A stretch of DNA of 57,913 nucleotides. It comes from Sulfurimonas sp. (GTDB lineage Bacteria > Campylobacterota > Campylobacteria > Campylobacterales > Sulfurimonadaceae). The notes beneath the pieces were generated by a model. The model saw only the letters and a program-made list of their open reading frames with translations. It was not told the origin of the DNA and did no database searches. A program made the position numbers and the translations under genes. The stretch spans positions 1 to 57,913 of the forward strand of contig JAMORK010000043.1 of assembly GCA_027063645.1 (NCBI GenBank), in the 5' to 3' direction. The stretch's first letter is position 1. Every line of letters begins with the position of its first letter. Below, piece by piece: positions 1 through 57,913 of this stretch.

Positions 1-296
1 GTGAAGCAACGAAGATACTCGATAAACAGCAGAGTGCCAATAAACTTCTGCTTATTGTGAGTGATGGAAAACCAAATGATGAAGATAGATATGATGGTCG
101 TTATGGGATTGAAGATACGAAAAAAGCACTAGAAGAGGTCAAGAAAAAGGGGATTACACCTTTTTGTATTACGGTAGACTTAGATGCTAAAGAGTACCTT
201 GCTTATCTCTTTGGTCGTGATGGTTATGCCGTAGTGCGTGATGGTCAAAAACTTCCAAAAATACTTACAGATGTTTATATAAATTTAACAAAATAA
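1..296 (+). CDS. norD: NorD, nitric oxide reductase activation protein (C-terminal part only)
   Basis: The reading frame is open from base 3, so the gene starts before the window. The visible 97 residues are the end of a von Willebrand factor A domain: a hydrophobic strand ending in the DGKPNDEDRYDGRYG loop, typical of NorD/CbbO proteins, then a helix and the strand TPFCITVD. NorD works with the MoxR-type ATPase NorQ to insert metal into and activate the cNorB nitric oxide reductase. The next gene, 11 bases downstream, is norQ, which supports the assignment. The structural genes norC and norB would be expected upstream, outside the window. Confidence 0.88.
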   Translation, partial: EATKILDKQQSANKLLLIVSDGKPNDEDRYDGRYGIEDTKKALEEVKKKGITPFCITVDLDAKEYLAYLFGRDGYAVVRDGQKLPKILTDVYINLTK

Positions 297-307
297 AGGA
301 AACAATT

Positions 308-1102
308 ATGTCTCAAAAATCAAATACTTACTACTTACCCCAATCAAATGAAGTGGAGCTTTTTAAAGCTGCTGCTGAGATGAACTTACCTATCCTCATT
401 AAAGGGCCTACTGGGTGTGGAAAAACACGTTTTATAGAGTCTATGGGTGAGGAGCTTGGTCGTGATGTTTATACTGTTGTTTGTCATGATGATTTGAGTG
501 CTGCTGACTTAGTGGGGCGTCACCTTATTAATGAAAATGGAACATATTGGCAAGATGGGCCACTTACAAAAGCAGTTCGTAATGGTGGTATCTGCTATAT
601 TGATGAGATTATTGAAGCAAGAAAAGATACAACAGTCGTTTTACATTCATTAGCAGATTACAGAAGAGTTCTTCCAATAGATAGAACAGGGGAGGTGATA
701 GAAGCACATCCTGATTTTATGCTAGTTGTCTCTTATAACCCAGGGTATCAAAATGTTCTCAAAGGGATGAAACCAAGTACAAAACAGCGTTTTATCTCTC
801 TTAGTTTTGACTATCCAAAAGCTGAGATAGAAAAAGAGGTATTGATTCAAGAGAGTGGAGTAAGTGCAGAGATAGCACAAAAACTTGTAGATATAGCTAG
901 CGAGATTCGTCAACTCGATGACACTGACATTCAAGAGGCAGTATCTACAAGACTACTTATCTATGCTGCAAAACTGATGCAGAGAGGGTTTGATCCGTAT
1001 CAGGCTTGTCTACACTCTATAGTTGAATCTTTAAGTGATGAAGCAGATGTAACTGAGGTTTTAGAAAAGCTTGTAGCACTTCACTTTGCAAAGGCTGAGT
1101 AA
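308..1102 (+). CDS. norQ: NorQ/CbbQ-family MoxR AAA+ ATPase
   Basis: This is a 264-residue AAA+ ATPase of the CbbQ/NirQ/NorQ family. Walker A is GPTGCGKT at residues 33-40 and Walker B is CYIDE at 96-100; the motif VVSYNPGYQ follows near residue 140. The length matches the family. It should act as a chaperone with NorD to activate nitric oxide reductase. The start is the ATG after AAGGAAACAA. Its stop codon overlaps the start of norE (TAATG), indicating translational coupling within a nor accessory operon. Confidence 0.92.
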   Translation: MSQKSNTYYLPQSNEVELFKAAAEMNLPILIKGPTGCGKTRFIESMGEELGRDVYTVVCHDDLSAADLVGRHLINENGTYWQDGPLTKAVRNGGICYIDEIIEARKDTTVVLHSLADYRRVLPIDRTGEVIEAHPDFMLVVSYNPGYQNVLKGMKPSTKQRFISLSFDYPKAEIEKEVLIQESGVSAEIAQKLVDIASEIRQLDDTDIQEAVSTRLLIYAAKLMQRGFDPYQACLHSIVESLSDEADVTEVLEKLVALHFAKAE

Positions 1103-1701
1103 TGTCTCAAAATATTGCGATAAAAGAGAAATATCCACCAGGGGATTTCGCTGTATGGATTATTATTTATGTTGAGTTAATCACCTTTGGCTTACTCTTT
1201 TTAGGCTATGCTTTTTCTCGTCGTGGAGATGTAGCGATGTTTAATGAGTCACAATTGATGTTAAACCAGACATCAGGCTTTATAAACACCCTTATACTTG
1301 TAACAAGTAGTTACTTTGTTATAAAAGCAGTCAAGGCAATAACCTCTATGAGTGAAGAGAGTATTGCAGAGGCAAATGCAAAAGCAAGTAAGTGGCTTCT
1401 TTTAGCCATAGGGTGTGGTGTGGCGTTTGGGTTTGTAAAAGGGGCTGAGTTTTACCATATTTTTGGTCAAGGTATTAATCTTAGTACAAACAAGTTTTTT
1501 ATGTTTTACATTATGCTTACGGCGTTTCACTTTATGCATGTGATGTTGGGGACATTTATCTTATTTGTGATCTATAAGAAAACAAAAACAGAGGGTTATA
1601 TCTTTGGTGATTACAGAGGTATAGAGACAGGTGCATCGTACTGGCATATGGTTGATTTGTTGTGGATTGTACTTTTTCCACTTGTGTATATCATAAGATA
1701 A
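1102..1701 (+). CDS. norE: NorE-like heme-copper oxidase subunit III protein
   Basis: This is a 199-residue integral membrane protein with about five hydrophobic segments. It carries subunit III signatures: an early GDFAVWI..VELITFG helix, the AFHFMHVMLGT segment and a C-terminal SYWHMVDLLWIVLFPLVY. Proteins of this kind encoded beside norD/norQ are called NorE and aid nitric oxide reductase assembly or activity; they have no redox centre of their own. The start overlaps the norQ stop by one base. A true cytochrome oxidase subunit III is less likely because no subunit I or II is adjacent. Confidence 0.85.
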   Translation: MSQNIAIKEKYPPGDFAVWIIIYVELITFGLLFLGYAFSRRGDVAMFNESQLMLNQTSGFINTLILVTSSYFVIKAVKAITSMSEESIAEANAKASKWLLLAIGCGVAFGFVKGAEFYHIFGQGINLSTNKFFMFYIMLTAFHFMHVMLGTFILFVIYKKTKTEGYIFGDYRGIETGASYWHMVDLLWIVLFPLVYIIR

Positions 1702-1712
1702 GGGGGGCAGTA

Positions 1713-1979
1713 ATGAAAAAATATTTAGAGTTCGTATGGGCTATCTTAGCAATCTTAACAGTTTTCGCCTATTTATTAGGGTATTTAAAAATAATTAGTA
1801 CATTTTTTGTCGCTGTTTTACTCTTTACTACTTTTATTAAAGGGCAGTTGGTTATTGACTACTTTATGGGCTTAAAAGATGTAAGGTTAAGATACAGAAT
1901 TATCCCTACACTTTGGTTAAGCATCATTATTACACTTATTGGAGTGGCATATTACCTCCCAATTGCACCGAGTCAATAA
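1713..1979 (+). CDS. NorF-like / cytochrome c oxidase subunit IV-like small membrane protein
   Basis: This is an 88-residue protein with three predicted transmembrane segments, following norE by 11 bases. I chose the ATG at 1713 because AGGGGGGCAG lies just upstream and the result is an N-terminus (MKKYLEFVWAILAIL) that enters the membrane at once; a longer reading from 1662 would overlap norE. Size, topology and position match NorF or prokaryotic COX4-type proteins that accompany NorE. It probably closes the nor operon. The function is inferred mainly from context. Confidence 0.75.
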   Translation: MKKYLEFVWAILAILTVFAYLLGYLKIISTFFVAVLLFTTFIKGQLVIDYFMGLKDVRLRYRIIPTLWLSIIITLIGVAYYLPIAPSQ

Positions 1980-2021
1980 AAAAACGCTAAAATATCCTTA
2001 TTTGAATGATTGAGGAATTTT

Positions 2022-4733
2022 ATGTTTGTAAACAATCTCGCTTACGAGGCAAGTGCTGGAAGTGGAAAAACTTTTATGCTTGTTGTTCGTTACCTCTCAC
2101 TCCTTTTTCAAGGGGCTGATCCCTCTAAAATACTTGCATTAACTTTTACAAATAAAGCAGCTTCTGAGATGAGTCAAAGGGTTGTTGAAACCTTAGAAGA
2201 TTTAGAAAATCGTGGGGAACTTTTAGAGATAGCCAAGGTTACAGAGATACCACAAGCTGAACTACTTCAAAAAAAAGCTGCTATCTTAGAAGAGTTTTTA
2301 AATGCAAATACGAAGATTATGACCATCGATAGCTTTTTTACACAAATACTAAGAAAATTCTCCCTCTATAGCTCTTTAATGCCAGATTTTAGCACCTTTG
2401 CTTCGCAACATGAATTGAAACTTATGTCGCGTTTTTTAGTGGAGGTAAGAGCTGCAAACAAGCAAAAAACCCTTATAAATCTCTCTTTAGCATCGAAAAA
2501 AAGATTGAGTGACCTGTTTACACTTTTAGATGATTTTTACACTAAAAAAGAGGAATTAAAAAGCTTTACCTTTGCACCAACAGATATAAAAGAGCCAATC
2601 CAAAAGGCACAAATTGCTTTTGAAAACTTAAGAGCCCTAGTACACTCTTGTGATGGGGCATCAAAAACAGCATTGAAGTCGGTAGAAGCAAAGAGTTTTG
2701 AAGAGATATGTGCAAAATCTTGGATAGGGAGAGAAACACTCGATTATAGAACTTTTTCTAAATGTTATACCCCTGAGATGGATAGATATCTTCATGAGAT
2801 ACAAGAAGCGATAGCAAGTTATTATCGTGCAAAAGAGCAAAACTTTTTTAGTGCACTTCTGGATTTAAGTGCCATCTATAAAAAGAGTAAAAAAGCACTT
2901 TACCAAGATGAGAGTGAGCTCTCTTTTAATGATGTTACAGCCTTAGTTTATGAGATACTGCATCTTTTAGATGATAGTGAGTTTTTATATTTTCGTCTTG
3001 ATGCCAAGATAGAGCATATGCTTTTAGATGAATTTCAAGATACTTCCGTATTGCAGTATGCAATTTTAAGACCGCTTATTAAGGAGATAACATCAGGGAA
3101 GGGGATTTTTGATGAGGGGAGTTTCTTCTTTGTTGGGGATGTTAAGCAATCGATCTATAGATTTCGTGGAGGGGTGAGTGCACTCTTTGATGAGGTGGCA
3201 AAAGATAACAACACTCAGGTTGAGAAGCTTGTTACAAACTACCGTTCCCAAAAAGAGGTGGTCTCTTTTGTTAATGATGTATTTATAGATAAGATTAAAA
3301 ACTATACACCTCAGTTAGTGAGAGAGGGTGTTGATGGTGGTTATGTTGAGGTCTTGGAGAGTGAAGAGCTTATCGATGAGACTTTAACTCAGGTACAGCG
3401 TCTCATCGATAAGGGGGTAGATCTTAATGATATAGCAATCCTTTGTGCAACCAATGGGGATGGAGAAGAGGTGAAACTACAGCTTCAAGCACAAAAGATT
3501 GAAGTGGTAACAGAAACTACCACGAAGCTTATAGCTCAAAAGAGTGTAAAGGCTCTTATAGAGTATCTCAAATATATCTATTTTCAAGAGGATATCTACC
3601 GATACAACTTTTTTGCACTCATAGATCACGAGTTAGAGCCTTTGGCTTTTGTAGATTTGAATCGGGTTAAGTTTATTGATATTGTAAAAAATATTATCAA
3701 CAAGTATGGTTTGTTTGAAGATGAGTTTCACCTTGTGAGGTTTATGGATCTTATAGTCAACTATAAAGATATAGAAGCCTTCTTGTTTGAATATGAGCGC
3801 ATAGATACAGCTGCTGCTGCTTCAGATTTGCAAGGTGTAAGAGTGCTTACTGTTCATAAATCAAAGGGACTAGAGTATGAGCATGTTATTGTTCTCGATA
3901 GACTCAAACGAAAACCCGCTTCAAGAGATGCAATTATCTACGAGTATGATGGAATAGTTTTGAAAAATATCTATCTTCGTTCAAAATCTCGCGAGGATTT
4001 AGATACAGCTTATGCAAACGCGATAGCTAAAGAGAAAGAACTTGTTAAAGAAGATACACTCAATGCTTTGTATGTCGCGTTTACAAGAGCGAGAGAACAT
4101 CTTTTTATCATTAAAAAAGTGAAAGACTCCTCCTTTGATCTTTTAGATTTAACGGTAGGATCTCGAGGGGTACTTGAGTGCAAAAAGATTGATAAAAAGA
4201 GCAAACAAAGCTTTCAACCCTTAGAGTACAAGTCTCTTTATTATGGAACACAAAGTGATATCTTAGAGTTAGAATCTCAAACACAAGAGGAACTTGATGC
4301 TATTAACTTTGGTATAGCGATGCACTACACCTTGGAGATGATGGAAGATTTTACACTAGAGGGCTTAGAAAATGGCTACCATATGATGCTCAATAAATAT
4401 GGCTATAGCTTCGGCGAAAAAGAGTTAGCAGATCTTTATAAGCGCATTAGTATCTTACTTGAGCATAAGGAGTTTTTAGCCTTGACTCAAGGGAAGTGTT
4501 ACAAAGAAAAAGCACTGCGTTTTAAAAATCAGCTTCGTTATATTGACCTGCTTGTAGAGAGTGTTGATGGTGTTTGGAAAATCATTGACTATAAAAGCTC
4601 TATGAATTTTGCCCAGCATCACCATACACAGGTTCATTTTTATGTTAAAGCGATAGAGGCGATTACGGGTGAAAAAGCAGAGGGGTATCTGTGCTACCTT
4701 TTAGAAGATAGAGTCAAAATTCAAAAAGTTTAG
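2022..4733 (+). CDS. addA: AddA/RecB-like UvrD-family helicase-nuclease
   Basis: This is a 903-residue superfamily 1 helicase with a C-terminal RecB-type nuclease. Walker A is ASAGSGKT at residues 10-17. Other helicase motifs include ALTFTNKAASEM, LLDEFQDTS, FVGDVKQSIYRFRGG, VHKSKGLEY and ALYVAFTRARE near 685. The nuclease part has GIAMHYTLE and the catalytic D...IDYKSS near 855. It should process double-strand breaks for recombination, as Helicobacter AddA does with AddB. ATG 2022 is preferred over the in-frame TTG at 2010 because TGAGG sits six bases before it. A GCTAAAAT promoter-like motif lies just upstream. It converges on modC with a 4-base overlap. Confidence 0.88.
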   Translation: MFVNNLAYEASAGSGKTFMLVVRYLSLLFQGADPSKILALTFTNKAASEMSQRVVETLEDLENRGELLEIAKVTEIPQAELLQKKAAILEEFLNANTKIMTIDSFFTQILRKFSLYSSLMPDFSTFASQHELKLMSRFLVEVRAANKQKTLINLSLASKKRLSDLFTLLDDFYTKKEELKSFTFAPTDIKEPIQKAQIAFENLRALVHSCDGASKTALKSVEAKSFEEICAKSWIGRETLDYRTFSKCYTPEMDRYLHEIQEAIASYYRAKEQNFFSALLDLSAIYKKSKKALYQDESELSFNDVTALVYEILHLLDDSEFLYFRLDAKIEHMLLDEFQDTSVLQYAILRPLIKEITSGKGIFDEGSFFFVGDVKQSIYRFRGGVSALFDEVAKDNNTQVEKLVTNYRSQKEVVSFVNDVFIDKIKNYTPQLVREGVDGGYVEVLESEELIDETLTQVQRLIDKGVDLNDIAILCATNGDGEEVKLQLQAQKIEVVTETTTKLIAQKSVKALIEYLKYIYFQEDIYRYNFFALIDHELEPLAFVDLNRVKFIDIVKNIINKYGLFEDEFHLVRFMDLIVNYKDIEAFLFEYERIDTAAAASDLQGVRVLTVHKSKGLEYEHVIVLDRLKRKPASRDAIIYEYDGIVLKNIYLRSKSREDLDTAYANAIAKEKELVKEDTLNALYVAFTRAREHLFIIKKVKDSSFDLLDLTVGSRGVLECKKIDKKSKQSFQPLEYKSLYYGTQSDILELESQTQEELDAINFGIAMHYTLEMMEDFTLEGLENGYHMMLNKYGYSFGEKELADLYKRISILLEHKEFLALTQGKCYKEKALRFKNQLRYIDLLVESVDGVWKIIDYKSSMNFAQHHHTQVHFYVKAIEAITGEKAEGYLCYLLEDRVKIQKV

Positions 4734-5584
4734 GCAGGGTTGATACTTGGGGTAAATGCCTTTGTGCTTAAGATCACTTTATCTCCAACTTCTAAGGATT
4801 GCATCTCTTGATGTGAAACAACAATCTCAACGATTTGTTGAGCAATTGCTACCACTGCTACATAGATAACATCTACTTTTTTAATCTCTAAAAGTTCTCC
4901 AGAAAAAGAGAATTTTTGACTCCCTTGTGTTTGTAGAAGTACTTCCTTTGGTTTCCCATCCTCTTTGATTGAGCCCTCTTCTAAAACAACTACTCTCGAA
5001 GCGAGTTTATAGATCTCACTTGGATCGTGACTCACCATAATGGTAGTGGTTTGAAACTCTTTATGTAGGAGTAGAATCTCCTCTTGGAGTTTATGACGCA
5101 TAGCTGTATCTAATGCTGAGAGAGGTTCATCTAGGAGTAAAAGTTTTGGTTTTTTCATAAAAGCTCGGCAGATACTTACTCTTTGTTTTTGTCCACCACT
5201 GAGTGAGTTTGGATAGCGATCTTTGAGCTCATAAAGCTCTGTCATCTTGAGTAGTTTTGTAGCAAGTGCTTTGTCTTGTGTTACAAAGAGAAGGTTCTGT
5301 TCTACAGTCATATTTTCAAAAAGAGCATAGTCTTGAAAAACAAAACCGATGTCGCGTTTTTGCACCGCTAGGTTTGTGTTTTTATCTTGCCAAGTTGCAT
5401 TAGAGACGATGATCTTTGCCTCTGCCTCCTCTAGTCCTGCTAAAATGCGAAGCAGAGTTGTTTTTCCACTTCCACTTTTACCACTGAGTGCTACAAAGCT
5501 TTGCTCTTGTATCTTTAAATCTACATCAAGTTGCATCTCTCCACTGGACCCATGGAGTCTCTTTTTGATCTGAATCTCTATCAT
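4730..5584 (-). CDS. modC: ModC, molybdate ABC transporter ATP-binding protein
   Basis: This 284-residue ATPase energises molybdate import. Walker A is GKSGSGKT at residues 35-42, the Q-loop is FVFQDYALF near 82-90, the ABC signature is LSGGQKQR at 128-135 and Walker B is LLLLDEP at 148-154. A C-terminal TOBE-like domain (about 225-280) fits oxyanion sensing. Its start overlaps the modB stop by 4 bases. It is the last gene of a porin-modA-mop-modB-modC operon and meets addA tail to tail. Confidence 0.93.
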   Translation of the reverse strand: MIEIQIKKRLHGSSGEMQLDVDLKIQEQSFVALSGKSGSGKTTLLRILAGLEEAEAKIIVSNATWQDKNTNLAVQKRDIGFVFQDYALFENMTVEQNLLFVTQDKALATKLLKMTELYELKDRYPNSLSGGQKQRVSICRAFMKKPKLLLLDEPLSALDTAMRHKLQEEILLLHKEFQTTTIMVSHDPSEIYKLASRVVVLEEGSIKEDGKPKEVLLQTQGSQKFSFSGELLEIKKVDVIYVAVVAIAQQIVEIVVSHQEMQSLEVGDKVILSTKAFTPSINPA

Positions 5585-6252
5585 AGTCCAAACCTTTTGT
5601 TGTGTTTAGCATTGAAGATATAGACACTTAAGAGAACAGAAAAAGAGATAAATATCATCATAGCACTGTAGATATGTGCAGCCTTATAGTCCATAATCTC
5701 TACCATCTCATAGATCGCGACCGATGCGACTTTTGTCTCACCTGGGATACTTCCACCAACCATCAAAACCACTCCAAATTCACCAACAGTATGCGCAAAG
5801 GTGACGATGATTGCTGTTAGGAGTGCTGGCTTCATATTTGGTAGAGCAACTTGAAATATGGTTTGAAAAGTACTTTTTCCTGCTATATAACTTGCCTCTA
5901 GCATATTTTTGTTGAGGGACTCAAAACCATTTTGTAAGGGCTGAAGCATAAAAGGCAAAGAGTAAAAACATGAGGCAATCACAAGACCTGTAAAAGAAAA
6001 AACCAGTTTTACATCAAAGGTATCTTCAAAAAAAGCACCAATGGGGGAGTTGTAAGAGAGGGCAAAGAGTATGTAAAAGCCAAGTACTGAGGGTGGCAGT
6101 ACAATGGGAAGTGCACTAAGTGCTTCTATGAATGGTTTTACCTTTGATTGTGTTTGGGAGAGATACCAAGCCAAGGGTAAAGAGATAAAACAAAGTATAA
6201 GTGATGTCAGTGCTGCTAGTTTAAAAGAGAGTATAAAAGGGGTAAAATCCAT
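5581..6252 (-). CDS. modB: ModB, molybdate ABC transporter permease
   Basis: This 223-residue permease has about five or six transmembrane segments. The conserved inner-membrane EAA-type loop is visible (EASYIAGKSTFQTIFQVALP), followed by HTVGEFGVVLMVGGSIPGET, which is characteristic of ModB. It forms the membrane channel of the molybdate importer with ModA and ModC. Its ends touch or overlap both neighbours, as expected of one operon. Confidence 0.93.
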   Translation of the reverse strand: MDFTPFILSFKLAALTSLILCFISLPLAWYLSQTQSKVKPFIEALSALPIVLPPSVLGFYILFALSYNSPIGAFFEDTFDVKLVFSFTGLVIASCFYSLPFMLQPLQNGFESLNKNMLEASYIAGKSTFQTIFQVALPNMKPALLTAIIVTFAHTVGEFGVVLMVGGSIPGETKVASVAIYEMVEIMDYKAAHIYSAMMIFISFSVLLSVYIFNAKHNKRFGL

Positions 6253-6647
6253 TAGAGTATCTCCTCAATAAAGAGATCGCTTGATTTGATTAGTGCAATT
6301 ACATCCATCCCCACTTCAAGTTGCATTCTTTGGAGTGCTGTAGTTGTGATGATAGATTCTATAATAAAGGAGCCAAACGATAACTCTAAACTACAAAGAA
6401 GTTCACCAATCTCAATAGAGAGAATCTTGCTAGGAAGCTGATTACAAAAGCTTAAATCTTTAGAGTTTTCTTTTGCAATAGCCACAGCGGTTGCTTTAGT
6501 AGTAAGAAGAACTTGTGTACCTATGTTTATATTAGAGTTAAGTTCCAAACTCATCATACTTAGAGAGGTGTTGGCAGATTCAAATGTGATAATATGAAGG
6601 TTCTCTACATTTTGTATACGGGTGATGCTTGCTTGAATATGGCTCAT
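6252..6647 (-). CDS. Di-Mop (tandem TOBE) molybdate-binding protein
   Basis: This 131-residue protein has no membrane segment and two similar halves of about 65 residues. Each half has the strand pattern of a Mop/TOBE domain: an N-terminal SITRIQNV-like strand, a central G.Q/D.V segment (NIGTQVLLTTKATAVAIA and EVGMDVIALIKSSDLFI) and a hydrophobic end. Such domains bind molybdate or tungstate. Lying between modA and modB, it could be a cytoplasmic molybdate store or the sensor part of a ModE-like regulator that lacks a DNA-binding domain. No helix-turn-helix is visible. The family call is firm; the role is inferred. Confidence 0.8.
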   Translation of the reverse strand: MSHIQASITRIQNVENLHIITFESANTSLSMMSLELNSNINIGTQVLLTTKATAVAIAKENSKDLSFCNQLPSKILSIEIGELLCSLELSFGSFIIESIITTTALQRMQLEVGMDVIALIKSSDLFIEEIL

Positions 6648-7390
6648 TGAACACTGTACCCATAAGCACGAAATATCTCTTTTGCTTGTGTAGAGAGGAT
6701 AAACTCATAAAAAAGTTGTGCACCTTTGTTGTTCGTGGCGTTTTTGAGTAAAACAATCCCTTGAGAGATGGGAGTATAAAGGGTACTATCTAACTCTATG
6801 AAGTTTTCCCCTTTGTGAAATTGTGCCATCTTTGGGGAGTGTAGAGCTGATGCTGCGATAAAACCCATATCTGCAGCAGTGATACTATAGGAGATTGTCT
6901 GTCCAATAGATTCCCCAAAGATAAGCTTGCCTTTGATGGTGTTATAAAGTTTAGTATTGTCTAAAAACTCTTGGGTTGCTTTACCATAAGGTGCTGTTTT
7001 AGGGTTTGCCATAGCAACTCTTCTAATGGCTTTTGTTCGAATGATTGATGCATCTTGAGAAAAATCCCTTTTTTTCACACTAAAGAGGACAAGGGAACCT
7101 TGGGCATAGATATGGGGTTTACTTAGAGTAAGTCCCTCTTTGTAAAGTGCCTCAGGGTAGCTCATATTTGCTGACATAAAAACATCATAAGGGGCATGGT
7201 GTTTTATCTGTGCGGTGAGTTTCCCACTACTGCCAAGTGTTACTTGCACTTTTGTATCTGGATGCTCTTTGTGAAATTGTTCTATAAGAGTATCGATAGC
7301 ATAACTTACATTGGCTGCAACAGCAACATTCACCACCTCTGCAAAAACAAAAGAGTGAAGAAGGAAGATGCTAAAGATAATTCTTTTCAT
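6644..7390 (-). CDS. modA: ModA, periplasmic molybdate-binding protein
   Basis: This 248-residue substrate-binding protein has a signal peptide of about 17 residues (MKRIIFSIFLLHSFVFA). The mature start VNVAVAANVSYAIDTLI and the later TLGSSGKLTAQI are classic for ModA, whose serine and backbone groups hold the oxyanion. It delivers molybdate to ModBC in the periplasm. It follows the porin gene by 9 bases and overlaps the di-Mop gene by 4. Confidence 0.93.
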   Translation of the reverse strand: MKRIIFSIFLLHSFVFAEVVNVAVAANVSYAIDTLIEQFHKEHPDTKVQVTLGSSGKLTAQIKHHAPYDVFMSANMSYPEALYKEGLTLSKPHIYAQGSLVLFSVKKRDFSQDASIIRTKAIRRVAMANPKTAPYGKATQEFLDNTKLYNTIKGKLIFGESIGQTISYSITAADMGFIAASALHSPKMAQFHKGENFIELDSTLYTPISQGIVLLKNATNNKGAQLFYEFILSTQAKEIFRAYGYSVQ

Positions 7391-7399
7391 ATATGTATC

Positions 7400-8863
7400 C
7401 TAAAAGAGGTAGTTGAACTCTAAACGCGAGTCAAGATAGTTTGAAATCACAGAAGAGCTGTGAATAAAGTCTCTATAGCCTAAACGTACTCTATATTGTA
7501 GCTCTGGCATTGAGGGGATGTTTTGCACAATGCCTGCATAGTAAAACATACTATCGGCTGTTGTGGATTGTGTTTCATCGCCATCTATGTAGAGTACCGA
7601 AGTTTGGATGAAAGGTTTTGTATAAACACCAGTGTTATTGGCATTTTTTACAAGCTCAATACGGTAACTTTTTGTATTGGCTTTCCAGTTGTAAGCACCC
7701 ATAGAACGAGTGTATCCAGCTGTAGGAAACCCTCTCCATGGAGTCACTAAGTCTGCTTCATTTAAGATATTTGTATAGGCAAGGTTGATTTTATATTTAT
7801 CTATGTTTGTAACAACTCTTGCTGCTATCATCTTAGCATCTAAAGAAGTTGGGTCCTTATATGTAGCACTTGCAGCTAAACCACTTAAAGAAGCTCCACC
7901 AACACCACCCGCACCATTGTCAAACTGTTGTATATAACGAAACCCTGGAGTAACACTAAAACCATCAAATTTCATCGTATAGTTTAGCTCACCCATCGCT
8001 TGGGAGAGAAGCTCCGGAACATTATATGCAGAAAAATTAATCTTCAGATTTTGTATTGATCTGTTTTCAATATCGAGTACTATAAGTGGTGCATCAGTTG
8101 GTTTTCCAGCAGCTTTAAGTGCAGTATATGTTAAGCCTTTGTGCATAGCACTATCATCATTCTCTGTCCACTCTGGATGGAGTACCCCTGGAGCTGAAGC
8201 TGCATCACCCACCATAAAAACAGCATGAGAATCCATATGGTCACGAAGTTTTTGTTTTGTAAGGTATGCAAGTTTGAATTTTGTGTCTTGTATATTATTT
8301 GAGGAGATCACAAGCCCATCAAATACATTTGGAATCATCTTTGTATCATTACTTTTGGTATAAAAAGTTTCTACTAGTTGGCGACCAAGGGTAAAGTTTG
8401 TTTTTGAGTATTTGTAGTTTATATTTGCTTGACCAAGAGCATAAAGCATAGTTGAACCATTGTTGGCATATTCATAACGGCTAAGTGTATCTTTTGCCGG
8501 CTTGAGGTGGGAGATGCTATCAAGTGAACTTTTACTAAAGATAGCTTTAGAGCCATAATATGCTACAGTAAAATCAAAACCACTCCATGAAGCAGATTTA
8601 TACACTAAACTTGCACCTATTGAGGCAAGTGGTGCTGATTCATGGTCACTATCGTCACTATCATAGGAAAAGTAGAAGTTATTGCTTCGTATTCTTCCAT
8701 AAAGCTCTCCTTCACTAAAAAAAGCATTAAAATTGTTTACATTTTTTTGTTTTTGATAAATAAGTTGCCCATTTGTTTTAATAGCTTGCTTTGGTATATC
8801 TGCCATAAGAAGAGGATTCAATAGTCCTAAAGAGAGTAAAAAAGAGCTCATATAACGATGCAT
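7400..8863 (-). CDS. Outer-membrane porin (OprD-like), first gene of the molybdate operon
   Basis: This 487-residue outer-membrane protein starts with a signal peptide (MHRYMSSFLLSLGLLNPLLMADI) and continues as alternating aromatic/polar beta strands ending in a phenylalanine (SRLEFNYLF), as outer-membrane barrels do. Features such as NFTLGRQLVET and DSRLEFNYLF fit the OprD-like porins of Campylobacterota. It has AAAGGAA before its ATG. Because modA starts only 9 bases downstream, it is very likely co-transcribed with the molybdate importer, suggesting that it admits molybdate or a related anion. That specificity is inference. Confidence 0.82.
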   Translation of the reverse strand: MHRYMSSFLLSLGLLNPLLMADIPKQAIKTNGQLIYQKQKNVNNFNAFFSEGELYGRIRSNNFYFSYDSDDSDHESAPLASIGASLVYKSASWSGFDFTVAYYGSKAIFSKSSLDSISHLKPAKDTLSRYEYANNGSTMLYALGQANINYKYSKTNFTLGRQLVETFYTKSNDTKMIPNVFDGLVISSNNIQDTKFKLAYLTKQKLRDHMDSHAVFMVGDAASAPGVLHPEWTENDDSAMHKGLTYTALKAAGKPTDAPLIVLDIENRSIQNLKINFSAYNVPELLSQAMGELNYTMKFDGFSVTPGFRYIQQFDNGAGGVGGASLSGLAASATYKDPTSLDAKMIAARVVTNIDKYKINLAYTNILNEADLVTPWRGFPTAGYTRSMGAYNWKANTKSYRIELVKNANNTGVYTKPFIQTSVLYIDGDETQSTTADSMFYYAGIVQNIPSMPELQYRVRLGYRDFIHSSSVISNYLDSRLEFNYLF

Positions 8864-8885
8864 AATGACTAAGTTCCTTTAAAAA

Positions 8886-8912
8886 ATTATATTGTATAAT
8901 ATTGTACTACAA
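8886..8912. promoter_or_regulatory. Paired AT palindromes upstream of the porin-mod operon
   Basis: Two perfect palindromes lie close together: ATTATA-TTG-TATAAT at 8886-8900 and TTGTA-C-TACAA at 8902-8912. They overlap a plausible minus-strand -10 box (TATTAT, 8902-8897) 34 bases before the porin start. A repressor site controlling molybdate uptake is a reasonable guess. No ModE gene is in the window and the match to a ModE site is not established. Confidence 0.4.
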
Positions 8913-8996
8913 AGTATATAATGACTTATTTAAATCTCTGTGAATCTATAAAACTTACAAATAACTTAATTTCAGTTACTTATAAGCTTTAACGGC

Positions 8997-9032
8997 TATA
9001 CTTTCGCCAACAAAGTAAGCATTTATGTTTAC
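8997..9032 (+). promoter_or_regulatory. Probable rplM-rpsI promoter and leader hairpin
   Basis: TATACT at 8997-9002 is a reasonable -10 box; no clear -35 box is seen, as is usual in Campylobacterota. The transcript would carry a small hairpin (GTAAGCA, loop TTTA, TGTTTAC; 9015-9032) before the AAAGG ribosome-binding site of rplM. Whether the hairpin regulates ribosomal protein synthesis is unknown. Confidence 0.4.
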
Positions 9033-9061
9033 TAAATAAATTCCTACGAAAGGTTCTGTTT

Positions 9062-9484
9062 ATGAAATTTACTAAAATTGCAACTCCAGAACAAATCGAT
9101 CAAAAATGGGTTTTGATTGATGCAGAAGGTAAAACATTTGGTCGTATGATCACTGAGGTAGCTACTATCTTACGTGGTAAGAACAAAGCATGTTTTACTC
9201 CAAATATTGACTGTGGTGACTATGTAGTTATCATTAATGCTTCTAAAGCTAAGTTCAACGGACTTGGTAAAATAGCAAATAAAGAGTATTTTTCTCATTC
9301 TGGTTACTTCGGTTCTACTAAGAGTGTTAAAATGACTGAGCTTTTAGAAAAAAATCCTGAGAAACTATACAAATTAGCAACTCGTGGTATGCTTCCAAAA
9401 ACTAGACTTGGTGCTAAAATGCTTAAAAAATTAAAAATTTATGCAGGTGCTGAACACCCTCACACTGCACAAATTGCTAAGTAA
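9062..9484 (+). CDS. rplM: Ribosomal protein L13 (uL13)
   Basis: This 140-residue protein matches L13 over its whole length: QKWVLIDAEGKTFGR at the start, LRGKNKACFTPNIDCGDYVVIINA in the middle and RGMLPKTRLGAKMLKKLKIYAGAEHPH at the end. It is an early-assembling 50S subunit protein. AAAGG lies 8 bases before the ATG. It is followed by rpsI after 10 bases, the order found in most bacteria. Confidence 0.98.
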   Translation: MKFTKIATPEQIDQKWVLIDAEGKTFGRMITEVATILRGKNKACFTPNIDCGDYVVIINASKAKFNGLGKIANKEYFSHSGYFGSTKSVKMTELLEKNPEKLYKLATRGMLPKTRLGAKMLKKLKIYAGAEHPHTAQIAK

Positions 9485-9494
9485 GGATTGATAC

Positions 9495-9887
9495 ATGGCA
9501 AAAACAATTTATGCAACAGGACGTCGTAAAGCGTCAATCGCAAAAGTATGGTTAACTCCAGGTACAGGTAAAATTACAATTAATGGTCTTTCTTTAGATG
9601 CATGGTTAGGTGGACTTGAAGCGAAAAAACTTCGTGTAAAACAACCACTTGTTTTATCTAAACAAGACGCTGCAGTTGATATCGTAGCTACTACTTTAGG
9701 TGGTGGTTTTGGTGGTCAAGCAGATGCACTTCGTCACGGAATTTCTCGTGCACTAGTAACATTTGATCCAGCGATCAAAGCTATCCTTAAACCTGAAGGT
9801 ATGATGACTCGTGATGCACGTGTTGTTGAACGTAAGAAACCAGGTAAGAGAAAAGCTCGTCGTTCTCGCCAATTTAGTAAACGTTAA
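9495..9887 (+). CDS. rpsI: Ribosomal protein S9 (uS9)
   Basis: This 130-residue S9 has the diagnostic start [14 protein letters not shown], a central [20 protein letters not shown] and the basic tail [17 protein letters not shown], whose C-terminal arginine reaches the 30S P-site tRNA. It forms a two-gene operon with rplM and is followed directly by an intrinsic terminator. Confidence 0.98.
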
Positions 9888-9904
9888 TCGTCTTACAAAA
9901 ACTT

Positions 9905-9940
9905 ACTCAGAGATCTTCTCTGGGTATCTTTCTTCCTTTT
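9905..9940 (+). terminator. Intrinsic terminator after rpsI
   Basis: ACTCAGAGA (9905-9913) pairs with TCTCTGGGT (9917-9925) through nine base pairs including one G-U, with a 3-base loop, followed by a T-rich run. It ends the rplM-rpsI transcript. Confidence 0.75.
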
Positions 9941-9999
9941 TAAATTTTCTTTTTATCTCCATTTTAACAGTTTTTATATATTTTTTATCGTCATAGTTG

Positions 10000-10005
10000 T
10001 ATAAT
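10000..10005 (+). promoter_or_regulatory. -10 box of the porin gene at 10031
   Basis: TATAAT follows a T-rich stretch 25 bases before the porin start codon. AAGGAG at 10021-10026 serves as ribosome-binding site. Confidence 0.5.
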
Positions 10006-10030
10006 AATCCTTCCAATTTTAAGGAGAACT

Positions 10031-11383
10031 ATGAACAAGATCAGCCTCAGTGCTCTTATGATTTCAACGGCTCTACTTGCAACTTCAGATGTAACAACAT
10101 TATCTGAAGTTTTTAGTGAAGCTCAGGTGAGTGGTAATGTAAAGTACTACTATATTCAAACAGATAAAGATAAATCTTATACAAATCAGCCAAACACATC
10201 GGCTTATGCGAACTCTATTGGTGGACAGTTGGGGATTAAAACTGCACAGTTATATGGTTTTAGTGCTGGTGTAACCTTTATGACAACAAACCCTTTTCTA
10301 ATTAATAATGATCCAGCAAAAGTGGACACTTCAATAATAGGGAAAGATAATGGAGCTAGAGGTGGTGATGCTACACAGGGATTTTCTGTTTTAGGGGAAG
10401 CTTACATAGCTTATAATTATGAAGATTTAGATATTAGCTATGGTCGTCAGGCTATTAAAACGCCATTGATGCATGCCAAAGAGGTACGAATGTTACCTTC
10501 AACCTTTAATGGTTTTTATTCTTCTTATAAAATAAATAGTAGTTCAAAAGTTGGGTTTGATTATATTACAGAATTTAAACAAAGAACATCAGATGAATTT
10601 GTAAATATCATCAAACATGCTCTTGGAGATAATACTATTGCTGTAACAGGTTCAGATAGTGGTGCAATGTTTATGGCAGATTATAATTATAAATCTGAAG
10701 ATTACAAGTTTAATGTATATGATTGTTATGCACAAGATTTTATCAACTCTATCTATATAGATGGTGGGATGAAGCTTCCTTTAGCAGAGATGAAAATTGC
10801 ACTAGATGCACAGTATATAAACCAAAAAAGTATAGGGAATGCAGATACGAATCTTGCAAAGGCAGGCTCTTTAACTGGTGGGAAAAAGATCTCTGTCAAT
10901 GCCGTAGCTCTGAAGGCTTCAACTGCTTATAAAAGTGCAAAGTTTACTCTAGCTTACTCAAAAGTTTTTAAAAGTGATTCTAAGCATGATTCTTTAGTGC
11001 TTCCATGGGATGGTACACCACTCTTTACCAATATGATTACATCAAATGATCTTTTTCAATCAATCTATGGTGGTGCACTTAAAGCCGATAGCGTTTACAT
11101 TGGTGGATCGCAAGGGATTAAATTTGCCTATAAACAAAGCTATGATAGTTTTGGCTTAAAAGGTTTTAGTTCAACCTTAGCATTTTTAAACACTTCAAAT
11201 TCAAGATTTGCCAAAGATCAAAGAGATTATAATGTAGTTTTAGGCTACAAGTATGCAAAAAATTTCTCTTTGGCTCTCAAAGGGATCTGGGTTCAAAACA
11301 ATACCGGTGCTGATACAGATGGCACAATCTCTCAACTCAAACTTCTCTCACAGTACAGAGTGATAGCAAACTACAAATTTTAA
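10031..11383 (+). CDS. Outer-membrane porin (OprD-like)
   Basis: This 450-residue protein has an N-terminal signal-like segment (MNKISLSALMISTALLATS). The body is made of beta strands such as AYIAYNYEDLDISYGRQAIKTP, VVLGYKYAKNFSLALKGIW and the C-terminal YRVIANYKF, which ends in phenylalanine as barrel proteins do. The DISYGRQ..KTPLMHAKEVRMLPSTFNG block resembles the equivalent block of the porin at 7400-8863, so the two are distant paralogues. It has its own promoter and a strong ribosome-binding site. The substrate is unknown. Confidence 0.82.
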   Translation: MNKISLSALMISTALLATSDVTTLSEVFSEAQVSGNVKYYYIQTDKDKSYTNQPNTSAYANSIGGQLGIKTAQLYGFSAGVTFMTTNPFLINNDPAKVDTSIIGKDNGARGGDATQGFSVLGEAYIAYNYEDLDISYGRQAIKTPLMHAKEVRMLPSTFNGFYSSYKINSSSKVGFDYITEFKQRTSDEFVNIIKHALGDNTIAVTGSDSGAMFMADYNYKSEDYKFNVYDCYAQDFINSIYIDGGMKLPLAEMKIALDAQYINQKSIGNADTNLAKAGSLTGGKKISVNAVALKASTAYKSAKFTLAYSKVFKSDSKHDSLVLPWDGTPLFTNMITSNDLFQSIYGGALKADSVYIGGSQGIKFAYKQSYDSFGLKGFSSTLAFLNTSNSRFAKDQRDYNVVLGYKYAKNFSLALKGIWVQNNTGADTDGTISQLKLLSQYRVIANYKF

Positions 11384-11403
11384 TCAGTTAACTCTCTTAC
11401 TAT

Positions 11404-11435
11404 ATAATATCCCTAGATAAAAAAAGGGATATTAT
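11404..11435 (+). promoter_or_regulatory. Hairpin covering the -10 box and ribosome-binding site of the DUF945 gene
   Basis: ATAATATCCC (11404-11413) is the exact inverse of GGGATATTAT (11426-11435), separated by 12 bases. The left arm overlaps TATAAT at 11403-11408 and the right arm contains the GGGA that would serve as ribosome-binding site for the ATG at 11437. In RNA read through from the porin gene the stem would hide that site; as DNA it could be an operator. Confidence 0.45.
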
Positions 11436-11436
11436 T

Positions 11437-12813
11437 ATGAAAAAAGTGGTTCTATTTGTAGCCTTGGCCTTAGTTGTCTTGGCTGCCTTACCTGTTGTAG
11501 GTAATAAGTATGTACAAAGTAACATTGATGAGCGAGTGGAAGATTTAAAGAGTTATGGCCTTGGTGTTGAAAAAACATCAACAACATCATCGTATCTTAG
11601 TACAAAAAAACATTTTGAATTTCTTTTAAAAGATGCTGATATATTTATAGACTATCTTAATAACTACTCAAATCAACAGATACCAGCTTATGTTAATGCT
11701 GCACTTGAAGGTGTTTTGATTGGTGCAGATGTAGAGTACAGCAATATCCCTTTTACAAAAGCAATCTCTATAGATATCTACCCTTTAAGTGTTTCCCCTC
11801 TTCTTGCAAAAAATATGAAAGAAAAAGATCTTAACTTTTATACAAGTTTAGAAAACTTTCTTCACTCTAAGGGTGTTTTGTACCATATCAATTACGATAT
11901 AGTAAGTGAAGATTTTGATGGTTATATCAAAGATATCAACGAGAAATATGTACTAAAAGATGCAACTGAACTCTCTTTATCATTACAAGGTGCAGTGTTT
12001 GAAGGTCAAGGAAGATTAATGACTCCAACACGATTAACATCTGAAGTAACAAAAATAGACTTAGAGATGAAGAATGATCAAGCAACACTACTCTTTCACC
12101 TTTTAGATCTAGGTGGTAGCTCTCATTTTGAATCACAAGGTACATATCTTAGCAGTATCAATTTACGAAGTTTTGATATCTCTGTGGACACTCCTCGTGA
12201 TAACCTTCTCTTAAAGGCATCAGATCTTAAGGTGAATCTTTCTGCAAATGATCAACTTAAAAAAGCTGAATTTAATGCGAAGTCTACACTTGAACATCTA
12301 GAAGTAGAATCGAAAGATATAACATTTGATATGGAGAAACTCTCTTATGATGTAGCAGTTAATGGTTTAGACAAAACGATTGTAAAAAGATTAAAAGTTT
12401 TACTCAACAAAGCAAACATGCAACCATCCCCAGTACTAAATAAGCAAATTTTAGATGAAAGTACACAACTTTTGGCAAAAGGTTTACAACTCAATGTAGC
12501 AGATCTCTCTTTTAAAACACTTACTGTAAACGATATGCAACATTTAGGTGGATTAGAGATGAAAATGGATCTAAATATTAAAGAGGATCCCAATTTAGTA
12601 TCAAAGTTACAACTCTCCCCTTTACTTCTTGCACAAAATATTGACATAGTATTAAATCTCAAACTCTCTCAAGCTATCTACAAAAATATCACAGCAGGTT
12701 CAAGAATGGCAGCAGCAGCAAATAGTTATGCAAAAGTAGATGGAGATAATGTTGTTTTTGACATAGTATTTAAAGATGGAAAACTGCAAATGAATGGAAA
12801 AGCTTTACAATAA
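11437..12813 (+). CDS. DUF945 (YdgA-like) family protein
   Basis: This 458-residue protein has a single N-terminal transmembrane or signal segment (KKVVLFVALALVVLAALPVVGNKYV) followed by a long, regular mixed region. The opening pattern, a hydrophobic segment then a short ...VEDLKSYGLGVEKTS... stretch, fits the DUF945/YdgA family of envelope proteins of unknown function. It is followed by a peptide-binding protein gene after 2 bases. I see no catalytic motif. Confidence 0.65.
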   Translation: MKKVVLFVALALVVLAALPVVGNKYVQSNIDERVEDLKSYGLGVEKTSTTSSYLSTKKHFEFLLKDADIFIDYLNNYSNQQIPAYVNAALEGVLIGADVEYSNIPFTKAISIDIYPLSVSPLLAKNMKEKDLNFYTSLENFLHSKGVLYHINYDIVSEDFDGYIKDINEKYVLKDATELSLSLQGAVFEGQGRLMTPTRLTSEVTKIDLEMKNDQATLLFHLLDLGGSSHFESQGTYLSSINLRSFDISVDTPRDNLLLKASDLKVNLSANDQLKKAEFNAKSTLEHLEVESKDITFDMEKLSYDVAVNGLDKTIVKRLKVLLNKANMQPSPVLNKQILDESTQLLAKGLQLNVADLSFKTLTVNDMQHLGGLEMKMDLNIKEDPNLVSKLQLSPLLLAQNIDIVLNLKLSQAIYKNITAGSRMAAAANSYAKVDGDNVVFDIVFKDGKLQMNGKALQ

Positions 12814-12815
12814 AT

Positions 12816-14312
12816 ATGAAGTTTTTATTTTTTCTCTTTTTCAGTTTTTACCTTTTTGGATCAACTTTGCACCTTGCAACATCATCAAATCCATCAAGGC
12901 TCAACCCTATCTTAGCAACAGATTCCTCTTCCTCTGAGATAGCAGGTTTTTTGTTTAATGGCCTTGTGAAGTACGATAAAGATTCCTCTACAATCATTGG
13001 TGATTTAGCAGATAAGTTTTATTTTAAAAATGATACTACACTGATCTTTAAGCTAAAAGATGGAGTGGTGTGGCATGATGGAGAGGCATTTAGTGCAAAA
13101 GATGTTCTCTTTACTTATCAAACACTTATATCAGACAAGATAGCCTCCCCTTATAGTTCAGGATTTCGTTTTGTAAAAGATGTAAAAATTGTCGATAAGT
13201 ATACAATTGAAGTAACTTATAAAAAGCCTTACTTTAAAGCACTTGAGACATGGATGATGGGGATTCTCCCAGAACATCTCCTTAAAAATGACAAAAATCT
13301 TATGAACTCAAAGTTCAACACTCATCCCATTGGAACAGGCCCATACCTCTTAAAAAAACTGGAGTTCTCAAAAAATATTGAGCTTGATGCTTTTGACAAG
13401 TATTTTGAGGGTCGTCCCAAGATAGATAAGATCTCTTTTCATGTGATAGCAGACCCCATGACCCGTTTTTTGATGCTTAAATCTTCTCAATTAGATATAG
13501 GGAGTGTAGAACCTATGGCTTATGAGCGACAACTTCATAAAGATTTTTTTGATAAGTTTAATATCTATGAAGATATCACACACTCTTACACCTACTTAGG
13601 GTTTAATCTGCGTTTAGAGAAGTTTAAAGATCCAAGAGTAAGAGAGGCTATCTCTTTAGCGATAAACCGTCAAGAGATAGTTGATATACTTTTTTTTAAA
13701 CATGCCAAAGTGTGTACAGGGCCATTTTTACCAGGGAGTGCTGCTTTTAATGCAGATGTAAAAGCTCCAACACAAGATCTAAAGAGGGCAAAAGCCTTAC
13801 TTAAAGAGGCAGGTTATGATGAGAGTCATCCTTTTGAGTTTGAGATAGCAACATCTAATGCAAGTCAGATCCGCCCTTATGCTGCACAAATATTACAACA
13901 TCAGTTAAAACAGGTCGGTGTAAAAGTAACACTCCGAGTGATGGAGTGGCAGGCATTTTTAAATATGGTGGTATTTCCTCATAAGTTTGACACAGTACTC
14001 TTAGGGTGGGGACTCTCCCCTACACCAGATCCCTATATGTTTTGGCACTCAGATAACGATAAAAAGGGTGGATTTAATTTTATAGGCTATCACAATAAAG
14101 AGATGGATAAGATGATAGAGGTATCACAATCTATGGTAGATAGAAAAAAATTGACTGCTATATGGAAAGAGATGTTTAAAATTGTAACAGATGATAACCC
14201 TTACCTTTTTCTCTATATACCTAACTCAATTACAGCAGTCAATAAAAATGTAAAAAATGTGGAGCCAAGTATCAGTGGTATCTGGCATAACTATATAGAA
14301 TGGGAGAAATAA
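12816..14312 (+). CDS. Oligopeptide/nickel ABC transporter substrate-binding protein (SBP family 5)
   Basis: This 498-residue periplasmic binding protein has a signal peptide of about 16 residues (MKFLFFLFFSFYLFGS). Family 5 features include LNPILATDSSSSEIAGFLFNGLV, VWHDGEAFSAKDVLFTY, HPIGTGPYLLK and a C-terminal DPYMFWHSD segment. It would capture peptides, nickel chelates or similar ligands for an ABC importer. No permease genes are adjacent; a related ATPase gene is at 56312. The start is 2 bases after the DUF945 stop and the stop is 1 base before the HAD gene. Confidence 0.87.
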   Translation: MKFLFFLFFSFYLFGSTLHLATSSNPSRLNPILATDSSSSEIAGFLFNGLVKYDKDSSTIIGDLADKFYFKNDTTLIFKLKDGVVWHDGEAFSAKDVLFTYQTLISDKIASPYSSGFRFVKDVKIVDKYTIEVTYKKPYFKALETWMMGILPEHLLKNDKNLMNSKFNTHPIGTGPYLLKKLEFSKNIELDAFDKYFEGRPKIDKISFHVIADPMTRFLMLKSSQLDIGSVEPMAYERQLHKDFFDKFNIYEDITHSYTYLGFNLRLEKFKDPRVREAISLAINRQEIVDILFFKHAKVCTGPFLPGSAAFNADVKAPTQDLKRAKALLKEAGYDESHPFEFEIATSNASQIRPYAAQILQHQLKQVGVKVTLRVMEWQAFLNMVVFPHKFDTVLLGWGLSPTPDPYMFWHSDNDKKGGFNFIGYHNKEMDKMIEVSQSMVDRKKLTAIWKEMFKIVTDDNPYLFLYIPNSITAVNKNVKNVEPSISGIWHNYIEWEK

Positions 14313-14313
14313 T

Positions 14314-14961
14314 TTGATAATACTTTTTGACTTGGATGGTACCTTAATAGACTCTACAGAAGCGATTTTAGAGAGTTTTTATAAAGCATTTAAAGTACAT
14401 GAAAGAGTATCACCTCAAGATGAGGAGATAAAGGCTCTTATAGGGTACCCTTTAGATGTAATGTTTAGTGAACTCGGTATAGAAGAGAGTAGAGTGTGGG
14501 ATTTTGTAACAAGCTACAAAGAGCACTATCGTGAGATATCAAGACAAAAGACAGAACTCTTGGTAAATGCAAGAGAGGCTGTAACACTAGCATCAGAATT
14601 TGCAGAATTAGGGATAGTAACTACAAAAACAGGGCGATATTCGCAAGTGTTGATGGAGCATTTTGAATTGATGGAGATGTTTACAGTGCTGATTGGTAGA
14701 GAAGATGTTGAGAAGCCAAAACCAGATGCAGAGCCTATTCTTAAAGCTTTAGAAGCTTTTGAAGTAGATGGAAAAGAGATATGGATGATTGGTGATACAA
14801 AGTTAGATCTACTTTCTGCAAAAAATGCAAATGTAAAATCTATAGGAGTGTTAAGTGGTTATGATGATGAAACTACTTTAAAGCAATTTACTAATGTTAT
14901 ATTTTGTGATGCACTAGAGGCTGTTAAGTATCTAAAAAGTAGGAAAAAATCACACTCATAA
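14314..14961 (+). CDS. HAD-superfamily hydrolase (phosphoglycolate phosphatase-like)
   Basis: This 215-residue protein opens with FDLDGTLIDST, the HAD motif I with both catalytic aspartates. Motif II is GIVTTKT, the motif III lysine lies in EKPKPDAEP and motif IV is MIGDTKLDLLSAKNA. A helical cap follows motif I, the Gph/PpaX type. The start is a TTG placed 1 base after the upstream stop, with GGGAG before it; no upstream ATG gives a proper N-terminus. The substrate cannot be read from sequence. Confidence 0.85.
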   Translation: MIILFDLDGTLIDSTEAILESFYKAFKVHERVSPQDEEIKALIGYPLDVMFSELGIEESRVWDFVTSYKEHYREISRQKTELLVNAREAVTLASEFAELGIVTTKTGRYSQVLMEHFELMEMFTVLIGREDVEKPKPDAEPILKALEAFEVDGKEIWMIGDTKLDLLSAKNANVKSIGVLSGYDDETTLKQFTNVIFCDALEAVKYLKSRKKSHS

Positions 14962-15080
14962 CTTGCTCACTTATCTATCTCTTATTATCAAGCTATATTT
15001 AAGTCCCACTTGCCTAAAATACAGTAAATAGAATTGAAAGAAAATGGAATATATTTCTTGAAAGAACTTAAGGAGAATTT

Positions 15081-15638
15081 ATGCTAGAGATTAGATGGCA
15101 TAGTCGTGCTGGTCAAGGTGCTGTAACAGGTGCAAAAGGTTTGGCGGATGTTATTTCGACAACAGGTAAGCATGTTCAAGCATTCGCATTTTACGGATCA
15201 GCTAAACGTGGAGCTGCCATGACAGCATATAACCGTGTAGATGAAGAGATCATCATGAATCATGAAAAATATATGGAACCAGATTATGTTTTTGTGATAG
15301 ATCCTGCATTGGTTTATACATCAGATGTGACTATTAATGGAAAAGAAGATACTAAATATATTATCACAACTCATATGAGTACAGATGAGCTTATAGCTTC
15401 TCAACCGAAACTTAAAGGCAAAGAAGTTTATACAGTTGATTGTATTAAGATTGCTCAAGAGACTATCGGTCGTCCTATTCCAAATACACCAATGCTTGGT
15501 GCATTTATGAAGATATCTGGAATGTATGATATTGAGTTCTTTAAAGAGAGTATGGTAAGAATCCTCGGTAAACTACCACAAAAAATTATTGACGCTAATA
15601 TGATTGCTATTCAGCGTGCATATGACGAAGTAAAGTAA
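15081..15638 (+). CDS. porC: Pyruvate:ferredoxin oxidoreductase, gamma subunit
   Basis: This 185-residue gamma subunit opens with LEIRWHSRAGQGAVTGAKGLADV and contains YGSAKRGAAMTAYNRV, the standard motifs of the family. With the delta, alpha and beta subunits that follow directly it forms an enzyme interconverting pyruvate + CoA with acetyl-CoA + CO2 + reduced ferredoxin or flavodoxin. In autotrophic Campylobacterota it runs toward pyruvate synthesis after the reductive TCA cycle. AAGGAG lies before the ATG. Confidence 0.95.
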   Translation: MLEIRWHSRAGQGAVTGAKGLADVISTTGKHVQAFAFYGSAKRGAAMTAYNRVDEEIIMNHEKYMEPDYVFVIDPALVYTSDVTINGKEDTKYIITTHMSTDELIASQPKLKGKEVYTVDCIKIAQETIGRPIPNTPMLGAFMKISGMYDIEFFKESMVRILGKLPQKIIDANMIAIQRAYDEVK

Positions 15639-15648
15639 GGAGCTGATA

Positions 15649-16044
15649 ATGGCAAATACAGGTTGGGACGAATTTGAAATCGGAGCTATGCTTCGTACAT
15701 TTGAAGGTAGTATAGACGATATCGCTGGTACACTTCAAGAAGACCGTAAATATACAGAAAATAGCTCATTTAGTGCTTCTGTTGCAGACTGGAGAATTGA
15801 GAAACCAATTTTTGCAAAAGATTATTGTATCGATTGCCAATTTTGTTGGATCTATTGTCCAGATATTTCAATTATCTCTAGAGATAAAAAGATGATTGGT
15901 ATAGATATGGATCACTGTAAAGGGTGTGGTATATGTGTTGAGGTTTGTCCTACAAACCCTAAATCATTACTAATGTTCCCAGAACAAGCAGACGAAGAGA
16001 CAGAGATTGCTCAATGGCCTGCGAAAGAAACGAAGGAGAAATAG
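15649..16044 (+). CDS. porD: Pyruvate:ferredoxin oxidoreductase, delta subunit (2x[4Fe-4S])
   Basis: This 131-residue ferredoxin-like subunit has two four-cysteine motifs: C60-x2-C63-x2-C66-x3-C70-P and C90-x2-C93-x2-C96-x3-C100-P. These hold two [4Fe-4S] clusters that carry electrons between the thiamine site of PorB and ferredoxin. About 50 residues precede the clusters, as in Helicobacter PorD. The stop codon is immediately followed by the porA ATG. Confidence 0.95.
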   Translation: MANTGWDEFEIGAMLRTFEGSIDDIAGTLQEDRKYTENSSFSASVADWRIEKPIFAKDYCIDCQFCWIYCPDISIISRDKKMIGIDMDHCKGCGICVEVCPTNPKSLLMFPEQADEETEIAQWPAKETKEK

Positions 16045-17268
16045 ATGGCATTTGATAAAATGGAATTAAGAGATATTGAGGTTTGGGATGGTAACTTTGC
16101 AGCTGCTCAAGCACTAAGACAGTGTCAAATTGATGTTGTTGCGGCATACCCAATTACTCCATCAACTCCTATCGTTGAAGGTTATGCAAAATTCTTAGCA
16201 GATAATTATGTTGAGGGTGAGTTTGTAATGGTTGAGTCTGAACATGCTGCGATGTCAGGATGTATTGGTGCTGCTGCTGCTGGTGGACGTGTTGCAACTG
16301 CAACTTCTTCACAAGGTTTTGCACTTATGGTTGAAACACTGTACCAAGCTTCTGGTATGCGTTTACCAATTGTACTTAATGTTGTAAACCGTGCACTTGC
16401 TGCTCCATTAAATGTTAATGGTGACCACTCAGATATGTATCTTGGTCGTGATTCTGGTTGGATTCAATTTGATTCTTACTGTCCACAAGATGCTTACGAT
16501 TTAAACTTTATTGCATTTCGTGTAGCTGAAGATCATGATGTTCGTTTACCATGTATGGTACACCAAGATGGTTTTATGACTTCTCATACTGCTCAAGGTG
16601 TACATACTATGGATGATGATACTGCATATAGCTTTGTTGGTGATTTTAAACCAATGAACGATATGCTAGATTTTGAACATCCAGTAACACATGGTGTACA
16701 AACAGAAGAAGATTGGCACTTTGAGCATAAAGCTCGTCAACATAATGACCTTATGACAAAAGTTATGCCAAAAATTCAAGCTGCTTTTGATGATTTTAAA
16801 ACATTAACAGGTCGTGAGTATAATATTGTTGAAAGATACGATATGGATGATGCAGATGTATGTGTTGTTTGTATGGGTACTTCAGTTGAAACTGCTCGTG
16901 AAGTTGCTTTAGAGATGAGAGCAAAAGGAATTAAAGCTGGTGTTGTAGGTATCCGTGTGGTACGTCCATTCCCATTCTTTGAAATTCAGGAAGCTCTTAA
17001 AGATGTTAAAGCAATCGCTGCACTAGATCGTTCAGCTCCAGGTGGTGCGCCAGGTATGCTTTTCAACGAGATTGCTGGTTGTCTTTTCAATACTGATACA
17101 AAAGCTCTCCTTTCTGGTTACATTTATGGTCTTGGTGGTCGTGACTTAACGAAGAAACATTTAGTAGATCTATTTACTGAACTTCAAGCGAATGTTGATG
17201 CAGGAAAAGTATTAACTCCACTACAACAATTTATCGGTGTTCGTGGACCGAAATTACAATTTTTATAG
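16045..17268 (+). CDS. porA: Pyruvate:ferredoxin oxidoreductase, alpha subunit
   Basis: This 407-residue alpha subunit has AAYPITPSTPIVEG near the N-terminus, the conserved threonine/pyruvate-binding region, then VESEHAAMSGCIGAAAAGGRVATATSSQGFALM. The C-terminal third has the transketolase C-type fold (GIKAGVVGIRVVRPFPFFEI). It abuts porD without a gap and precedes porB by 9 bases. The codon use (many GGT, GTT and CGT codons) suggests high expression. Confidence 0.95.
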   Translation: MAFDKMELRDIEVWDGNFAAAQALRQCQIDVVAAYPITPSTPIVEGYAKFLADNYVEGEFVMVESEHAAMSGCIGAAAAGGRVATATSSQGFALMVETLYQASGMRLPIVLNVVNRALAAPLNVNGDHSDMYLGRDSGWIQFDSYCPQDAYDLNFIAFRVAEDHDVRLPCMVHQDGFMTSHTAQGVHTMDDDTAYSFVGDFKPMNDMLDFEHPVTHGVQTEEDWHFEHKARQHNDLMTKVMPKIQAAFDDFKTLTGREYNIVERYDMDDADVCVVCMGTSVETAREVALEMRAKGIKAGVVGIRVVRPFPFFEIQEALKDVKAIAALDRSAPGGAPGMLFNEIAGCLFNTDTKALLSGYIYGLGGRDLTKKHLVDLFTELQANVDAGKVLTPLQQFIGVRGPKLQFL

Positions 17269-17277
17269 GAGAAAACT

Positions 17278-18234
17278 ATGAGTGAAATGAAAAAAATTAA
17301 AAACTTAAAAGAGTTTTCTACATCAGCAGACCGTTTTGAAGGTGCAAACCTTCTTTGTCCTGGTTGTGCTCACTCTATCATTGTTCGTGAAGTATTAAAT
17401 GCGACAAATGATGACTTAGTACTTTCAGCATCAACTGGTTGTCTTGAAGTTTGTACAGCTGTTTATCCATATACATCATGGGATGCTTCTTGGATTCACA
17501 TTGGTTTTGAAAATGGTTCTACTGCAGTTGCAGGTGCTGAAGCAATGTATAATGCACTTAAAAATAAAGGTCGCCTAAAGCAACCTGATCGTAATCCTAA
17601 GTTTGTTTCTTTCGCAGGTGATGGTGCATCTTACGATATTGGTTTCCAATGGATCTCTGGTTGTATGGAACGTGGTCATAATATTATGCATGTTGTTCTT
17701 GATAATGAAGTATATGCAAATACTGGTGGACAACGTTCATCTTCAACACCTATCGGTTCATCTGCAACTACATCTCCTGCTGGACGTGTAAGTTATGGTG
17801 AAAAGAAAAACAAAAAAGATATGGTAGCTATTATGGCAAGCCATGGTATCCCATATTCTGCACAAGTTGCTCCAAATAAATGGAAAGATATGGTGAAGAA
17901 AATTCAACACGGTATGGCAGTAGATGGTCCTGTATTTATCAATGCAGTATCTCCTTGTACAACTGAGTGGAAATTTGATCCTAAAGATACAATGATGCTT
18001 ACAGATCTTTCAACTGACTCTTTAGTATTCCCACTATATGAGATTATTGATGGTCATGAATTAAACATCACATATCGTCCTAAAAATGTTGTGCCTGTTG
18101 AAGAATATTTGGCAGCACAAGGACGTTTTAAACACCTTTTTAAAGATGAGTATAAATACTTAATTAAAGAGTGGCAAGAGCGTGTAGATGCGAACTGGGC
18201 TTATCTAAATCGCCGTGAAGAAGCTCGCGTTTAG
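17278..18234 (+). CDS. porB: Pyruvate:ferredoxin oxidoreductase, beta subunit (TPP-binding)
   Basis: This 318-residue subunit carries the active site. LLCPGCAHS holds two cluster cysteines and STGCLEVC is the next cysteine pair. FAGDGASYDIGFQW followed by DNEVYANTGGQ is the thiamine pyrophosphate/magnesium motif, and a further cysteine is in VSPCTTEW. It is the last gene of the porCDAB operon. A palindromic repeat block follows directly after its stop codon. Confidence 0.95.
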   Translation: MSEMKKIKNLKEFSTSADRFEGANLLCPGCAHSIIVREVLNATNDDLVLSASTGCLEVCTAVYPYTSWDASWIHIGFENGSTAVAGAEAMYNALKNKGRLKQPDRNPKFVSFAGDGASYDIGFQWISGCMERGHNIMHVVLDNEVYANTGGQRSSSTPIGSSATTSPAGRVSYGEKKNKKDMVAIMASHGIPYSAQVAPNKWKDMVKKIQHGMAVDGPVFINAVSPCTTEWKFDPKDTMMLTDLSTDSLVFPLYEIIDGHELNITYRPKNVVPVEEYLAAQGRFKHLFKDEYKYLIKEWQERVDANWAYLNRREEARV

Positions 18235-18239
18235 TCGTG

Positions 18240-18344
18240 AACTTCTAGCTTCGGCAAATCTTGCACAAAAATCCGACTCTCTGTGTACTACAGTACACTA
18301 TCGGTCGGATATTTTGCACAATCTTCACCAAATCTAAAACTTCT
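18240..18344. repeat. Nested palindrome flanked by mirror-ordered direct repeats after porB
   Basis: The core is a two-tier stem: ATCCGAC (18271-18277) with GTCGGAT (18304-18310), enclosing GTGTACT (18283-18289) with AGTACAC (18292-18298). Around it three motifs recur in direct orientation but reversed order: AACTTCT (18240, 18338), CTTCnnCAAATCT (18249, 18323) and TTGCACAA (18261, 18314). It may act as the porCDAB terminator or be a dispersed intergenic repeat. Only one copy is in this window. Confidence 0.7.
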
Positions 18345-18416
18345 TTATTTCCAACTTCTCTTTTTAAACTTTTCTAATTCAATAACTTTTTTACTTCAAT
18401 TTATCATCAAACTTTT

Positions 18417-18435
18417 TTGCTAAAATACATATAAT
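18417..18435 (+). promoter_or_regulatory. Probable luxS promoter
   Basis: A T-rich stretch leads into TTTGCTAAAATA and then TATAAT at 18430-18435, 20 bases before the luxS ATG. GCTAAAAT after a T run recurs before several genes here (near 1987, 36653, 39025), in keeping with the extended -10 promoters of this phylum. Confidence 0.5.
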
Positions 18436-18454
18436 TAAAATTAAGGATTTTTCA

Positions 18455-18970
18455 ATGCCATTACTAGACTCTTTTACAGTTGACCACACTATCATGCCTG
18501 CACCTGCAGTAAGAAAAGCTAAGGGGATGAAATCTCCTTGTGGAGATGCTATAACAGTATATGATCTGCGTTTTTACAAGCCAAATGTTGATAAGATGGA
18601 TGGAAAAGGGATACACACTCTTGAACACCTTTTTGCTGGATTTATGAGAGATCATTTAAATTCTAAAAAAGTTGAGATTATTGATCTCTCACCTATGGGT
18701 TGTCGTACAGGTTTTTATATGTCTGTTCTTGGAACTCCAGATGAGAAAAAAGTTGCTAAAGCTTGGAAAAAATCTATGGAAGATGTTTTAAAAGTAAAAA
18801 GTGAAGCAGATATTCCTGAGCTTAATATCTACCAATGTGGTACATACAAAATGCACTCACTTAAAAATGCTAAAAAGATTGCAGAAGATATCTTAGCAAA
18901 TAAGATTGGTGTGATGGATAATAAAAAACTACAACTTTCAAAGAAAAAACTTAAAGAGATAAACGGATAA
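18455..18970 (+). CDS. luxS: S-ribosylhomocysteine lyase LuxS
   Basis: This 171-residue LuxS has the metal-binding HTLEH at residues 54-58, the third ligand region QCGTYKMH near 126, and MGCRTGFYM with the catalytic cysteine at about 83. It cleaves S-ribosylhomocysteine to homocysteine and the autoinducer-2 precursor DPD, recycling the methyl-donor by-product. AAGGA lies before the ATG. Its stop overlaps the next ORF by one base (TAATG), so the downstream small gene is probably translated with it. Confidence 0.96.
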
Positions 18971-19272
18971 TGTTAGTTCTAGTACCAATGAACTCAGAGG
19001 AAGTTCAAGAAGCAGAGATCACTAAGGTATTTGAAGCCAAAACTTGGGCTCAACTTCGTATAGAAGAGGGTGAACTTGTAGAGGTTTTACACAATGAAAA
19101 ATTTGATGGATTTGATAACTGGAGTGAAGCGGTTGTTGTATCAAGTGATGCAGAACCTGTGATGCAGTTTATGGAGATGTCTATGATCGTTCTTGTAGCA
19201 CATACTCAAAAGAGTATTGATGATATAGTTGAAGCTTACTTATTCCGTGAGTTACACGATATAGCTTACTAG
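18970..19272 (+). CDS. Small conserved protein, possibly NifX/NifB-like fold
   Basis: This 100-residue acidic protein is translationally coupled to luxS. It begins [20 protein letters not shown] and has alternating strands and helices (ITKVFEAKTWAQLRIEEGELVEVL...NWSEAVVVSSDAEPVMQFMEM), vaguely like the dinitrogenase FeMo-cofactor (NifX-type) fold. It has no cysteines, so metal binding through cysteine is unlikely. The family assignment is tentative. The next ORF starts 11 bases downstream. Confidence 0.6.
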   Translation: MLVLVPMNSEEVQEAEITKVFEAKTWAQLRIEEGELVEVLHNEKFDGFDNWSEAVVVSSDAEPVMQFMEMSMIVLVAHTQKSIDDIVEAYLFRELHDIAY

Positions 19273-19283
19273 AGGATTTATAA

Positions 19284-19775
19284 ATGGATTTAACACAGTT
19301 TTTAGAGCTTTTTAATCCATACCCAGGGAATCACTACCTGCAGATCACTACAAGTGTAGATGAAACAACACAGGCCCTTTATGATTTAGTAGAGGGTGTC
19401 GATGGAGAGTTCTCTCTCGCGTTTTATGGTGAGGAAGATACCCAACTAGAGACTCTCTACCCAAATGCAAAAATACAGTACTTAAAAACACTCAAGCATC
19501 CCTTTCGAGCACTTCCTAGAACAAATGATATTGTTGTGTTTAAAGATATACTCAATACACATCAAAATCCCAAAGGGCTTTTAAAAATTGCTTATACCAC
19601 TCTCGCAAATGCTGCACATATCATCGTGATGGAGAAAAAGGGAGAGATGGATATAGAAGCAACACTTAATCTTTTAGAAGAGTTTGAATTTCGTTCCCAA
19701 AACTATATAGACATACTTCCAGAGTATGATCTTGTTATAGCAAAGAAATTACACATGTGGGGTAATGGACTTTAG
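19284..19775 (+). CDS. Conserved hypothetical protein
   Basis: This 163-residue cytoplasmic protein has AGGA before its ATG. Alternating strands and helices (GEFSLAFYGEED, NAKIQYLKTL, NDIVVFKDIL, HIIVMEKKGEM, YDLVIAKKLHMWG) suggest a Rossmann-like fold, possibly a degenerate methyltransferase, but no nucleotide-binding glycine motif is visible. It ends the luxS cluster and overlaps the convergent small gene by 4 bases. Confidence 0.65.
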   Translation: MDLTQFLELFNPYPGNHYLQITTSVDETTQALYDLVEGVDGEFSLAFYGEEDTQLETLYPNAKIQYLKTLKHPFRALPRTNDIVVFKDILNTHQNPKGLLKIAYTTLANAAHIIVMEKKGEMDIEATLNLLEEFEFRSQNYIDILPEYDLVIAKKLHMWGNGL

Positions 19776-20023
19776 TCGTAAACATCGTCCATATCAAAAT
19801 CATTTTCTGGCTCAATAACATGGATATGTTTTAGTGACTCAGGGTCTATCTCTTTTGCTTTTAAATCATACTCACTTCCAGAGTAAAACTTTTGCTCTTT
19901 AGCATACTTCTTTTCTGCTTCCATCGCTTTTTGAAGAGCTTGTTTCTCTTTTTGAGTCATCTGTTTTTCTTGAGCTGTTAGTAATGTCGTGAAAAAGAGG
20001 CTTAGTATTAGAAAAAATCGCAT
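19772..20023 (-). CDS. Small exported hypothetical protein
   Basis: This 83-residue protein has a signal peptide (MRFFLILSLFFTTLLTAQ) and then a charged, lysine/glutamate-rich helical stretch and an acidic end (ENDFDMDDVYD). The ATG at 20023 is preferred over the in-frame GTG at 20032 because AAGG-TGGATCCA lies before it and the signal peptide then starts at once. It converges on the preceding gene. The function is unknown. Confidence 0.65.
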   Translation of the reverse strand: MRFFLILSLFFTTLLTAQEKQMTQKEKQALQKAMEAEKKYAKEQKFYSGSEYDLKAKEIDPESLKHIHVIEPENDFDMDDVYD

Positions 20024-20114
20024 TGGATCCACCTTTTATTATATAATACAAAGATGATATCATAGATAAACTGAAATTATAATAATTATTATAATCTAAT
20101 ATAAGGAAGACACT

Positions 20115-20891
20115 ATAGCACATTTTGATGATAAACTACATATTCAGGTACAAAGTGCAGATGGTTCATGTACGGCATATTCTAAAGAGTATGAGGAGCA
20201 TTACCACTCCACCAAAGATGGAGCACTTAAAGAATCCCTTTTAAAGCATGTTCTACCTGCTTTTTCAACAATAGATGGAGAAGATGAAGTTGCTATACTT
20301 GATATCTGTTATGGATTGGGTTTTAATACACTGGCAACACTTAGCTATATGAAAGAGCATTTTCCTAAGAGAAAAATCTCTCTCTATTCGCCTGAATTAG
20401 ATAGCTCTCTTGTGCACTCTTTAGAGTATTTTACTTATCCTAAAGAGTTTGATAGATTCAAAGAGATTATTTTGGAACTTTCACAAAAACAGTTTTATGA
20501 AGATGAATATATAAAGATAGAGATCTACTTAGGAGATGCAAGAGAATATATCAAAAAGTTTTCAAATAAGTTTGATATAGTATATCAAGATGCATTTTCT
20601 CCAAGTTCAAACCCTATACTTTGGACAAAAGAATACTTTAGAGATATCAAAAACGCGATGAGCTACTCTGGAATTTTAACAACATACTCCATAGCCCTTA
20701 AAACACGACTTGCCTTATATGAGAATGGTTTTTATGTGTATCTCAATTCTGGAGAGGATTTTCGTACTGCAACTGTAGCGAGTTTAGAGCCATTGGTATC
20801 TTTTGAGTTGGTAGATATGGAGCATAAAATCTCTTGTAATCCTGATGTTAAAGCTCTAAGTGATGAGGAGTTAGGAGTTGATTATATCTAA
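20115..20891 (+). CDS. MnmC1/DUF752-type tRNA wobble-uridine methyltransferase, apparently with an ATA start
   Basis: Reading from 20115 gives 258 residues (AHFDDKLHIQVQSADGS...) with the DUF752 pattern: SKEYEEHYHSTKDGALKESL, then the SAM motif ILDICYGLGFNTLATL and the signature YQDAFSPSSNPILWTKEYF. MnmC1 proteins methylate 5-aminomethyluridine at the wobble base, downstream of MnmG, which is encoded at 24319. There is no in-frame ATG, GTG or TTG between the upstream stop at 20097 and residue 68. AAGGAAG (20103-20109) lies 5 bases before an ATA codon that gives the expected N-terminus. Starting at the TTG at 20316 would remove the conserved N-terminus and cut the SAM motif. It overlaps recQ tail to tail by 21 bases. 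Confidence 0.78.
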   Translation: MAHFDDKLHIQVQSADGSCTAYSKEYEEHYHSTKDGALKESLLKHVLPAFSTIDGEDEVAILDICYGLGFNTLATLSYMKEHFPKRKISLYSPELDSSLVHSLEYFTYPKEFDRFKEIILELSQKQFYEDEYIKIEIYLGDAREYIKKFSNKFDIVYQDAFSPSSNPILWTKEYFRDIKNAMSYSGILTTYSIALKTRLALYENGFYVYLNSGEDFRTATVASLEPLVSFELVDMEHKISCNPDVKALSDEELGVDYI

Positions 20892-22649
20892 GAACTCTTC
20901 TCCAAACTGTTCATACTTTTTCATCCCAACACCATTGACTTTTAGCATACTCTCTTTGTCGTGAGGTTTGTCATTTGCTAGGTGTTTGAGTGTTTTATCT
21001 CCAAAGATTATGTAGGCTGGAACACCCATTTCACTTGCAAGTTCAGAGCGTTTTACTCTAAGTTCTTCAAAAAGCTCTTCATCATACTCAAACTCATTAG
21101 CCTGTTTGATTTTTTTCTCTTTTGTGTTTATATCTAAACGCGATTGCTTGATATCTAGAAGTTTGAGTGACTTTAAAATTGCTATGGCATCTTGGGTTAG
21201 TTGTAAAACACTAAAATCTCCAAGTGTAATGATTTTAAGTTCAAGTAAACGCTCTACAATAACAAACCACTCTTTTTTACTTAACTCTAGTCCTATCCCA
21301 TACATAGAGAGTTTATCTGCACCATTGGCGAGAAGTTTTTGCTCTTTTGAACCTCTGAGTATATCGATGATATAGTTCTTTCCAAAGCCTTGATTGGTTT
21401 TATAGATGGCGGAGAGAAGCATCTGAGCTTCTTTGGTGATATCTTGGCGTTTATCATCTGCATTGAGGCAGTTGTCACAGCGTTCTTTACAACTTTCCAA
21501 GGTATCATCAAAATACTCCGCGAGTTGTTTATGAAAACAAATCTCCCCCGTTGCATATTTATAGATAGTGTCTATCTTTGTTTCTAAGTGAGATTTATAC
21601 TCTTCATTGAGGATGTCACTGAGAAACCTTTTGTGTTGAAGGATATCTTGGGCATTAAAAAGGAGGAGTACTTCACAATCTTCCCCATCGCGCCCAGCTC
21701 TTCCTATCTCTTGGTAATAATTTTCCAAAGATTTAGGGAGACTCATATGTGCAACAAAACGGATATCACTCTTGTCTATTCCCATCCCAAACGCGATGGT
21801 TGCTACCATGATGTCTATGTTGTCATTGACAAAGATGCGAAAGTTTTGCTCCCTTACATGTTGGGGAAGTCCTGCATGGTAGGCTAAAGATTTGTAGCCG
21901 TTGATGTTTAAAAAACTACTAAGCTCTTCCGCTTTTTTTCGTGAACTTACATAGATGATACCTGATTCATTTTTATGTCTACTCAAAAAGTTAGTGAGTT
22001 GTGTATGCCCGTTACTGATGCGTCTTTGAGCAGAGATAAAGATGTTTTTTCTAAAGATTTTTCCCTTCAGTAGCTTAGGGTCTTCCATACGAAGCTCACG
22101 AACGATATCCTCTGTTACATTATCTGTACTTGTGGCTGTAAACGCAGCGATACTTGTGTCTGGAAAATTGGCTTTTAAGTTCCCAAGGGCTCTATAGTCA
22201 TCACGAAACTCATGCCCCCATTGACTGATACAGTGTGCTTCATCTATAACAAAAAAGTTAATCTTTAAGTTATGTAAAAAGTTAAGGGTTGAGCCATTGT
22301 TAAGGCGTTCTGGTGAGAGGTAGAGAAATTTAACTTTTCCCTCTACACAAGCACTCATAATCTCATCAACCTCTTCAAAGCTTTGTGCTGAGCTTATCAT
22401 CTGAGCTGACACTTGTTGTGCTTGAAGAGCAGCTACTTGGTCTTGCATCAGGGCTATAAGGGGTGAAACGACGATAGTTATACCATCCATCATCATTGTT
22501 GGGAGTTGAAATACAAGAGATTTTCCACCACCCGTCGGTAGTATCATAAGGAGGTCTTGCCCATTTAGTATGGCATCAACACCCTCTTCTTGTAAGTCGC
22601 GAAAACTATTGTGTCCGAAAATATCTTTGAGTACTTGATTTTTGATTAT
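20871..22649 (-). CDS. recQ: ATP-dependent DNA helicase RecQ, apparently with a non-canonical start
   Basis: This RecQ of about 592 residues has the N-terminal VLKDIFGHNSFRDLQEEGVDAIL (Q motif region), Walker A PTGGGKS, the DEAH box (VIDEAHCISQWGHEFRDDY), ATIAFGMGIDKSDIRFVAHM, QEIGRAGRDG, an RQC zinc motif (CFHKQ...C..RCDNC) and a C-terminal HRDC-like domain. It unwinds DNA during repair. The frame is open back to a TAG at 22652-22650, with no ATG, GTG or TTG upstream of Walker A. The candidates are ATA at 22649 or ATC at 22646 after TTAGGA. Starting at the ATG at 22547 would delete the conserved Q motif. Confidence 0.88.
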   Translation of the reverse strand: MIKNQVLKDIFGHNSFRDLQEEGVDAILNGQDLLMILPTGGGKSLVFQLPTMMMDGITIVVSPLIALMQDQVAALQAQQVSAQMISSAQSFEEVDEIMSACVEGKVKFLYLSPERLNNGSTLNFLHNLKINFFVIDEAHCISQWGHEFRDDYRALGNLKANFPDTSIAAFTATSTDNVTEDIVRELRMEDPKLLKGKIFRKNIFISAQRRISNGHTQLTNFLSRHKNESGIIYVSSRKKAEELSSFLNINGYKSLAYHAGLPQHVREQNFRIFVNDNIDIMVATIAFGMGIDKSDIRFVAHMSLPKSLENYYQEIGRAGRDGEDCEVLLLFNAQDILQHKRFLSDILNEEYKSHLETKIDTIYKYATGEICFHKQLAEYFDDTLESCKERCDNCLNADDKRQDITKEAQMLLSAIYKTNQGFGKNYIIDILRGSKEQKLLANGADKLSMYGIGLELSKKEWFVIVERLLELKIITLGDFSVLQLTQDAIAILKSLKLLDIKQSRLDINTKEKKIKQANEFEYDEELFEELRVKRSELASEMGVPAYIIFGDKTLKHLANDKPHDKESMLKVNGVGMKKYEQFGEEFLDIINS

Positions 22650-22711
22650 CTATCCTAATGTAACAAAATAATTATAATAGGTTTTTACTTGGAGTGAAAA
22701 AAGTATGACAA

Positions 22712-22738
22712 AATGCAATGCTTTTAAAAGCTTGCATT
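22712..22738 (-). terminator. Terminator of ribE, overlapping its stop codon
   Basis: AATGCAA-T-GCTTTTAAAAGC-TTGCATT forms a nearly perfect hairpin. On the minus strand it is followed by TTTTGTC and a later T run. It overlaps the last codons of ribE. Confidence 0.6.
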
Positions 22739-23341
22739 GATAGCATCAACTTCATCCCAGCTAAGAGAGGAGTTCTGTGTTTGATGTGCAATGATATGTG
22801 CTACATAGCGAGCAAACATATCTGTCTCAACATTTACCTTTGTCCCTTTTTTATAACGTTTAAAAAGTGTTTCTTTCATAGTATGGGGAATGATTGTAAG
22901 ACGAAAGGTGTCTGCTTTTACATCATTGACGGTAAGACTCACTCCATCGATGGTGATAGAGCCTTTTGGAATAATGTAGGCGATATGTTTTTTTGCTACT
23001 TTGATAAAAACATCATAAGAGTTCCCAAGGTTTTTGATATCTACAATTTCACCTATAGCATCAACATGCCCTTGAACTACATGCCCTTCAAATCTATCAC
23101 CCATCATCATTGCAGGTTCAATATGCACTTCATTTTTGTAGTTTTCTATCACGAGATGTTTTTGAGACTCAGGGGAGAGCTCTACACTAAATCCATCACC
23201 ATTAACTGCAACAACAGTTAAACAAGCACCGTTAATAGCTATGCTATCGCCAATCTCGGCTTTGAGTTTTGCTTTTATAGTAAGTGTTGAGCCTACAAAG
23301 CTTTTAACAGTGGCAATCTCTCGTATAAGTCCTGTAAACAA
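22724..23341 (-). CDS. ribE: Riboflavin synthase, alpha chain
   Basis: This 205-residue protein begins with the diagnostic MFTGLIREIATV and has two tandem lumazine-binding barrels, each with a GDSIAINGACLTV or GSITIDGVSLTV segment; VVQGHVDAIGEI lies between. It dismutates two 6,7-dimethyl-8-ribityllumazine molecules to riboflavin. A Sel1-repeat gene precedes it by 9 bases on the same strand and is probably co-transcribed. Confidence 0.95.
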   Translation of the reverse strand: MFTGLIREIATVKSFVGSTLTIKAKLKAEIGDSIAINGACLTVVAVNGDGFSVELSPESQKHLVIENYKNEVHIEPAMMMGDRFEGHVVQGHVDAIGEIVDIKNLGNSYDVFIKVAKKHIAYIIPKGSITIDGVSLTVNDVKADTFRLTIIPHTMKETLFKRYKKGTKVNVETDMFARYVAHIIAHQTQNSSLSWDEVDAINASF

Positions 23342-23350
23342 GTGCTTCCT

Positions 23351-24037
23351 TTAAAAAACTATTTTTCCATCTTCTTGAAGACCTTTGATAATGTTTTTTG
23401 CTTTTTCATGTCCTGCATAAGCTGCTTTACGACATAAATCAAGTGCCTTATCATTGTCTTGTTCACACCCTAAACCTTGATCATACATAAGACCTAAGTT
23501 GTAGTGACCTTGTGCTAAACCACCCTCAGATGCACGAACAAAACAGATAAAAGCTCGTTTGTCATCTTTTGGCACACCTAGTCCATCTTTGTAAAGTACA
23601 CCAAGGTTATTAAATGCTTCTGCATGTCCACGTTTTGCAGCTTCTTCATACCAAAAAGCAGCCTCAGAATAGTTTTGTACACATCCTAAACCACGCTCTA
23701 ACATAAGAGCTACTTCATACTGTGCAGGTGGAACTTCACGTTCTGCTGCTGCTAGGTGTAACTCATGTGCTTTAAACTGGTCATGCTCTACACCACCAAT
23801 CCCGTTTTCATAAAGAATAGCGAGATTAAAAAGTGCATAAGGTTGTTTCGCTTCAGCAGCAAGAGTATAAAGTTCAAGTGCTGCTTTTTCATTTTTTTCA
23901 CAACCTTGAGCATTTTGGTACATAAACGCGAGAGATGTTTGTGCTGTCGCATCTCCTTGTTTTGCTAGTATACTATAAAGCTCAAGGGCTTTTGTAAAAT
24001 CTTTAGCATTGTATGCTGCATTTGCTTCTTGTATCAT
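23351..24037 (-). CDS. Sel1-like repeat protein
   Basis: This 228-residue protein is built from about six Sel1/TPR-like helical repeats of 36 residues, recognisable by A..ALYELGLMYENG-type units such as AQTSLAFMYQNAQGCEKN, ALFNLAILYENGIGG and AFNNLGVLYKDGLGV. Cysteines recur at the repeat ends, as in the Helicobacter cysteine-rich proteins, but no signal peptide is visible, so it is probably cytoplasmic. It overlaps the next upstream gene by 4 bases. The partner is unknown. Confidence 0.85.
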   Translation of the reverse strand: MIQEANAAYNAKDFTKALELYSILAKQGDATAQTSLAFMYQNAQGCEKNEKAALELYTLAAEAKQPYALFNLAILYENGIGGVEHDQFKAHELHLAAAEREVPPAQYEVALMLERGLGCVQNYSEAAFWYEEAAKRGHAEAFNNLGVLYKDGLGVPKDDKRAFICFVRASEGGLAQGHYNLGLMYDQGLGCEQDNDKALDLCRKAAYAGHEKAKNIIKGLQEDGKIVF

Positions 24038-24240
24038 ATCTCTTCATTTTCCGTTCTTATATTTTGTCTAAAGGTTGTTTTATTTCCCTTAGCTGCTGCT
24101 TTTGCCTTACGTATCTTTTCTAGTAGATTCTCTTTAGTGCTGAGGTGTTCATCACGAATCTTATGCTCGTCACTCCCATCAACTTCTGGGTCATACTCCA
24201 CAATTTCTGGAGTATAATCTTTAAATAAGTCGTCGCTCAT
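24034..24240 (-). CDS. Small hypothetical protein
   Basis: This 68-residue charged protein (MSDDLFKDYTPEIVEYDPEVDG...) has a lysine/alanine-rich helix (LLEKIRKAKAAAKG) near the C-terminus. Its 4-base overlap with the Sel1 gene and its position at the head of the sel1-ribE operon support it as real. It diverges from mnmG. I recognise no family. Confidence 0.6.
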   Translation of the reverse strand: MSDDLFKDYTPEIVEYDPEVDGSDEHKIRDEHLSTKENLLEKIRKAKAAAKGNKTTFRQNIRTENEEI

Positions 24241-24318
24241 CTTAAAAACCTTAACTAATTGAGTTTATATTATGCAAATCATACACAAAAATGATAAAAT
24301 TCGCTTTAAGATAATAGA

Positions 24319-26211
24319 ATGGATTTTTATATGAATTATGATGTAATAGTAGTAGGTGGTGGTCATGCAGGTGTTGAGGCTTCATTAGCAAGTGCAAGAA
24401 TGGGAAACCAAACGCTACTTATCTCGATGTTAGCTGAAAATGTAGGGGCAACTTCTTGTAATCCTGCAGTGGGTGGACTAGCAAAAGGGCACTTGGTTCG
24501 TGAGCTTGATGCACTTGGTGGTGAGATGGGTCTTATCACTGATGAAGCGGGGATACAGTTTCGTATACTCAACCAAACAAAAGGTCCTGCAGTTCGTGGA
24601 AGCCGTGCTCAGATAGATATGGACAAATACCGTGTTATCGCTCGTAATACAGTACTCAACACTAAAAATCTCTCCCTTGCTCAAGAGACTGTAGAATCAC
24701 TTATCATAGAAGATGGCGAAGTAAAAGGTGTAAAAACTGATTTGTTAAATGAGTATAGATCATCAAAAGTGATCATAACATCTGGAACATTCTTAAATGG
24801 GATATTACACATTGGAGAGGTGCAAAAGCTTGGTGGTCGTTATGGAGAGGAAAGAAGTGTAGGACTTTCTGCTTCACTTAAAGAGGATGCTGGTCTTGAT
24901 ATGGCACGACTCAAAACAGGAACTTGTGCTCGTATAGACAGCTCTACTATAGATTTTTCAAAGATGGAGGAGCAGGGTGGTGACGAACTCCCTTCACCTT
25001 TTTCTTTTAGAACGAATCGTGAAGAGTTTCGTAAATCGAAAAAACAACTTCCATGTTTTATCGCTTATACCAATGAACTTACACATAAGATTATCTCCTC
25101 AAACTTCTACCGTGCACCACTTTTTACAGGACAGATTGAGGGGAAATCTCCAAGATATTGTCCAAGTATCGAAGATAAGGTAAGTAAATTTGCTGAAAAA
25201 GATAGACATCATCTTTTTATAGAACCGCAAACTATGGACAATACAGAGTGTTACATCAATGGACTCTCCACTTCACTTCCACCTGAAGTACAGAGAGAAA
25301 TGATTCACTCTGTAGTAGGGATGGAAAACGCGAAGATTGTTCGTTATGGCTATGCCATAGAGTATGATTTTGTTGATCCTCGTGAACTTAAACACTCCCT
25401 TGAGACGAAAAAGATTAAAGGGCTTTACTGTGCAGGTCAGATTAACGGAACTACAGGCTATGAAGAAGCAGCAGCACAAGGATTAATGGCAGGGATAAAC
25501 GCGAGCTTGAGTTTACAAGAGAAAGAACCTCTCATTTTAGGTCGTGATGAAGCATATATCGGCGTTTTAATTGATGACTTGGTAACAAAAGGGACAAATG
25601 AGCCTTATAGAATGTTTACCTCTCGTGCAGAGTATAGACTTCTACTTCGTGAAGAATCAGCAGATACGAGACTTGGAAAGTATGGTTATGAGCTTGGTTT
25701 AGTCTCCGATGCAGAGTATGAACGTATAAAACTTAAAGATGAGCAGATCCGTTATGGTGCAAACCTTTTAGAGGAGATGAAATTTACTCCAAACAAAGAG
25801 TTTAATGCACTTCTTGCAGAGATGGATGAAGCACCACTTAAAGATGTCTCAACAGCACAGCAACTTGTAGCTCGTAAAACATTTACAGTTGAGAAGATGC
25901 TTCGTATCGTGCCAGAATTAGAAAAGTTTGATGATTATATAAGAGAAGAGATCCTTGTAGAGGGGAAATATGCCCGTTATATAGATAAGCAAAGTGATGA
26001 GATACGAAGAATGAAAAAGTATCTTAAGATTAAAATCCCAGAAGGGTTTGATTTTACTACTGTAAGTGGACTCTCTAAAGAAGTACAAGAGAAACTTGCC
26101 TCTTTCTCCCCTCCAACACTTCAAGCTGCGATGAATATTTCAGGTATTACACCTGCTGCTATTGAGATACTCCATATCTACATCAAAATGGCAAGCAGAG
26201 GAAATAACTAG
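24319..26211 (+). CDS. mnmG: MnmG (GidA), tRNA U34 carboxymethylaminomethyl-modification FAD enzyme
   Basis: This 630-residue flavoprotein has the FAD Rossmann motif [12 protein letters not shown] at the N-terminus, then [24 protein letters not shown] and the C-terminal [17 protein letters not shown] and [12 protein letters not shown] regions. With MnmE it modifies the wobble uridine of tRNAs. An alternative start is the ATG at 24331 ([11 protein letters not shown]), which fits the usual N-terminus better. The following gene starts within its stop codon. I recall C. jejuni gidA also lying next to petABC. Confidence 0.95.
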
Positions 26212-27011
26212 TGAAAACATATTACTATGCACATACAGGACACCGTATAGGTCTTGATAGATTTCGTAGAGCTGTAGCAATTTTGAATGCTTTAGATGAA
26301 GATATTACATTGTTGACATCAGATTATCGTATAGCACAAATTGCTCGTGATTTTGGAATTGAGAAGAGTGTCGGCCTTGATGTAGTAAGAAATATTCCTC
26401 AAATTGCACATAATGGAGATAGACTTCTTTTTGATTCTGATGAAGCAAATCCTATTATGCTTGAAGATATGGAGCAGTACTTCTCCACTTTTATCCCTAT
26501 CAAAAATGACACAATGGCTGTTGAAGAGAAATTTTTCAAAGCTAAGTCCCAAGAGAAAAGTGTAGATCTTTCTTACTTTTTTGGTGATGATGACTACGAA
26601 AAAGATTTAGAGAAGCATTTTGACTTTATAGAGGAGCTAAATCCATATCTTCAGCTAGGATTTTATTATTTCCTAGATTATGAAGATATGCTTAAAAAGA
26701 AGTTTGTGAATCATTTTGAATTTGAAGAGTATGATGAGATGATTATGAGTACAAAAGTACTTATTACATGTTCTCCCCAAGCGGTATTAGATGCTTTGGC
26801 TGCTGGATCTAAACCAATATATGTTTTAAGAGAAGATTATGTGCATGATTTGATTGATGAATTCACTAAATTAAATGTACCAATTGTCAAAGATTACGAT
26901 AAAAATCACATTTTAGAGATATTGGAAACTATAAATAATAGAAAATATGAAGATTTAGAACGAAAATGTAACAAAATAACGAGTTTTATAAAAGAAAACT
27001 TAATTTTATAA
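26211..27011 (+). CDS. Conserved hypothetical protein, possibly glycosyltransferase-like (GT-B fold)
   Basis: This 266-residue protein starts at a GTG overlapping the mnmG stop. The opening YYYAHTGHRIGLDRFRRAVAILNAL resembles the G.GH..R...LA.AL motif of GT-B glycosyltransferases, and ILITCSPQAVLDALAAGSKPIYVLREDY resembles their nucleotide-sugar-binding loop near the C-terminus. The middle is acidic and low in complexity. It has no signal peptide. The role is unknown; it lies between mnmG and petABC, which has its own promoter. Confidence 0.65.
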   Translation: MKTYYYAHTGHRIGLDRFRRAVAILNALDEDITLLTSDYRIAQIARDFGIEKSVGLDVVRNIPQIAHNGDRLLFDSDEANPIMLEDMEQYFSTFIPIKNDTMAVEEKFFKAKSQEKSVDLSYFFGDDDYEKDLEKHFDFIEELNPYLQLGFYYFLDYEDMLKKKFVNHFEFEEYDEMIMSTKVLITCSPQAVLDALAAGSKPIYVLREDYVHDLIDEFTKLNVPIVKDYDKNHILEILETINNRKYEDLERKCNKITSFIKENLIL

Positions 27012-27032
27012 ATAATTAAATCTTATTTGGTA

Positions 27033-27038
27033 TATAAT
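27033..27038 (+). promoter_or_regulatory. -10 box of the petABC operon
   Basis: TATAAT in the context TTGGTATATAATAAGG lies 34 bases before the petA ATG; no -35 box is recognisable. A GTGAGAG ribosome-binding site follows. Confidence 0.5.
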
Positions 27039-27071
27039 AAGGCTTTAAAATTCACATTAAAGTGAGAGAAT

Positions 27072-27596
27072 ATGAAAGATAATAGCCGTAGAGGTTTTAT
27101 GGGTAAAGCATTTGGTGCTGTTGCAGGTGTTGGAGCAGTAGCTTCATTGTATGCAATGAAAAAATCTTGGGATCCACTTCCAAGCGTAAAAGCAGCTGGT
27201 TTTACAACTCTTGATATGTCCGCATATAAAGAAAATGAGTTGGTTACTGAAAAATGGAGAGGGAAGCCTATCTTTGTTTTAAAATATACTGCAGATATGA
27301 TGGCAGGCCTTGATGAGAAGCAAAAAGCTCGTACTATTAAAGTTGGTAGTAGTGATTATATGGTTTGTTTAGGACTATGTACTCACCTTGGATGTATTCC
27401 AGGATATGACCCAGAAGAGAAGAGTTTTCTTTGTGCATGTCATGGTGGTATGTATGACTTTACTGGTGATGTAACAAAAGCACCACCACCACGTGGACTT
27501 GATATTCCTCCATTCAAAATTGATGGAGAAAAACTGGTTCTTGGTGAAGAAGGTCCTGAGTATAAAACAATGAAAGAAACAGGCATTACGCTTTAA
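27072..27596 (+). CDS. petA: Rieske [2Fe-2S] subunit of the cytochrome bc1 complex
   Basis: This 174-residue protein has a twin-arginine type start (NSRRGFMGKAFGAVAGVGAVASLYAM) that serves as membrane anchor, then the two Rieske boxes CTHLGC and CACHGG, which hold the 2Fe-2S cluster through two cysteines and two histidines. It accepts electrons from quinol and passes them to the c-type cytochrome. It is followed by petB and petC at 14 and 10 bases. Confidence 0.95.
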   Translation: MKDNSRRGFMGKAFGAVAGVGAVASLYAMKKSWDPLPSVKAAGFTTLDMSAYKENELVTEKWRGKPIFVLKYTADMMAGLDEKQKARTIKVGSSDYMVCLGLCTHLGCIPGYDPEEKSFLCACHGGMYDFTGDVTKAPPPRGLDIPPFKIDGEKLVLGEEGPEYKTMKETGITL

Positions 27597-27610
27597 TTTA
27601 AGGGAAAAAA

Positions 27611-28825
27611 ATGGCACATTTTACAAAAGCAACAAGTGTTCATGATTGGTTAAACCAACGTATGGGTCTCGATACAGTTACGCGTGTTATGGCAACTGAA
27701 TATTGGATCCCTAAAAATATTAACTTTTTATGGGCAATGGGTATGGTTCTTGCGATCACTTTCGCATTACTTTTAGTTTCGGGTATATTCTTATTGATGT
27801 ACTATCAACCAAATGTAAATCTTGCATTTGATAGTGTTAACTACACAATTATGCGTGAAGTTGATTTTGGTTGGTTATGGAGACATGTTCATGGTGTTGC
27901 GGCATCTGTTGTTTTCCTTATCATCTATATTCATATGTTTACTGGTATCTATTATGGTTCTTATAAGAAGGGTCGTGAGATGATCTGGATCTCTGGTATG
28001 CTTCTTTTTGTAGCATTCTCAGCTGAAGCTTTCTCTGGTTACATGCTTCCATGGGGTCAAATGTCTTACTGGGCTGGTATGGTTATTACTAACCTTTTTG
28101 CTGGTGGTTCTTTACATGCAGATGGTTTAGTTGAGTGGATTCGTGGGGATTATGTTCCTGCTCAAGCATTCTTAACTCGTTTCTTTATGCTTCATGTACT
28201 TCTTATCCCTTTAGCTATTATGGGACTTATTGGTTTACACTTTGGTGCACTTCGTATACCTCATGTAAACAACCAAGATGGTGAAGAGATTGATTTTGAA
28301 GCTGAAGCTGCAAAATATAAAGCTGGTGACAAAGCTGGTTCTAAAGTAATTGCATTCGTAAATGACTTTATGTCTAAAGATATGATGGTTGTTGGTGTTT
28401 ATTTAGTATTCTTCTTCTACTTAGTGTTCTATCACTATGGTTTTGCAATGGATCCTGTAAACTTTGACCCTGCTGATGGCCTTAAGACTCCAGCACATAT
28501 CTATCCTGAGTGGTATTTCTTATGGTCTTATGAGATCTTACGTCCATTCTCTACAGATATCGGTCTAATGGCATTTGCATTCGCACAAGTGATCTTTATG
28601 TTACTTCCATTCTTAGATAGAAGTCCAAATGCAGTTCCTGCATCTCGTCGTGGTCTATTTAAATACTGGTTCTGGGCAATGCTTATTGATATGATTGTAT
28701 TAACAGCAATGGGTAAATTACCACCAGAAGGTGCATTTAGTACAATTGGTCTATATGCAGCATTAACTTTCATTGGTCTTTGGATTTTACTTCCAATTAT
28801 TACAATGTTTGAAAAAAAAGCGTAA
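27611..28825 (+). CDS. petB: Cytochrome b subunit of the bc1 complex
   Basis: This 404-residue cytochrome b has about eight transmembrane helices. The heme ligands sit in WRHVHGVAASVVFLIIYIHMF and the histidines of RFFMLHVLLIPLAIMGLIGLH. SYWAGMVITNLF forms part of the quinol site and PEWYFLWSYEILR is the classic PEWY motif. It transfers electrons between the two quinone sites and drives proton translocation. Confidence 0.96.
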   Translation: MAHFTKATSVHDWLNQRMGLDTVTRVMATEYWIPKNINFLWAMGMVLAITFALLLVSGIFLLMYYQPNVNLAFDSVNYTIMREVDFGWLWRHVHGVAASVVFLIIYIHMFTGIYYGSYKKGREMIWISGMLLFVAFSAEAFSGYMLPWGQMSYWAGMVITNLFAGGSLHADGLVEWIRGDYVPAQAFLTRFFMLHVLLIPLAIMGLIGLHFGALRIPHVNNQDGEEIDFEAEAAKYKAGDKAGSKVIAFVNDFMSKDMMVVGVYLVFFFYLVFYHYGFAMDPVNFDPADGLKTPAHIYPEWYFLWSYEILRPFSTDIGLMAFAFAQVIFMLLPFLDRSPNAVPASRRGLFKYWFWAMLIDMIVLTAMGKLPPEGAFSTIGLYAALTFIGLWILLPIITMFEKKA

Positions 28826-28835
28826 GGAGTAAAAC

Positions 28836-29777
28836 GTGAAAGAATTATTTATATTAGTAGTAGTAACAGTTTTTACTCTTGTGACGTATTATCTTGTTGA
28901 GCCATTTGCTCATCATCAAATGCACAAACATGTTGAGAGTGAAAATTTTGTATATGCAGATCTACCTGCACTTACAAAAAAAGGTGATGTAACACGTGGT
29001 CAAGAGCTTGTAATGGGTGCTGGTGCTTGTGTTGGTTGTCACTCTATTAAAGTTGCTGGTATGGAACCAGCAATGAGTCCTGCAGATGCTGCAGCAGCTT
29101 ATGGTGTTAACCCACCAGATTTATCAAATATGGGTGCTGTCTTAGATGAGAAATTCTTAGCAGACCTTATTAAAAATCCTGCACATGCACTAATGGTTGA
29201 GCATAAGTTTGATGCAGCTAAAGGTCAAATGCACCCTATGGTACCTTTCTATGGTGCTGGTGGAGACATCGATCAAGAAGTTGCAGATATGGTTGCTTAC
29301 CTTAAATCTATCGCTGTTAAAGGTGAAGATTTAACTCCAACAATTGCATTTGAAAATGCTTGTGGTAGATGTCATGCAGTAAGATATGAAAAATGGACTC
29401 AAATTGGTGAGAAACCAAACTTCAAACATGAACAAGATTCTTTAGCATATGATATTGAAGTTTTAAAATATCAAGATTCACTGAAAAAGTATATGGGAAC
29501 ATTACCACCAGATTTAAGTATCTATATCCGTTCTCGTGGTGAGCACTATATTAAAACTTTTATTGAAAATCCACAAAACTATCTTGCGGGAACTGCAATG
29601 CCACGTGTTGGTGTTACTGCTGAAGCTGCAGATAAAGTGATTGAGTACCTAGAAGATTCTGGTGATACTAAACGCCACGAACGTGAAGAAGTTGGTAAAA
29701 ATGTAATGATCTATATCATTATCTTTGCTATCTTCGCACTTCTTTGGAAAAAACAAGTTTGGAAAGAACTTCACTAA
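28836..29777 (+). CDS. petC: Diheme cytochrome c subunit of the bc1 complex
   Basis: This 313-residue protein starts at a GTG after AAGGAG. It has an N-terminal membrane anchor, heme motifs CVGCH (residues 65-69) and CGRCH (about 176-180), and a C-terminal transmembrane helix (VMIYIIIFAIFALLWKK). Diheme c subunits replace the usual c1 in Campylobacterota. It passes electrons from the Rieske centre to soluble cytochrome c. An intrinsic terminator follows. Confidence 0.94.
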   Translation: MKELFILVVVTVFTLVTYYLVEPFAHHQMHKHVESENFVYADLPALTKKGDVTRGQELVMGAGACVGCHSIKVAGMEPAMSPADAAAAYGVNPPDLSNMGAVLDEKFLADLIKNPAHALMVEHKFDAAKGQMHPMVPFYGAGGDIDQEVADMVAYLKSIAVKGEDLTPTIAFENACGRCHAVRYEKWTQIGEKPNFKHEQDSLAYDIEVLKYQDSLKKYMGTLPPDLSIYIRSRGEHYIKTFIENPQNYLAGTAMPRVGVTAEAADKVIEYLEDSGDTKRHEREEVGKNVMIYIIIFAIFALLWKKQVWKELH

Positions 29778-29790
29778 AACTTTCTTCCCT

Positions 29791-29828
29791 TTAGAGTACC
29801 ATTCTTTGGTGCTCTAAGCTCTCTTTTA
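29791..29828 (+). terminator. Intrinsic terminator after petABC
   Basis: TTAGAGTACC (29791-29800) pairs with GGTGCTCTAA (29808-29817) through ten pairs including one G-U, followed by a T-rich stretch. Confidence 0.75.
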
Positions 29829-29853
29829 AACTTAATCTCGCTATAATCTTCTT

Positions 29854-30327
29854 ATGAGATTTAGAAAATTAAAAAAACAATCTAAAGTGAAATCACAAAA
29901 CTCCCAGAGCGATAAAAAAGATGTTCTTTATGCAAGGAATGTAGATAGAATTAAATCTTTTATCACTGATATGTTTATGATCTACACACCTATTTTATAC
30001 CTTATTACTTATGTTGTTATGGATGGAAAAGATGAGTTCCAATCTTCAACAATTGGCCCTTTAGTAGCAGTTGTTTTGTATGGAGTGATATCTGTCATTC
30101 TTTTATATAAGTTTGGTCAAACCCCTGGAAATAAAGCATACAGTATGAAAGTTGTAGATGCAAAAACATTGCAAAATATTACTTTACTTCAGGCATTCTT
30201 GCGTTTTATCAGTTTTTTATTCTCTGCAACATTTGTTCTTGGACTTTTTGTAGGATTTTATAGAAAAGATAGAAGATCACTTCATGATCTACTCTCCAAT
30301 ACAGCAGTGATAGTTGTTGATGATTAA
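29854..30327 (+). CDS. RDD-family membrane protein
   Basis: This 157-residue protein has a basic N-terminus (RFRKLKKQSKVKSQ) and three or four hydrophobic segments. The family hallmark arginine and aspartates are seen in ARNVDRIKSFITDMFMIY, with FGQTPGNKAYSMKVVDA and DRRSLHDLLSNTAVI completing the RDD pattern. RDD proteins are small membrane proteins, some acting as ion antiporters. It stands alone between petABC and moaA. Confidence 0.85.
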   Translation: MRFRKLKKQSKVKSQNSQSDKKDVLYARNVDRIKSFITDMFMIYTPILYLITYVVMDGKDEFQSSTIGPLVAVVLYGVISVILLYKFGQTPGNKAYSMKVVDAKTLQNITLLQAFLRFISFLFSATFVLGLFVGFYRKDRRSLHDLLSNTAVIVVDD

Positions 30328-30350
30328 GCACCTATTTCAACTCGCCAAGA

Positions 30351-30356
30351 TATAAT
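30351..30356 (+). promoter_or_regulatory. -10 box of moaA
   Basis: TATAAT at 27 bases before the moaA ATG; AGGAATAATA supplies the ribosome-binding site. No aptamer-like structure for a molybdenum-cofactor riboswitch is visible in the short leader. Confidence 0.45.
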
Positions 30357-30382
30357 GATACCACTAATATATAGGAATAATA

Positions 30383-31348
30383 ATGCTAATAGACAGTTAT
30401 GATAGAGTAGTTGATTATCTTCGTGTTTCAGTTACTGAACGCTGTAATTTTCGATGCCAATACTGTATGCCAGAGAAACCTTTTTCTTGGGTTCCTAAAG
30501 AAAATCTTCTCTCTTTTGAAGAGTTATTTGAGTTTATGAAAGTTGCTATTGATGAGGGTGTAAATAAGATCCGAATCACGGGTGGTGAGCCACTGCTTCG
30601 TGAGGATTTAGACAAGTTCATTAAGATGATTTATGATTATAAACCTAGTATAGATTTAGCTATGACTACAAATGCATTTTTACTTAAAGGTACAGCACAA
30701 AGGCTTAAAGATGCAGGACTCAAACGTATCAATGTAAGTATAGATACACTCAAACCTCAAGTTGCTCAAGATATAGCAGGTAAAGATGTACTAAAGAATG
30801 TTTTAGAGGGTGTAGAAGAAGCACTTAAAGTTGGTCTAAAAGTTAAGGTAAATATGGTCCCAATGAAGGGGATGAATGCTGATGAAATTATAGATGTTTT
30901 AGAGTATTCAAAAGAGCGCGGGATGAGTGTTCGTTTTATTGAGTATATGGAAAATGCTTATGCTAAAGCTGGTTTAACAGGTGTGAAAGCAAAAGAAGTT
31001 TTAGAGATACTTGGCAAAAAGTATGAGTTTAGTGATGATGGCTTTGATGGAGCTTCCCCTTCAAGATACTACACGATGAAAGATGGGTATCGTTTTGGTA
31101 TCATCGAACCTTACGGAGATGATTTTTGTAAGCAGTGTAATCGTATTCGTCTTACTGCTGAGGGGAACTTAATCCCATGTCTTTATTTTGATGAGGCGAT
31201 GAGTATTGCTGAGTCTATTAAGCGCGGTGATATTAAAGGTGCAGCAGCAGTTTTAAAAGAGGTTGTTCGCACAAAACCAGAGAAAAATCGCTGGGGTGGT
31301 GATGATGCAGAGGTCTCAAGTAGAGCATTTTATGAGACAGGTGGCTGA
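30383..31348 (+). CDS. moaA: GTP 3',8-cyclase MoaA (molybdenum cofactor synthesis)
   Basis: This 321-residue radical SAM enzyme has the N-terminal cluster motif C21-NFR-C25-QY-C28 and the C-terminal cluster motif [18 protein letters not shown]. It converts GTP to 3',8-cyclo-GTP, the first step of molybdopterin synthesis. The stop overlaps the queE start (TGATG), linking it to deazaguanine genes. It complements modABC, moeA and the formate dehydrogenase in this window. Confidence 0.96.
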
Positions 31349-32106
31349 TGATTTATCTTGTTGAGCATTTTTACTCGATACAAGGGGAGGGGAAGTATGT
31401 TGGTACTCCCAGCCTATTTCTGCGTTTTGGCGGATGCAATATGCGATGTGAAGGTTTTGGCTGCAGGGAAAAAGCAGACGATGGTGTCGAAGTTGTAGGC
31501 TGTGATACTGTTTATGCAGTAAATAAGGAACATTTCGCACATAACTGGATTGGGATCTCGCAAAGTGTTGAACTTGTCAATATCTTAGAGCTTTATGAAC
31601 TTCCCGATGGTGTAGATATCGTATTAACTGGGGGTGAGCCGCTCATCTATGCAAATGATGAAATTTTTGTAGCTTTTTTAGAAGAGCTTCATAAAAGAGG
31701 CCATCGTATCACTTTTGAAACAAATGGCTCATTAGGTGTTGATTTTGAGAAGCACCCTATCTACAAAGAGTGTGTATTTGCACTTTCAGTAAAATTACTT
31801 AATTCTGGTGAGAGTTATACAAAACGGATTCGTGGGGATGTAATTTTTTCTCTTGCATCACAAAGTGCAGAGGCTTTTTTTAAGTTCTCCATAGATGCAG
31901 ATTCTATTAACCTAGCACTAGAGGAGGAGATAGATGAGATACGTTCACACTCCCCTAAAACAAAAGTATACTGTATGCCAGTGGGCGGAAGTAAAAAAGA
32001 AGTGGAGAAAAATACAGAACCTCTTATAGAGTTTTGTAAGGCTAAAGGGTATAATTTTAGCGACAGATTACATATAAGAATCTGGGATGAGAACAAGGGA
32101 GTATAG
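31348..32106 (+). CDS. queE: 7-carboxy-7-deazaguanine synthase QueE (radical SAM)
   Basis: This 252-residue protein opens with YLVEHFYSIQGEGKYVGTPSLFLRFGGCNMRCEGFGC, typical of QueE, including the substrate-binding QGEG. The cluster cysteines are spaced C-x3-C-x4-C rather than the E. coli C-x3-C-x2-C, a variant I associate with this phylum. LTGGEPLIY and a late WDENKG follow. It contracts the carboxytetrahydropterin ring made by QueD on the way to queuosine. The queD gene follows directly. Confidence 0.92.
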   Translation: MIYLVEHFYSIQGEGKYVGTPSLFLRFGGCNMRCEGFGCREKADDGVEVVGCDTVYAVNKEHFAHNWIGISQSVELVNILELYELPDGVDIVLTGGEPLIYANDEIFVAFLEELHKRGHRITFETNGSLGVDFEKHPIYKECVFALSVKLLNSGESYTKRIRGDVIFSLASQSAEAFFKFSIDADSINLALEEEIDEIRSHSPKTKVYCMPVGGSKKEVEKNTEPLIEFCKAKGYNFSDRLHIRIWDENKGV

Positions 32107-32688
32107 ATGATAATTAGAAAAATGTTTAAGTTTGAAAATGCTCATATTGTTCGAGGATGCTCCACTGAAAAATGCCGCAGTTCATTACATGGCCATTCCT
32201 ATAGAGTGGAACTCCTTTTTGAATCTAATTTTTTAGATAATGGCCAAATGGTGTATGATTTTGGTTTAATGAAGCAAAATATGAAAGATATTGTGGAGAG
32301 TTTTGATCATGCTGTTACATTGTGGAGTAAAGATTCTCAAGCGTATATAGCAGATATGAAAAAACACTCACAAAGATGGGTAGAGCTTCCTGTATCGCCA
32401 TCTGCAGAGCAGTTTAGTCGTGTGATCTTTATTTGTGTAGAGAGATTACTGCAACTTACCTCTACATCCAACGGTGAACGCGAGGTAAAGCTTCACTCCG
32501 TGATTGTTCATGAGACACAGAGTGGTTATGCCCAATGTTTTATGGAAGATGCCCATTCTCAAAATATGGGTCTTATCAATTTAGAAGATATTGTTTTTTC
32601 TCAAGCTGTACTTGAGGGTTTTAAAGATATAAATCTTTTCGAGAAGATGAAAAATAAAGAGAGTTTTATTAACCCTACAAGGGTTTAA
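32107..32688 (+). CDS. queD: 6-carboxytetrahydropterin synthase QueD-like
   Basis: This 193-residue protein starts immediately after the queE stop. It has FKFENAHIV at the N-terminus, the zinc histidines in SLHGHSYRVELLF, MVYDFGLMKQNMKDIVESFDHAVTL, and a late glutamate in VIVHETQSGYA. It is longer than the 120-residue E. coli enzyme, as in other 6-pyruvoyl-tetrahydropterin synthase-type proteins of this phylum. It makes the QueE substrate from dihydroneopterin triphosphate. Confidence 0.9.
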   Translation: MIIRKMFKFENAHIVRGCSTEKCRSSLHGHSYRVELLFESNFLDNGQMVYDFGLMKQNMKDIVESFDHAVTLWSKDSQAYIADMKKHSQRWVELPVSPSAEQFSRVIFICVERLLQLTSTSNGEREVKLHSVIVHETQSGYAQCFMEDAHSQNMGLINLEDIVFSQAVLEGFKDINLFEKMKNKESFINPTRV

Positions 32689-32698
32689 ACTCTCTTTT
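32656..32698. terminator. Bidirectional terminator inside the end of queD
   Basis: AAAGAGAGTTT (32656-32666) pairs perfectly with AAACTCTCTTT (32687-32697); inside it AACCC (32671-32675) pairs with GGGTT (32681-32685). Flanking A and T runs allow it to end both queD (plus) and moeA (minus). It includes the last codons and stop of queD. Confidence 0.7.
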
Positions 32699-32699
32699 A

Positions 32700-33914
32700 T
32701 CAGCTTATAAGATTTTTAAAATCTTTACTTGTGAAGCTGAATTTAGTGCTTATAAACTTCACACTCTCCCCCTTTTTAACTTCAGAGCACTCTTCAGAGA
32801 GAATAATAAAACCATTGGCATGTGCTAGAGGGGAGATCATCCCTGGTGCAAAATGCTCACATGGGCTAAAATCTTCCCCATCAAAAATGCCTGGAATGAG
32901 AGTTCTTCTCCCTTTTTTGAGTTTGTAGTCCTCTTTCATCTTCGTTTGCATGGTGTTGATAAATTTCTCTTTTGCACCACTTAGCGCATAGATAATACTT
33001 CGTCCAAAAAGCTCAAAGTTAAGTGCTGCTGCGAGAGGATTTCCTGGAAGATTGAGTATCATTGTATCTCCAATCTTTCCAAATGTTGTAGGTTTTCCTG
33101 GTTTGATTTCCACTTTATCAAAGAGTATTTTATATCCAAATGCTCCAAAAGCCTCTTTTGTAAAATCTGCATCACCAACACTTACCCCACCACTTGTGAT
33201 AACTAGATCACACTCAAGAGCACTCTGTATATGGGCTTTGATGTCATCAAGTGTATCTTTAGCTGTTCCTATAAACTCCACTTCACATCCAAGCTCTTGC
33301 GCACGTGAAAGTAGTGTAGGAGTATTTGTGTTGTAGAGTTGGTAATGCTCTACTGTTTCAAAGTGCATCTTCAGCTCATTTCCTGAAGCAAACAGAGCTA
33401 CACGAGGCTTTTTATATACTTTGATATGGCTTATACCTTGAGAAGCGAGGAGGGTAATTTGATGAGCATCTATTCTTTGTCCAATACTAAGAAGTTGTGT
33501 ACCACTTTTTATATCTTCCCCTGCAAGGCGTATATGTTTTGAAAGAGTAAGGTTGTCAGGAAGGGTTACATCCTCTTGCTCTACTTGAACATCTTCAATA
33601 GGAACAATACACTGTGTTCCAAGTGGAATCTTTGCTCCTGTCATAATCTTGATAGCAGTACCGTTATGTAACTCTTCATTATAGTTATCACCTGCAAAGA
33701 TAGTATGACACACATGAAGTGTTTTAGAACTATCTGAAACTTTTACTGCATATCCATCCATTGCTGAATTATCAAAAGGAGGAAGGTTATGTGTTGCGGT
33801 TATATCTTCTGCTAAAACAGATCCAAGTGCTTCCTCAATAGGAACTATTTTTATAGATTTTGGTTTGGTTTGGGTGTAAATGAACTCTAAAGCTTTCTCA
33901 ATTGTTACCTGCAT
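32700..33914 (-). CDS. moeA: Molybdopterin molybdenumtransferase MoeA
   Basis: This 404-residue MoeA has HNLPPFDNSAMDGYAV at the N-terminus, KIMTGAKIPLGTQCIVPIED, the MPT-binding VITSGGVSVGDADF and the NLPGNPLAAALNFELF motif. It inserts molybdate into adenylylated molybdopterin to complete the cofactor. It is transcribed toward queD and diverges from the small membrane protein gene at 33962. Confidence 0.95.
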   Translation of the reverse strand: MQVTIEKALEFIYTQTKPKSIKIVPIEEALGSVLAEDITATHNLPPFDNSAMDGYAVKVSDSSKTLHVCHTIFAGDNYNEELHNGTAIKIMTGAKIPLGTQCIVPIEDVQVEQEDVTLPDNLTLSKHIRLAGEDIKSGTQLLSIGQRIDAHQITLLASQGISHIKVYKKPRVALFASGNELKMHFETVEHYQLYNTNTPTLLSRAQELGCEVEFIGTAKDTLDDIKAHIQSALECDLVITSGGVSVGDADFTKEAFGAFGYKILFDKVEIKPGKPTTFGKIGDTMILNLPGNPLAAALNFELFGRSIIYALSGAKEKFINTMQTKMKEDYKLKKGRRTLIPGIFDGEDFSPCEHFAPGMISPLAHANGFIILSEECSEVKKGESVKFISTKFSFTSKDFKNLIS

Positions 33915-33961
33915 TTGTATTGCCTCTTTGTTTAGTTAGTATATTTTACTATAATTTCGTT

Positions 33962-34375
33962 ATGAATGAAATGTATAGTATGGGTTTAGACCTACATAGT
34001 CTCGGTGGCGGTGCTCTTTTAGCAGTTATTTTTTTAAATCTTTTCTTACTTATTAGTTATCAAGACCTTAAAAAATACAAAAGACTCAACTCTATAGTGC
34101 TGATGCCTCTTACTGCGACAGTCTTAGGATTGATGATTTTTACAGGTGTCATCATGATGGCGGCAAAACATCTTGATTTTACAATAGAAAATATAGTGAT
34201 GATAGTAATCAGTATTGCTCTTTTAGTTTTAGAGATTAAAAGAGCCAAGGCACTTCGCTATCTCAATGAGAAAAAAGAGAGAGCTTTTGATGCTTATAAA
34301 CCTTTTGCAAGAAGAATCTATCAGATAGAGTTTATCTTGGTTCTTCTTATCTCACTTTGGATGTGGATAGTCTAA
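33962..34375 (+). CDS. Small integral membrane protein of unknown function
   Basis: This 137-residue protein has four hydrophobic segments (ALLAVIFLNLFLLISY, IVLMPLTATVLGLMIFTGVIMM, NIVMIVISIALLVLEI, IEFILVLLISLWMWIV). The ATG at 33962 is chosen over 33902 because the longer reading would overlap the divergent moeA start. It ends 1 base before the rsmE start codon and is probably co-transcribed with it. No known family is apparent. Confidence 0.75.
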   Translation: MNEMYSMGLDLHSLGGGALLAVIFLNLFLLISYQDLKKYKRLNSIVLMPLTATVLGLMIFTGVIMMAAKHLDFTIENIVMIVISIALLVLEIKRAKALRYLNEKKERAFDAYKPFARRIYQIEFILVLLISLWMWIV

Positions 34376-34376
34376 T

Positions 34377-35048
34377 ATGGTCTATGTATTTGATGAGAGA
34401 GCAGGAGAGAAGAGTTTTACCATCAAAGGGGAGCTTCATAAGTATCTTATAAAGGTACGTCGTCATCAAGAGGATGATGAGCTAAACTTTCGCAATAAAG
34501 AGAATATAGAAAGACTCTACACCTATAAACTTGTAAGTATTGAGCCAAGAAGTGCAACACTGGAGCTAATAGATGAGAAACTTCTTGAGGTAAAACCTGA
34601 AAAAGAGCTACATATAGCCTGGTGTGTCATAGATGCAAAATCGGTAGAAAAAGTACTTCCCTCTTTATGCGAGATAGGGGTGAGTCACATCTCTTTTATC
34701 TTTTGTGAGAGAAGTCAAAAAAACTTTAAAATTGACTTTAAACGCTATGAACGTATAGTAGAAGCTTCAATGCAGCAGAGTGGTAGAAGCTCTTTTATGG
34801 CGTTTGATACTTATAAAAATATTGAGAGTTTTATAAGTAAATATCCAGACACAAAAGTGTTTGACTTTTGTGAAAATATTTTAACGCAAGAGAGTGATTT
34901 TGCCAGAGTTCTTATAGGATGTGAGGGTGGCTTTTCTCCAAAAGAGAAAGAGTTCTTGCAAAAACAAGAGGTTTTTAGACTTCAAACACCAATGGTACTG
35001 CGTTCTGAGAGTGCTGTGATGGCAGTGGCATCCAAGATACTTTTATAA
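34377..35048 (+). CDS. rsmE: 16S rRNA m3U1498 methyltransferase RsmE
   Basis: This 223-residue SPOUT methyltransferase has an N-terminal PUA-like part (FTIKGELHKYLIKVRRHQEDDELNF) and a C-terminal trefoil knot with GCEGGFSPKE and LQTPMVLRSESAVMAVASKIL. It methylates U1498 of 16S rRNA. It sits beside rpmE, rsmI and a TrmH/SpoU enzyme, a cluster of ribosome-related genes. Confidence 0.93.
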   Translation: MVYVFDERAGEKSFTIKGELHKYLIKVRRHQEDDELNFRNKENIERLYTYKLVSIEPRSATLELIDEKLLEVKPEKELHIAWCVIDAKSVEKVLPSLCEIGVSHISFIFCERSQKNFKIDFKRYERIVEASMQQSGRSSFMAFDTYKNIESFISKYPDTKVFDFCENILTQESDFARVLIGCEGGFSPKEKEFLQKQEVFRLQTPMVLRSESAVMAVASKILL

Positions 35049-35063
35049 TGAAAAAAATTTGGG

Positions 35064-35100
35064 TATAATTTCACCCTTAAAGTTCCGCACCCATACGGAA
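35064..35100 (+). promoter_or_regulatory. Promoter and leader hairpin of rpmE
   Basis: TATAAT at 35064-35069 gives a leader of about 75 bases before rpmE. TTCCG (35083-35087) pairs with CGGAA (35096-35100) near the 5' end. A ribosomal-protein autoregulation site is possible but unproven. Confidence 0.45.
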
Positions 35101-35151
35101 TGAAAAAATATATAGTTTTACGTACTTTGACGTGAAGCAAAAGGCAAAAAA

Positions 35152-35352
35152 ATGAAAAAAGATCTACACCCTAAATTAGTAACTTGTACTGTAACATGTG
35201 CATGTGGTAATACTTTTGAAACAAAAAGTGAAGTTGATACAATGAGAATTGATATTTGTAATGAATGTCACCCATTCTTTACAGGTTCTGAGCGTATGGT
35301 TGATACTGCTGGACGTATCGAAAAATTCAACGCACGTTACAACAAAAAATAA
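35152..35352 (+). CDS. rpmE: Ribosomal protein L31 (bL31)
   Basis: This 66-residue L31 opens [26 protein letters not shown]. It keeps the CxC...CxxC zinc-binding cysteines (CACG and CNECH), so it is the zinc-containing form. [24 protein letters not shown] completes the match. AAGGC lies before the ATG. Confidence 0.97.
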
Positions 35353-35365
35353 TCAAGAAATTTTC

Positions 35366-36181
35366 TTGCTTTCATTAATTCCAACTCCGATTGGAAATAT
35401 TGGCGATATCTCACTAAGAGCTTTAGAGCTTTTAGGGGAAGCTGATACACTACTTTGTGAAGATACACGAGTCACAAAAAAACTTATTCACATCCTTAAA
35501 GAACGTTATAACACCCCTTTTAAAGAAGATCAAGAGTTTATCTCACTTCATTCCCATAATGAACAAGCTTTTATTGAAAAACTTTCACCTGAATTTTTTG
35601 AGCAAAATGTTGTTTATGTTAGTGATGCAGGGATGCCAGGGGTAAGTGATCCTGGTCAAGCATTAGTAAACTACTCCTTAGATAATGGGATAGATTTTGA
35701 TGTACTTCCTGGTGCTAATGCTGTACTTACTGCTTTTGTAGCAAGTGGATTTGAAGAAACAAAGATGCTCTTCTTAGGTTTTTTAGACCATAAGGGATCT
35801 TCGCGTGCTGCAGGCTTACAAAAAGCACTTCATAATGGCTACACAACAGTACTTTATGAATCTCCTCACAGAATAGAAAAGCTTCTTTTAGAACTTCAAT
35901 CTGAAGCTCCCCAACGCAAAATCTTTTTAGCAAAAGAGTTGACAAAAAAATATCAAACATTTTTAAGAGGGACTGCGAGTGAAGCATTGCAAAAACTTAA
36001 TGGAAATTTTCGTGGTGAATGGGTTGTTGTGATTGAAGCTGCACAAGCACAAGCTGATTCAGCTATAAGTGAAAAAGATATACTCTCTCTTGATCTACCA
36101 AAAAAGGTGCAAGCAAAACTCATCAGTAAAATAACTGGGGAAAACACAAAAGCTTGTTATCAAAGGTTACTTCAGTTATAA
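35366..36181 (+). CDS. rsmI: 16S rRNA (cytidine-1402-2'-O) methyltransferase RsmI
   Basis: This 271-residue tetrapyrrole-methylase-like enzyme has LSLIPTPIGNIGDISLRALE at the N-terminus, LCEDTRVTKKLI, SDAGMPGVSDPGQALV and LPGANAVLTAFVASGF. It 2'-O-methylates C1402 of 16S rRNA. The frame is open upstream into rpmE, but the family N-terminus (MLTLVPTPIGN type) fits the TTG at 35366, 13 bases after rpmE. The ribosome-binding site is weak (AAGAAA), so coupling to rpmE is likely. Confidence 0.92.
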   Translation: MLSLIPTPIGNIGDISLRALELLGEADTLLCEDTRVTKKLIHILKERYNTPFKEDQEFISLHSHNEQAFIEKLSPEFFEQNVVYVSDAGMPGVSDPGQALVNYSLDNGIDFDVLPGANAVLTAFVASGFEETKMLFLGFLDHKGSSRAAGLQKALHNGYTTVLYESPHRIEKLLLELQSEAPQRKIFLAKELTKKYQTFLRGTASEALQKLNGNFRGEWVVVIEAAQAQADSAISEKDILSLDLPKKVQAKLISKITGENTKACYQRLLQL

Positions 36182-36217
36182 TAATTGCATTACAAATTTG
36201 TATATTAGGGTGAAGAT

Positions 36218-36634
36218 ATGTCGAAAATATATAAAGATGAGACCACTCAAGAGTGGTACTTTTCTAAAGATAGTTATATACTAAGTGAAACAGATGACAA
36301 GGGAATAATCCTCTATGCAAATGAACTTTTTTGTGAGATTGCTGATTATAAAATTGAAGATCTCTTAGGCCAACCCCATAATATCGTTAGACATCCAGAT
36401 ATGCCACGAATCGCTTTTAAAGGTTTGTGGGATGATATACAATCCAAGGGGTTTTGGAGAGGAATAGTAAAAAACATAAGAAAAGATCGTGGATATTACT
36501 GGGTAGATGCTACTGTTTTAAGAAAGGTTCAAAGTGATGGTTCTGTGACTTATCTTTCCATCAGAAGGGCACCAAATAGAGCAGAAGTGGAGGCTTGTGT
36601 AACACTTTATGCAGAGTTAAAGTCTCAAGAGTAG
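36218..36634 (+). CDS. Single PAS-domain protein (Aer-like redox sensor)
   Basis: This 138-residue protein is one PAS domain of the Aer type: TDDKGIILYANELFCEIADY, then GQPHNIVRHPDMPRIAFKGLWDDIQSKGFWRGIVKNIRKDRGYYWVDA. This set of residues binds FAD in energy-taxis receptors. It has no signalling output domain, so it must act through a partner; Campylobacter CetB is a comparable PAS-only protein that pairs with CetA. It stands alone between rsmI and the TrmH-family gene. Confidence 0.87.
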   Translation: MSKIYKDETTQEWYFSKDSYILSETDDKGIILYANELFCEIADYKIEDLLGQPHNIVRHPDMPRIAFKGLWDDIQSKGFWRGIVKNIRKDRGYYWVDATVLRKVQSDGSVTYLSIRRAPNRAEVEACVTLYAELKSQE

Positions 36635-36654
36635 TAAATGTGTTTTTTTTTAGC

Positions 36655-36660
36655 TAAAAT
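36655..36660 (+). promoter_or_regulatory. -10 box (TAAAAT) almost touching the TrmH-family start codon
   Basis: A run of nine T's and AGC precede TAAAAT. Transcription would begin about 7 bases later, at or next to the ATG at 36667, predicting a leaderless mRNA. No ribosome-binding site is present. Confidence 0.45.
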
Positions 36661-36666
36661 ACTTTT

Positions 36667-37347
36667 ATGTTAATTTATGCAAAACAACCAATATATTATA
36701 TTATAAACAAATACCCTCAAAAAATTAAAACTCTTTACCTTGCTAAAGAGATAGAAAAAAAAGAGTATTCTCGTCTGATGAAGATGGGATTTCCCATCAA
36801 ACGTATCCCTAATGAAGCTGCACAAAAGATGTGTAAAAATGCTTCTCATCAGGGCTTTTTAGCTGAGGTAGATAACTACCATCTTCAACCCTATGACTTC
36901 TTCTTTGAAAAAAAATTCGTTCTTGTTTTAGCAGGTCTTACCGATGTTGGAAACATTGGAGCTATTGTAAGAAGTGCTTATGCTCTTGGTGTTGATGCTA
37001 TTATCGCTTGTGGTGTAAAGTCTTTACCGTTAGAAACAATCGTTAGAACAAGTACTGGAGCACTTTTTGATATGCCTTTTGCTATTGAGCATAATATCCA
37101 TGATGTCCTTAATGATCTAAAAATGTCAGGATTTAGCTCTTATGGTGCAGATATGAATGGTCGCGATATTCGTGATGTTTACATAGAGAAAAAAAGGGTA
37201 CTTGTTTTAGGTAATGAGGGAGAGGGGCTTACTTCTCGTGTTGTTTCTAAGCTTGACAATGTCGTAAGTATAGCAATGAAGCATGAGTTTGATTCTTTAA
37301 ATGTTAGTGTAGCAGCAGCTATTTTGATGGATAGGATGAGAATATGA
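36667..37347 (+). CDS. TrmH/SpoU-family RNA 2'-O-ribose methyltransferase (RlmB-like)
   Basis: This 226-residue SPOUT enzyme has the SpoU motif 1 LAGLTDVGNIGAIVRSAYALG, motif 2 VLVLGNEGEGLTSRVV and motif 3 VSIAMKHEFDSLNVSVAAAILMDRM. An N-terminal substrate-binding region starts LIYAKQPIYYIINKYPQKI. It probably methylates G2251 of 23S rRNA or a similar site. The stop overlaps the next gene by 4 bases. Confidence 0.9.
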   Translation: MLIYAKQPIYYIINKYPQKIKTLYLAKEIEKKEYSRLMKMGFPIKRIPNEAAQKMCKNASHQGFLAEVDNYHLQPYDFFFEKKFVLVLAGLTDVGNIGAIVRSAYALGVDAIIACGVKSLPLETIVRTSTGALFDMPFAIEHNIHDVLNDLKMSGFSSYGADMNGRDIRDVYIEKKRVLVLGNEGEGLTSRVVSKLDNVVSIAMKHEFDSLNVSVAAAILMDRMRI

Positions 37348-38165
37348 GTGAAGATTTAAATCGTTTAAAAGAGATAGGTGCACAGAAAATTTATGAAGAT
37401 ACACATATAGCTTTAAAGTATGTGCAAAGTGTGATTCATGAGAGTTTTGAAGGTTTAAATCGAGTCCAATTCTTAGGTTTTGTCTCCATACTTGAGAGAG
37501 AGTATAGGATTGATTTAGGAGACCTAAAAGCGGATGGTATCACTTACTTTGATAGTATAAATTCAAAAGAAAACATCAATCAAGGTGTTTTCGTTTCTCC
37601 AAAAAGAACGAAAAAGTTTGGCTTGGTTTATATCATCATAGCATTAGTGTTATTTGCCCTTGTTGCTTTTTTCTCTTTAGAAAATCAAGATACCTCAGAA
37701 GTAAGAAAATTAGATGATACTGCAATTGAGTCTGCACAAAAAACGATAGAACCAAAAGAGACCATAAAACCTCTTGCTGTTATAGAAGATACAAACGATA
37801 CAAAGTTAGCAGATGTAAACATGAGTGTAATTACTACACCTATAGAGGAAGAAAAGGTAGTAGAGGAAAAAAAAGCGATAGTACCTCAGTCCTTGCAGAT
37901 AAAACCACTTTCTAGATTATGGATTGGGTATATAGATGTAAAAAAAAGAGTAAAAAAACAAACAGTAATTAAAAAATCACTCTCATTAGATCCTACTAAG
38001 GAGTGGTTACTCTCTTTAGGACATGGTAATGTAGAGATAGAGATCAATGGAAAGGTTCAAAAATTCCACTCTACTCAAAGTGTACGTTTTATTTACAAGG
38101 ATGGAAAACTTAGACAACTAAGTATCGATGAATTTAAGAAACTCAACAAAGGTCGTCTATGGTAA
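37344..38165 (+). CDS. RodZ-like membrane protein with N-terminal helix-turn-helix
   Basis: This 273-residue protein has a cytoplasmic N-terminus (residues 10-60) with the pattern IYEDTHIALKYVQSVIHESFEGLNRVQFLGFVSILEREYRIDL, like the RodZ/HTH_25 domain. A basic stretch and a transmembrane helix (about 92-112, FGLVYIIIALVLFALVAFF), an acidic linker and a C-terminal domain follow. RodZ tethers MreB in rod-shaped cells. The match is by pattern only. It overlaps its neighbours by 4 and 7 bases. Confidence 0.65.
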   Translation: MSEDLNRLKEIGAQKIYEDTHIALKYVQSVIHESFEGLNRVQFLGFVSILEREYRIDLGDLKADGITYFDSINSKENINQGVFVSPKRTKKFGLVYIIIALVLFALVAFFSLENQDTSEVRKLDDTAIESAQKTIEPKETIKPLAVIEDTNDTKLADVNMSVITTPIEEEKVVEEKKAIVPQSLQIKPLSRLWIGYIDVKKRVKKQTVIKKSLSLDPTKEWLLSLGHGNVEIEINGKVQKFHSTQSVRFIYKDGKLRQLSIDEFKKLNKGRLW

Positions 38166-38995
38166 AAGTCTTTCTCTCTTTTTTATTACTATTTAGCCTC
38201 ACTTATGCAGAGGAGATGGTTGAGCAAGATCTTTTAAGTACAAAGATACAAAGTTTTGTAGATCCTGAAGTTTATACAGAGAATAAGGCCTTTATAGATC
38301 TTATCTTTGAATCAAAAGAAAATTTTTACGTCAATGATCGGGTAGATGTTGTAGCTATAATAAAAACACTCAAAGAAAATGGACTTTTAAAGCTTTTTTT
38401 TGATAAACCACAAGCACTCACACTCCATTTTAAGACAAATGGTTCCCCTTTATTTTTCGTGAAACTGATGGGGGATTCTTTACGAAATATTGGTTACTAT
38501 AGATATGTAACAGTTGGTTCAACTCGCAGTTCTGCTGAATTTGTTTGGAGTATCAATCTTACATCAGAATATGCAACAGATCCATTGGTCTTACAAAATG
38601 AACTAAATAAAAGTGGATGTACAATTGTAGATATAGTAAGAAAAGACTCAAAAGAGTGGACTTATGTTATCGATATGGGAAATGGATATTTAAATTTACC
38701 AAAATTACAAGATAAGCAAGAGTTACGATTGAAGCGCTCTTTGTATGCGCATTGGCTCAATTGTGAAAACATAGAGGTGATTCGTATTACAAGCTCTAGA
38801 CGTAATAACTGGTACCCTTATATCGCTTATTATGATTCTTCACTCCATCTTCTTAAGGTGATTAAAGAGGATGAAAAAAGTAGGGCGATAAACCTCATTA
38901 TCCCAAAACGTGCAAAATATATAAAAATTTCAGATTTGTACACTTTGAAAAATGTAAAAGACGAGCTTGTGTTGAAGCCCACAGGGGAACGCTAA
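38159..38995 (+). CDS. Exported conserved hypothetical protein
   Basis: This 278-residue protein has a signal peptide (MVKVFLSFLLLFSLTYA) and a mixed alpha/beta body without cysteine pairs or known motifs. It overlaps the RodZ-like gene by 7 bases, so the two are coupled and may work together in the envelope. I recall a periplasmic protein gene in the equivalent place in C. jejuni, between the aminotransferase and a membrane protein gene. The function is unknown. Confidence 0.75.
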   Translation: MVKVFLSFLLLFSLTYAEEMVEQDLLSTKIQSFVDPEVYTENKAFIDLIFESKENFYVNDRVDVVAIIKTLKENGLLKLFFDKPQALTLHFKTNGSPLFFVKLMGDSLRNIGYYRYVTVGSTRSSAEFVWSINLTSEYATDPLVLQNELNKSGCTIVDIVRKDSKEWTYVIDMGNGYLNLPKLQDKQELRLKRSLYAHWLNCENIEVIRITSSRRNNWYPYIAYYDSSLHLLKVIKEDEKSRAINLIIPKRAKYIKISDLYTLKNVKDELVLKPTGER

Positions 38996-39026
38996 GCTCT
39001 CTTATCTTATTGTAATTATTTTTTGC

Positions 39027-39032
39027 TAAAAT
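39027..39032 (+). promoter_or_regulatory. -10 box of the alaC-hom operon
   Basis: TTTTTTGC precedes TAAAAT, the same extended motif seen before luxS and the TrmH-family gene. It lies 28 bases before the alaC ATG. Confidence 0.5.
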
Positions 39033-39059
39033 GTCACTAATAAATTTAGAGGGCTAAGT

Positions 39060-40280
39060 ATGTTTGATGAGATGAGATTTAACAGAGTTGAGAGATTGCC
39101 GAAGTATGTATTTGCTGAGGTTAACGACATTAAGATGGCCGAACGCCGTGCTGGTAAAGATGTTATAGATTTTTCTATGGGTAATCCAGATGGTGATACT
39201 CCAGAGCACATCCGTGCAAAACTTGTTGAATCGGCCCAAAAAACAAAAACACATGGTTACTCCACTTCTAAGGGTATACCTAAACTTCTTAAAGCGATTG
39301 CAGACTGGTATGAGCGACGTTATGATTGTGTACTAGACCCAGAGACTGAATGTGTCGCAACTATGGGTTCTAAAGAGGGATATGCACACCTTACATATGC
39401 TATTACCAACCCTGGTGATGTAGCAGTAGTTCCTGATCCTACTTACCCTATTCATGAGTATTCATTTATCTTAGCAGGTGGAAATGTTATCAAATTTGGT
39501 ATAGAGTTTGATGAGCATTACCGTGTAGATGAAGACAAGTTTTTTGAATCTTTAGAAAAAGTGTTTAAAGAGTCCTCTCCAAAACCAAAGTTTGTGCTTG
39601 TGAACTTTCCACATAACCCAACAACTGCAACGGTAACTCCAGATTTTTATACTCGTTTAGTGGCAATGGCTAAAGAGAAACGTTTTTATGTTATCTCAGA
39701 TATTGCATATGGTGATATCACTTTTGATGGGTATAAAACGCCATCAATTATGTCAGTTCCAGGTGCAAAAGATGTAGCAGTAGAGTCATTTACTCTTTCT
39801 AAATCGTACAATATGGCAGGATGGCGTGTAGGTTTCTTTGTAGGAAATCCTAGACTTATAGGTGCACTACAAAAGATTAAATCTTGGTTAGATTATGGGA
39901 TGTTTACACCTATTCAAGTAGCTGCGACAGTTGCACTTAATGGTGATCAACAATGTGTACAAGATATTACAGATAAATATAACCATCGTCAAGAGGTTCT
40001 TATTGAGGCATTTGATAGAGCTGGATGGCATATCAACAAAAATGAGGCAAGTATGTTCTCATGGGCAAAGATTCCAGAGTGTGCAGCACATCTTGGTTCT
40101 TTAGAGTTTTCAAAACGCCTTCTTACAGAAGCTGGTGTTGCAGTAGCTCCTGGGATTGGTTTTGGTGAGTATGGTGAGGGTTATGTTCGTATTGCTCTTA
40201 TTGAAAATGACAACCGTATCCGTCAGGCAGCACGTAATATCAAAGAGTTTTTAAAACAGTTTCAAGAGGAAGCAAAATAG
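39060..40280 (+). CDS. alaC: AlaC-like class I/II aminotransferase
   Basis: This 406-residue PLP enzyme resembles E. coli AlaC along its length: RVERLPKYVFAEVNDIKMAERRAGKDVIDFSMGNPDGDTPEHI, THGYSTSKGIPKLLKAIADWY, and the PLP lysine in SFTLSKSYNMAGWRVGF. AlaC makes alanine from pyruvate and glutamate; homologues in this phylum are often annotated as LL-diaminopimelate aminotransferase. It directly precedes hom with no gap. Confidence 0.88.
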   Translation: MFDEMRFNRVERLPKYVFAEVNDIKMAERRAGKDVIDFSMGNPDGDTPEHIRAKLVESAQKTKTHGYSTSKGIPKLLKAIADWYERRYDCVLDPETECVATMGSKEGYAHLTYAITNPGDVAVVPDPTYPIHEYSFILAGGNVIKFGIEFDEHYRVDEDKFFESLEKVFKESSPKPKFVLVNFPHNPTTATVTPDFYTRLVAMAKEKRFYVISDIAYGDITFDGYKTPSIMSVPGAKDVAVESFTLSKSYNMAGWRVGFFVGNPRLIGALQKIKSWLDYGMFTPIQVAATVALNGDQQCVQDITDKYNHRQEVLIEAFDRAGWHINKNEASMFSWAKIPECAAHLGSLEFSKRLLTEAGVAVAPGIGFGEYGEGYVRIALIENDNRIRQAARNIKEFLKQFQEEAK

Positions 40281-41543
40281 ATGATTAAAGTTGGAATAAT
40301 TGGTGTAGGAACTGTTGGAGCGAGTGTTGCAAATATCTTAAAAGACAATGCAGATGTTATCTCTGCCCGTGCAGGTGTAGATATTGTTGCAAAAAGTGGA
40401 GTAGTAAAAAATCTCTCTAAAGATCGTGGTGTAGATATTACCCTTAGCGACAATGTAGATGATGTACTTAATGATCCTGAAATTGACATCGTAGTTGAAC
40501 TTATGGGTGGAGTTGAAGAGCCTTTTGAGGTTGTAAAACGTGCACTTAATGCTGGAAAAGCAGTTGTTACGGCAAATAAAGCACTTTTAGCATACCACCG
40601 TTATGAGCTTCAAGATTTAGCAAAAAACATCGCGTTTGAGTATGAAGCAAGTGTTGCTGGTGGAATCCCTATCATCAATGCACTTCGTGATGGACTCTCA
40701 GCGAATCACATCGAATCTATCATGGGAATTATGAACGGTACCTGTAACTATATGATGACAAAGATGACAGATGAGGGAGTAAGCTATGATGCAATCCTTA
40801 AAGAGTCTCAAGAACTAGGGTATGCAGAAGCTGATCCAAGTTTTGATGTGGGTGGCTTTGATGCTGCTCATAAACTTCTTATTTTAGCTTCTATCGCTTA
40901 TGGTATCGATGCAAAACCTGAAGATATTCTCATTGAGGGTATTGATAATGTAAGAAGTGAAGATATCGAATTTGCTAAAGAGTTTGGTTATGCGATTAAG
41001 CTTCTTGGTATTGCAAGAAAAGATGGCAATGAAGTAGAGCTTCGCGTTCATGCTTGTCTTATCAAACAAGAGGAGATGATAGCAAAGATTGACGGTGTTA
41101 TGAATGCTATCTCTGTTGTTGGTGATAAAGTGGGTGAAACACTTTACTATGGTCCTGGTGCTGGTGGAGATGCTACTGCATCTGCTGTTGTTGCCAACAT
41201 CATAGATATTGCAAGAAGTGGAAAATCTACTCCAATGCTTGGATTTGACAGACCTATGGAGGGTGATAAACTCACACTCAAACCAACTGCTAACATAGAG
41301 AGTAAGTACTACTTACGTGTCAATGTTTCAGACAAGGCTGGCGTTTTAGCAAAACTTACGAAGATTTTTGAAGCACACTCTATCTCAATAGAGACAATGT
41401 TACAACGTCCAAGTGTAGATGCAAATGCAAACCTTCTTATCTCTACACATTTAGCAAAAGAGAGTGATATTCAAGCGATGATGACAGAACTTGAAGCACT
41501 TGATTTTGTGAACTCTGCTCCTGTTATGATCAGGATAGTATAA
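40281..41543 (+). CDS. hom: Homoserine dehydrogenase
   Basis: This 420-residue enzyme has the NAD(P) motif GIIGVGTVGASVA, the AGKAVVTANKALLA and MNGTCNYMMTKM segments, GYAEADPSFDVGGFDAAHKL, and a C-terminal ACT domain (about 345-420, YYLRVNVSDKAGVLAKLTKIF) for feedback control, usually by threonine. It reduces aspartate semialdehyde to homoserine on the way to methionine and threonine. Confidence 0.96.
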   Translation: MIKVGIIGVGTVGASVANILKDNADVISARAGVDIVAKSGVVKNLSKDRGVDITLSDNVDDVLNDPEIDIVVELMGGVEEPFEVVKRALNAGKAVVTANKALLAYHRYELQDLAKNIAFEYEASVAGGIPIINALRDGLSANHIESIMGIMNGTCNYMMTKMTDEGVSYDAILKESQELGYAEADPSFDVGGFDAAHKLLILASIAYGIDAKPEDILIEGIDNVRSEDIEFAKEFGYAIKLLGIARKDGNEVELRVHACLIKQEEMIAKIDGVMNAISVVGDKVGETLYYGPGAGGDATASAVVANIIDIARSGKSTPMLGFDRPMEGDKLTLKPTANIESKYYLRVNVSDKAGVLAKLTKIFEAHSISIETMLQRPSVDANANLLISTHLAKESDIQAMMTELEALDFVNSAPVMIRIV

Positions 41544-41550
41544 AAACGCG

Positions 41551-42282
41551 ATGAAAATTCTCATCACTGGTGCAAGCAGCGGTTTAGGTGCCCAACTTGC
41601 TCGCCAGTATGCCTCTTCAGAAAATGAGCTTATTCTTTTAGCAAGACGGGCCGATAAACTTTACTCCCTTAGAAAAGAACTCTACGAAAAATGTCAAGAT
41701 GTTAGTGTGATTGTGACTGATGTAACAGAGTTTGAAACACTACAAGAGAAAATAAAAACCATTGAAAATCTCGATATGGTGATACTCAATGCGGGTATCT
41801 CTCTTGGACATAATCAAGATATAACACCTATAGCCGAGTTTAAAAAACTTTATGATGTGAATGTACTCTCAAACCATGCAATACTAGAGATACTTTTACC
41901 AAAGTTTGAGAATAAGGGAAGTGGAAAGATTGTTTTTATCTCTTCACTCGCCTCGCTTTTTTCTATGCCAAGTTCAAAGGTTTACAGCTCCTCAAAAAGA
42001 GCTCTAAATGCTTATGCTGAAGGGATTCGGTACAAATATAAACCAAAAGGTATCGATGTACTTACAATCTTACCCGGTTTTATAAAAAGTGAACTTACTG
42101 ATAAAAATGATTTTGATATGCCTTTTTTACTAGACACTAGAGAGGGTGTCAAAAGGATAAAAAGTGCTATAGATGCGAACAAAGAGTTTTATCCTTTTCC
42201 CCTTAGATTTTATTTAATTATTCGACTTTTAAATCTACTTCCAAGCTTTTTAAGAGAGAAAATTGTAAACTCTGTGAGCTGA
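41551..42282 (+). CDS. Short-chain dehydrogenase/reductase
   Basis: This 243-residue SDR has the cofactor motif TGASSGLG at residues 6-13, LNAGIS (the NNAG equivalent), and the catalytic S-x12-Y-x3-K in FISSLASLFSMPSSKVYSSSKRALNAY. A C-terminal hydrophobic segment (FYLIIRLLNLLPSFL) may touch the membrane. It starts 7 bases after hom without a ribosome-binding site. The substrate is unknown. Confidence 0.88.
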   Translation: MKILITGASSGLGAQLARQYASSENELILLARRADKLYSLRKELYEKCQDVSVIVTDVTEFETLQEKIKTIENLDMVILNAGISLGHNQDITPIAEFKKLYDVNVLSNHAILEILLPKFENKGSGKIVFISSLASLFSMPSSKVYSSSKRALNAYAEGIRYKYKPKGIDVLTILPGFIKSELTDKNDFDMPFLLDTREGVKRIKSAIDANKEFYPFPLRFYLIIRLLNLLPSFLREKIVNSVS

Positions 42283-42292
42283 TAGTAATATA

Positions 42293-42365
42293 AAAATTTA
42301 AAATCTATTTTTTAAAGACAAATCCTCCCTTTAGTCTGAGCTTCAAAAAATAGCTTTTAAATTTT
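42293..42365. repeat. Long inverted repeat between the SDR and formate dehydrogenase genes
   Basis: Two 21-base arms (42293-42313 and 42345-42365) are inverse complements with a single mismatch. The loop of 31 bases contains CCTCCCTTT, complementary to ribosome-binding sequences. With A and T tracts on both sides it can act as a terminator in either direction, or fold in the leader of the following gene. -10-like TATAAG and AAGGATAGGG follow before the ATG at 42397. Confidence 0.7.
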
Positions 42366-42396
42366 AGCAGAGTAGAGTATAAGGATAGGGTAAATC

Positions 42397-44466
42397 ATGG
42401 AAAATATAGAAACAATAGACAGTGTATGTACATACTGTGGAGTAGGGTGTGATATCGCCGCACATGTAGACACTAAAGAGAATAAAATAGTAAAAATCTT
42501 TGCTCATCCAGATGGGGTTGTTTCTCAAGGGAAGCTCTGTATTAAAGGGAAATATGGTTTTGATTTTGTCTCTGATGAGAGTCGCCTTCGTATCCCTCGC
42601 ATAAGAAAATCTTGGTTAGAGAAAAATCCTGCTATTAAAGAGGTGGTTGCTCCGAGTTTGGTAGATTTAGACGATACTTGGTTTGAAACAGACTTAGAAA
42701 ACGCGACTACTGCCTGTGCTATGAAGATGAAAGAGACACAAGCAAACTATGGAAGAAAGTCTATATGTTCTATTGGTGGGGCTCGTACATCTTGTGAGTC
42801 TTCTTACCTTTTTCAAAAATTTACACGCCATACTTTGAATTCTCCCCATGTTGACAACTGTGCTCGCGTTTGTCACTCTCCATCATTAAGTGGTATGAGA
42901 GTAACCATTGGTGAGGGTGCTGCAACTAATCCTTACAATGATATCTATAACTGTGAATTTATGATAGTGATCGGATCAAACACTACGGAAGCTCACCCTA
43001 TCATAGCAAACCGTATCATTGATGTGGCGAGAGAAAATGATAACTTGGCTGTTTTTGATGTTCGTGAGATTAAGCTACACCGTTTTTCAAAATATAAAGC
43101 GATTATGCCACACGAGGCAAACCTATTAACACTTAATATGCTCGCTTATGTAATTATTGATGAAGAGCTTTACGATGAGTCTTTCTTGGAAGATAGAACG
43201 GCTGGTTTTGCTGATTTTAAAGAAAAAATCATGAATGATCCTTATGCAAATCCTGATTATTATAAAGAGATTGAGGGGTATGAGTATCTCTCTAAGATGA
43301 TTCGTAAAGTGGCTCGTGAGTATGCACTTAAAAAATCTATGATCTTTTGGGGACTTGGAATTACTGAACACTTAGATGGCTCTTATGCTGTTATGGCAAT
43401 GGTTCATTTAGCTCTTATGACAGGCAACATAGGAAAAGCTGGAGCAGGGCTTATGCCTCTTCGTGGTCAAAATAATGTACAAGGAACTTGTGATATGGGT
43501 ATGCTTCCATATTACGACCCAGATTATCAAACACCAAAAGAGGTGGGTCTTATGACTCCTCAACTTGTGGATGAGATGTTAGAAGATAGAGTAAAAGTGG
43601 TGCTAAACATTGGTGAAGATTTGACGCATATCCATCCAAACCTTAACAAAATCGACCGTGCATTTGAGAAGCTCGATATGATTTTTGTGCAAGAACTTTT
43701 TATGACAGATATTGCCTCTCGTGCCGACATCGTAGTAGGTGTAAAATCTGCTTATGAAAAAACAGGTGTCTATGTAAACGCCATGAGACGTCTGCACCTC
43801 TCACAACCTCTTGTGAAATCTGATTTACCAGATGATTGGGAAGTGCTTCAAATTTTAGACAATAAAATGGGTGGAAGTGCTGATTATAAATCAAGTAAAG
43901 ATGTTTGGGAAGAGGTGCAACGTGTAGCTTACAGACGTTTTTCAGGTGCAGATTACCATAGACTTGAAAAACACCGTAAACGCGGTCTTCAATGGCCAGT
44001 TCATACAGAAGATACACCGATTTTACATCAACTGGACTTCCGTACAGATGATGGACTAGGACACTTTAAATACAACCAGTACAGACTTCGTGGGATGATT
44101 CAAGAGATAATGGAGAAAAAACTACAAGGGTACCATTTAAGTACAGGTCGTACACTCGCACACTATAACAATGCAGCACAAACTTCAAAAAGTGAAAAGC
44201 TTATGAGTCGTTATGATGAAGATATACTTCTTGTGTGTGAAGAGGATGCTTCTGACTTTACAAGTGAGAAAGTTATACTTAAAAGTGCATACGGAGAAAC
44301 AACTCCACTTACTGTAAAAATTACAGATAAAGTACAACCAAAAACTCTCTTTGTAACATTCCATCATGCAAAAAGTAAGATTAATGCCCTCTTTGGTGAT
44401 GCAAGAGATGAGGTTATTTTAACGGCTGCATTTAAGACTATTAAGGTTGAGGTTGTTAACTGTTAG
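42397..44466 (+). CDS. Molybdopterin oxidoreductase, formate dehydrogenase H-like (cysteine form)
   Basis: This 689-residue protein has an N-terminal [4Fe-4S] site C11-x2-C14-x3-C18-x29-C48. The molybdenum ligand region DNCARVCHSPSLSGM has C159 at the place of selenocysteine in E. coli FdhF. FGLGITEHLDG-like, GRQN-like (PLRGQNNVQGTCDMG) and a C-terminal molybdopterin-binding domain follow. It has no Tat signal, so it is cytoplasmic. No beta or gamma subunit, cytochrome or chaperone gene is adjacent. It probably oxidises formate with an unlinked electron partner; another molybdopterin substrate cannot be excluded. Confidence 0.85.
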   Translation: MENIETIDSVCTYCGVGCDIAAHVDTKENKIVKIFAHPDGVVSQGKLCIKGKYGFDFVSDESRLRIPRIRKSWLEKNPAIKEVVAPSLVDLDDTWFETDLENATTACAMKMKETQANYGRKSICSIGGARTSCESSYLFQKFTRHTLNSPHVDNCARVCHSPSLSGMRVTIGEGAATNPYNDIYNCEFMIVIGSNTTEAHPIIANRIIDVARENDNLAVFDVREIKLHRFSKYKAIMPHEANLLTLNMLAYVIIDEELYDESFLEDRTAGFADFKEKIMNDPYANPDYYKEIEGYEYLSKMIRKVAREYALKKSMIFWGLGITEHLDGSYAVMAMVHLALMTGNIGKAGAGLMPLRGQNNVQGTCDMGMLPYYDPDYQTPKEVGLMTPQLVDEMLEDRVKVVLNIGEDLTHIHPNLNKIDRAFEKLDMIFVQELFMTDIASRADIVVGVKSAYEKTGVYVNAMRRLHLSQPLVKSDLPDDWEVLQILDNKMGGSADYKSSKDVWEEVQRVAYRRFSGADYHRLEKHRKRGLQWPVHTEDTPILHQLDFRTDDGLGHFKYNQYRLRGMIQEIMEKKLQGYHLSTGRTLAHYNNAAQTSKSEKLMSRYDEDILLVCEEDASDFTSEKVILKSAYGETTPLTVKITDKVQPKTLFVTFHHAKSKINALFGDARDEVILTAAFKTIKVEVVNC

Positions 44467-44469
44467 GTT

Positions 44470-44498
44470 TTGACTTATTAGTGTGCATTTGATATAAT
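44470..44498 (+). promoter_or_regulatory. Near-consensus sigma70 promoter of the small RNA
   Basis: TTGACT (44470-44475) and TATAAT (44493-44498) are separated by exactly 17 bases, an unusually complete promoter for this phylum. It begins 3 bases after the formate dehydrogenase stop codon. The predicted start of transcription is about 44505. Confidence 0.8.
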
Positions 44499-44504
44499 AT
44501 GGAT

Positions 44505-44598
44505 GAAACACTGTTATTTCTTTTATGTTGTAGGTGACTCCTACTAATGTATTGGGTTGAAGGGCGACTAGATTTATTTCTAGTCGCCCTTTTTTTTT
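44505..44598 (+). ncRNA. Candidate regulatory small RNA (possible RNA antitoxin)
   Basis: A transcript of about 94 nt would run from the strong promoter at 44470-44498 to the terminator T run at 44591-44598. It contains AACACTGTTATTTCTTT (44507-44523), a small hairpin GTAGG-TGACT-CCTAC (44530-44544), GTATTGGGTT (44549-44558) and the terminator stem. The first and third segments are together complementary to a continuous 27-nt stretch covering the ribosome-binding site and start codon of the peptide ORF at 44639. No ORF with a ribosome-binding site is present in it. The RNA is inferred; expression is not shown. Confidence 0.7.
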
Positions 44599-44643
44599 GT
44601 GGGTGTGTTGGGTGGGAATCCAATACAAAGGAATAGCAGTGTT
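44507..44643. repeat. Split inverted complementarity between the small RNA and the peptide translation start
   Basis: 44507-44523 pairs with 44627-44643 through 17 consecutive pairs (two G-U), and 44549-44558 pairs with 44617-44626 through 10 pairs (one G-U). The downstream side (44617-44643) is continuous; the upstream side is interrupted by 25 bases that form their own hairpin. The paired region includes AAAGGA (44627-44632) and the GTG (44639-44641). Confidence 0.85.
44561..44598 (+). terminator. Strong intrinsic terminator of the small RNA
   Basis: AGGGCGACTAGA (44561-44572) is the exact inverse of TCTAGTCGCCCT (44579-44590), with a 6-base loop, followed by eight T's. It is a textbook plus-strand terminator lying between the promoter and the peptide ORF. 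Confidence 0.9.
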
Positions 44644-44701
44644 CAACAAATTAGTAGTAGTCTTTTTAATTATAATGGTGTTCGCACCATCTATAAATTA
44701 A
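44639..44701 (+). CDS. 20-residue hydrophobic peptide, candidate type I toxin
   Basis: A GTG codon, 6 bases after AAAGGA, opens a 20-codon ORF reading MFNKLVVVFLIIMVFA-PSIN and ending in TAA. Its pattern of a short polar start, a run of V/L/I/F and a small polar end resembles the membrane-damaging Ibs and Fst peptides of type I toxin-antitoxin systems. The match is in size and composition, not a proven homology. The translation start is complementary to the upstream small RNA. In-frame GTG codons at 44603 and 44612 could extend it to about 33 or 30 residues, but they lack a ribosome-binding site. No separate promoter is evident. Confidence 0.6.
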   Translation: MFNKLVVVFLIIMVFAPSIN

Positions 44702-44738
44702 ACAAAACAGAGGGATTCGTCACCCCTCTGGCTACTAC
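44654..44738 (+). other. Folded 3' region of the peptide mRNA
   Basis: GTAGTAG (44654-44660, inside the ORF) pairs with CTACTAC (44732-44738). Enclosed are ATGGTG-TTCG-CACCAT (44675-44690), a UUCG-tetraloop hairpin over the end of the ORF, and CAGAGGG...CCCTCTG (44708-44714 with 44724-44730). The last stem is followed only by a weak T-rich stretch and may stop transcription. Heavy folding is common in type I toxin mRNAs. Confidence 0.6.
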
Positions 44739-44756
44739 TTCCTCTTAATTCTCCTA

Positions 44757-44765
44757 TGATATAAT
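44757..44765 (+). promoter_or_regulatory. Extended -10 promoter of the higA-mcrBC operon
   Basis: TG-A-TATAAT at 44757-44765 is an extended -10 box 28 bases before the higA ATG. AAGGA at 44780-44784 is the ribosome-binding site. HigA-type proteins usually bind over their own promoter, so this is a likely operator region. Confidence 0.6.
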
Positions 44766-44793
44766 AGTTTTAGTTATTTAAGGATTATCACTA

Positions 44794-45081
44794 ATGAAAA
44801 TATATAACCCACCGTACCTAGGCGAATTTATAAAAGAGGTTTATTTTGATGAGTTAGGTATCACTGAGAGAGAAGTTGCACAGAAATTAAAAGTAGCACC
44901 ATCTACTCTAAATCGTCTTATAAAAGGTAAAACAAGTCTTTCACCAGAGATGGCTCTTCGTTTATCAATTACACTAGGACATACCCCTGAAAGCTGGCTT
45001 GCTATGCAAGACAATTACAGTCTTTGGGTAGCTCAAAAAGAGTTGAATTTGGATGATGTTGAAGAGTTGGTTTCGGCATGA
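44794..45081 (+). CDS. higA: HigA-family antitoxin-like helix-turn-helix protein (orphan)
   Basis: This 95-residue protein is a HigA/VapI-type XRE regulator: PPYLGEFIKEVYFDELGITEREVAQKLKVAPSTLNRLIKGKTSLSPEMALRLSITLGHTPESWLAMQ covers the whole family pattern, with the helix-turn-helix at about residues 24-60. HigA normally follows and neutralises the HigB mRNA nuclease. No higB ORF is upstream or downstream; the place is taken by the small RNA and peptide unit. It overlaps mcrB by 4 bases (ATGA), so it is probably the regulator of the restriction operon. Confidence 0.85.
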   Translation: MKIYNPPYLGEFIKEVYFDELGITEREVAQKLKVAPSTLNRLIKGKTSLSPEMALRLSITLGHTPESWLAMQDNYSLWVAQKELNLDDVEELVSA

Positions 45082-46808
45082 AGATAAACAACAAAGATTT
45101 ATATTCCAAGTGGATACAAGAACAAGGGAAAAATAGTAGTTATAAAAGATCAATAGAAATATTATCTAAAATTGTTGAACAAGATATTTTTGTTATTGAA
45201 AATACTCATTTTCTTCAAGAATTATATCAAGATTTATTAGATCAACAAAAAAAAGAAAATAGTAAATATTTTCATAAAGATGCACCATCATATGGTAAAG
45301 ATGGGTTTTACTCTGCATCAATTAAGTCATATATAAATTTTTTAAAAAGTAAAGATAAGATATTAGAAAATAATACAGAAGTTAAGAAAAAAGTTATAAC
45401 AACATCATCACTAAATCAAATTCTCTTTGGACCTCCCGGTACAGGGAAAACTTACAATACTATCAATAAAGCATTAGAGATAATAGATAGTAATTTTTAT
45501 GATAGTCATAAAGAAGCTACACCTAAAAATAGGAAAATTTTAAAAGAAAAGTTTGAAGAGCTCAAAGATGCTGGACAGATAGAGTTTGTCACTTTTCATC
45601 AGAGTTATGGGTATGAGGAGTTTGTTGAGGGCTTAAAAGCATCAACTGAAGAGGGACAAATCTCTTACAATGTAGAAGATGGAATTTTTAAAAAATTATC
45701 TGTATCTGCTTTATATGATTCCATAAAATTTAAAGATATACAATCAGAATTGACATATAATGAACTCTATAGCGCACTCGTTGAAAAATATAAACGTAGT
45801 AATTATTTGGAGCTTTTATCTAAAGAACAAAAAACTATAGAAATTAGAGGAATATCAAAAAAGCAAAATTTATATTGTTACCATCAGGAGAGTAGTGTAA
45901 GACACACCGTTGGAAAAGATAGATTAAAAAAACTCTATGATGTATTTAATTCTATAGAAAAACTAGAAAGCCTTTCTCGTTTGCATGAAGAGTTTACAAG
46001 TATTATTGGTGGTGCTAATCAAACAGTGTATTGGACAGTTTTACATGAAATACTTCAAATAAAAAAAGAGCTTCATGGTGAGATAGTTATAGAAGAAGAT
46101 ATTAGCTATGAGATGAAAAAAGAAATTATAGAAACTCAAAAGCAAAAAGAATATAAAAGTGATGCGAAAAAATATATATTAATCATAGACGAAATAAACA
46201 GAGGAAATATCTCAAAAATCTTTGGAGAATTGATCACCCTTATAGAGCCATCTAAACGAATAGATGCAGATGAAGAGATACAAGTACAACTTCCTTACTC
46301 CAATGAGACTTTTGGAGTACCAAAAAATCTTTATATTATTGGTACTATGAATACGGCAGACAGAAGCATAGCATTAATGGATACAGCTCTACGAAGAAGA
46401 TTTGAATTTGTAGAGATGATGCCAAAGAGTGAACTATTAGACTTTGAAGTAGAAGGGATTTATCTAGGGGAGCTTTTAGATGTGATAAATGCTAGAGTAG
46501 AGTATTTGTATGATAGAGATCACACTATAGGACATGCTTATTTTATGGAACTTAATGAACAAAGTACTTTAGAGGAACTTGACATTATTATGAGAAACAA
46601 AATCATCCCTTTATTACAAGAGTATTTTTATGATGATTGGAAGAAAATTTTACTTATTTTAAATAATGGTTTTATACAAGAGCAAAAACAAAACGCGATG
46701 AAAATATTTGAAAGTATAGATGATGAGTATATGGAAGAGGAACATTTTATATATACCATAAAAGATAGTTTCCAAAGAGAGGCTTATGAGAGACTATGTC
46801 ATCTGTAA
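45078..46808 (+). CDS. mcrB: McrB-like AAA+ motor subunit of a type IV restriction system
   Basis: This 576-residue protein has an N-terminal region (1-105) of unknown fold that may read DNA. Walker A is GPPGTGKT at residues 118-125, Walker B is ILIIDEINRGNISKIFGEL near 366-385, and the McrB signature MNTADRSIALMDTALRRRFEF is near 424-444. About 170 residues lie between VEDGIFKKLS and Walker B, including a polar insertion. McrB hydrolyses GTP to drive McrC on DNA carrying modified cytosines. It shares 13 bases with mcrC. The gene is richer in A+T than the neighbouring housekeeping genes, consistent with transfer. Confidence 0.9.
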   Translation: MKINNKDLYSKWIQEQGKNSSYKRSIEILSKIVEQDIFVIENTHFLQELYQDLLDQQKKENSKYFHKDAPSYGKDGFYSASIKSYINFLKSKDKILENNTEVKKKVITTSSLNQILFGPPGTGKTYNTINKALEIIDSNFYDSHKEATPKNRKILKEKFEELKDAGQIEFVTFHQSYGYEEFVEGLKASTEEGQISYNVEDGIFKKLSVSALYDSIKFKDIQSELTYNELYSALVEKYKRSNYLELLSKEQKTIEIRGISKKQNLYCYHQESSVRHTVGKDRLKKLYDVFNSIEKLESLSRLHEEFTSIIGGANQTVYWTVLHEILQIKKELHGEIVIEEDISYEMKKEIIETQKQKEYKSDAKKYILIIDEINRGNISKIFGELITLIEPSKRIDADEEIQVQLPYSNETFGVPKNLYIIGTMNTADRSIALMDTALRRRFEFVEMMPKSELLDFEVEGIYLGELLDVINARVEYLYDRDHTIGHAYFMELNEQSTLEELDIIMRNKIIPLLQEYFYDDWKKILLILNNGFIQEQKQNAMKIFESIDDEYMEEEHFIYTIKDSFQREAYERLCHL

Positions 46809-48025
46809 TCACTCTTAAAGAGTATGAGTTCTTATATTTTAAGGAAGGAGAGATTAGTAATACAAAGGCTCACTATATAGAGGAGAAGAATTTTTTAGAA
46901 CTAGAAAAATTTGTTTTAGCTAATGAAGAGAGTAATCATTATCTCAAACTTAGTTCTAAAAAGGGTTTTGGTAAAATTCTACAGGCTCAAAACTATGTAG
47001 GTGTCATACAAACAAAAGATGGCACAAACATTGAAATAGTTCCCAAAATAAAAGATATAAGCATAGAAGAATCAAAAGAGATTCTTTTAAAGATGCTCAA
47101 AACCTTAAAAAAATCCCCCTTTAGGCATTTTAATAGTGCATATCTTAAAAGTTCTAAATTACCTTTATTTGAAATATTTATAAGTATGTTTTTAGAAGAA
47201 CTCTCTGTGCTAATTCGTAAAGGAATAAAAAGTGATTACATACAAAAAGAGGAGAATCTTCATTTTTTAAAAGGAAAACTTCAAATCTCTAAGCAGATAC
47301 AACACAATAGTATTCATAAAGAAAAGTTTTTTGTAGAGTATGAAGAGTTTAGTAATGATAGAGTAGAAAATAGACTTATAAAAACATGCCTAAAATATCT
47401 TTATAACAAATCAACACTTAATAAAAATCAGCAAAAAATTCGTGAATTTCTTTTTGTCTTTGATACTATTGGAGTAAGTCATACTCCCAAAAATGATTTT
47501 AAAAATTTAAAACTCAATAGGCAAATGAAAGAGTATGAATCGGTACTTATATATGCAAAAATATTTTTATATGGAAATTCTTTTGCACCCCACAAGGGCT
47601 CAGACTTAGTATTTACTCTTCTTTTTGATATGAATCTGTTGTTTGAATCGTATGTTGGAATGTATCTTAAGAAAAAAGGCTTGGATGTAGAATTACAAGA
47701 TAAAGGAAAGTATCTTGTAGAATCTCATAATAAGTTTGCGCTTAAGCCAGATATTGTAATAAATAAAGGGACAGATAAAGAGCTAATTGCTGATACAAAG
47801 TATAAAAATATATCTTCAACAAAAGATATTAGTCAATCCGATATGTACCAACTTTATGCTTATGGTACAAAGTACAAACAAACTTCACAGCTCTATTTGA
47901 TTTATCCAAAAAATGATGATTCTTTTTCTCAACACTATAGCTACATAGAAGATGAGCTTCATTTAGATATTTTGTTTTTTGATCTTACTTTAGGATTTGA
48001 TCAAGAGATAGGTTTAGTTATTTAA
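46796..48025 (+). CDS. mcrC: McrC-like endonuclease subunit
   Basis: This 409-residue McrC starts inside the end of mcrB. The N-terminal part binds McrB and stimulates its hydrolysis. The C-terminal part carries a PD-(D/E)xK nuclease core with KPDIVI, then LIADTKYKN (about residues 322-345) and DMYQLYAYGTKY. It cuts DNA after translocation by McrB. The gene converges on a cytochrome gene with an 8-base overlap, which marks the end of the restriction operon. Confidence 0.9.
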   Translation: MSSVITLKEYEFLYFKEGEISNTKAHYIEEKNFLELEKFVLANEESNHYLKLSSKKGFGKILQAQNYVGVIQTKDGTNIEIVPKIKDISIEESKEILLKMLKTLKKSPFRHFNSAYLKSSKLPLFEIFISMFLEELSVLIRKGIKSDYIQKEENLHFLKGKLQISKQIQHNSIHKEKFFVEYEEFSNDRVENRLIKTCLKYLYNKSTLNKNQQKIREFLFVFDTIGVSHTPKNDFKNLKLNRQMKEYESVLIYAKIFLYGNSFAPHKGSDLVFTLLFDMNLLFESYVGMYLKKKGLDVELQDKGKYLVESHNKFALKPDIVINKGTDKELIADTKYKNISSTKDISQSDMYQLYAYGTKYKQTSQLYLIYPKNDDSFSQHYSYIEDELHLDILFFDLTLGFDQEIGLVI

Positions 48026-48305
48026 CTTCTTTAAACTTATAATACTTGTTATTTAAGTAGTGAACCACCTCTTTTGTTTCTTCATCAAACCAGGCAGTGT
48101 TTGTGTTTATTGCACAGGCATTGACACTTTTTTGCAGTTTTGGAAAAGAGCTTACTTTATTTGCTTTAGGTTTAAAATGAGTGCTACTGTGACACCGCAT
48201 ACATTTGGCATCATTAAAAAGCTGTGCTCCATTTTCATCTTCAGAAGAGAATAAAGTGCTAACTAAAAGCATTGTTGAAACTGCTAGTGATTGAATTAGA
48301 TGCAT
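48018..48305 (-). CDS. Small periplasmic monoheme cytochrome c
   Basis: This 95-residue protein has a signal peptide (MHLIQSLAVSTMLLVSTLFSS), one heme motif CMRCH (residues 35-39) after GAQLFNDAK, and HYLNNKYYKF at the C-terminus, but no obvious methionine ligand. It is a plausible electron carrier in the periplasm. It is transcribed toward mcrC and overlaps it by 8 bases. Confidence 0.83.
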   Translation of the reverse strand: MHLIQSLAVSTMLLVSTLFSSEDENGAQLFNDAKCMRCHSSTHFKPKANKVSSFPKLQKSVNACAINTNTAWFDEETKEVVHYLNNKYYKFKEVK

Positions 48306-48416
48306 AGTATCACCCCTTTTATAGTTTAGTCAAGTATAACAATTATTTATAAAACGACTCTTAAGGTTTTTTTCTTAATTTAAGTCTCAAAGGATACAAT
48401 TATAGAAAAGATAAAA

Positions 48417-48746
48417 ATGAGTAGAGAAAAAGGAAACATCGCAGAGGCAAAAGCAGTTGCCTATCTACAAGAAAATGGATATATGCTTGTGGAGCAAAAC
48501 TTTTACAGCCGTTTTGGTGAGATAGATATCATCGCCATAAAAGAGGATACACTCCATTTCATTGAAGTGAAAAGTGGAGTAGATTATGAGAGTGCTTTGC
48601 AAAATATCACCCGTACAAAACTCTCTCGTATCATTAAAACTCTCAATGTTTACCTGAAAAAGAATGCTTTAGATGTATCGTATTGTGTAGATGCAATTCT
48701 TGTGAGTGAAGATGAGATTGAAATGGTGGAAAATATTACTTTGTAA
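48417..48746 (+). CDS. yraN: YraN (UPF0102) nuclease-fold protein
   Basis: This 109-residue protein has the UPF0102 pattern: REKGNIAEAKAVAYLQENGYMLVEQNFYSRFGEIDIIAIKEDTLHFIEVKSG, in which E/D...E-V-K forms a PD-(D/E)xK-like core. Its function is not settled. I recall the C. jejuni homologue lying next to hom, whereas here about 6.8 kb (41551-48305) separates them. Confidence 0.92.
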   Translation: MSREKGNIAEAKAVAYLQENGYMLVEQNFYSRFGEIDIIAIKEDTLHFIEVKSGVDYESALQNITRTKLSRIIKTLNVYLKKNALDVSYCVDAILVSEDEIEMVENITL

Positions 48747-48781
48747 TGCTATAATCTTACTAATAATTTAGGGAGATTTTT

Positions 48782-50197
48782 ATGCAAGCAAAAATATTTT
48801 TCGGCTCTCAAGAAGCGACAAAAGAGAATCTAAGTGAGAGACAATCTCCTTACAATGGGGACGTAGTTTCAACTGCACCTGTATGTGATGCGGCAGATAC
48901 TAAAAAAGCACTCCGTATTGCACAAAACGCGACAAAAGCAGCACGAGCATCTACTTTGGCACAAAGATGTAACTGGCTTTTAGATGTTGCAGCAAAACTC
49001 AAAGAGCAAAAAGAGGATATAGCAAAAACAATCACTGATGAGGTTGGTAAGCCTATAGCTTTTGCTCGTGTTGAGGTTGAGCGTTGTATTGAAACGATCA
49101 CTTTATCTGCAGAGACGATGCGTACTATGCATGGTGAGACGATAAATACAGATGCAATGAACTCAGGTAAAAAGACCATAAGCTTTTTTCGTCGTGAGCC
49201 TGTAGGTGTTGTTGCAGCTATTACCCCTTTTAATTTTCCACTCAATCTTGTAGCACATAAACTAGGGCCTGCACTTGTAGCTGGAAACACAGTGGTACTC
49301 AAACCGACACCAGAAGCACCACTTACAGCATACAAGTTTGCAAAGCTTTTTGTCGAGAGTGAGTATGCTATCAAAGATGCACTTAGTGTTGTTTATGGAG
49401 ATGCTGAGGTTGGTTCAGCACTTATTACTTCAGAGATTCCACGTGTTATCTCTTTTACTGGCTCTGTCCCAGTTGGTGAGATTATTACAAAAAATGCAGG
49501 GATTAAAAAGGTTGGTTTAGAGCTTGGAGGAAATGCAGCAACCTTTGTTGAGAAATCTGCTGATTTAGCTCTTGCAGCACAAAGATGTGCCCTTGGTGCC
49601 TTTGTAAACTCGGGACAGGTTTGTATCTCTCTGCAACGTATCTATGTGCAAGCTGAAGTGTATGATGAGTTTGCTTCTCTTATGGCAGAGGAGACAAAAA
49701 AACTTAAAGTGGGAAGCCCTTATGATGATGAAACTTTTATGGGACCACTTATAGATGATGAAGCAGCAAGTCGTGCTATGGGTTGGGTTGAATCTGCCAT
49801 AGAAGAGGGTGCAAAACCACTTCTTCCTCCACATAGAGAAGGGAGAATGTTCCACCCTTGTGTGATGGCAAATGTAACTGATGATATGGCCATAGTTTGT
49901 GAAGAGGTTTTTGCTCCGATAGTCTCACTTGTAAAAGTGAGTGATTTTGATGATGCACTTCCACGTATGAACAACTCCCCTTATGGGCTACAGTTTTCAG
50001 TTTTTACTAATGATCTAAGTATTACAAATCGTGCTATCGATGATCTTGATGCTGGTGGGATTGTCATCAACGATATGCCGACACTTCGTTTTGATATACA
50101 ACCTTATGGTGGTGTAAAACTTAGTGGAGTTGGGCGTGAAGGTCCCCGTTTTGCTATAGAGGAGATGACTGAGATAAAATCAGTTGTGATTTGTTAG
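48782..50197 (+). CDS. NAD(P)-dependent aldehyde dehydrogenase
   Basis: This 471-residue ALDH has ITPFNFPLNLVAHKLGPALVAGNTVVLKPTPEAP, the catalytic glutamate in LELGGNAA, the catalytic cysteine in FVNSGQVCISLQRIYV, and EEVFAPIVSL near the end. The closest subfamilies by eye are GapN-like and lactaldehyde or succinate-semialdehyde dehydrogenases; the aldehyde oxidised cannot be told. The DUF523 gene starts 1 base after its stop. Confidence 0.9.
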   Translation: MQAKIFFGSQEATKENLSERQSPYNGDVVSTAPVCDAADTKKALRIAQNATKAARASTLAQRCNWLLDVAAKLKEQKEDIAKTITDEVGKPIAFARVEVERCIETITLSAETMRTMHGETINTDAMNSGKKTISFFRREPVGVVAAITPFNFPLNLVAHKLGPALVAGNTVVLKPTPEAPLTAYKFAKLFVESEYAIKDALSVVYGDAEVGSALITSEIPRVISFTGSVPVGEIITKNAGIKKVGLELGGNAATFVEKSADLALAAQRCALGAFVNSGQVCISLQRIYVQAEVYDEFASLMAEETKKLKVGSPYDDETFMGPLIDDEAASRAMGWVESAIEEGAKPLLPPHREGRMFHPCVMANVTDDMAIVCEEVFAPIVSLVKVSDFDDALPRMNNSPYGLQFSVFTNDLSITNRAIDDLDAGGIVINDMPTLRFDIQPYGGVKLSGVGREGPRFAIEEMTEIKSVVIC

Positions 50198-50198
50198 A

Positions 50199-50657
50199 GT
50201 GTCTCGTAAAAAGGTCATCATCTCTGCTTGTCTTCTTGGCGAAACTTGTCGCTACGATGGTAAAACAAAAGAGGTAAACGAAGTACTAGAGGCTTTTAGT
50301 GAGTATGAGGTTATCCCTTTTTGTCCTGAAGCACCCCTTTTTGGAACGCCACGGGAGAGAATCTCTGTAGTTCAAGTGGGTGAACAACAAAGAATCATTA
50401 CTGATGAGACACAAAAAGATGTAACACAAAAATTAGTAGATGAGATAGAGGCTTTTTATAATAAATATCCCGATGTTGATGCCATAGTGTTGAAGTCTAA
50501 AAGTCCCTCTTGTGGAAATGGGACAACACCTATTTTAGATGAAAAAAAAGAAAAAATTGGTTTTGGTGATGGAATTGCAGCAAAGATTTTAAAAAGAAGA
50601 TACCCAAACATCCCTATAAGGGATGAGTTGGATTATTTGAAAAGTGAAGTGAAGTAA
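50199..50657 (+). CDS. DUF523 family protein
   Basis: This 152-residue protein starts at a GTG right after the aldehyde dehydrogenase. It shows the DUF523 features VIISACLLGETCRYDGK, PFCPEAPLFGTPRERI and LKSKSPSCGNG, with conserved cysteines that may bind a cluster or metal; homologues are related to thiouridine desulfidase-type proteins. The end overlaps the convergent exported protein gene by 25 bases. Confidence 0.87.
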   Translation: MSRKKVIISACLLGETCRYDGKTKEVNEVLEAFSEYEVIPFCPEAPLFGTPRERISVVQVGEQQRIITDETQKDVTQKLVDEIEAFYNKYPDVDAIVLKSKSPSCGNGTTPILDEKKEKIGFGDGIAAKILKRRYPNIPIRDELDYLKSEVK

Positions 50658-51433
50658 TCTTCGATATCTCCAGGAGTTCCTGAGATCCCCATAAAGTCAC
50701 CCATACTAAGTTTAGGATAAGCAATAGCTAGTGCATACTTTGGATGCATAATCTTTGCTTCATCCCCTTGAATAAGTACCATGTATGGTAAAAAAGCGGT
50801 GTGTTTCTCCCCTTTAATTGCACTAATATAAGATTTTTCCCCATTTTCAGTTGGCATTGCAACACCTACTACGGTAGCATCTCCAACCTGAAGTGTAAAC
50901 ACAACATTGTCTCCAGCATTTTTTTGAAGTTTTGCAAGAAGGTCATCCCCTTGTGCTACTTCAATCATATCTTCATAATAAGGCATACCCATCATAAAGT
51001 GATACCCTGCAATGTCATCATCCTCAAGTGTATCTTCACTCCCTTTGAGTTCTCCAAAAGTTTTTGTAAGTTTAGAATTAATTCTTTTTGCATTGTCTGC
51101 ATTGAAATCATCTTGAAGATAAGCAGATAAAAAATACTCAGGGTTTGTAAGAACAAGTGTATTATTTGTTGTATCTACAAGTACTTTTTGCACTCCAGCA
51201 AATCCTCTGTCTTTTGTTGATGCACCTTTTTTAAGTGTTGGACAAGTGTAAACAATTACATGGTAGTTAGGATCTTGCATAGCATCGTATTCCCCTACAA
51301 TAGTAAAACCATTTGTAGCAAGAGCATTTTTAGTACTTGGGGTATCTTGATAAGTAGCATATTCATAAGTGCTTATATCTGCTCCAAATACAGATGAGAG
51401 TAAGGCTAAAAGCCCTAAAAGTATTTTTTTCAT
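50633..51433 (-). CDS. Exported hypothetical protein
   Basis: This 266-residue protein has a signal peptide (MKKILLGLLALLSSVFGA). I chose the ATG at 51433, 5 bases after AAAGGA, over an in-frame ATG at 51457 that would put eight polar residues before the signal. The first part (STKNALATNGFTIVGEYDAMQDPNYHVIVYTCPTLKK) weakly recalls DUF302. The rest is acidic without motifs. It diverges from alaS. Confidence 0.7.
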   Translation of the reverse strand: MKKILLGLLALLSSVFGADISTYEYATYQDTPSTKNALATNGFTIVGEYDAMQDPNYHVIVYTCPTLKKGASTKDRGFAGVQKVLVDTTNNTLVLTNPEYFLSAYLQDDFNADNAKRINSKLTKTFGELKGSEDTLEDDDIAGYHFMMGMPYYEDMIEVAQGDDLLAKLQKNAGDNVVFTLQVGDATVVGVAMPTENGEKSYISAIKGEKHTAFLPYMVLIQGDEAKIMHPKYALAIAYPKLSMGDFMGISGTPGDIEDYFTSLFK

Positions 51434-51580
51434 AGTGTTCCTTTTGTTTTGATACATTATAATTAATTATATTTCTTGTGTCAATATTTTACTCTAACAA
51501 ACGATTATTCTTTTTTATTGAGTAGATTTTCAACACTTTTTAGATATAATCGCGCAATTTTATATAAGAGATGTATAGCT

Positions 51581-54133
51581 ATGGATATTAGAGAAGAGTA
51601 CCTAAAATTTTTTGAATCAAAACAACATACCCGTGTTGCTTCGGCACCCCTTGTGCCAGATGATGCAACATTACTATTTAACAATGCGGGAATGGTCCCT
51701 TTTAAGTCGATTTTCACAGGAGAAGTTCCAACTCCTGCAAATCCTCGTGCAACCTCATGTCAGACATGTATCCGTGCAGGTGGAAAACACAATGACCTTG
51801 AAAATGTAGGACATACTGCTCGTCACCATACATTTTTTGAGATGCTAGGAAACTTCTCTTTTGGAGATTACTTCAAAGAGGAAGCAATCGCCTTTGCTTG
51901 GGAGTTTATCACTGAGGTTATCAAGCTTGATGTAGATAAGCTTTGGGTAACAGTACATGACTCTGATGATGAAGCAGAAAAACTTTGGATGAAACATATC
52001 TCTAAAGATAGAATCATGCGTTTAGGTGATGCAGATAACTTCTGGTCTATGGGTGATACCGGTCCATGTGGTCCATGTTCTGAAATTTTTTATGATCAAG
52101 GTGCAGAAAACTTTAACGGTCCAGAAGATCATATGGGTGGAGAGGGAGATAGATTTTTAGAGATCTGGAACCTTGTTTTCATGCAGTATGAAGTGAAAGA
52201 AAAGGGTGGAGAGAGAATCCCACTTGCAAAACCTTCTATCGATACAGGTATGGGACTTGAACGTGTTGTAGCTATCAAAGAGGGTGCAACTTCTAACTAC
52301 GGTTCTTCACTTTTTATGCCACTTATTAATCAAGTAGAAGTGATGATAGGTAAAGAGTATGTGTATGCTACTGGTGCATCGTACCGTGTTATTGCTGATC
52401 ATATTAGAACAGCTGTATTTTTACTCTCTCAAGGGACAAACTTCTCAAATGAGGGGCGTGGTTATGTACTTCGTCGTATTCTTCGTCGTGCTGTTCGTCA
52501 TGGGTATCTTTTAGGATTCCGTGCACCATTTATGCATAAACTTGTCGATACTCTTGTTGATATTATGAGTGGTGAGTATGATTACCTTAGTGCAAAAGCT
52601 GAAGTTGTAAAAGAGCAGATAGAGCTTGAAGAAGCACGCTTTTTCAAAACAATTGAGTCTGGTATAGCACTTTTTGAGGCTGAACTTAAAAATACCGATA
52701 AGGTATTTAGTGGAGAGGTGGCGTTTAAACTTTACGACACATATGGTTTCCCACTTGATTTGACGCAAGATATGCTTAAAGAGAAGAACTTAGAGCTTGA
52801 TTCTGAAAAATTTGAAGCACTGATGTTAGAGCAACGTACTCGTGCAAAAGCAGCTTGGAAAGGTTCAGGAGATGCAGCGACTCATGGTGATTTTAAAGCA
52901 CTTTTAGAGGAGTTTGGTGAGAACACTTTTGTTGGTTATGAGTTTACACAACACTCAGGTGAGGTGCAAGCACTTTTAGATGAAGAGTATCACAGAGTTG
53001 AAAAACTTGAAGCGGGTGAAAAAGGTTGGGCACTTTTAGATGTGACACCTTTTTATGCTGAGAGTGGTGGACAAACTGGCGACTGTGGAGAGCTTGAGGG
53101 CTTTGCAAAAGTTTTAGATACAAAAAAATTCTTTGGTCTTTCACTTGTAGAGATAGAAGTTACTAAAACACTTCAAGTAGGTACAGTTGTTGATGCTATT
53201 GTAGATATCTCACGTAATGAGATTATCAAACATCATTCAGCAACACACTTGCTTCATGCAGTACTTTCAGATGTTTTAGGTGATCATATCTCTCAAGCTG
53301 GTTCACTTAATGAAGCAACAAGACTACGTTTTGACTTCTCACACCCTAAGGCTGTAAGTGAAGCAGAGTTAACAGAGATTGAAAACAGAGTGAACAATGA
53401 GATTGCTCGTGCTATCCCTACAAAAACAGAAGTACTGAACATTGAAGAGGCTAAAAAGAGTGGTGCTAAAAGTCAATTTGGTGAGAAGTATGGTGATGAG
53501 GTAAGAGTTGTAAGTTTTGCAGATGCTTCTATAGAGTTTTGCGGTGGGTGTCATGTAGATAATACTGCAAATATTGGTTCATTTATTATTACCAAAGAGT
53601 CTGGCGTTTCTGCTGGTGTTCGTCGTATTGAAGCAGTATGTGGAAATGCAGCATACAAGTACTTTACAGAACAACGCAACTTACTCAAAGAGGCTCAAGC
53701 AGAGGTGAAAAACCTTGATCTTCTTGCAGGTATCACTCGTCTAAAATCAAATATTGCAGAGTTAAAAACTGAACTTAAAGAGGCTCAAGAGAGTGCTAAA
53801 GTTGAGATCACTGCTGATGAGATTAACGGTGTAGCTGTAGTGGTTGAAGAGTACCCTGCAGGTGATATTAAAGAGAAAATAGATGCCCTGAAAAATGAAA
53901 ATGAAAAACTTTGTGCAATGCTTTTTCAAGTCAAAGGGGATAAGGTTCTTATCGCTGCTGGTGTAAAAGGTGCAGATGCCAAAGCTGGTGACTGGATTAA
54001 AAAAGTTGCTCCAATTCTTGGTGGTGGCGGTGGTGGTCGCCCAGATTTTGCACAAGCTGGTGGAAAACTTCCTGCGAAACTTCCTGAGGCAAAAGAGGAA
54101 GCTCTTGCATTTATTAAAGAGGCTTTAGCATAA
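51581..54133 (+). CDS. alaS: Alanyl-tRNA synthetase
   Basis: This 850-residue enzyme starts [19 protein letters not shown], the family N-terminus; the ATG at 51581 is therefore used rather than 51476. It has class II motifs ([25 protein letters not shown]), the editing domain zinc ligands HHSATHLLH and CGGCH, and the C-terminal glycine-rich [21 protein letters not shown] at 51544-51549 is a likely -10 box. The following membrane gene starts at the last base of its stop. Confidence 0.97.
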
Positions 54134-54666
54134 TGAAAGATCTTATCTATACTCTTTTTGGAAACTACTCTACACAGATAGTTTTTTTACATATACTTAG
54201 TGCTGTTGTATGGGTTGGTGGTATGGTAGCGATGCGTTTTGCTGCACACAACTCTTTTATGGAGATTGAATCACCTCTGCATAGACTAGAGAGAATCTCC
54301 CATGCACTCAAACGTCTCTTTTATATAGTGACACCTTTTGTAATCACTTTGATAGTTACAGCTGTTATGATGGCTGTAGCTCTTGGTTTTCGTGCAGCAG
54401 CAGTGGATGATAACCACAATGTTATCAATGAAGCTGCAATGGTTCTTTATAATATTATCCATATCAAAGAGGTGATTTGGATGATAATGGCAGCGAATCT
54501 TGGTGTGATGATGCTCCTTCGATCTAAGGCTGATAAGCTTTTAGTGAAAGGGGATGCAACTGCAGCAAAGAAAAAACTCTCCCTTATTGGAAAATATCTT
54601 GTCCCTATCAATATAGGCCTAGGTGTTATCGCAATATACTTGGGTGTTATCTTGAGAAATGGCTAA
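54133..54666 (+). CDS. Conserved integral membrane protein (possibly CopD/HemJ-like)
   Basis: This 177-residue protein has four transmembrane segments. Histidines near the membrane, in IVFLHILSAVVWVGGMVAMRFAAH and YNIIHIKEVIWMIM, could bind heme, as in CopD- or HemJ-type proteins, but the match is loose. It is coupled to alaS by a one-base overlap (TAATG) and followed by maf. Confidence 0.7.
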   Translation: MKDLIYTLFGNYSTQIVFLHILSAVVWVGGMVAMRFAAHNSFMEIESPLHRLERISHALKRLFYIVTPFVITLIVTAVMMAVALGFRAAAVDDNHNVINEAAMVLYNIIHIKEVIWMIMAANLGVMMLLRSKADKLLVKGDATAAKKKLSLIGKYLVPINIGLGVIAIYLGVILRNG

Positions 54667-54672
54667 GATCAT

Positions 54673-55218
54673 ATGTTACGTTTAGCCTCCTCTTCCATAA
54701 CTCGTGCAATGCTCTTAAAAAATGCTGGTGTGGCGTTTATTCAAGAGAGTATAGATTTTGATGAAGATAGCATTGTTGCATCTAGCCCTAAAAACTTTGT
54801 TTATCAAGCAACTCTAGGTAAATATGAGGCAAATCTTAAAGCTTTTGGTTATGAAGATTACCCACTTCTGGTTGCAGACACTGTTGTTACCTCCCAAGGT
54901 CAAATTTTACGTAAAGCAAAATGTGTAGATGATGCTCGCAATATTTTAATGACACAGAGTGGAAATATTACGAGTATTATCACCTGTCTTATCTACCAAT
55001 CAAAAGAGAAAAAACTTATAGATATATCCCAAACAGATTATATCTTTGATGATTTTGACCAAGATGATTTAGAGAAGTATCTTGATTCTGGTGAGTGGAG
55101 AGGGAAGGCTGGCGCTTGTATGGTGGAGGGGTTTTGTAAATCTTATATCAAAGAGGTACGAGGCTATGAATCTACTGCTATGGGATTAAGTGTTGAGGTT
55201 TTAGAGGCATTTATGTAA
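54673..55218 (+). CDS. maf: Maf-family nucleotide pyrophosphatase
   Basis: This 181-residue Maf protein has the N-terminal LRLASSSITRAMLLKNAGV, the central LLVADTVVTSQGQILRKAK and the C-terminal YLDSGEWRGKAGACMVEGF segment. Maf proteins hydrolyse non-canonical or modified nucleoside triphosphates and can affect septation. The stop overlaps the bioF-like start (TAATG). Confidence 0.92.
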   Translation: MLRLASSSITRAMLLKNAGVAFIQESIDFDEDSIVASSPKNFVYQATLGKYEANLKAFGYEDYPLLVADTVVTSQGQILRKAKCVDDARNILMTQSGNITSIITCLIYQSKEKKLIDISQTDYIFDDFDQDDLEKYLDSGEWRGKAGACMVEGFCKSYIKEVRGYESTAMGLSVEVLEAFM

Positions 55219-56312
55219 TGCTTTATTATGAAAATGAGCTCAAGGCTTTAAAAAAATCTGGTCGTTATAGAACGCGAGAAGTTGTAGTAGATTCTCTTCA
55301 TGATTTTGCTTCAAATGACTACCTGGGACTCTCCCACAATAAAGAACTTCACAAACAAACCTGCCAAAAACTCTCCAAACTAGATATACACAGCTCAAAA
55401 GCTTCTATGCTTGTTAATGGATACCATCAGATACATAAAGATTTTGAAGATGCACTTTGTGAGACGAATGGCTTTGATGCTGGAGTAGTTTTAGGGAGTG
55501 GTTTTAATGCAAATATCGCCCTTATAGAATCACTTGTGAGAAAGGGTGATGAGCTCTTTATGGATGAACTTTACCATGCTTCTGGAGTACTCGCATCCTC
55601 ATTAGAATCTGTTAATGTAACTTTTTTTCAACACAACAATATGCAAGAGCTTCAAAGCTTACTTACAAACTCAAATGCCAAACGTAAAATCATAGCAGTG
55701 GAGGGGATCTACTCTATGGATGGTGATTTGTGTTCAAAAGAGGTGTTTGATATAGCCGATGTAACGAACTCTTTACTTATCGTAGATGAAGCACATAGTA
55801 GTGGGGTGATAGGGGAAAATCTAATGGGTGTATTTGATTTCTATGGTATAGATATCAAACCTCATTACATCAAGATGGGAACACTCGGTAAGGCTTATGG
55901 AAGTTTTGGAGCATTTATCTTAGCAAGTGAGCATATAGTTGAGTATCTTCTCAATCGTGCCAAGCCTATAATCTATGCAACTTCACTCTCTCTTTATGAC
56001 ACACTACTTGCCCATCATGCACTTCTCTATATATTAAATAATAAACAAGCATTGAAGCAAGAGATACAAGAGCGACAAAGTATAGTTTATGAAGAGCTGG
56101 GTGTCAAAGTTGATGGGCTTATTGTCCCTTTAGTGATAAATGACAATAAAAAAGTCTTAGAGATAAAAGAGCAACTTTTAGAAGATGGTTTTGCCGTGGG
56201 TGGCATCCGTCAGCCAACAGTTCCAAAAGCGATAGTGCGTTTAATAGCGAGATTAGGGGAGAGTAAAGAATCTCTTAGGGTTTTGTGTCAAGATTTGGCT
56301 AAAATAAAATAA
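55218..56312 (+). CDS. 8-amino-7-oxononanoate synthase-like PLP enzyme (BioF family)
   Basis: This 364-residue alpha-oxoamine synthase has DFASNDYLGLSHN, SSKASMLVNGYHQIHKDFEDAL, IVDEAHSSGVIGENLMGV and the PLP lysine in MGTLGKAYGSFGAF. BioF condenses pimeloyl-thioester with alanine in biotin synthesis; other acyl-CoA:amino acid condensations are possible. No other bio gene is adjacent. It overlaps the ABC ATPase by one base. Confidence 0.85.
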   Translation: MLYYENELKALKKSGRYRTREVVVDSLHDFASNDYLGLSHNKELHKQTCQKLSKLDIHSSKASMLVNGYHQIHKDFEDALCETNGFDAGVVLGSGFNANIALIESLVRKGDELFMDELYHASGVLASSLESVNVTFFQHNNMQELQSLLTNSNAKRKIIAVEGIYSMDGDLCSKEVFDIADVTNSLLIVDEAHSSGVIGENLMGVFDFYGIDIKPHYIKMGTLGKAYGSFGAFILASEHIVEYLLNRAKPIIYATSLSLYDTLLAHHALLYILNNKQALKQEIQERQSIVYEELGVKVDGLIVPLVINDNKKVLEIKEQLLEDGFAVGGIRQPTVPKAIVRLIARLGESKESLRVLCQDLAKIK

Positions 56313-57001
56313 TGAAAATAGATAAACTCACCATAACACTTCAAGATACAACACTTGTAGATATATCTTTTGAGATTGTTCACTCTCTTGCACTTGTTGG
56401 ACAAAGTGGAAGTGGAAAATCTTTGACTTTAAAAGCACTGCTTGGGATGCTTCCACAAGAGATGGAATTAGAGATGAATTTAGAAAGTTCTTTTTCCCTC
56501 GCTGCAGGAAGTAGTGTAGCACTTGTTCCACAAAACCCCTTTACTGCACTCTCCCCTTTGACAAAAATTAGAAAACAGTTTTTTAGTGATACCAAAAGGA
56601 TAGATACCTTATTTGATGAACTTGGATTATCTCATGACCTTTTAGAGAGGTTTCCCCCTGAACTCTCAGGTGGGCAACTCCAACGTGTTGTTATCGCTAT
56701 GGCATTAGAATCTCAACCAAAGTTACTTTTACTTGATGAGCCTACCACGGCACTTGACCCTGATACAAGAGTCGTTATCTTAGATTTACTCAAAGAGTTG
56801 CAAAAAAAAGAGAAATTTTTGATGCTCTTTGTAACACATGACATCTCATCTGCAGCCTATCTTTGTGAAGATATCTGTGTAATACAAAATGGAAAGGTTG
56901 TGGAGGATGGTATAATGTCAGATATATTAAATAATCCAAAACAAAAATATACAAAAACACTCATAGAAGCAAATTTTGCAAATAGGAATTTTAGAGAATG
57001 A
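56312..57001 (+). CDS. ABC transporter ATP-binding protein (peptide/nickel type)
   Basis: This 229-residue ATPase has Walker A GQSGSGKS (about 30-37), the Q-loop VPQNPFTALSPL, the signature LSGGQLQR and Walker B LLLLDEPTTALD. The NPFTALSP segment is typical of the DppD/OppD/NikD class. No permease or second ATPase is adjacent, so it may serve the substrate-binding protein at 12816 or an unlinked permease. Its stop overlaps the PBP start (ATGA). Confidence 0.85.
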   Translation: MKIDKLTITLQDTTLVDISFEIVHSLALVGQSGSGKSLTLKALLGMLPQEMELEMNLESSFSLAAGSSVALVPQNPFTALSPLTKIRKQFFSDTKRIDTLFDELGLSHDLLERFPPELSGGQLQRVVIAMALESQPKLLLLDEPTTALDPDTRVVILDLLKELQKKEKFLMLFVTHDISSAAYLCEDICVIQNGKVVEDGIMSDILNNPKQKYTKTLIEANFANRNFRE

Positions 57002-57913
57002 AGAAACATTTAAAAAAGATATTTTTAATAATTTTTATCTTGGGTTTATTATCCCCATTTATCCTTATAGGATACTACCTTACTGCATATAAATACGATA
57101 TATCTTCACTTGTTGATTATAAACCATCAGTAAGTTCACGCATTTACGATAAAAATGGAGATAAAATAGCGAATGTCTTTGATAAAAAACATAGATTTTA
57201 TGCTTCTTTTGATGAGATTCCTCCCCGTGTTATTGAAGCTTTAGTTGCCATAGAAGATACAACATTTTTTGAACATCCTGGGATCAATATAGATGCAATT
57301 TTTCGTGCTGCCATTAAGGTTATACGTGCTGGAAAAGCTGTTGAAGGTGCTAGTACCATTACTCAACAACTTGTAAAAAATGTTCTTTTAACACGTGAGA
57401 AAAAGCTTTCTCGTAAGATAAAAGAAGCAATATATGCGATTAAACTTGAAAATGCACTAACAAAAGAGCAAATCATAGAGCGCTATCTTAATGAGATCTA
57501 TTATGGTCATGGGTATTATGGTATCAAAACCGCTGCTGATGGGTATTTTCATAAAAAACTAGATGATCTAACTCTTAAAGAGATGGCTATTTTAGTTGGA
57601 CTTCCAAAAGCACCAAGTACTTATGCACCAACGAAGAATTATGAGATCTCTATGGGTCGAGCTAATCGCGTTTTGACACGTATGCATGTTCTTGGTTGGA
57701 TAGATGATACAACATACGATAATGCTATTTTAGAAAGACCAGAGGTGTTTAATACAACGCTAACACAAAACAAAGCACCTTTTATCGTTGATGAGGTGGC
57801 ACGTGTGATGAGAGCTAATGGGATGAAAGATCTTCGTACAGGTGGCTATGAAGTTTATACCACTATAGATCTTCGTTTACAAGCAGCAGCTCGTAAGGCT
57901 GTAAAGTATGCAT
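56998..57913 (+). CDS. Class A penicillin-binding protein 1A (N-terminal part; runs off the window)
   Basis: The visible 305 residues start MKKHLKKIFLIIFILGLLSPF, a membrane anchor, followed by a GT51 transglycosylase domain: EDTTFFEHPGINIDAIFRA, GASTITQQLVKN, REKKLSRKIKEAIYAIKLE, and ILVGLPKAPSTYAPTKN. VDEVARVMRANG and TTIDLRLQAAARKAV introduce the transpeptidase region, which lies beyond the window. It polymerises and cross-links peptidoglycan. The start is inside the upstream stop codon. Confidence 0.93.
   Translation, partial: MKKHLKKIFLIIFILGLLSPFILIGYYLTAYKYDISSLVDYKPSVSSRIYDKNGDKIANVFDKKHRFYASFDEIPPRVIEALVAIEDTTFFEHPGINIDAIFRAAIKVIRAGKAVEGASTITQQLVKNVLLTREKKLSRKIKEAIYAIKLENALTKEQIIERYLNEIYYGHGYYGIKTAADGYFHKKLDDLTLKEMAILVGLPKAPSTYAPTKNYEISMGRANRVLTRMHVLGWIDDTTYDNAILERPEVFNTTLTQNKAPFIVDEVARVMRANGMKDLRTGGYEVYTTIDLRLQAAARKAVKYA

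Follow-up and report, generated by a model that had tools for sequence, protein, structure and literature searches.

The window, a contig of 57,913 nucleotides from a Sulfurimonas metagenome-assembled genome that is 54% complete, carries a short module that is likely (probability about 0.68) to belong to a large and diversified family of one-promoter type I toxin-antitoxin-like modules; the transcripts, the read-through, the action of the RNA in trans and the toxicity of the peptide are inferred. The support at the level of sequence is established and comes from the parts themselves, their conservation, covariation, purifying selection and the absence of other conserved promoters. Type I toxin-antitoxin modules are already known as a kind; what appears to be new is the tandem layout with, by inference, one promoter.

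The module is flanked by a molybdopterin oxidoreductase gene (42397-44466) and an HTH-McrBC operon (44794-48025), and its features are collected in Table 1. The elements are nested in the order A-H1-B-terminator-B'-A'. Helix A/A' is a gapless 17-bp pairing of leader segment A with 44627-44643, and helix B/B' is an 11-bp pairing of segment B with 44617-44627, found by inspection, with G-U pairs allowed in both; the helices have position 44627 in common, and the 27 nt of the target are the union of A' and B'. A further long-range helix pairs the ORF arm with 44730-44739, the arm that follows the 3' hairpin (44708-44730), and it covaries too. The leader-to-ORF RNA of the window had a fold z-score of -10. 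The z-scores of this RNA and of the leader by itself, together with the recurrence of the architecture in some 60 diverged copies that carry compensatory changes, place it beyond chance.

Table 1. Features of the module, in window coordinates
Feature	Position	Strand	Support
Sigma-70 promoter, TTGACT-17-TATAAT with extended TG	44470..44498	+	Promoter scanner score 11/12
Promoter boxes	TTGACT 44470-44475, spacer 17 nt, TATAAT 44493-44498	+	
Predicted leader RNA, ~94 nt, transcription start site to T9; candidate antitoxin	44505..44598	+	Fold z = -6.8
Leader segment A, antisense to Shine-Dalgarno and start codon	44507..44523	+	Cognate versus non-cognate duplexes; permutation test
Leader hairpin H1, GTAGG-TGACT-CCTAC	44530..44544	+	Double compensatory changes at 5/5 pairs in the alignment
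Leader segment B, partner just 5' of the Shine-Dalgarno	44548..44558	+	By inspection; weaker covariation
Intrinsic terminator (stem-loop 44559-44592, 14 pairs by the scanner; T tract 44590-44598, nine T's)	44559..44598	+	Terminator scan; conservation among copies
G-rich conserved spacer GTGTTGGGTGGGA	44599..44616	+	Alignment; no promoter-like site in -10 scan
Complementary target B' and A' over Shine-Dalgarno AAAGGA (44627-44632) and start codon	44617..44643	+	
20-codon ORF, hydrophobic peptide VFNKLVVVFLIIMVFAPSIN, candidate toxin (GTG at 44639, 6 nt 3' of AAAGGA; TAA at 44699-44701)	44639..44701	+	ORF and dN/dS
5' arm of the ORF/3'-end long-range helix, AGTAGTAGTC	44653..44662	+	RNAalifold covariation
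3' hairpin CAGAGGG...CCCTCTG and 3' arm GGCTACTACT	44708..44739	+	Alignment; RNAalifold covariation

Most of what the original prediction had read in this region held. The TTGACT-17-TATAAT promoter was confirmed, with an extended TG added; the sequence parts of an RNA of about 94 nt with an intrinsic terminator are present, the transcript itself remaining a prediction; the 20-codon ORF has AAAGGA six bases before its GTG, as claimed; the tandem, same-strand layout is conserved among copies; and the claimed full complementarity of the 27 nt at 44617-44643 to two leader segments held as the 17-bp and 11-bp helices, provided that G-U pairs are allowed. An intrinsic terminator is present where a 12-bp one had been claimed, and the scanner counts 14 pairs in it. 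The claim of eight T's failed (the tract has nine), and the ORF/3'-end helix and the 3' hairpin had been missed.

The pairing of the leader with the start region of its own ORF carries most of the argument. Across 62 copies, the leader 5' end, the sequence of which differs greatly from copy to copy, paired with its own start region at a mean of -20.7 kcal/mol versus -10.4 kcal/mol with the start regions of other copies, and for 42 of the 62 leaders no start region from a copy with a dissimilar leader paired as well. The control pairing A/B' showed no difference between cognate and non-cognate partners, and B/B' covaried only weakly (cognate, -12.7 kcal/mol; non-cognate, -9.9 kcal/mol). The start codon covaried with the leader triplet opposite it (TTG/CAA, 32; GTG/CAC, 7; ATG/CAT, 4). 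With partners permuted among 50 leader clusters, the mean number of matched start codons was 11.7 and the maximum 21 (300 permutations), compared with 36 of 50 for the true partners; for starts other than TTG, 11 of 18 were matched by their own leader versus 0.6 expected with leaders from TTG copies. Outside the genus of the window, 20 of 26 terminator-bearing loci had a leader/start duplex that no more than 1 in 100 shuffles reached. These results indicate that the leader/start-region pairing is under selection and that the type I criterion of an RNA pairing with the start region of the toxin mRNA is met through cognate-specific pairing and covariation, in both cases on sequence evidence only.

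RNAalifold found double changes in 19 of 27 predicted pairs, and both H1 and the ORF/3'-end helix covaried. Run on a MAFFT alignment, it missed A/A', whose hypervariable arms cannot be aligned. Duplex energies of whole leaders proved misleading, since any leader can pair with the conserved G-rich spacer, and segment-wise tests were used instead.

The peptide ORF is conserved as well. An in-frame start lies 18 to 21 codons before the stop in 57 copies, and dN/dS over codons 5 to 20 was 0.33 (46 ORFs), indicating purifying selection, part of the codon constraint possibly coming from RNA structure. Divergent groups keep hydrophobic residues at differing nucleotides, and the wider consensus is roughly M-x-x-K-[LI]-V-V-[LI]-x-L-I-x-L-V-F-A-x-K-L-Y. 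We conclude, by inference from sequence alone, that the ORF is a real gene, and the type I criterion of a small hydrophobic ORF under selection is met. Searches with the peptides found no match in Pfam and a single chance-level match in NCBIfam (E<=10), with the caveat that such profiles are short, and a search with the element found nothing in Rfam at the gathering score, only weak matches to unrelated families.

The family is large. A DNA search of same-genus genomes gave matches in 54 of 135, and a covariance-model search, with a model built from 50 copies, was positive in 70 of the 135 Sulfurimonas genomes, with up to 7 copies per genome. Covariance model R1 finished with 6 base pairs and is thus nearly a sequence profile; its weak matches include coding sequence (L150, L151, L153 and probably L169), and matches at E about 1e-4 were accepted only after inspection. 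At the level of the order, 56 of 399 genomes and 21 of 87 genera were matched, and the full layout of promoter, leader, terminator, G-rich spacer, Shine-Dalgarno and peptide was confirmed by inspection in nine families (f1, f3, f4, f5, f6, f9, f15, f19 and f20), several weak matches being coding sequence. A diagnostic pattern of the 3' hairpin, run against 84,980 named species, matched only on contigs labelled Sulfurimonas, Sulfuricurvum, Helicobacteraceae, Campylobacterales or Campylobacterota, which places the window in Sulfurimonas or a near relative of it. Leader length is kept at about 70 to 100 nt in most copies, and the terminator stem is followed by T8 to T10 in nearly all, going down to T7 in some other families. 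One copy (L050) lacks its start codon, and another (L009, G103:C421) keeps the leader, terminator and G-rich spacer, but an unrelated ORF stands where the module ORF would be, leaving an orphan leader RNA.

Most copies are intergenic on the chromosome, frequently close behind the 3' end of a gene on the same strand, and the genes downstream vary and are often on the opposite strand. Eight copies share an orthologous position after an ilvC-like gene (L033, L046, L049, L057, L061, L062, L067 and L072), with a bioD-like gene next in most of them (gene names by eye); in these eight, both pairing arms have changed and the pairing has been kept. This context bears on the possibility that the element, instead of being a toxin module in its own right, is an attenuator or leader-peptide element controlling a downstream gene. 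Its promoter, hairpin, terminator and short ORF are similar in outline, and an HTH-McrBC operon does lie downstream in the window; but downstream genes differ among copies, including the orthologous copies L004 and L005, the pairing covers the start of the module's own ORF, and that ORF lies 3' of the terminator instead of 5'. We consider an attenuator very unlikely.

The original prediction would have been refuted by a lack of peptide conservation, and it had proposed looking for the same layout in relatives: the peptide passed, the layout recurs across Campylobacterales, and compensatory changes in the RNA/start-region pairing were found among relatives. Its failure to match a named family held in the Pfam, NCBIfam and Rfam searches. 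Its inference that the RNA acts as the antitoxin is supported by conservation and covariation, with toxicity, transcripts and trans action inferred. Two corrections are needed: nothing points to a promoter of the toxin's own, and the leader is able to act in cis too.

With respect to promoters, 54 of 57 copies had a -10 site (score of 6 or more out of 7) in front of the leader, compared with 9.7 expected. Between T9 and the Shine-Dalgarno, no copy had a -10 site that could serve the toxin (0 of 57 versus 1.6 expected), and the toxin mRNA is therefore most simply inferred to be read-through from the leader's promoter; a toxin promoter of unusual type, lacking a TATAAT-like box, remains possible. 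The separate antitoxin RNA is likewise an inference, drawn from the sequence of the conserved promoter and T9 terminator. In folding predictions for the window, the Shine-Dalgarno and start codon were unpaired with a probability of 0.50 in the toxin RNA alone and 0.02 with the leader in cis, and the family means were 0.40 and 0.20, respectively (Wilcoxon P = 6e-9). The type I criterion of an inert primary transcript is thus addressed by folding only, through the values with the leader in cis. The leader 5' end was predicted to be unpaired at 0.94 in the window and at 0.68 on average in the family. These predictions favor a leader that would be a lock in cis and, once terminated, an antitoxin in trans, two roles that the data do not separate.

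We propose that RNA polymerase would start at about 44504-44507 and usually stop at the T9 terminator. The terminated RNA of about 94 nt, with a free 5' end antisense to the Shine-Dalgarno and start codon, would be the antitoxin in trans. Occasional read-through would give the full transcript, in which the leader would pair with the start region in cis, so that the primary toxin mRNA would be born locked. Removal of the duplex, by processing or by the leader RNA being lost as transcription declines, is predicted to expose the start region, and the ORF would then yield a hydrophobic peptide of about 20 residues expected to act on the inner membrane. The start site, terminator efficiency and read-through are predictions without RNA data, and since one set of covarying changes underlies both the cis lock and the trans antitoxin, it does not separately prove trans action.

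A cis-only reading is the first alternative: the leader would be the 5' UTR of the peptide mRNA, hiding its own start region, with the terminated RNA a by-product and either no trans antitoxin or a real one yet unidentified. The nested order of the elements, which folds intramolecularly, speaks for it, as do Helicobacter-like homologues that retain a complementary 5' end without a terminator. Against it, a strong T9 terminator, needless for a simple 5' UTR, stands between leader and ORF in nearly every copy and in nine families, and the leader 5' end is predicted to be free (0.94). We hold the cis-only reading unlikely and prefer the one-promoter module.

The nearest described family to the Sulfurimonas module is AapA/IsoA of Helicobacter pylori, in which a structured primary transcript is inert, pairing is module specific and the antisense RNA is encoded on the opposite strand (PMC6733600, PMC8322730). 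The likeness covers the bacterial order, a short hydrophobic peptide, multiple copies, module-specific pairing, an upstream anti-Shine-Dalgarno, a structured primary mRNA, the inertness of which is only a folding prediction in the Sulfurimonas module, and a long-range helix with the 3' end. However, the AapA1 and AapA3 peptides have 30 aa, and the Sulfurimonas-type peptides, at about 20 aa (18 to 21), do not meet a criterion of about 30 aa; IsoA is an opposite-strand antisense RNA, whereas the Sulfurimonas-type RNA lies upstream on the same strand with its own terminator; and the Shine-Dalgarno is not masked by a 5'-3' interaction, the module 3' end pairing with codons 5 to 8 and the leader with the Shine-Dalgarno.

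A classical AapA/IsoA-type reading would make the antitoxin an opposite-strand antisense RNA from inside the ORF, with the leader complementarity serving only to make the primary transcript inert. In its favor, the AapA/IsoA family is described from Epsilonproteobacteria, its primary transcripts being inert (PMC6733600), an antisense -10 box is conserved among the Helicobacter homologues, and a promoter scan found a 10/12 antisense promoter-like site in the window ORF. Yet that site is not conserved among copies, and antisense -10 sites in the ORF/3' region of Sulfurimonas copies (8 of 57) are no commoner than in shuffles (12.1 expected). This reading is improbable, and because the antisense criterion failed, the Sulfurimonas-type modules are not filed as AapA/IsoA; a related working mode is conceivable.

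The Helicobacter-like homologues (MKLLLxIIVLMVxATPLY; L144-L149, L152, L154, L155, L172 and L174) lack the T9 terminator and conserve the antisense -10 box TAGTATAAT (TAGTATAGT in L147), which overlaps the stop codon. They probably belong to a named Helicobacter aap/Iso family; the host of L144 is taken to be Helicobacter-like from neighboring adhesin-like and UvrD-like ORFs. That they keep the complementary 5' end rests on inspection, as the automatic duplex test took the wrong -10 and missed this pairing.

Other known systems are further removed. The Ibs peptides of Escherichia coli have 18 to 19 aa, and Sib is encoded opposite ibs. The module shares with Ibs/Sib a very short hydrophobic peptide of similar composition and an RNA that would block translation; it differs in having its RNA on the same strand and in the lack of Pfam and gathering-score Rfam matches. 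In ZorO/OrzO, TisB/IstR and DinQ/AgrB of E. coli, toxin and antitoxin are encoded by non-overlapping genes, complementarity involves the 5' region of the toxin mRNA, the antitoxin RNAs come from separate, mostly divergent promoters, and the toxins have their own promoters; the ZorO 5' UTR represses itself (PMC11264685). Unlike these, the Sulfurimonas module apparently uses a single promoter for both products. No tandem version of a type I module was described in the open-access literature searched, and prior naming is not fully excluded.

A bolder reading, which could as readily prove wrong as right, is that of an order-wide one-promoter family in which transcription termination would be the switch, a stop at T9 giving antitoxin RNA and read-through giving toxin mRNA, while a single leader segment would be both trans antitoxin and cis lock; in Helicobacter, the same peptide family would have switched to an overlapping antisense antitoxin, so that the antitoxin layout would have been exchanged in evolution. 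How type I modules swap antitoxin architecture could be tested directly in the Helicobacter relatives, which have a putative antisense promoter and no terminator. If the main reading is true, toxin-antitoxin modules of this class are widespread yet unannotated in environmental Campylobacterota, and in them the balance of antitoxin to toxin made from the single promoter is set by a terminator. The roughly 50 naturally diverged, self-specific RNA pairs, changed on both sides, also form a data set for the evolution of antisense specificity.

The plasmid and phage collections searched gave no match to the element. Two IMG/VR viral contigs carry it complete: L105 (minus strand, about 6.8-7.2 kb), a filamentous (inovirus)-like genome with Zot-like and secretin-like ORFs (by eye), and L186 (1.5-1.9 kb). 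In genome G023, the locus L070 (G023:C3:172500-175000) is a CRISPR array with 36 repeats seen, the repeat ending in GATACATGTAATGTATTGAAAC, and at least two of its spacers, AAACAGAGGGATTAGTTACCCCTCTGACTACTAT and GGGGGTTGTTAATGGCTATCCCTCTGGCTGCTATTG, resemble the 3' hairpin of the element. Given these viral copies and spacers, the modules are inferred to be mobile at least sometimes. A further alternative is a MITE-like repeat element, with inverted repeats that are DNA structures and a chance ORF, for which the multiple copies, the viral contigs and the spacers could be cited; the dN/dS of 0.33, the conserved promoter and Shine-Dalgarno, an ORF nearly always of 18 to 21 codons and the stable orthologous site after the ilvC-like gene in eight genomes all but exclude it.

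The G-rich motif GTGTTGGGTGGGA is conserved at homologous positions between terminator and target; no pairing partner for it was found, and it may be a standby site, a G-quadruplex or a processing site. Downstream of the module in the window, at 44794-48025, an HTH_3 gene is followed by genes for a McrB-like AAA ATPase and McrBC-family proteins, which probably form a restriction locus.
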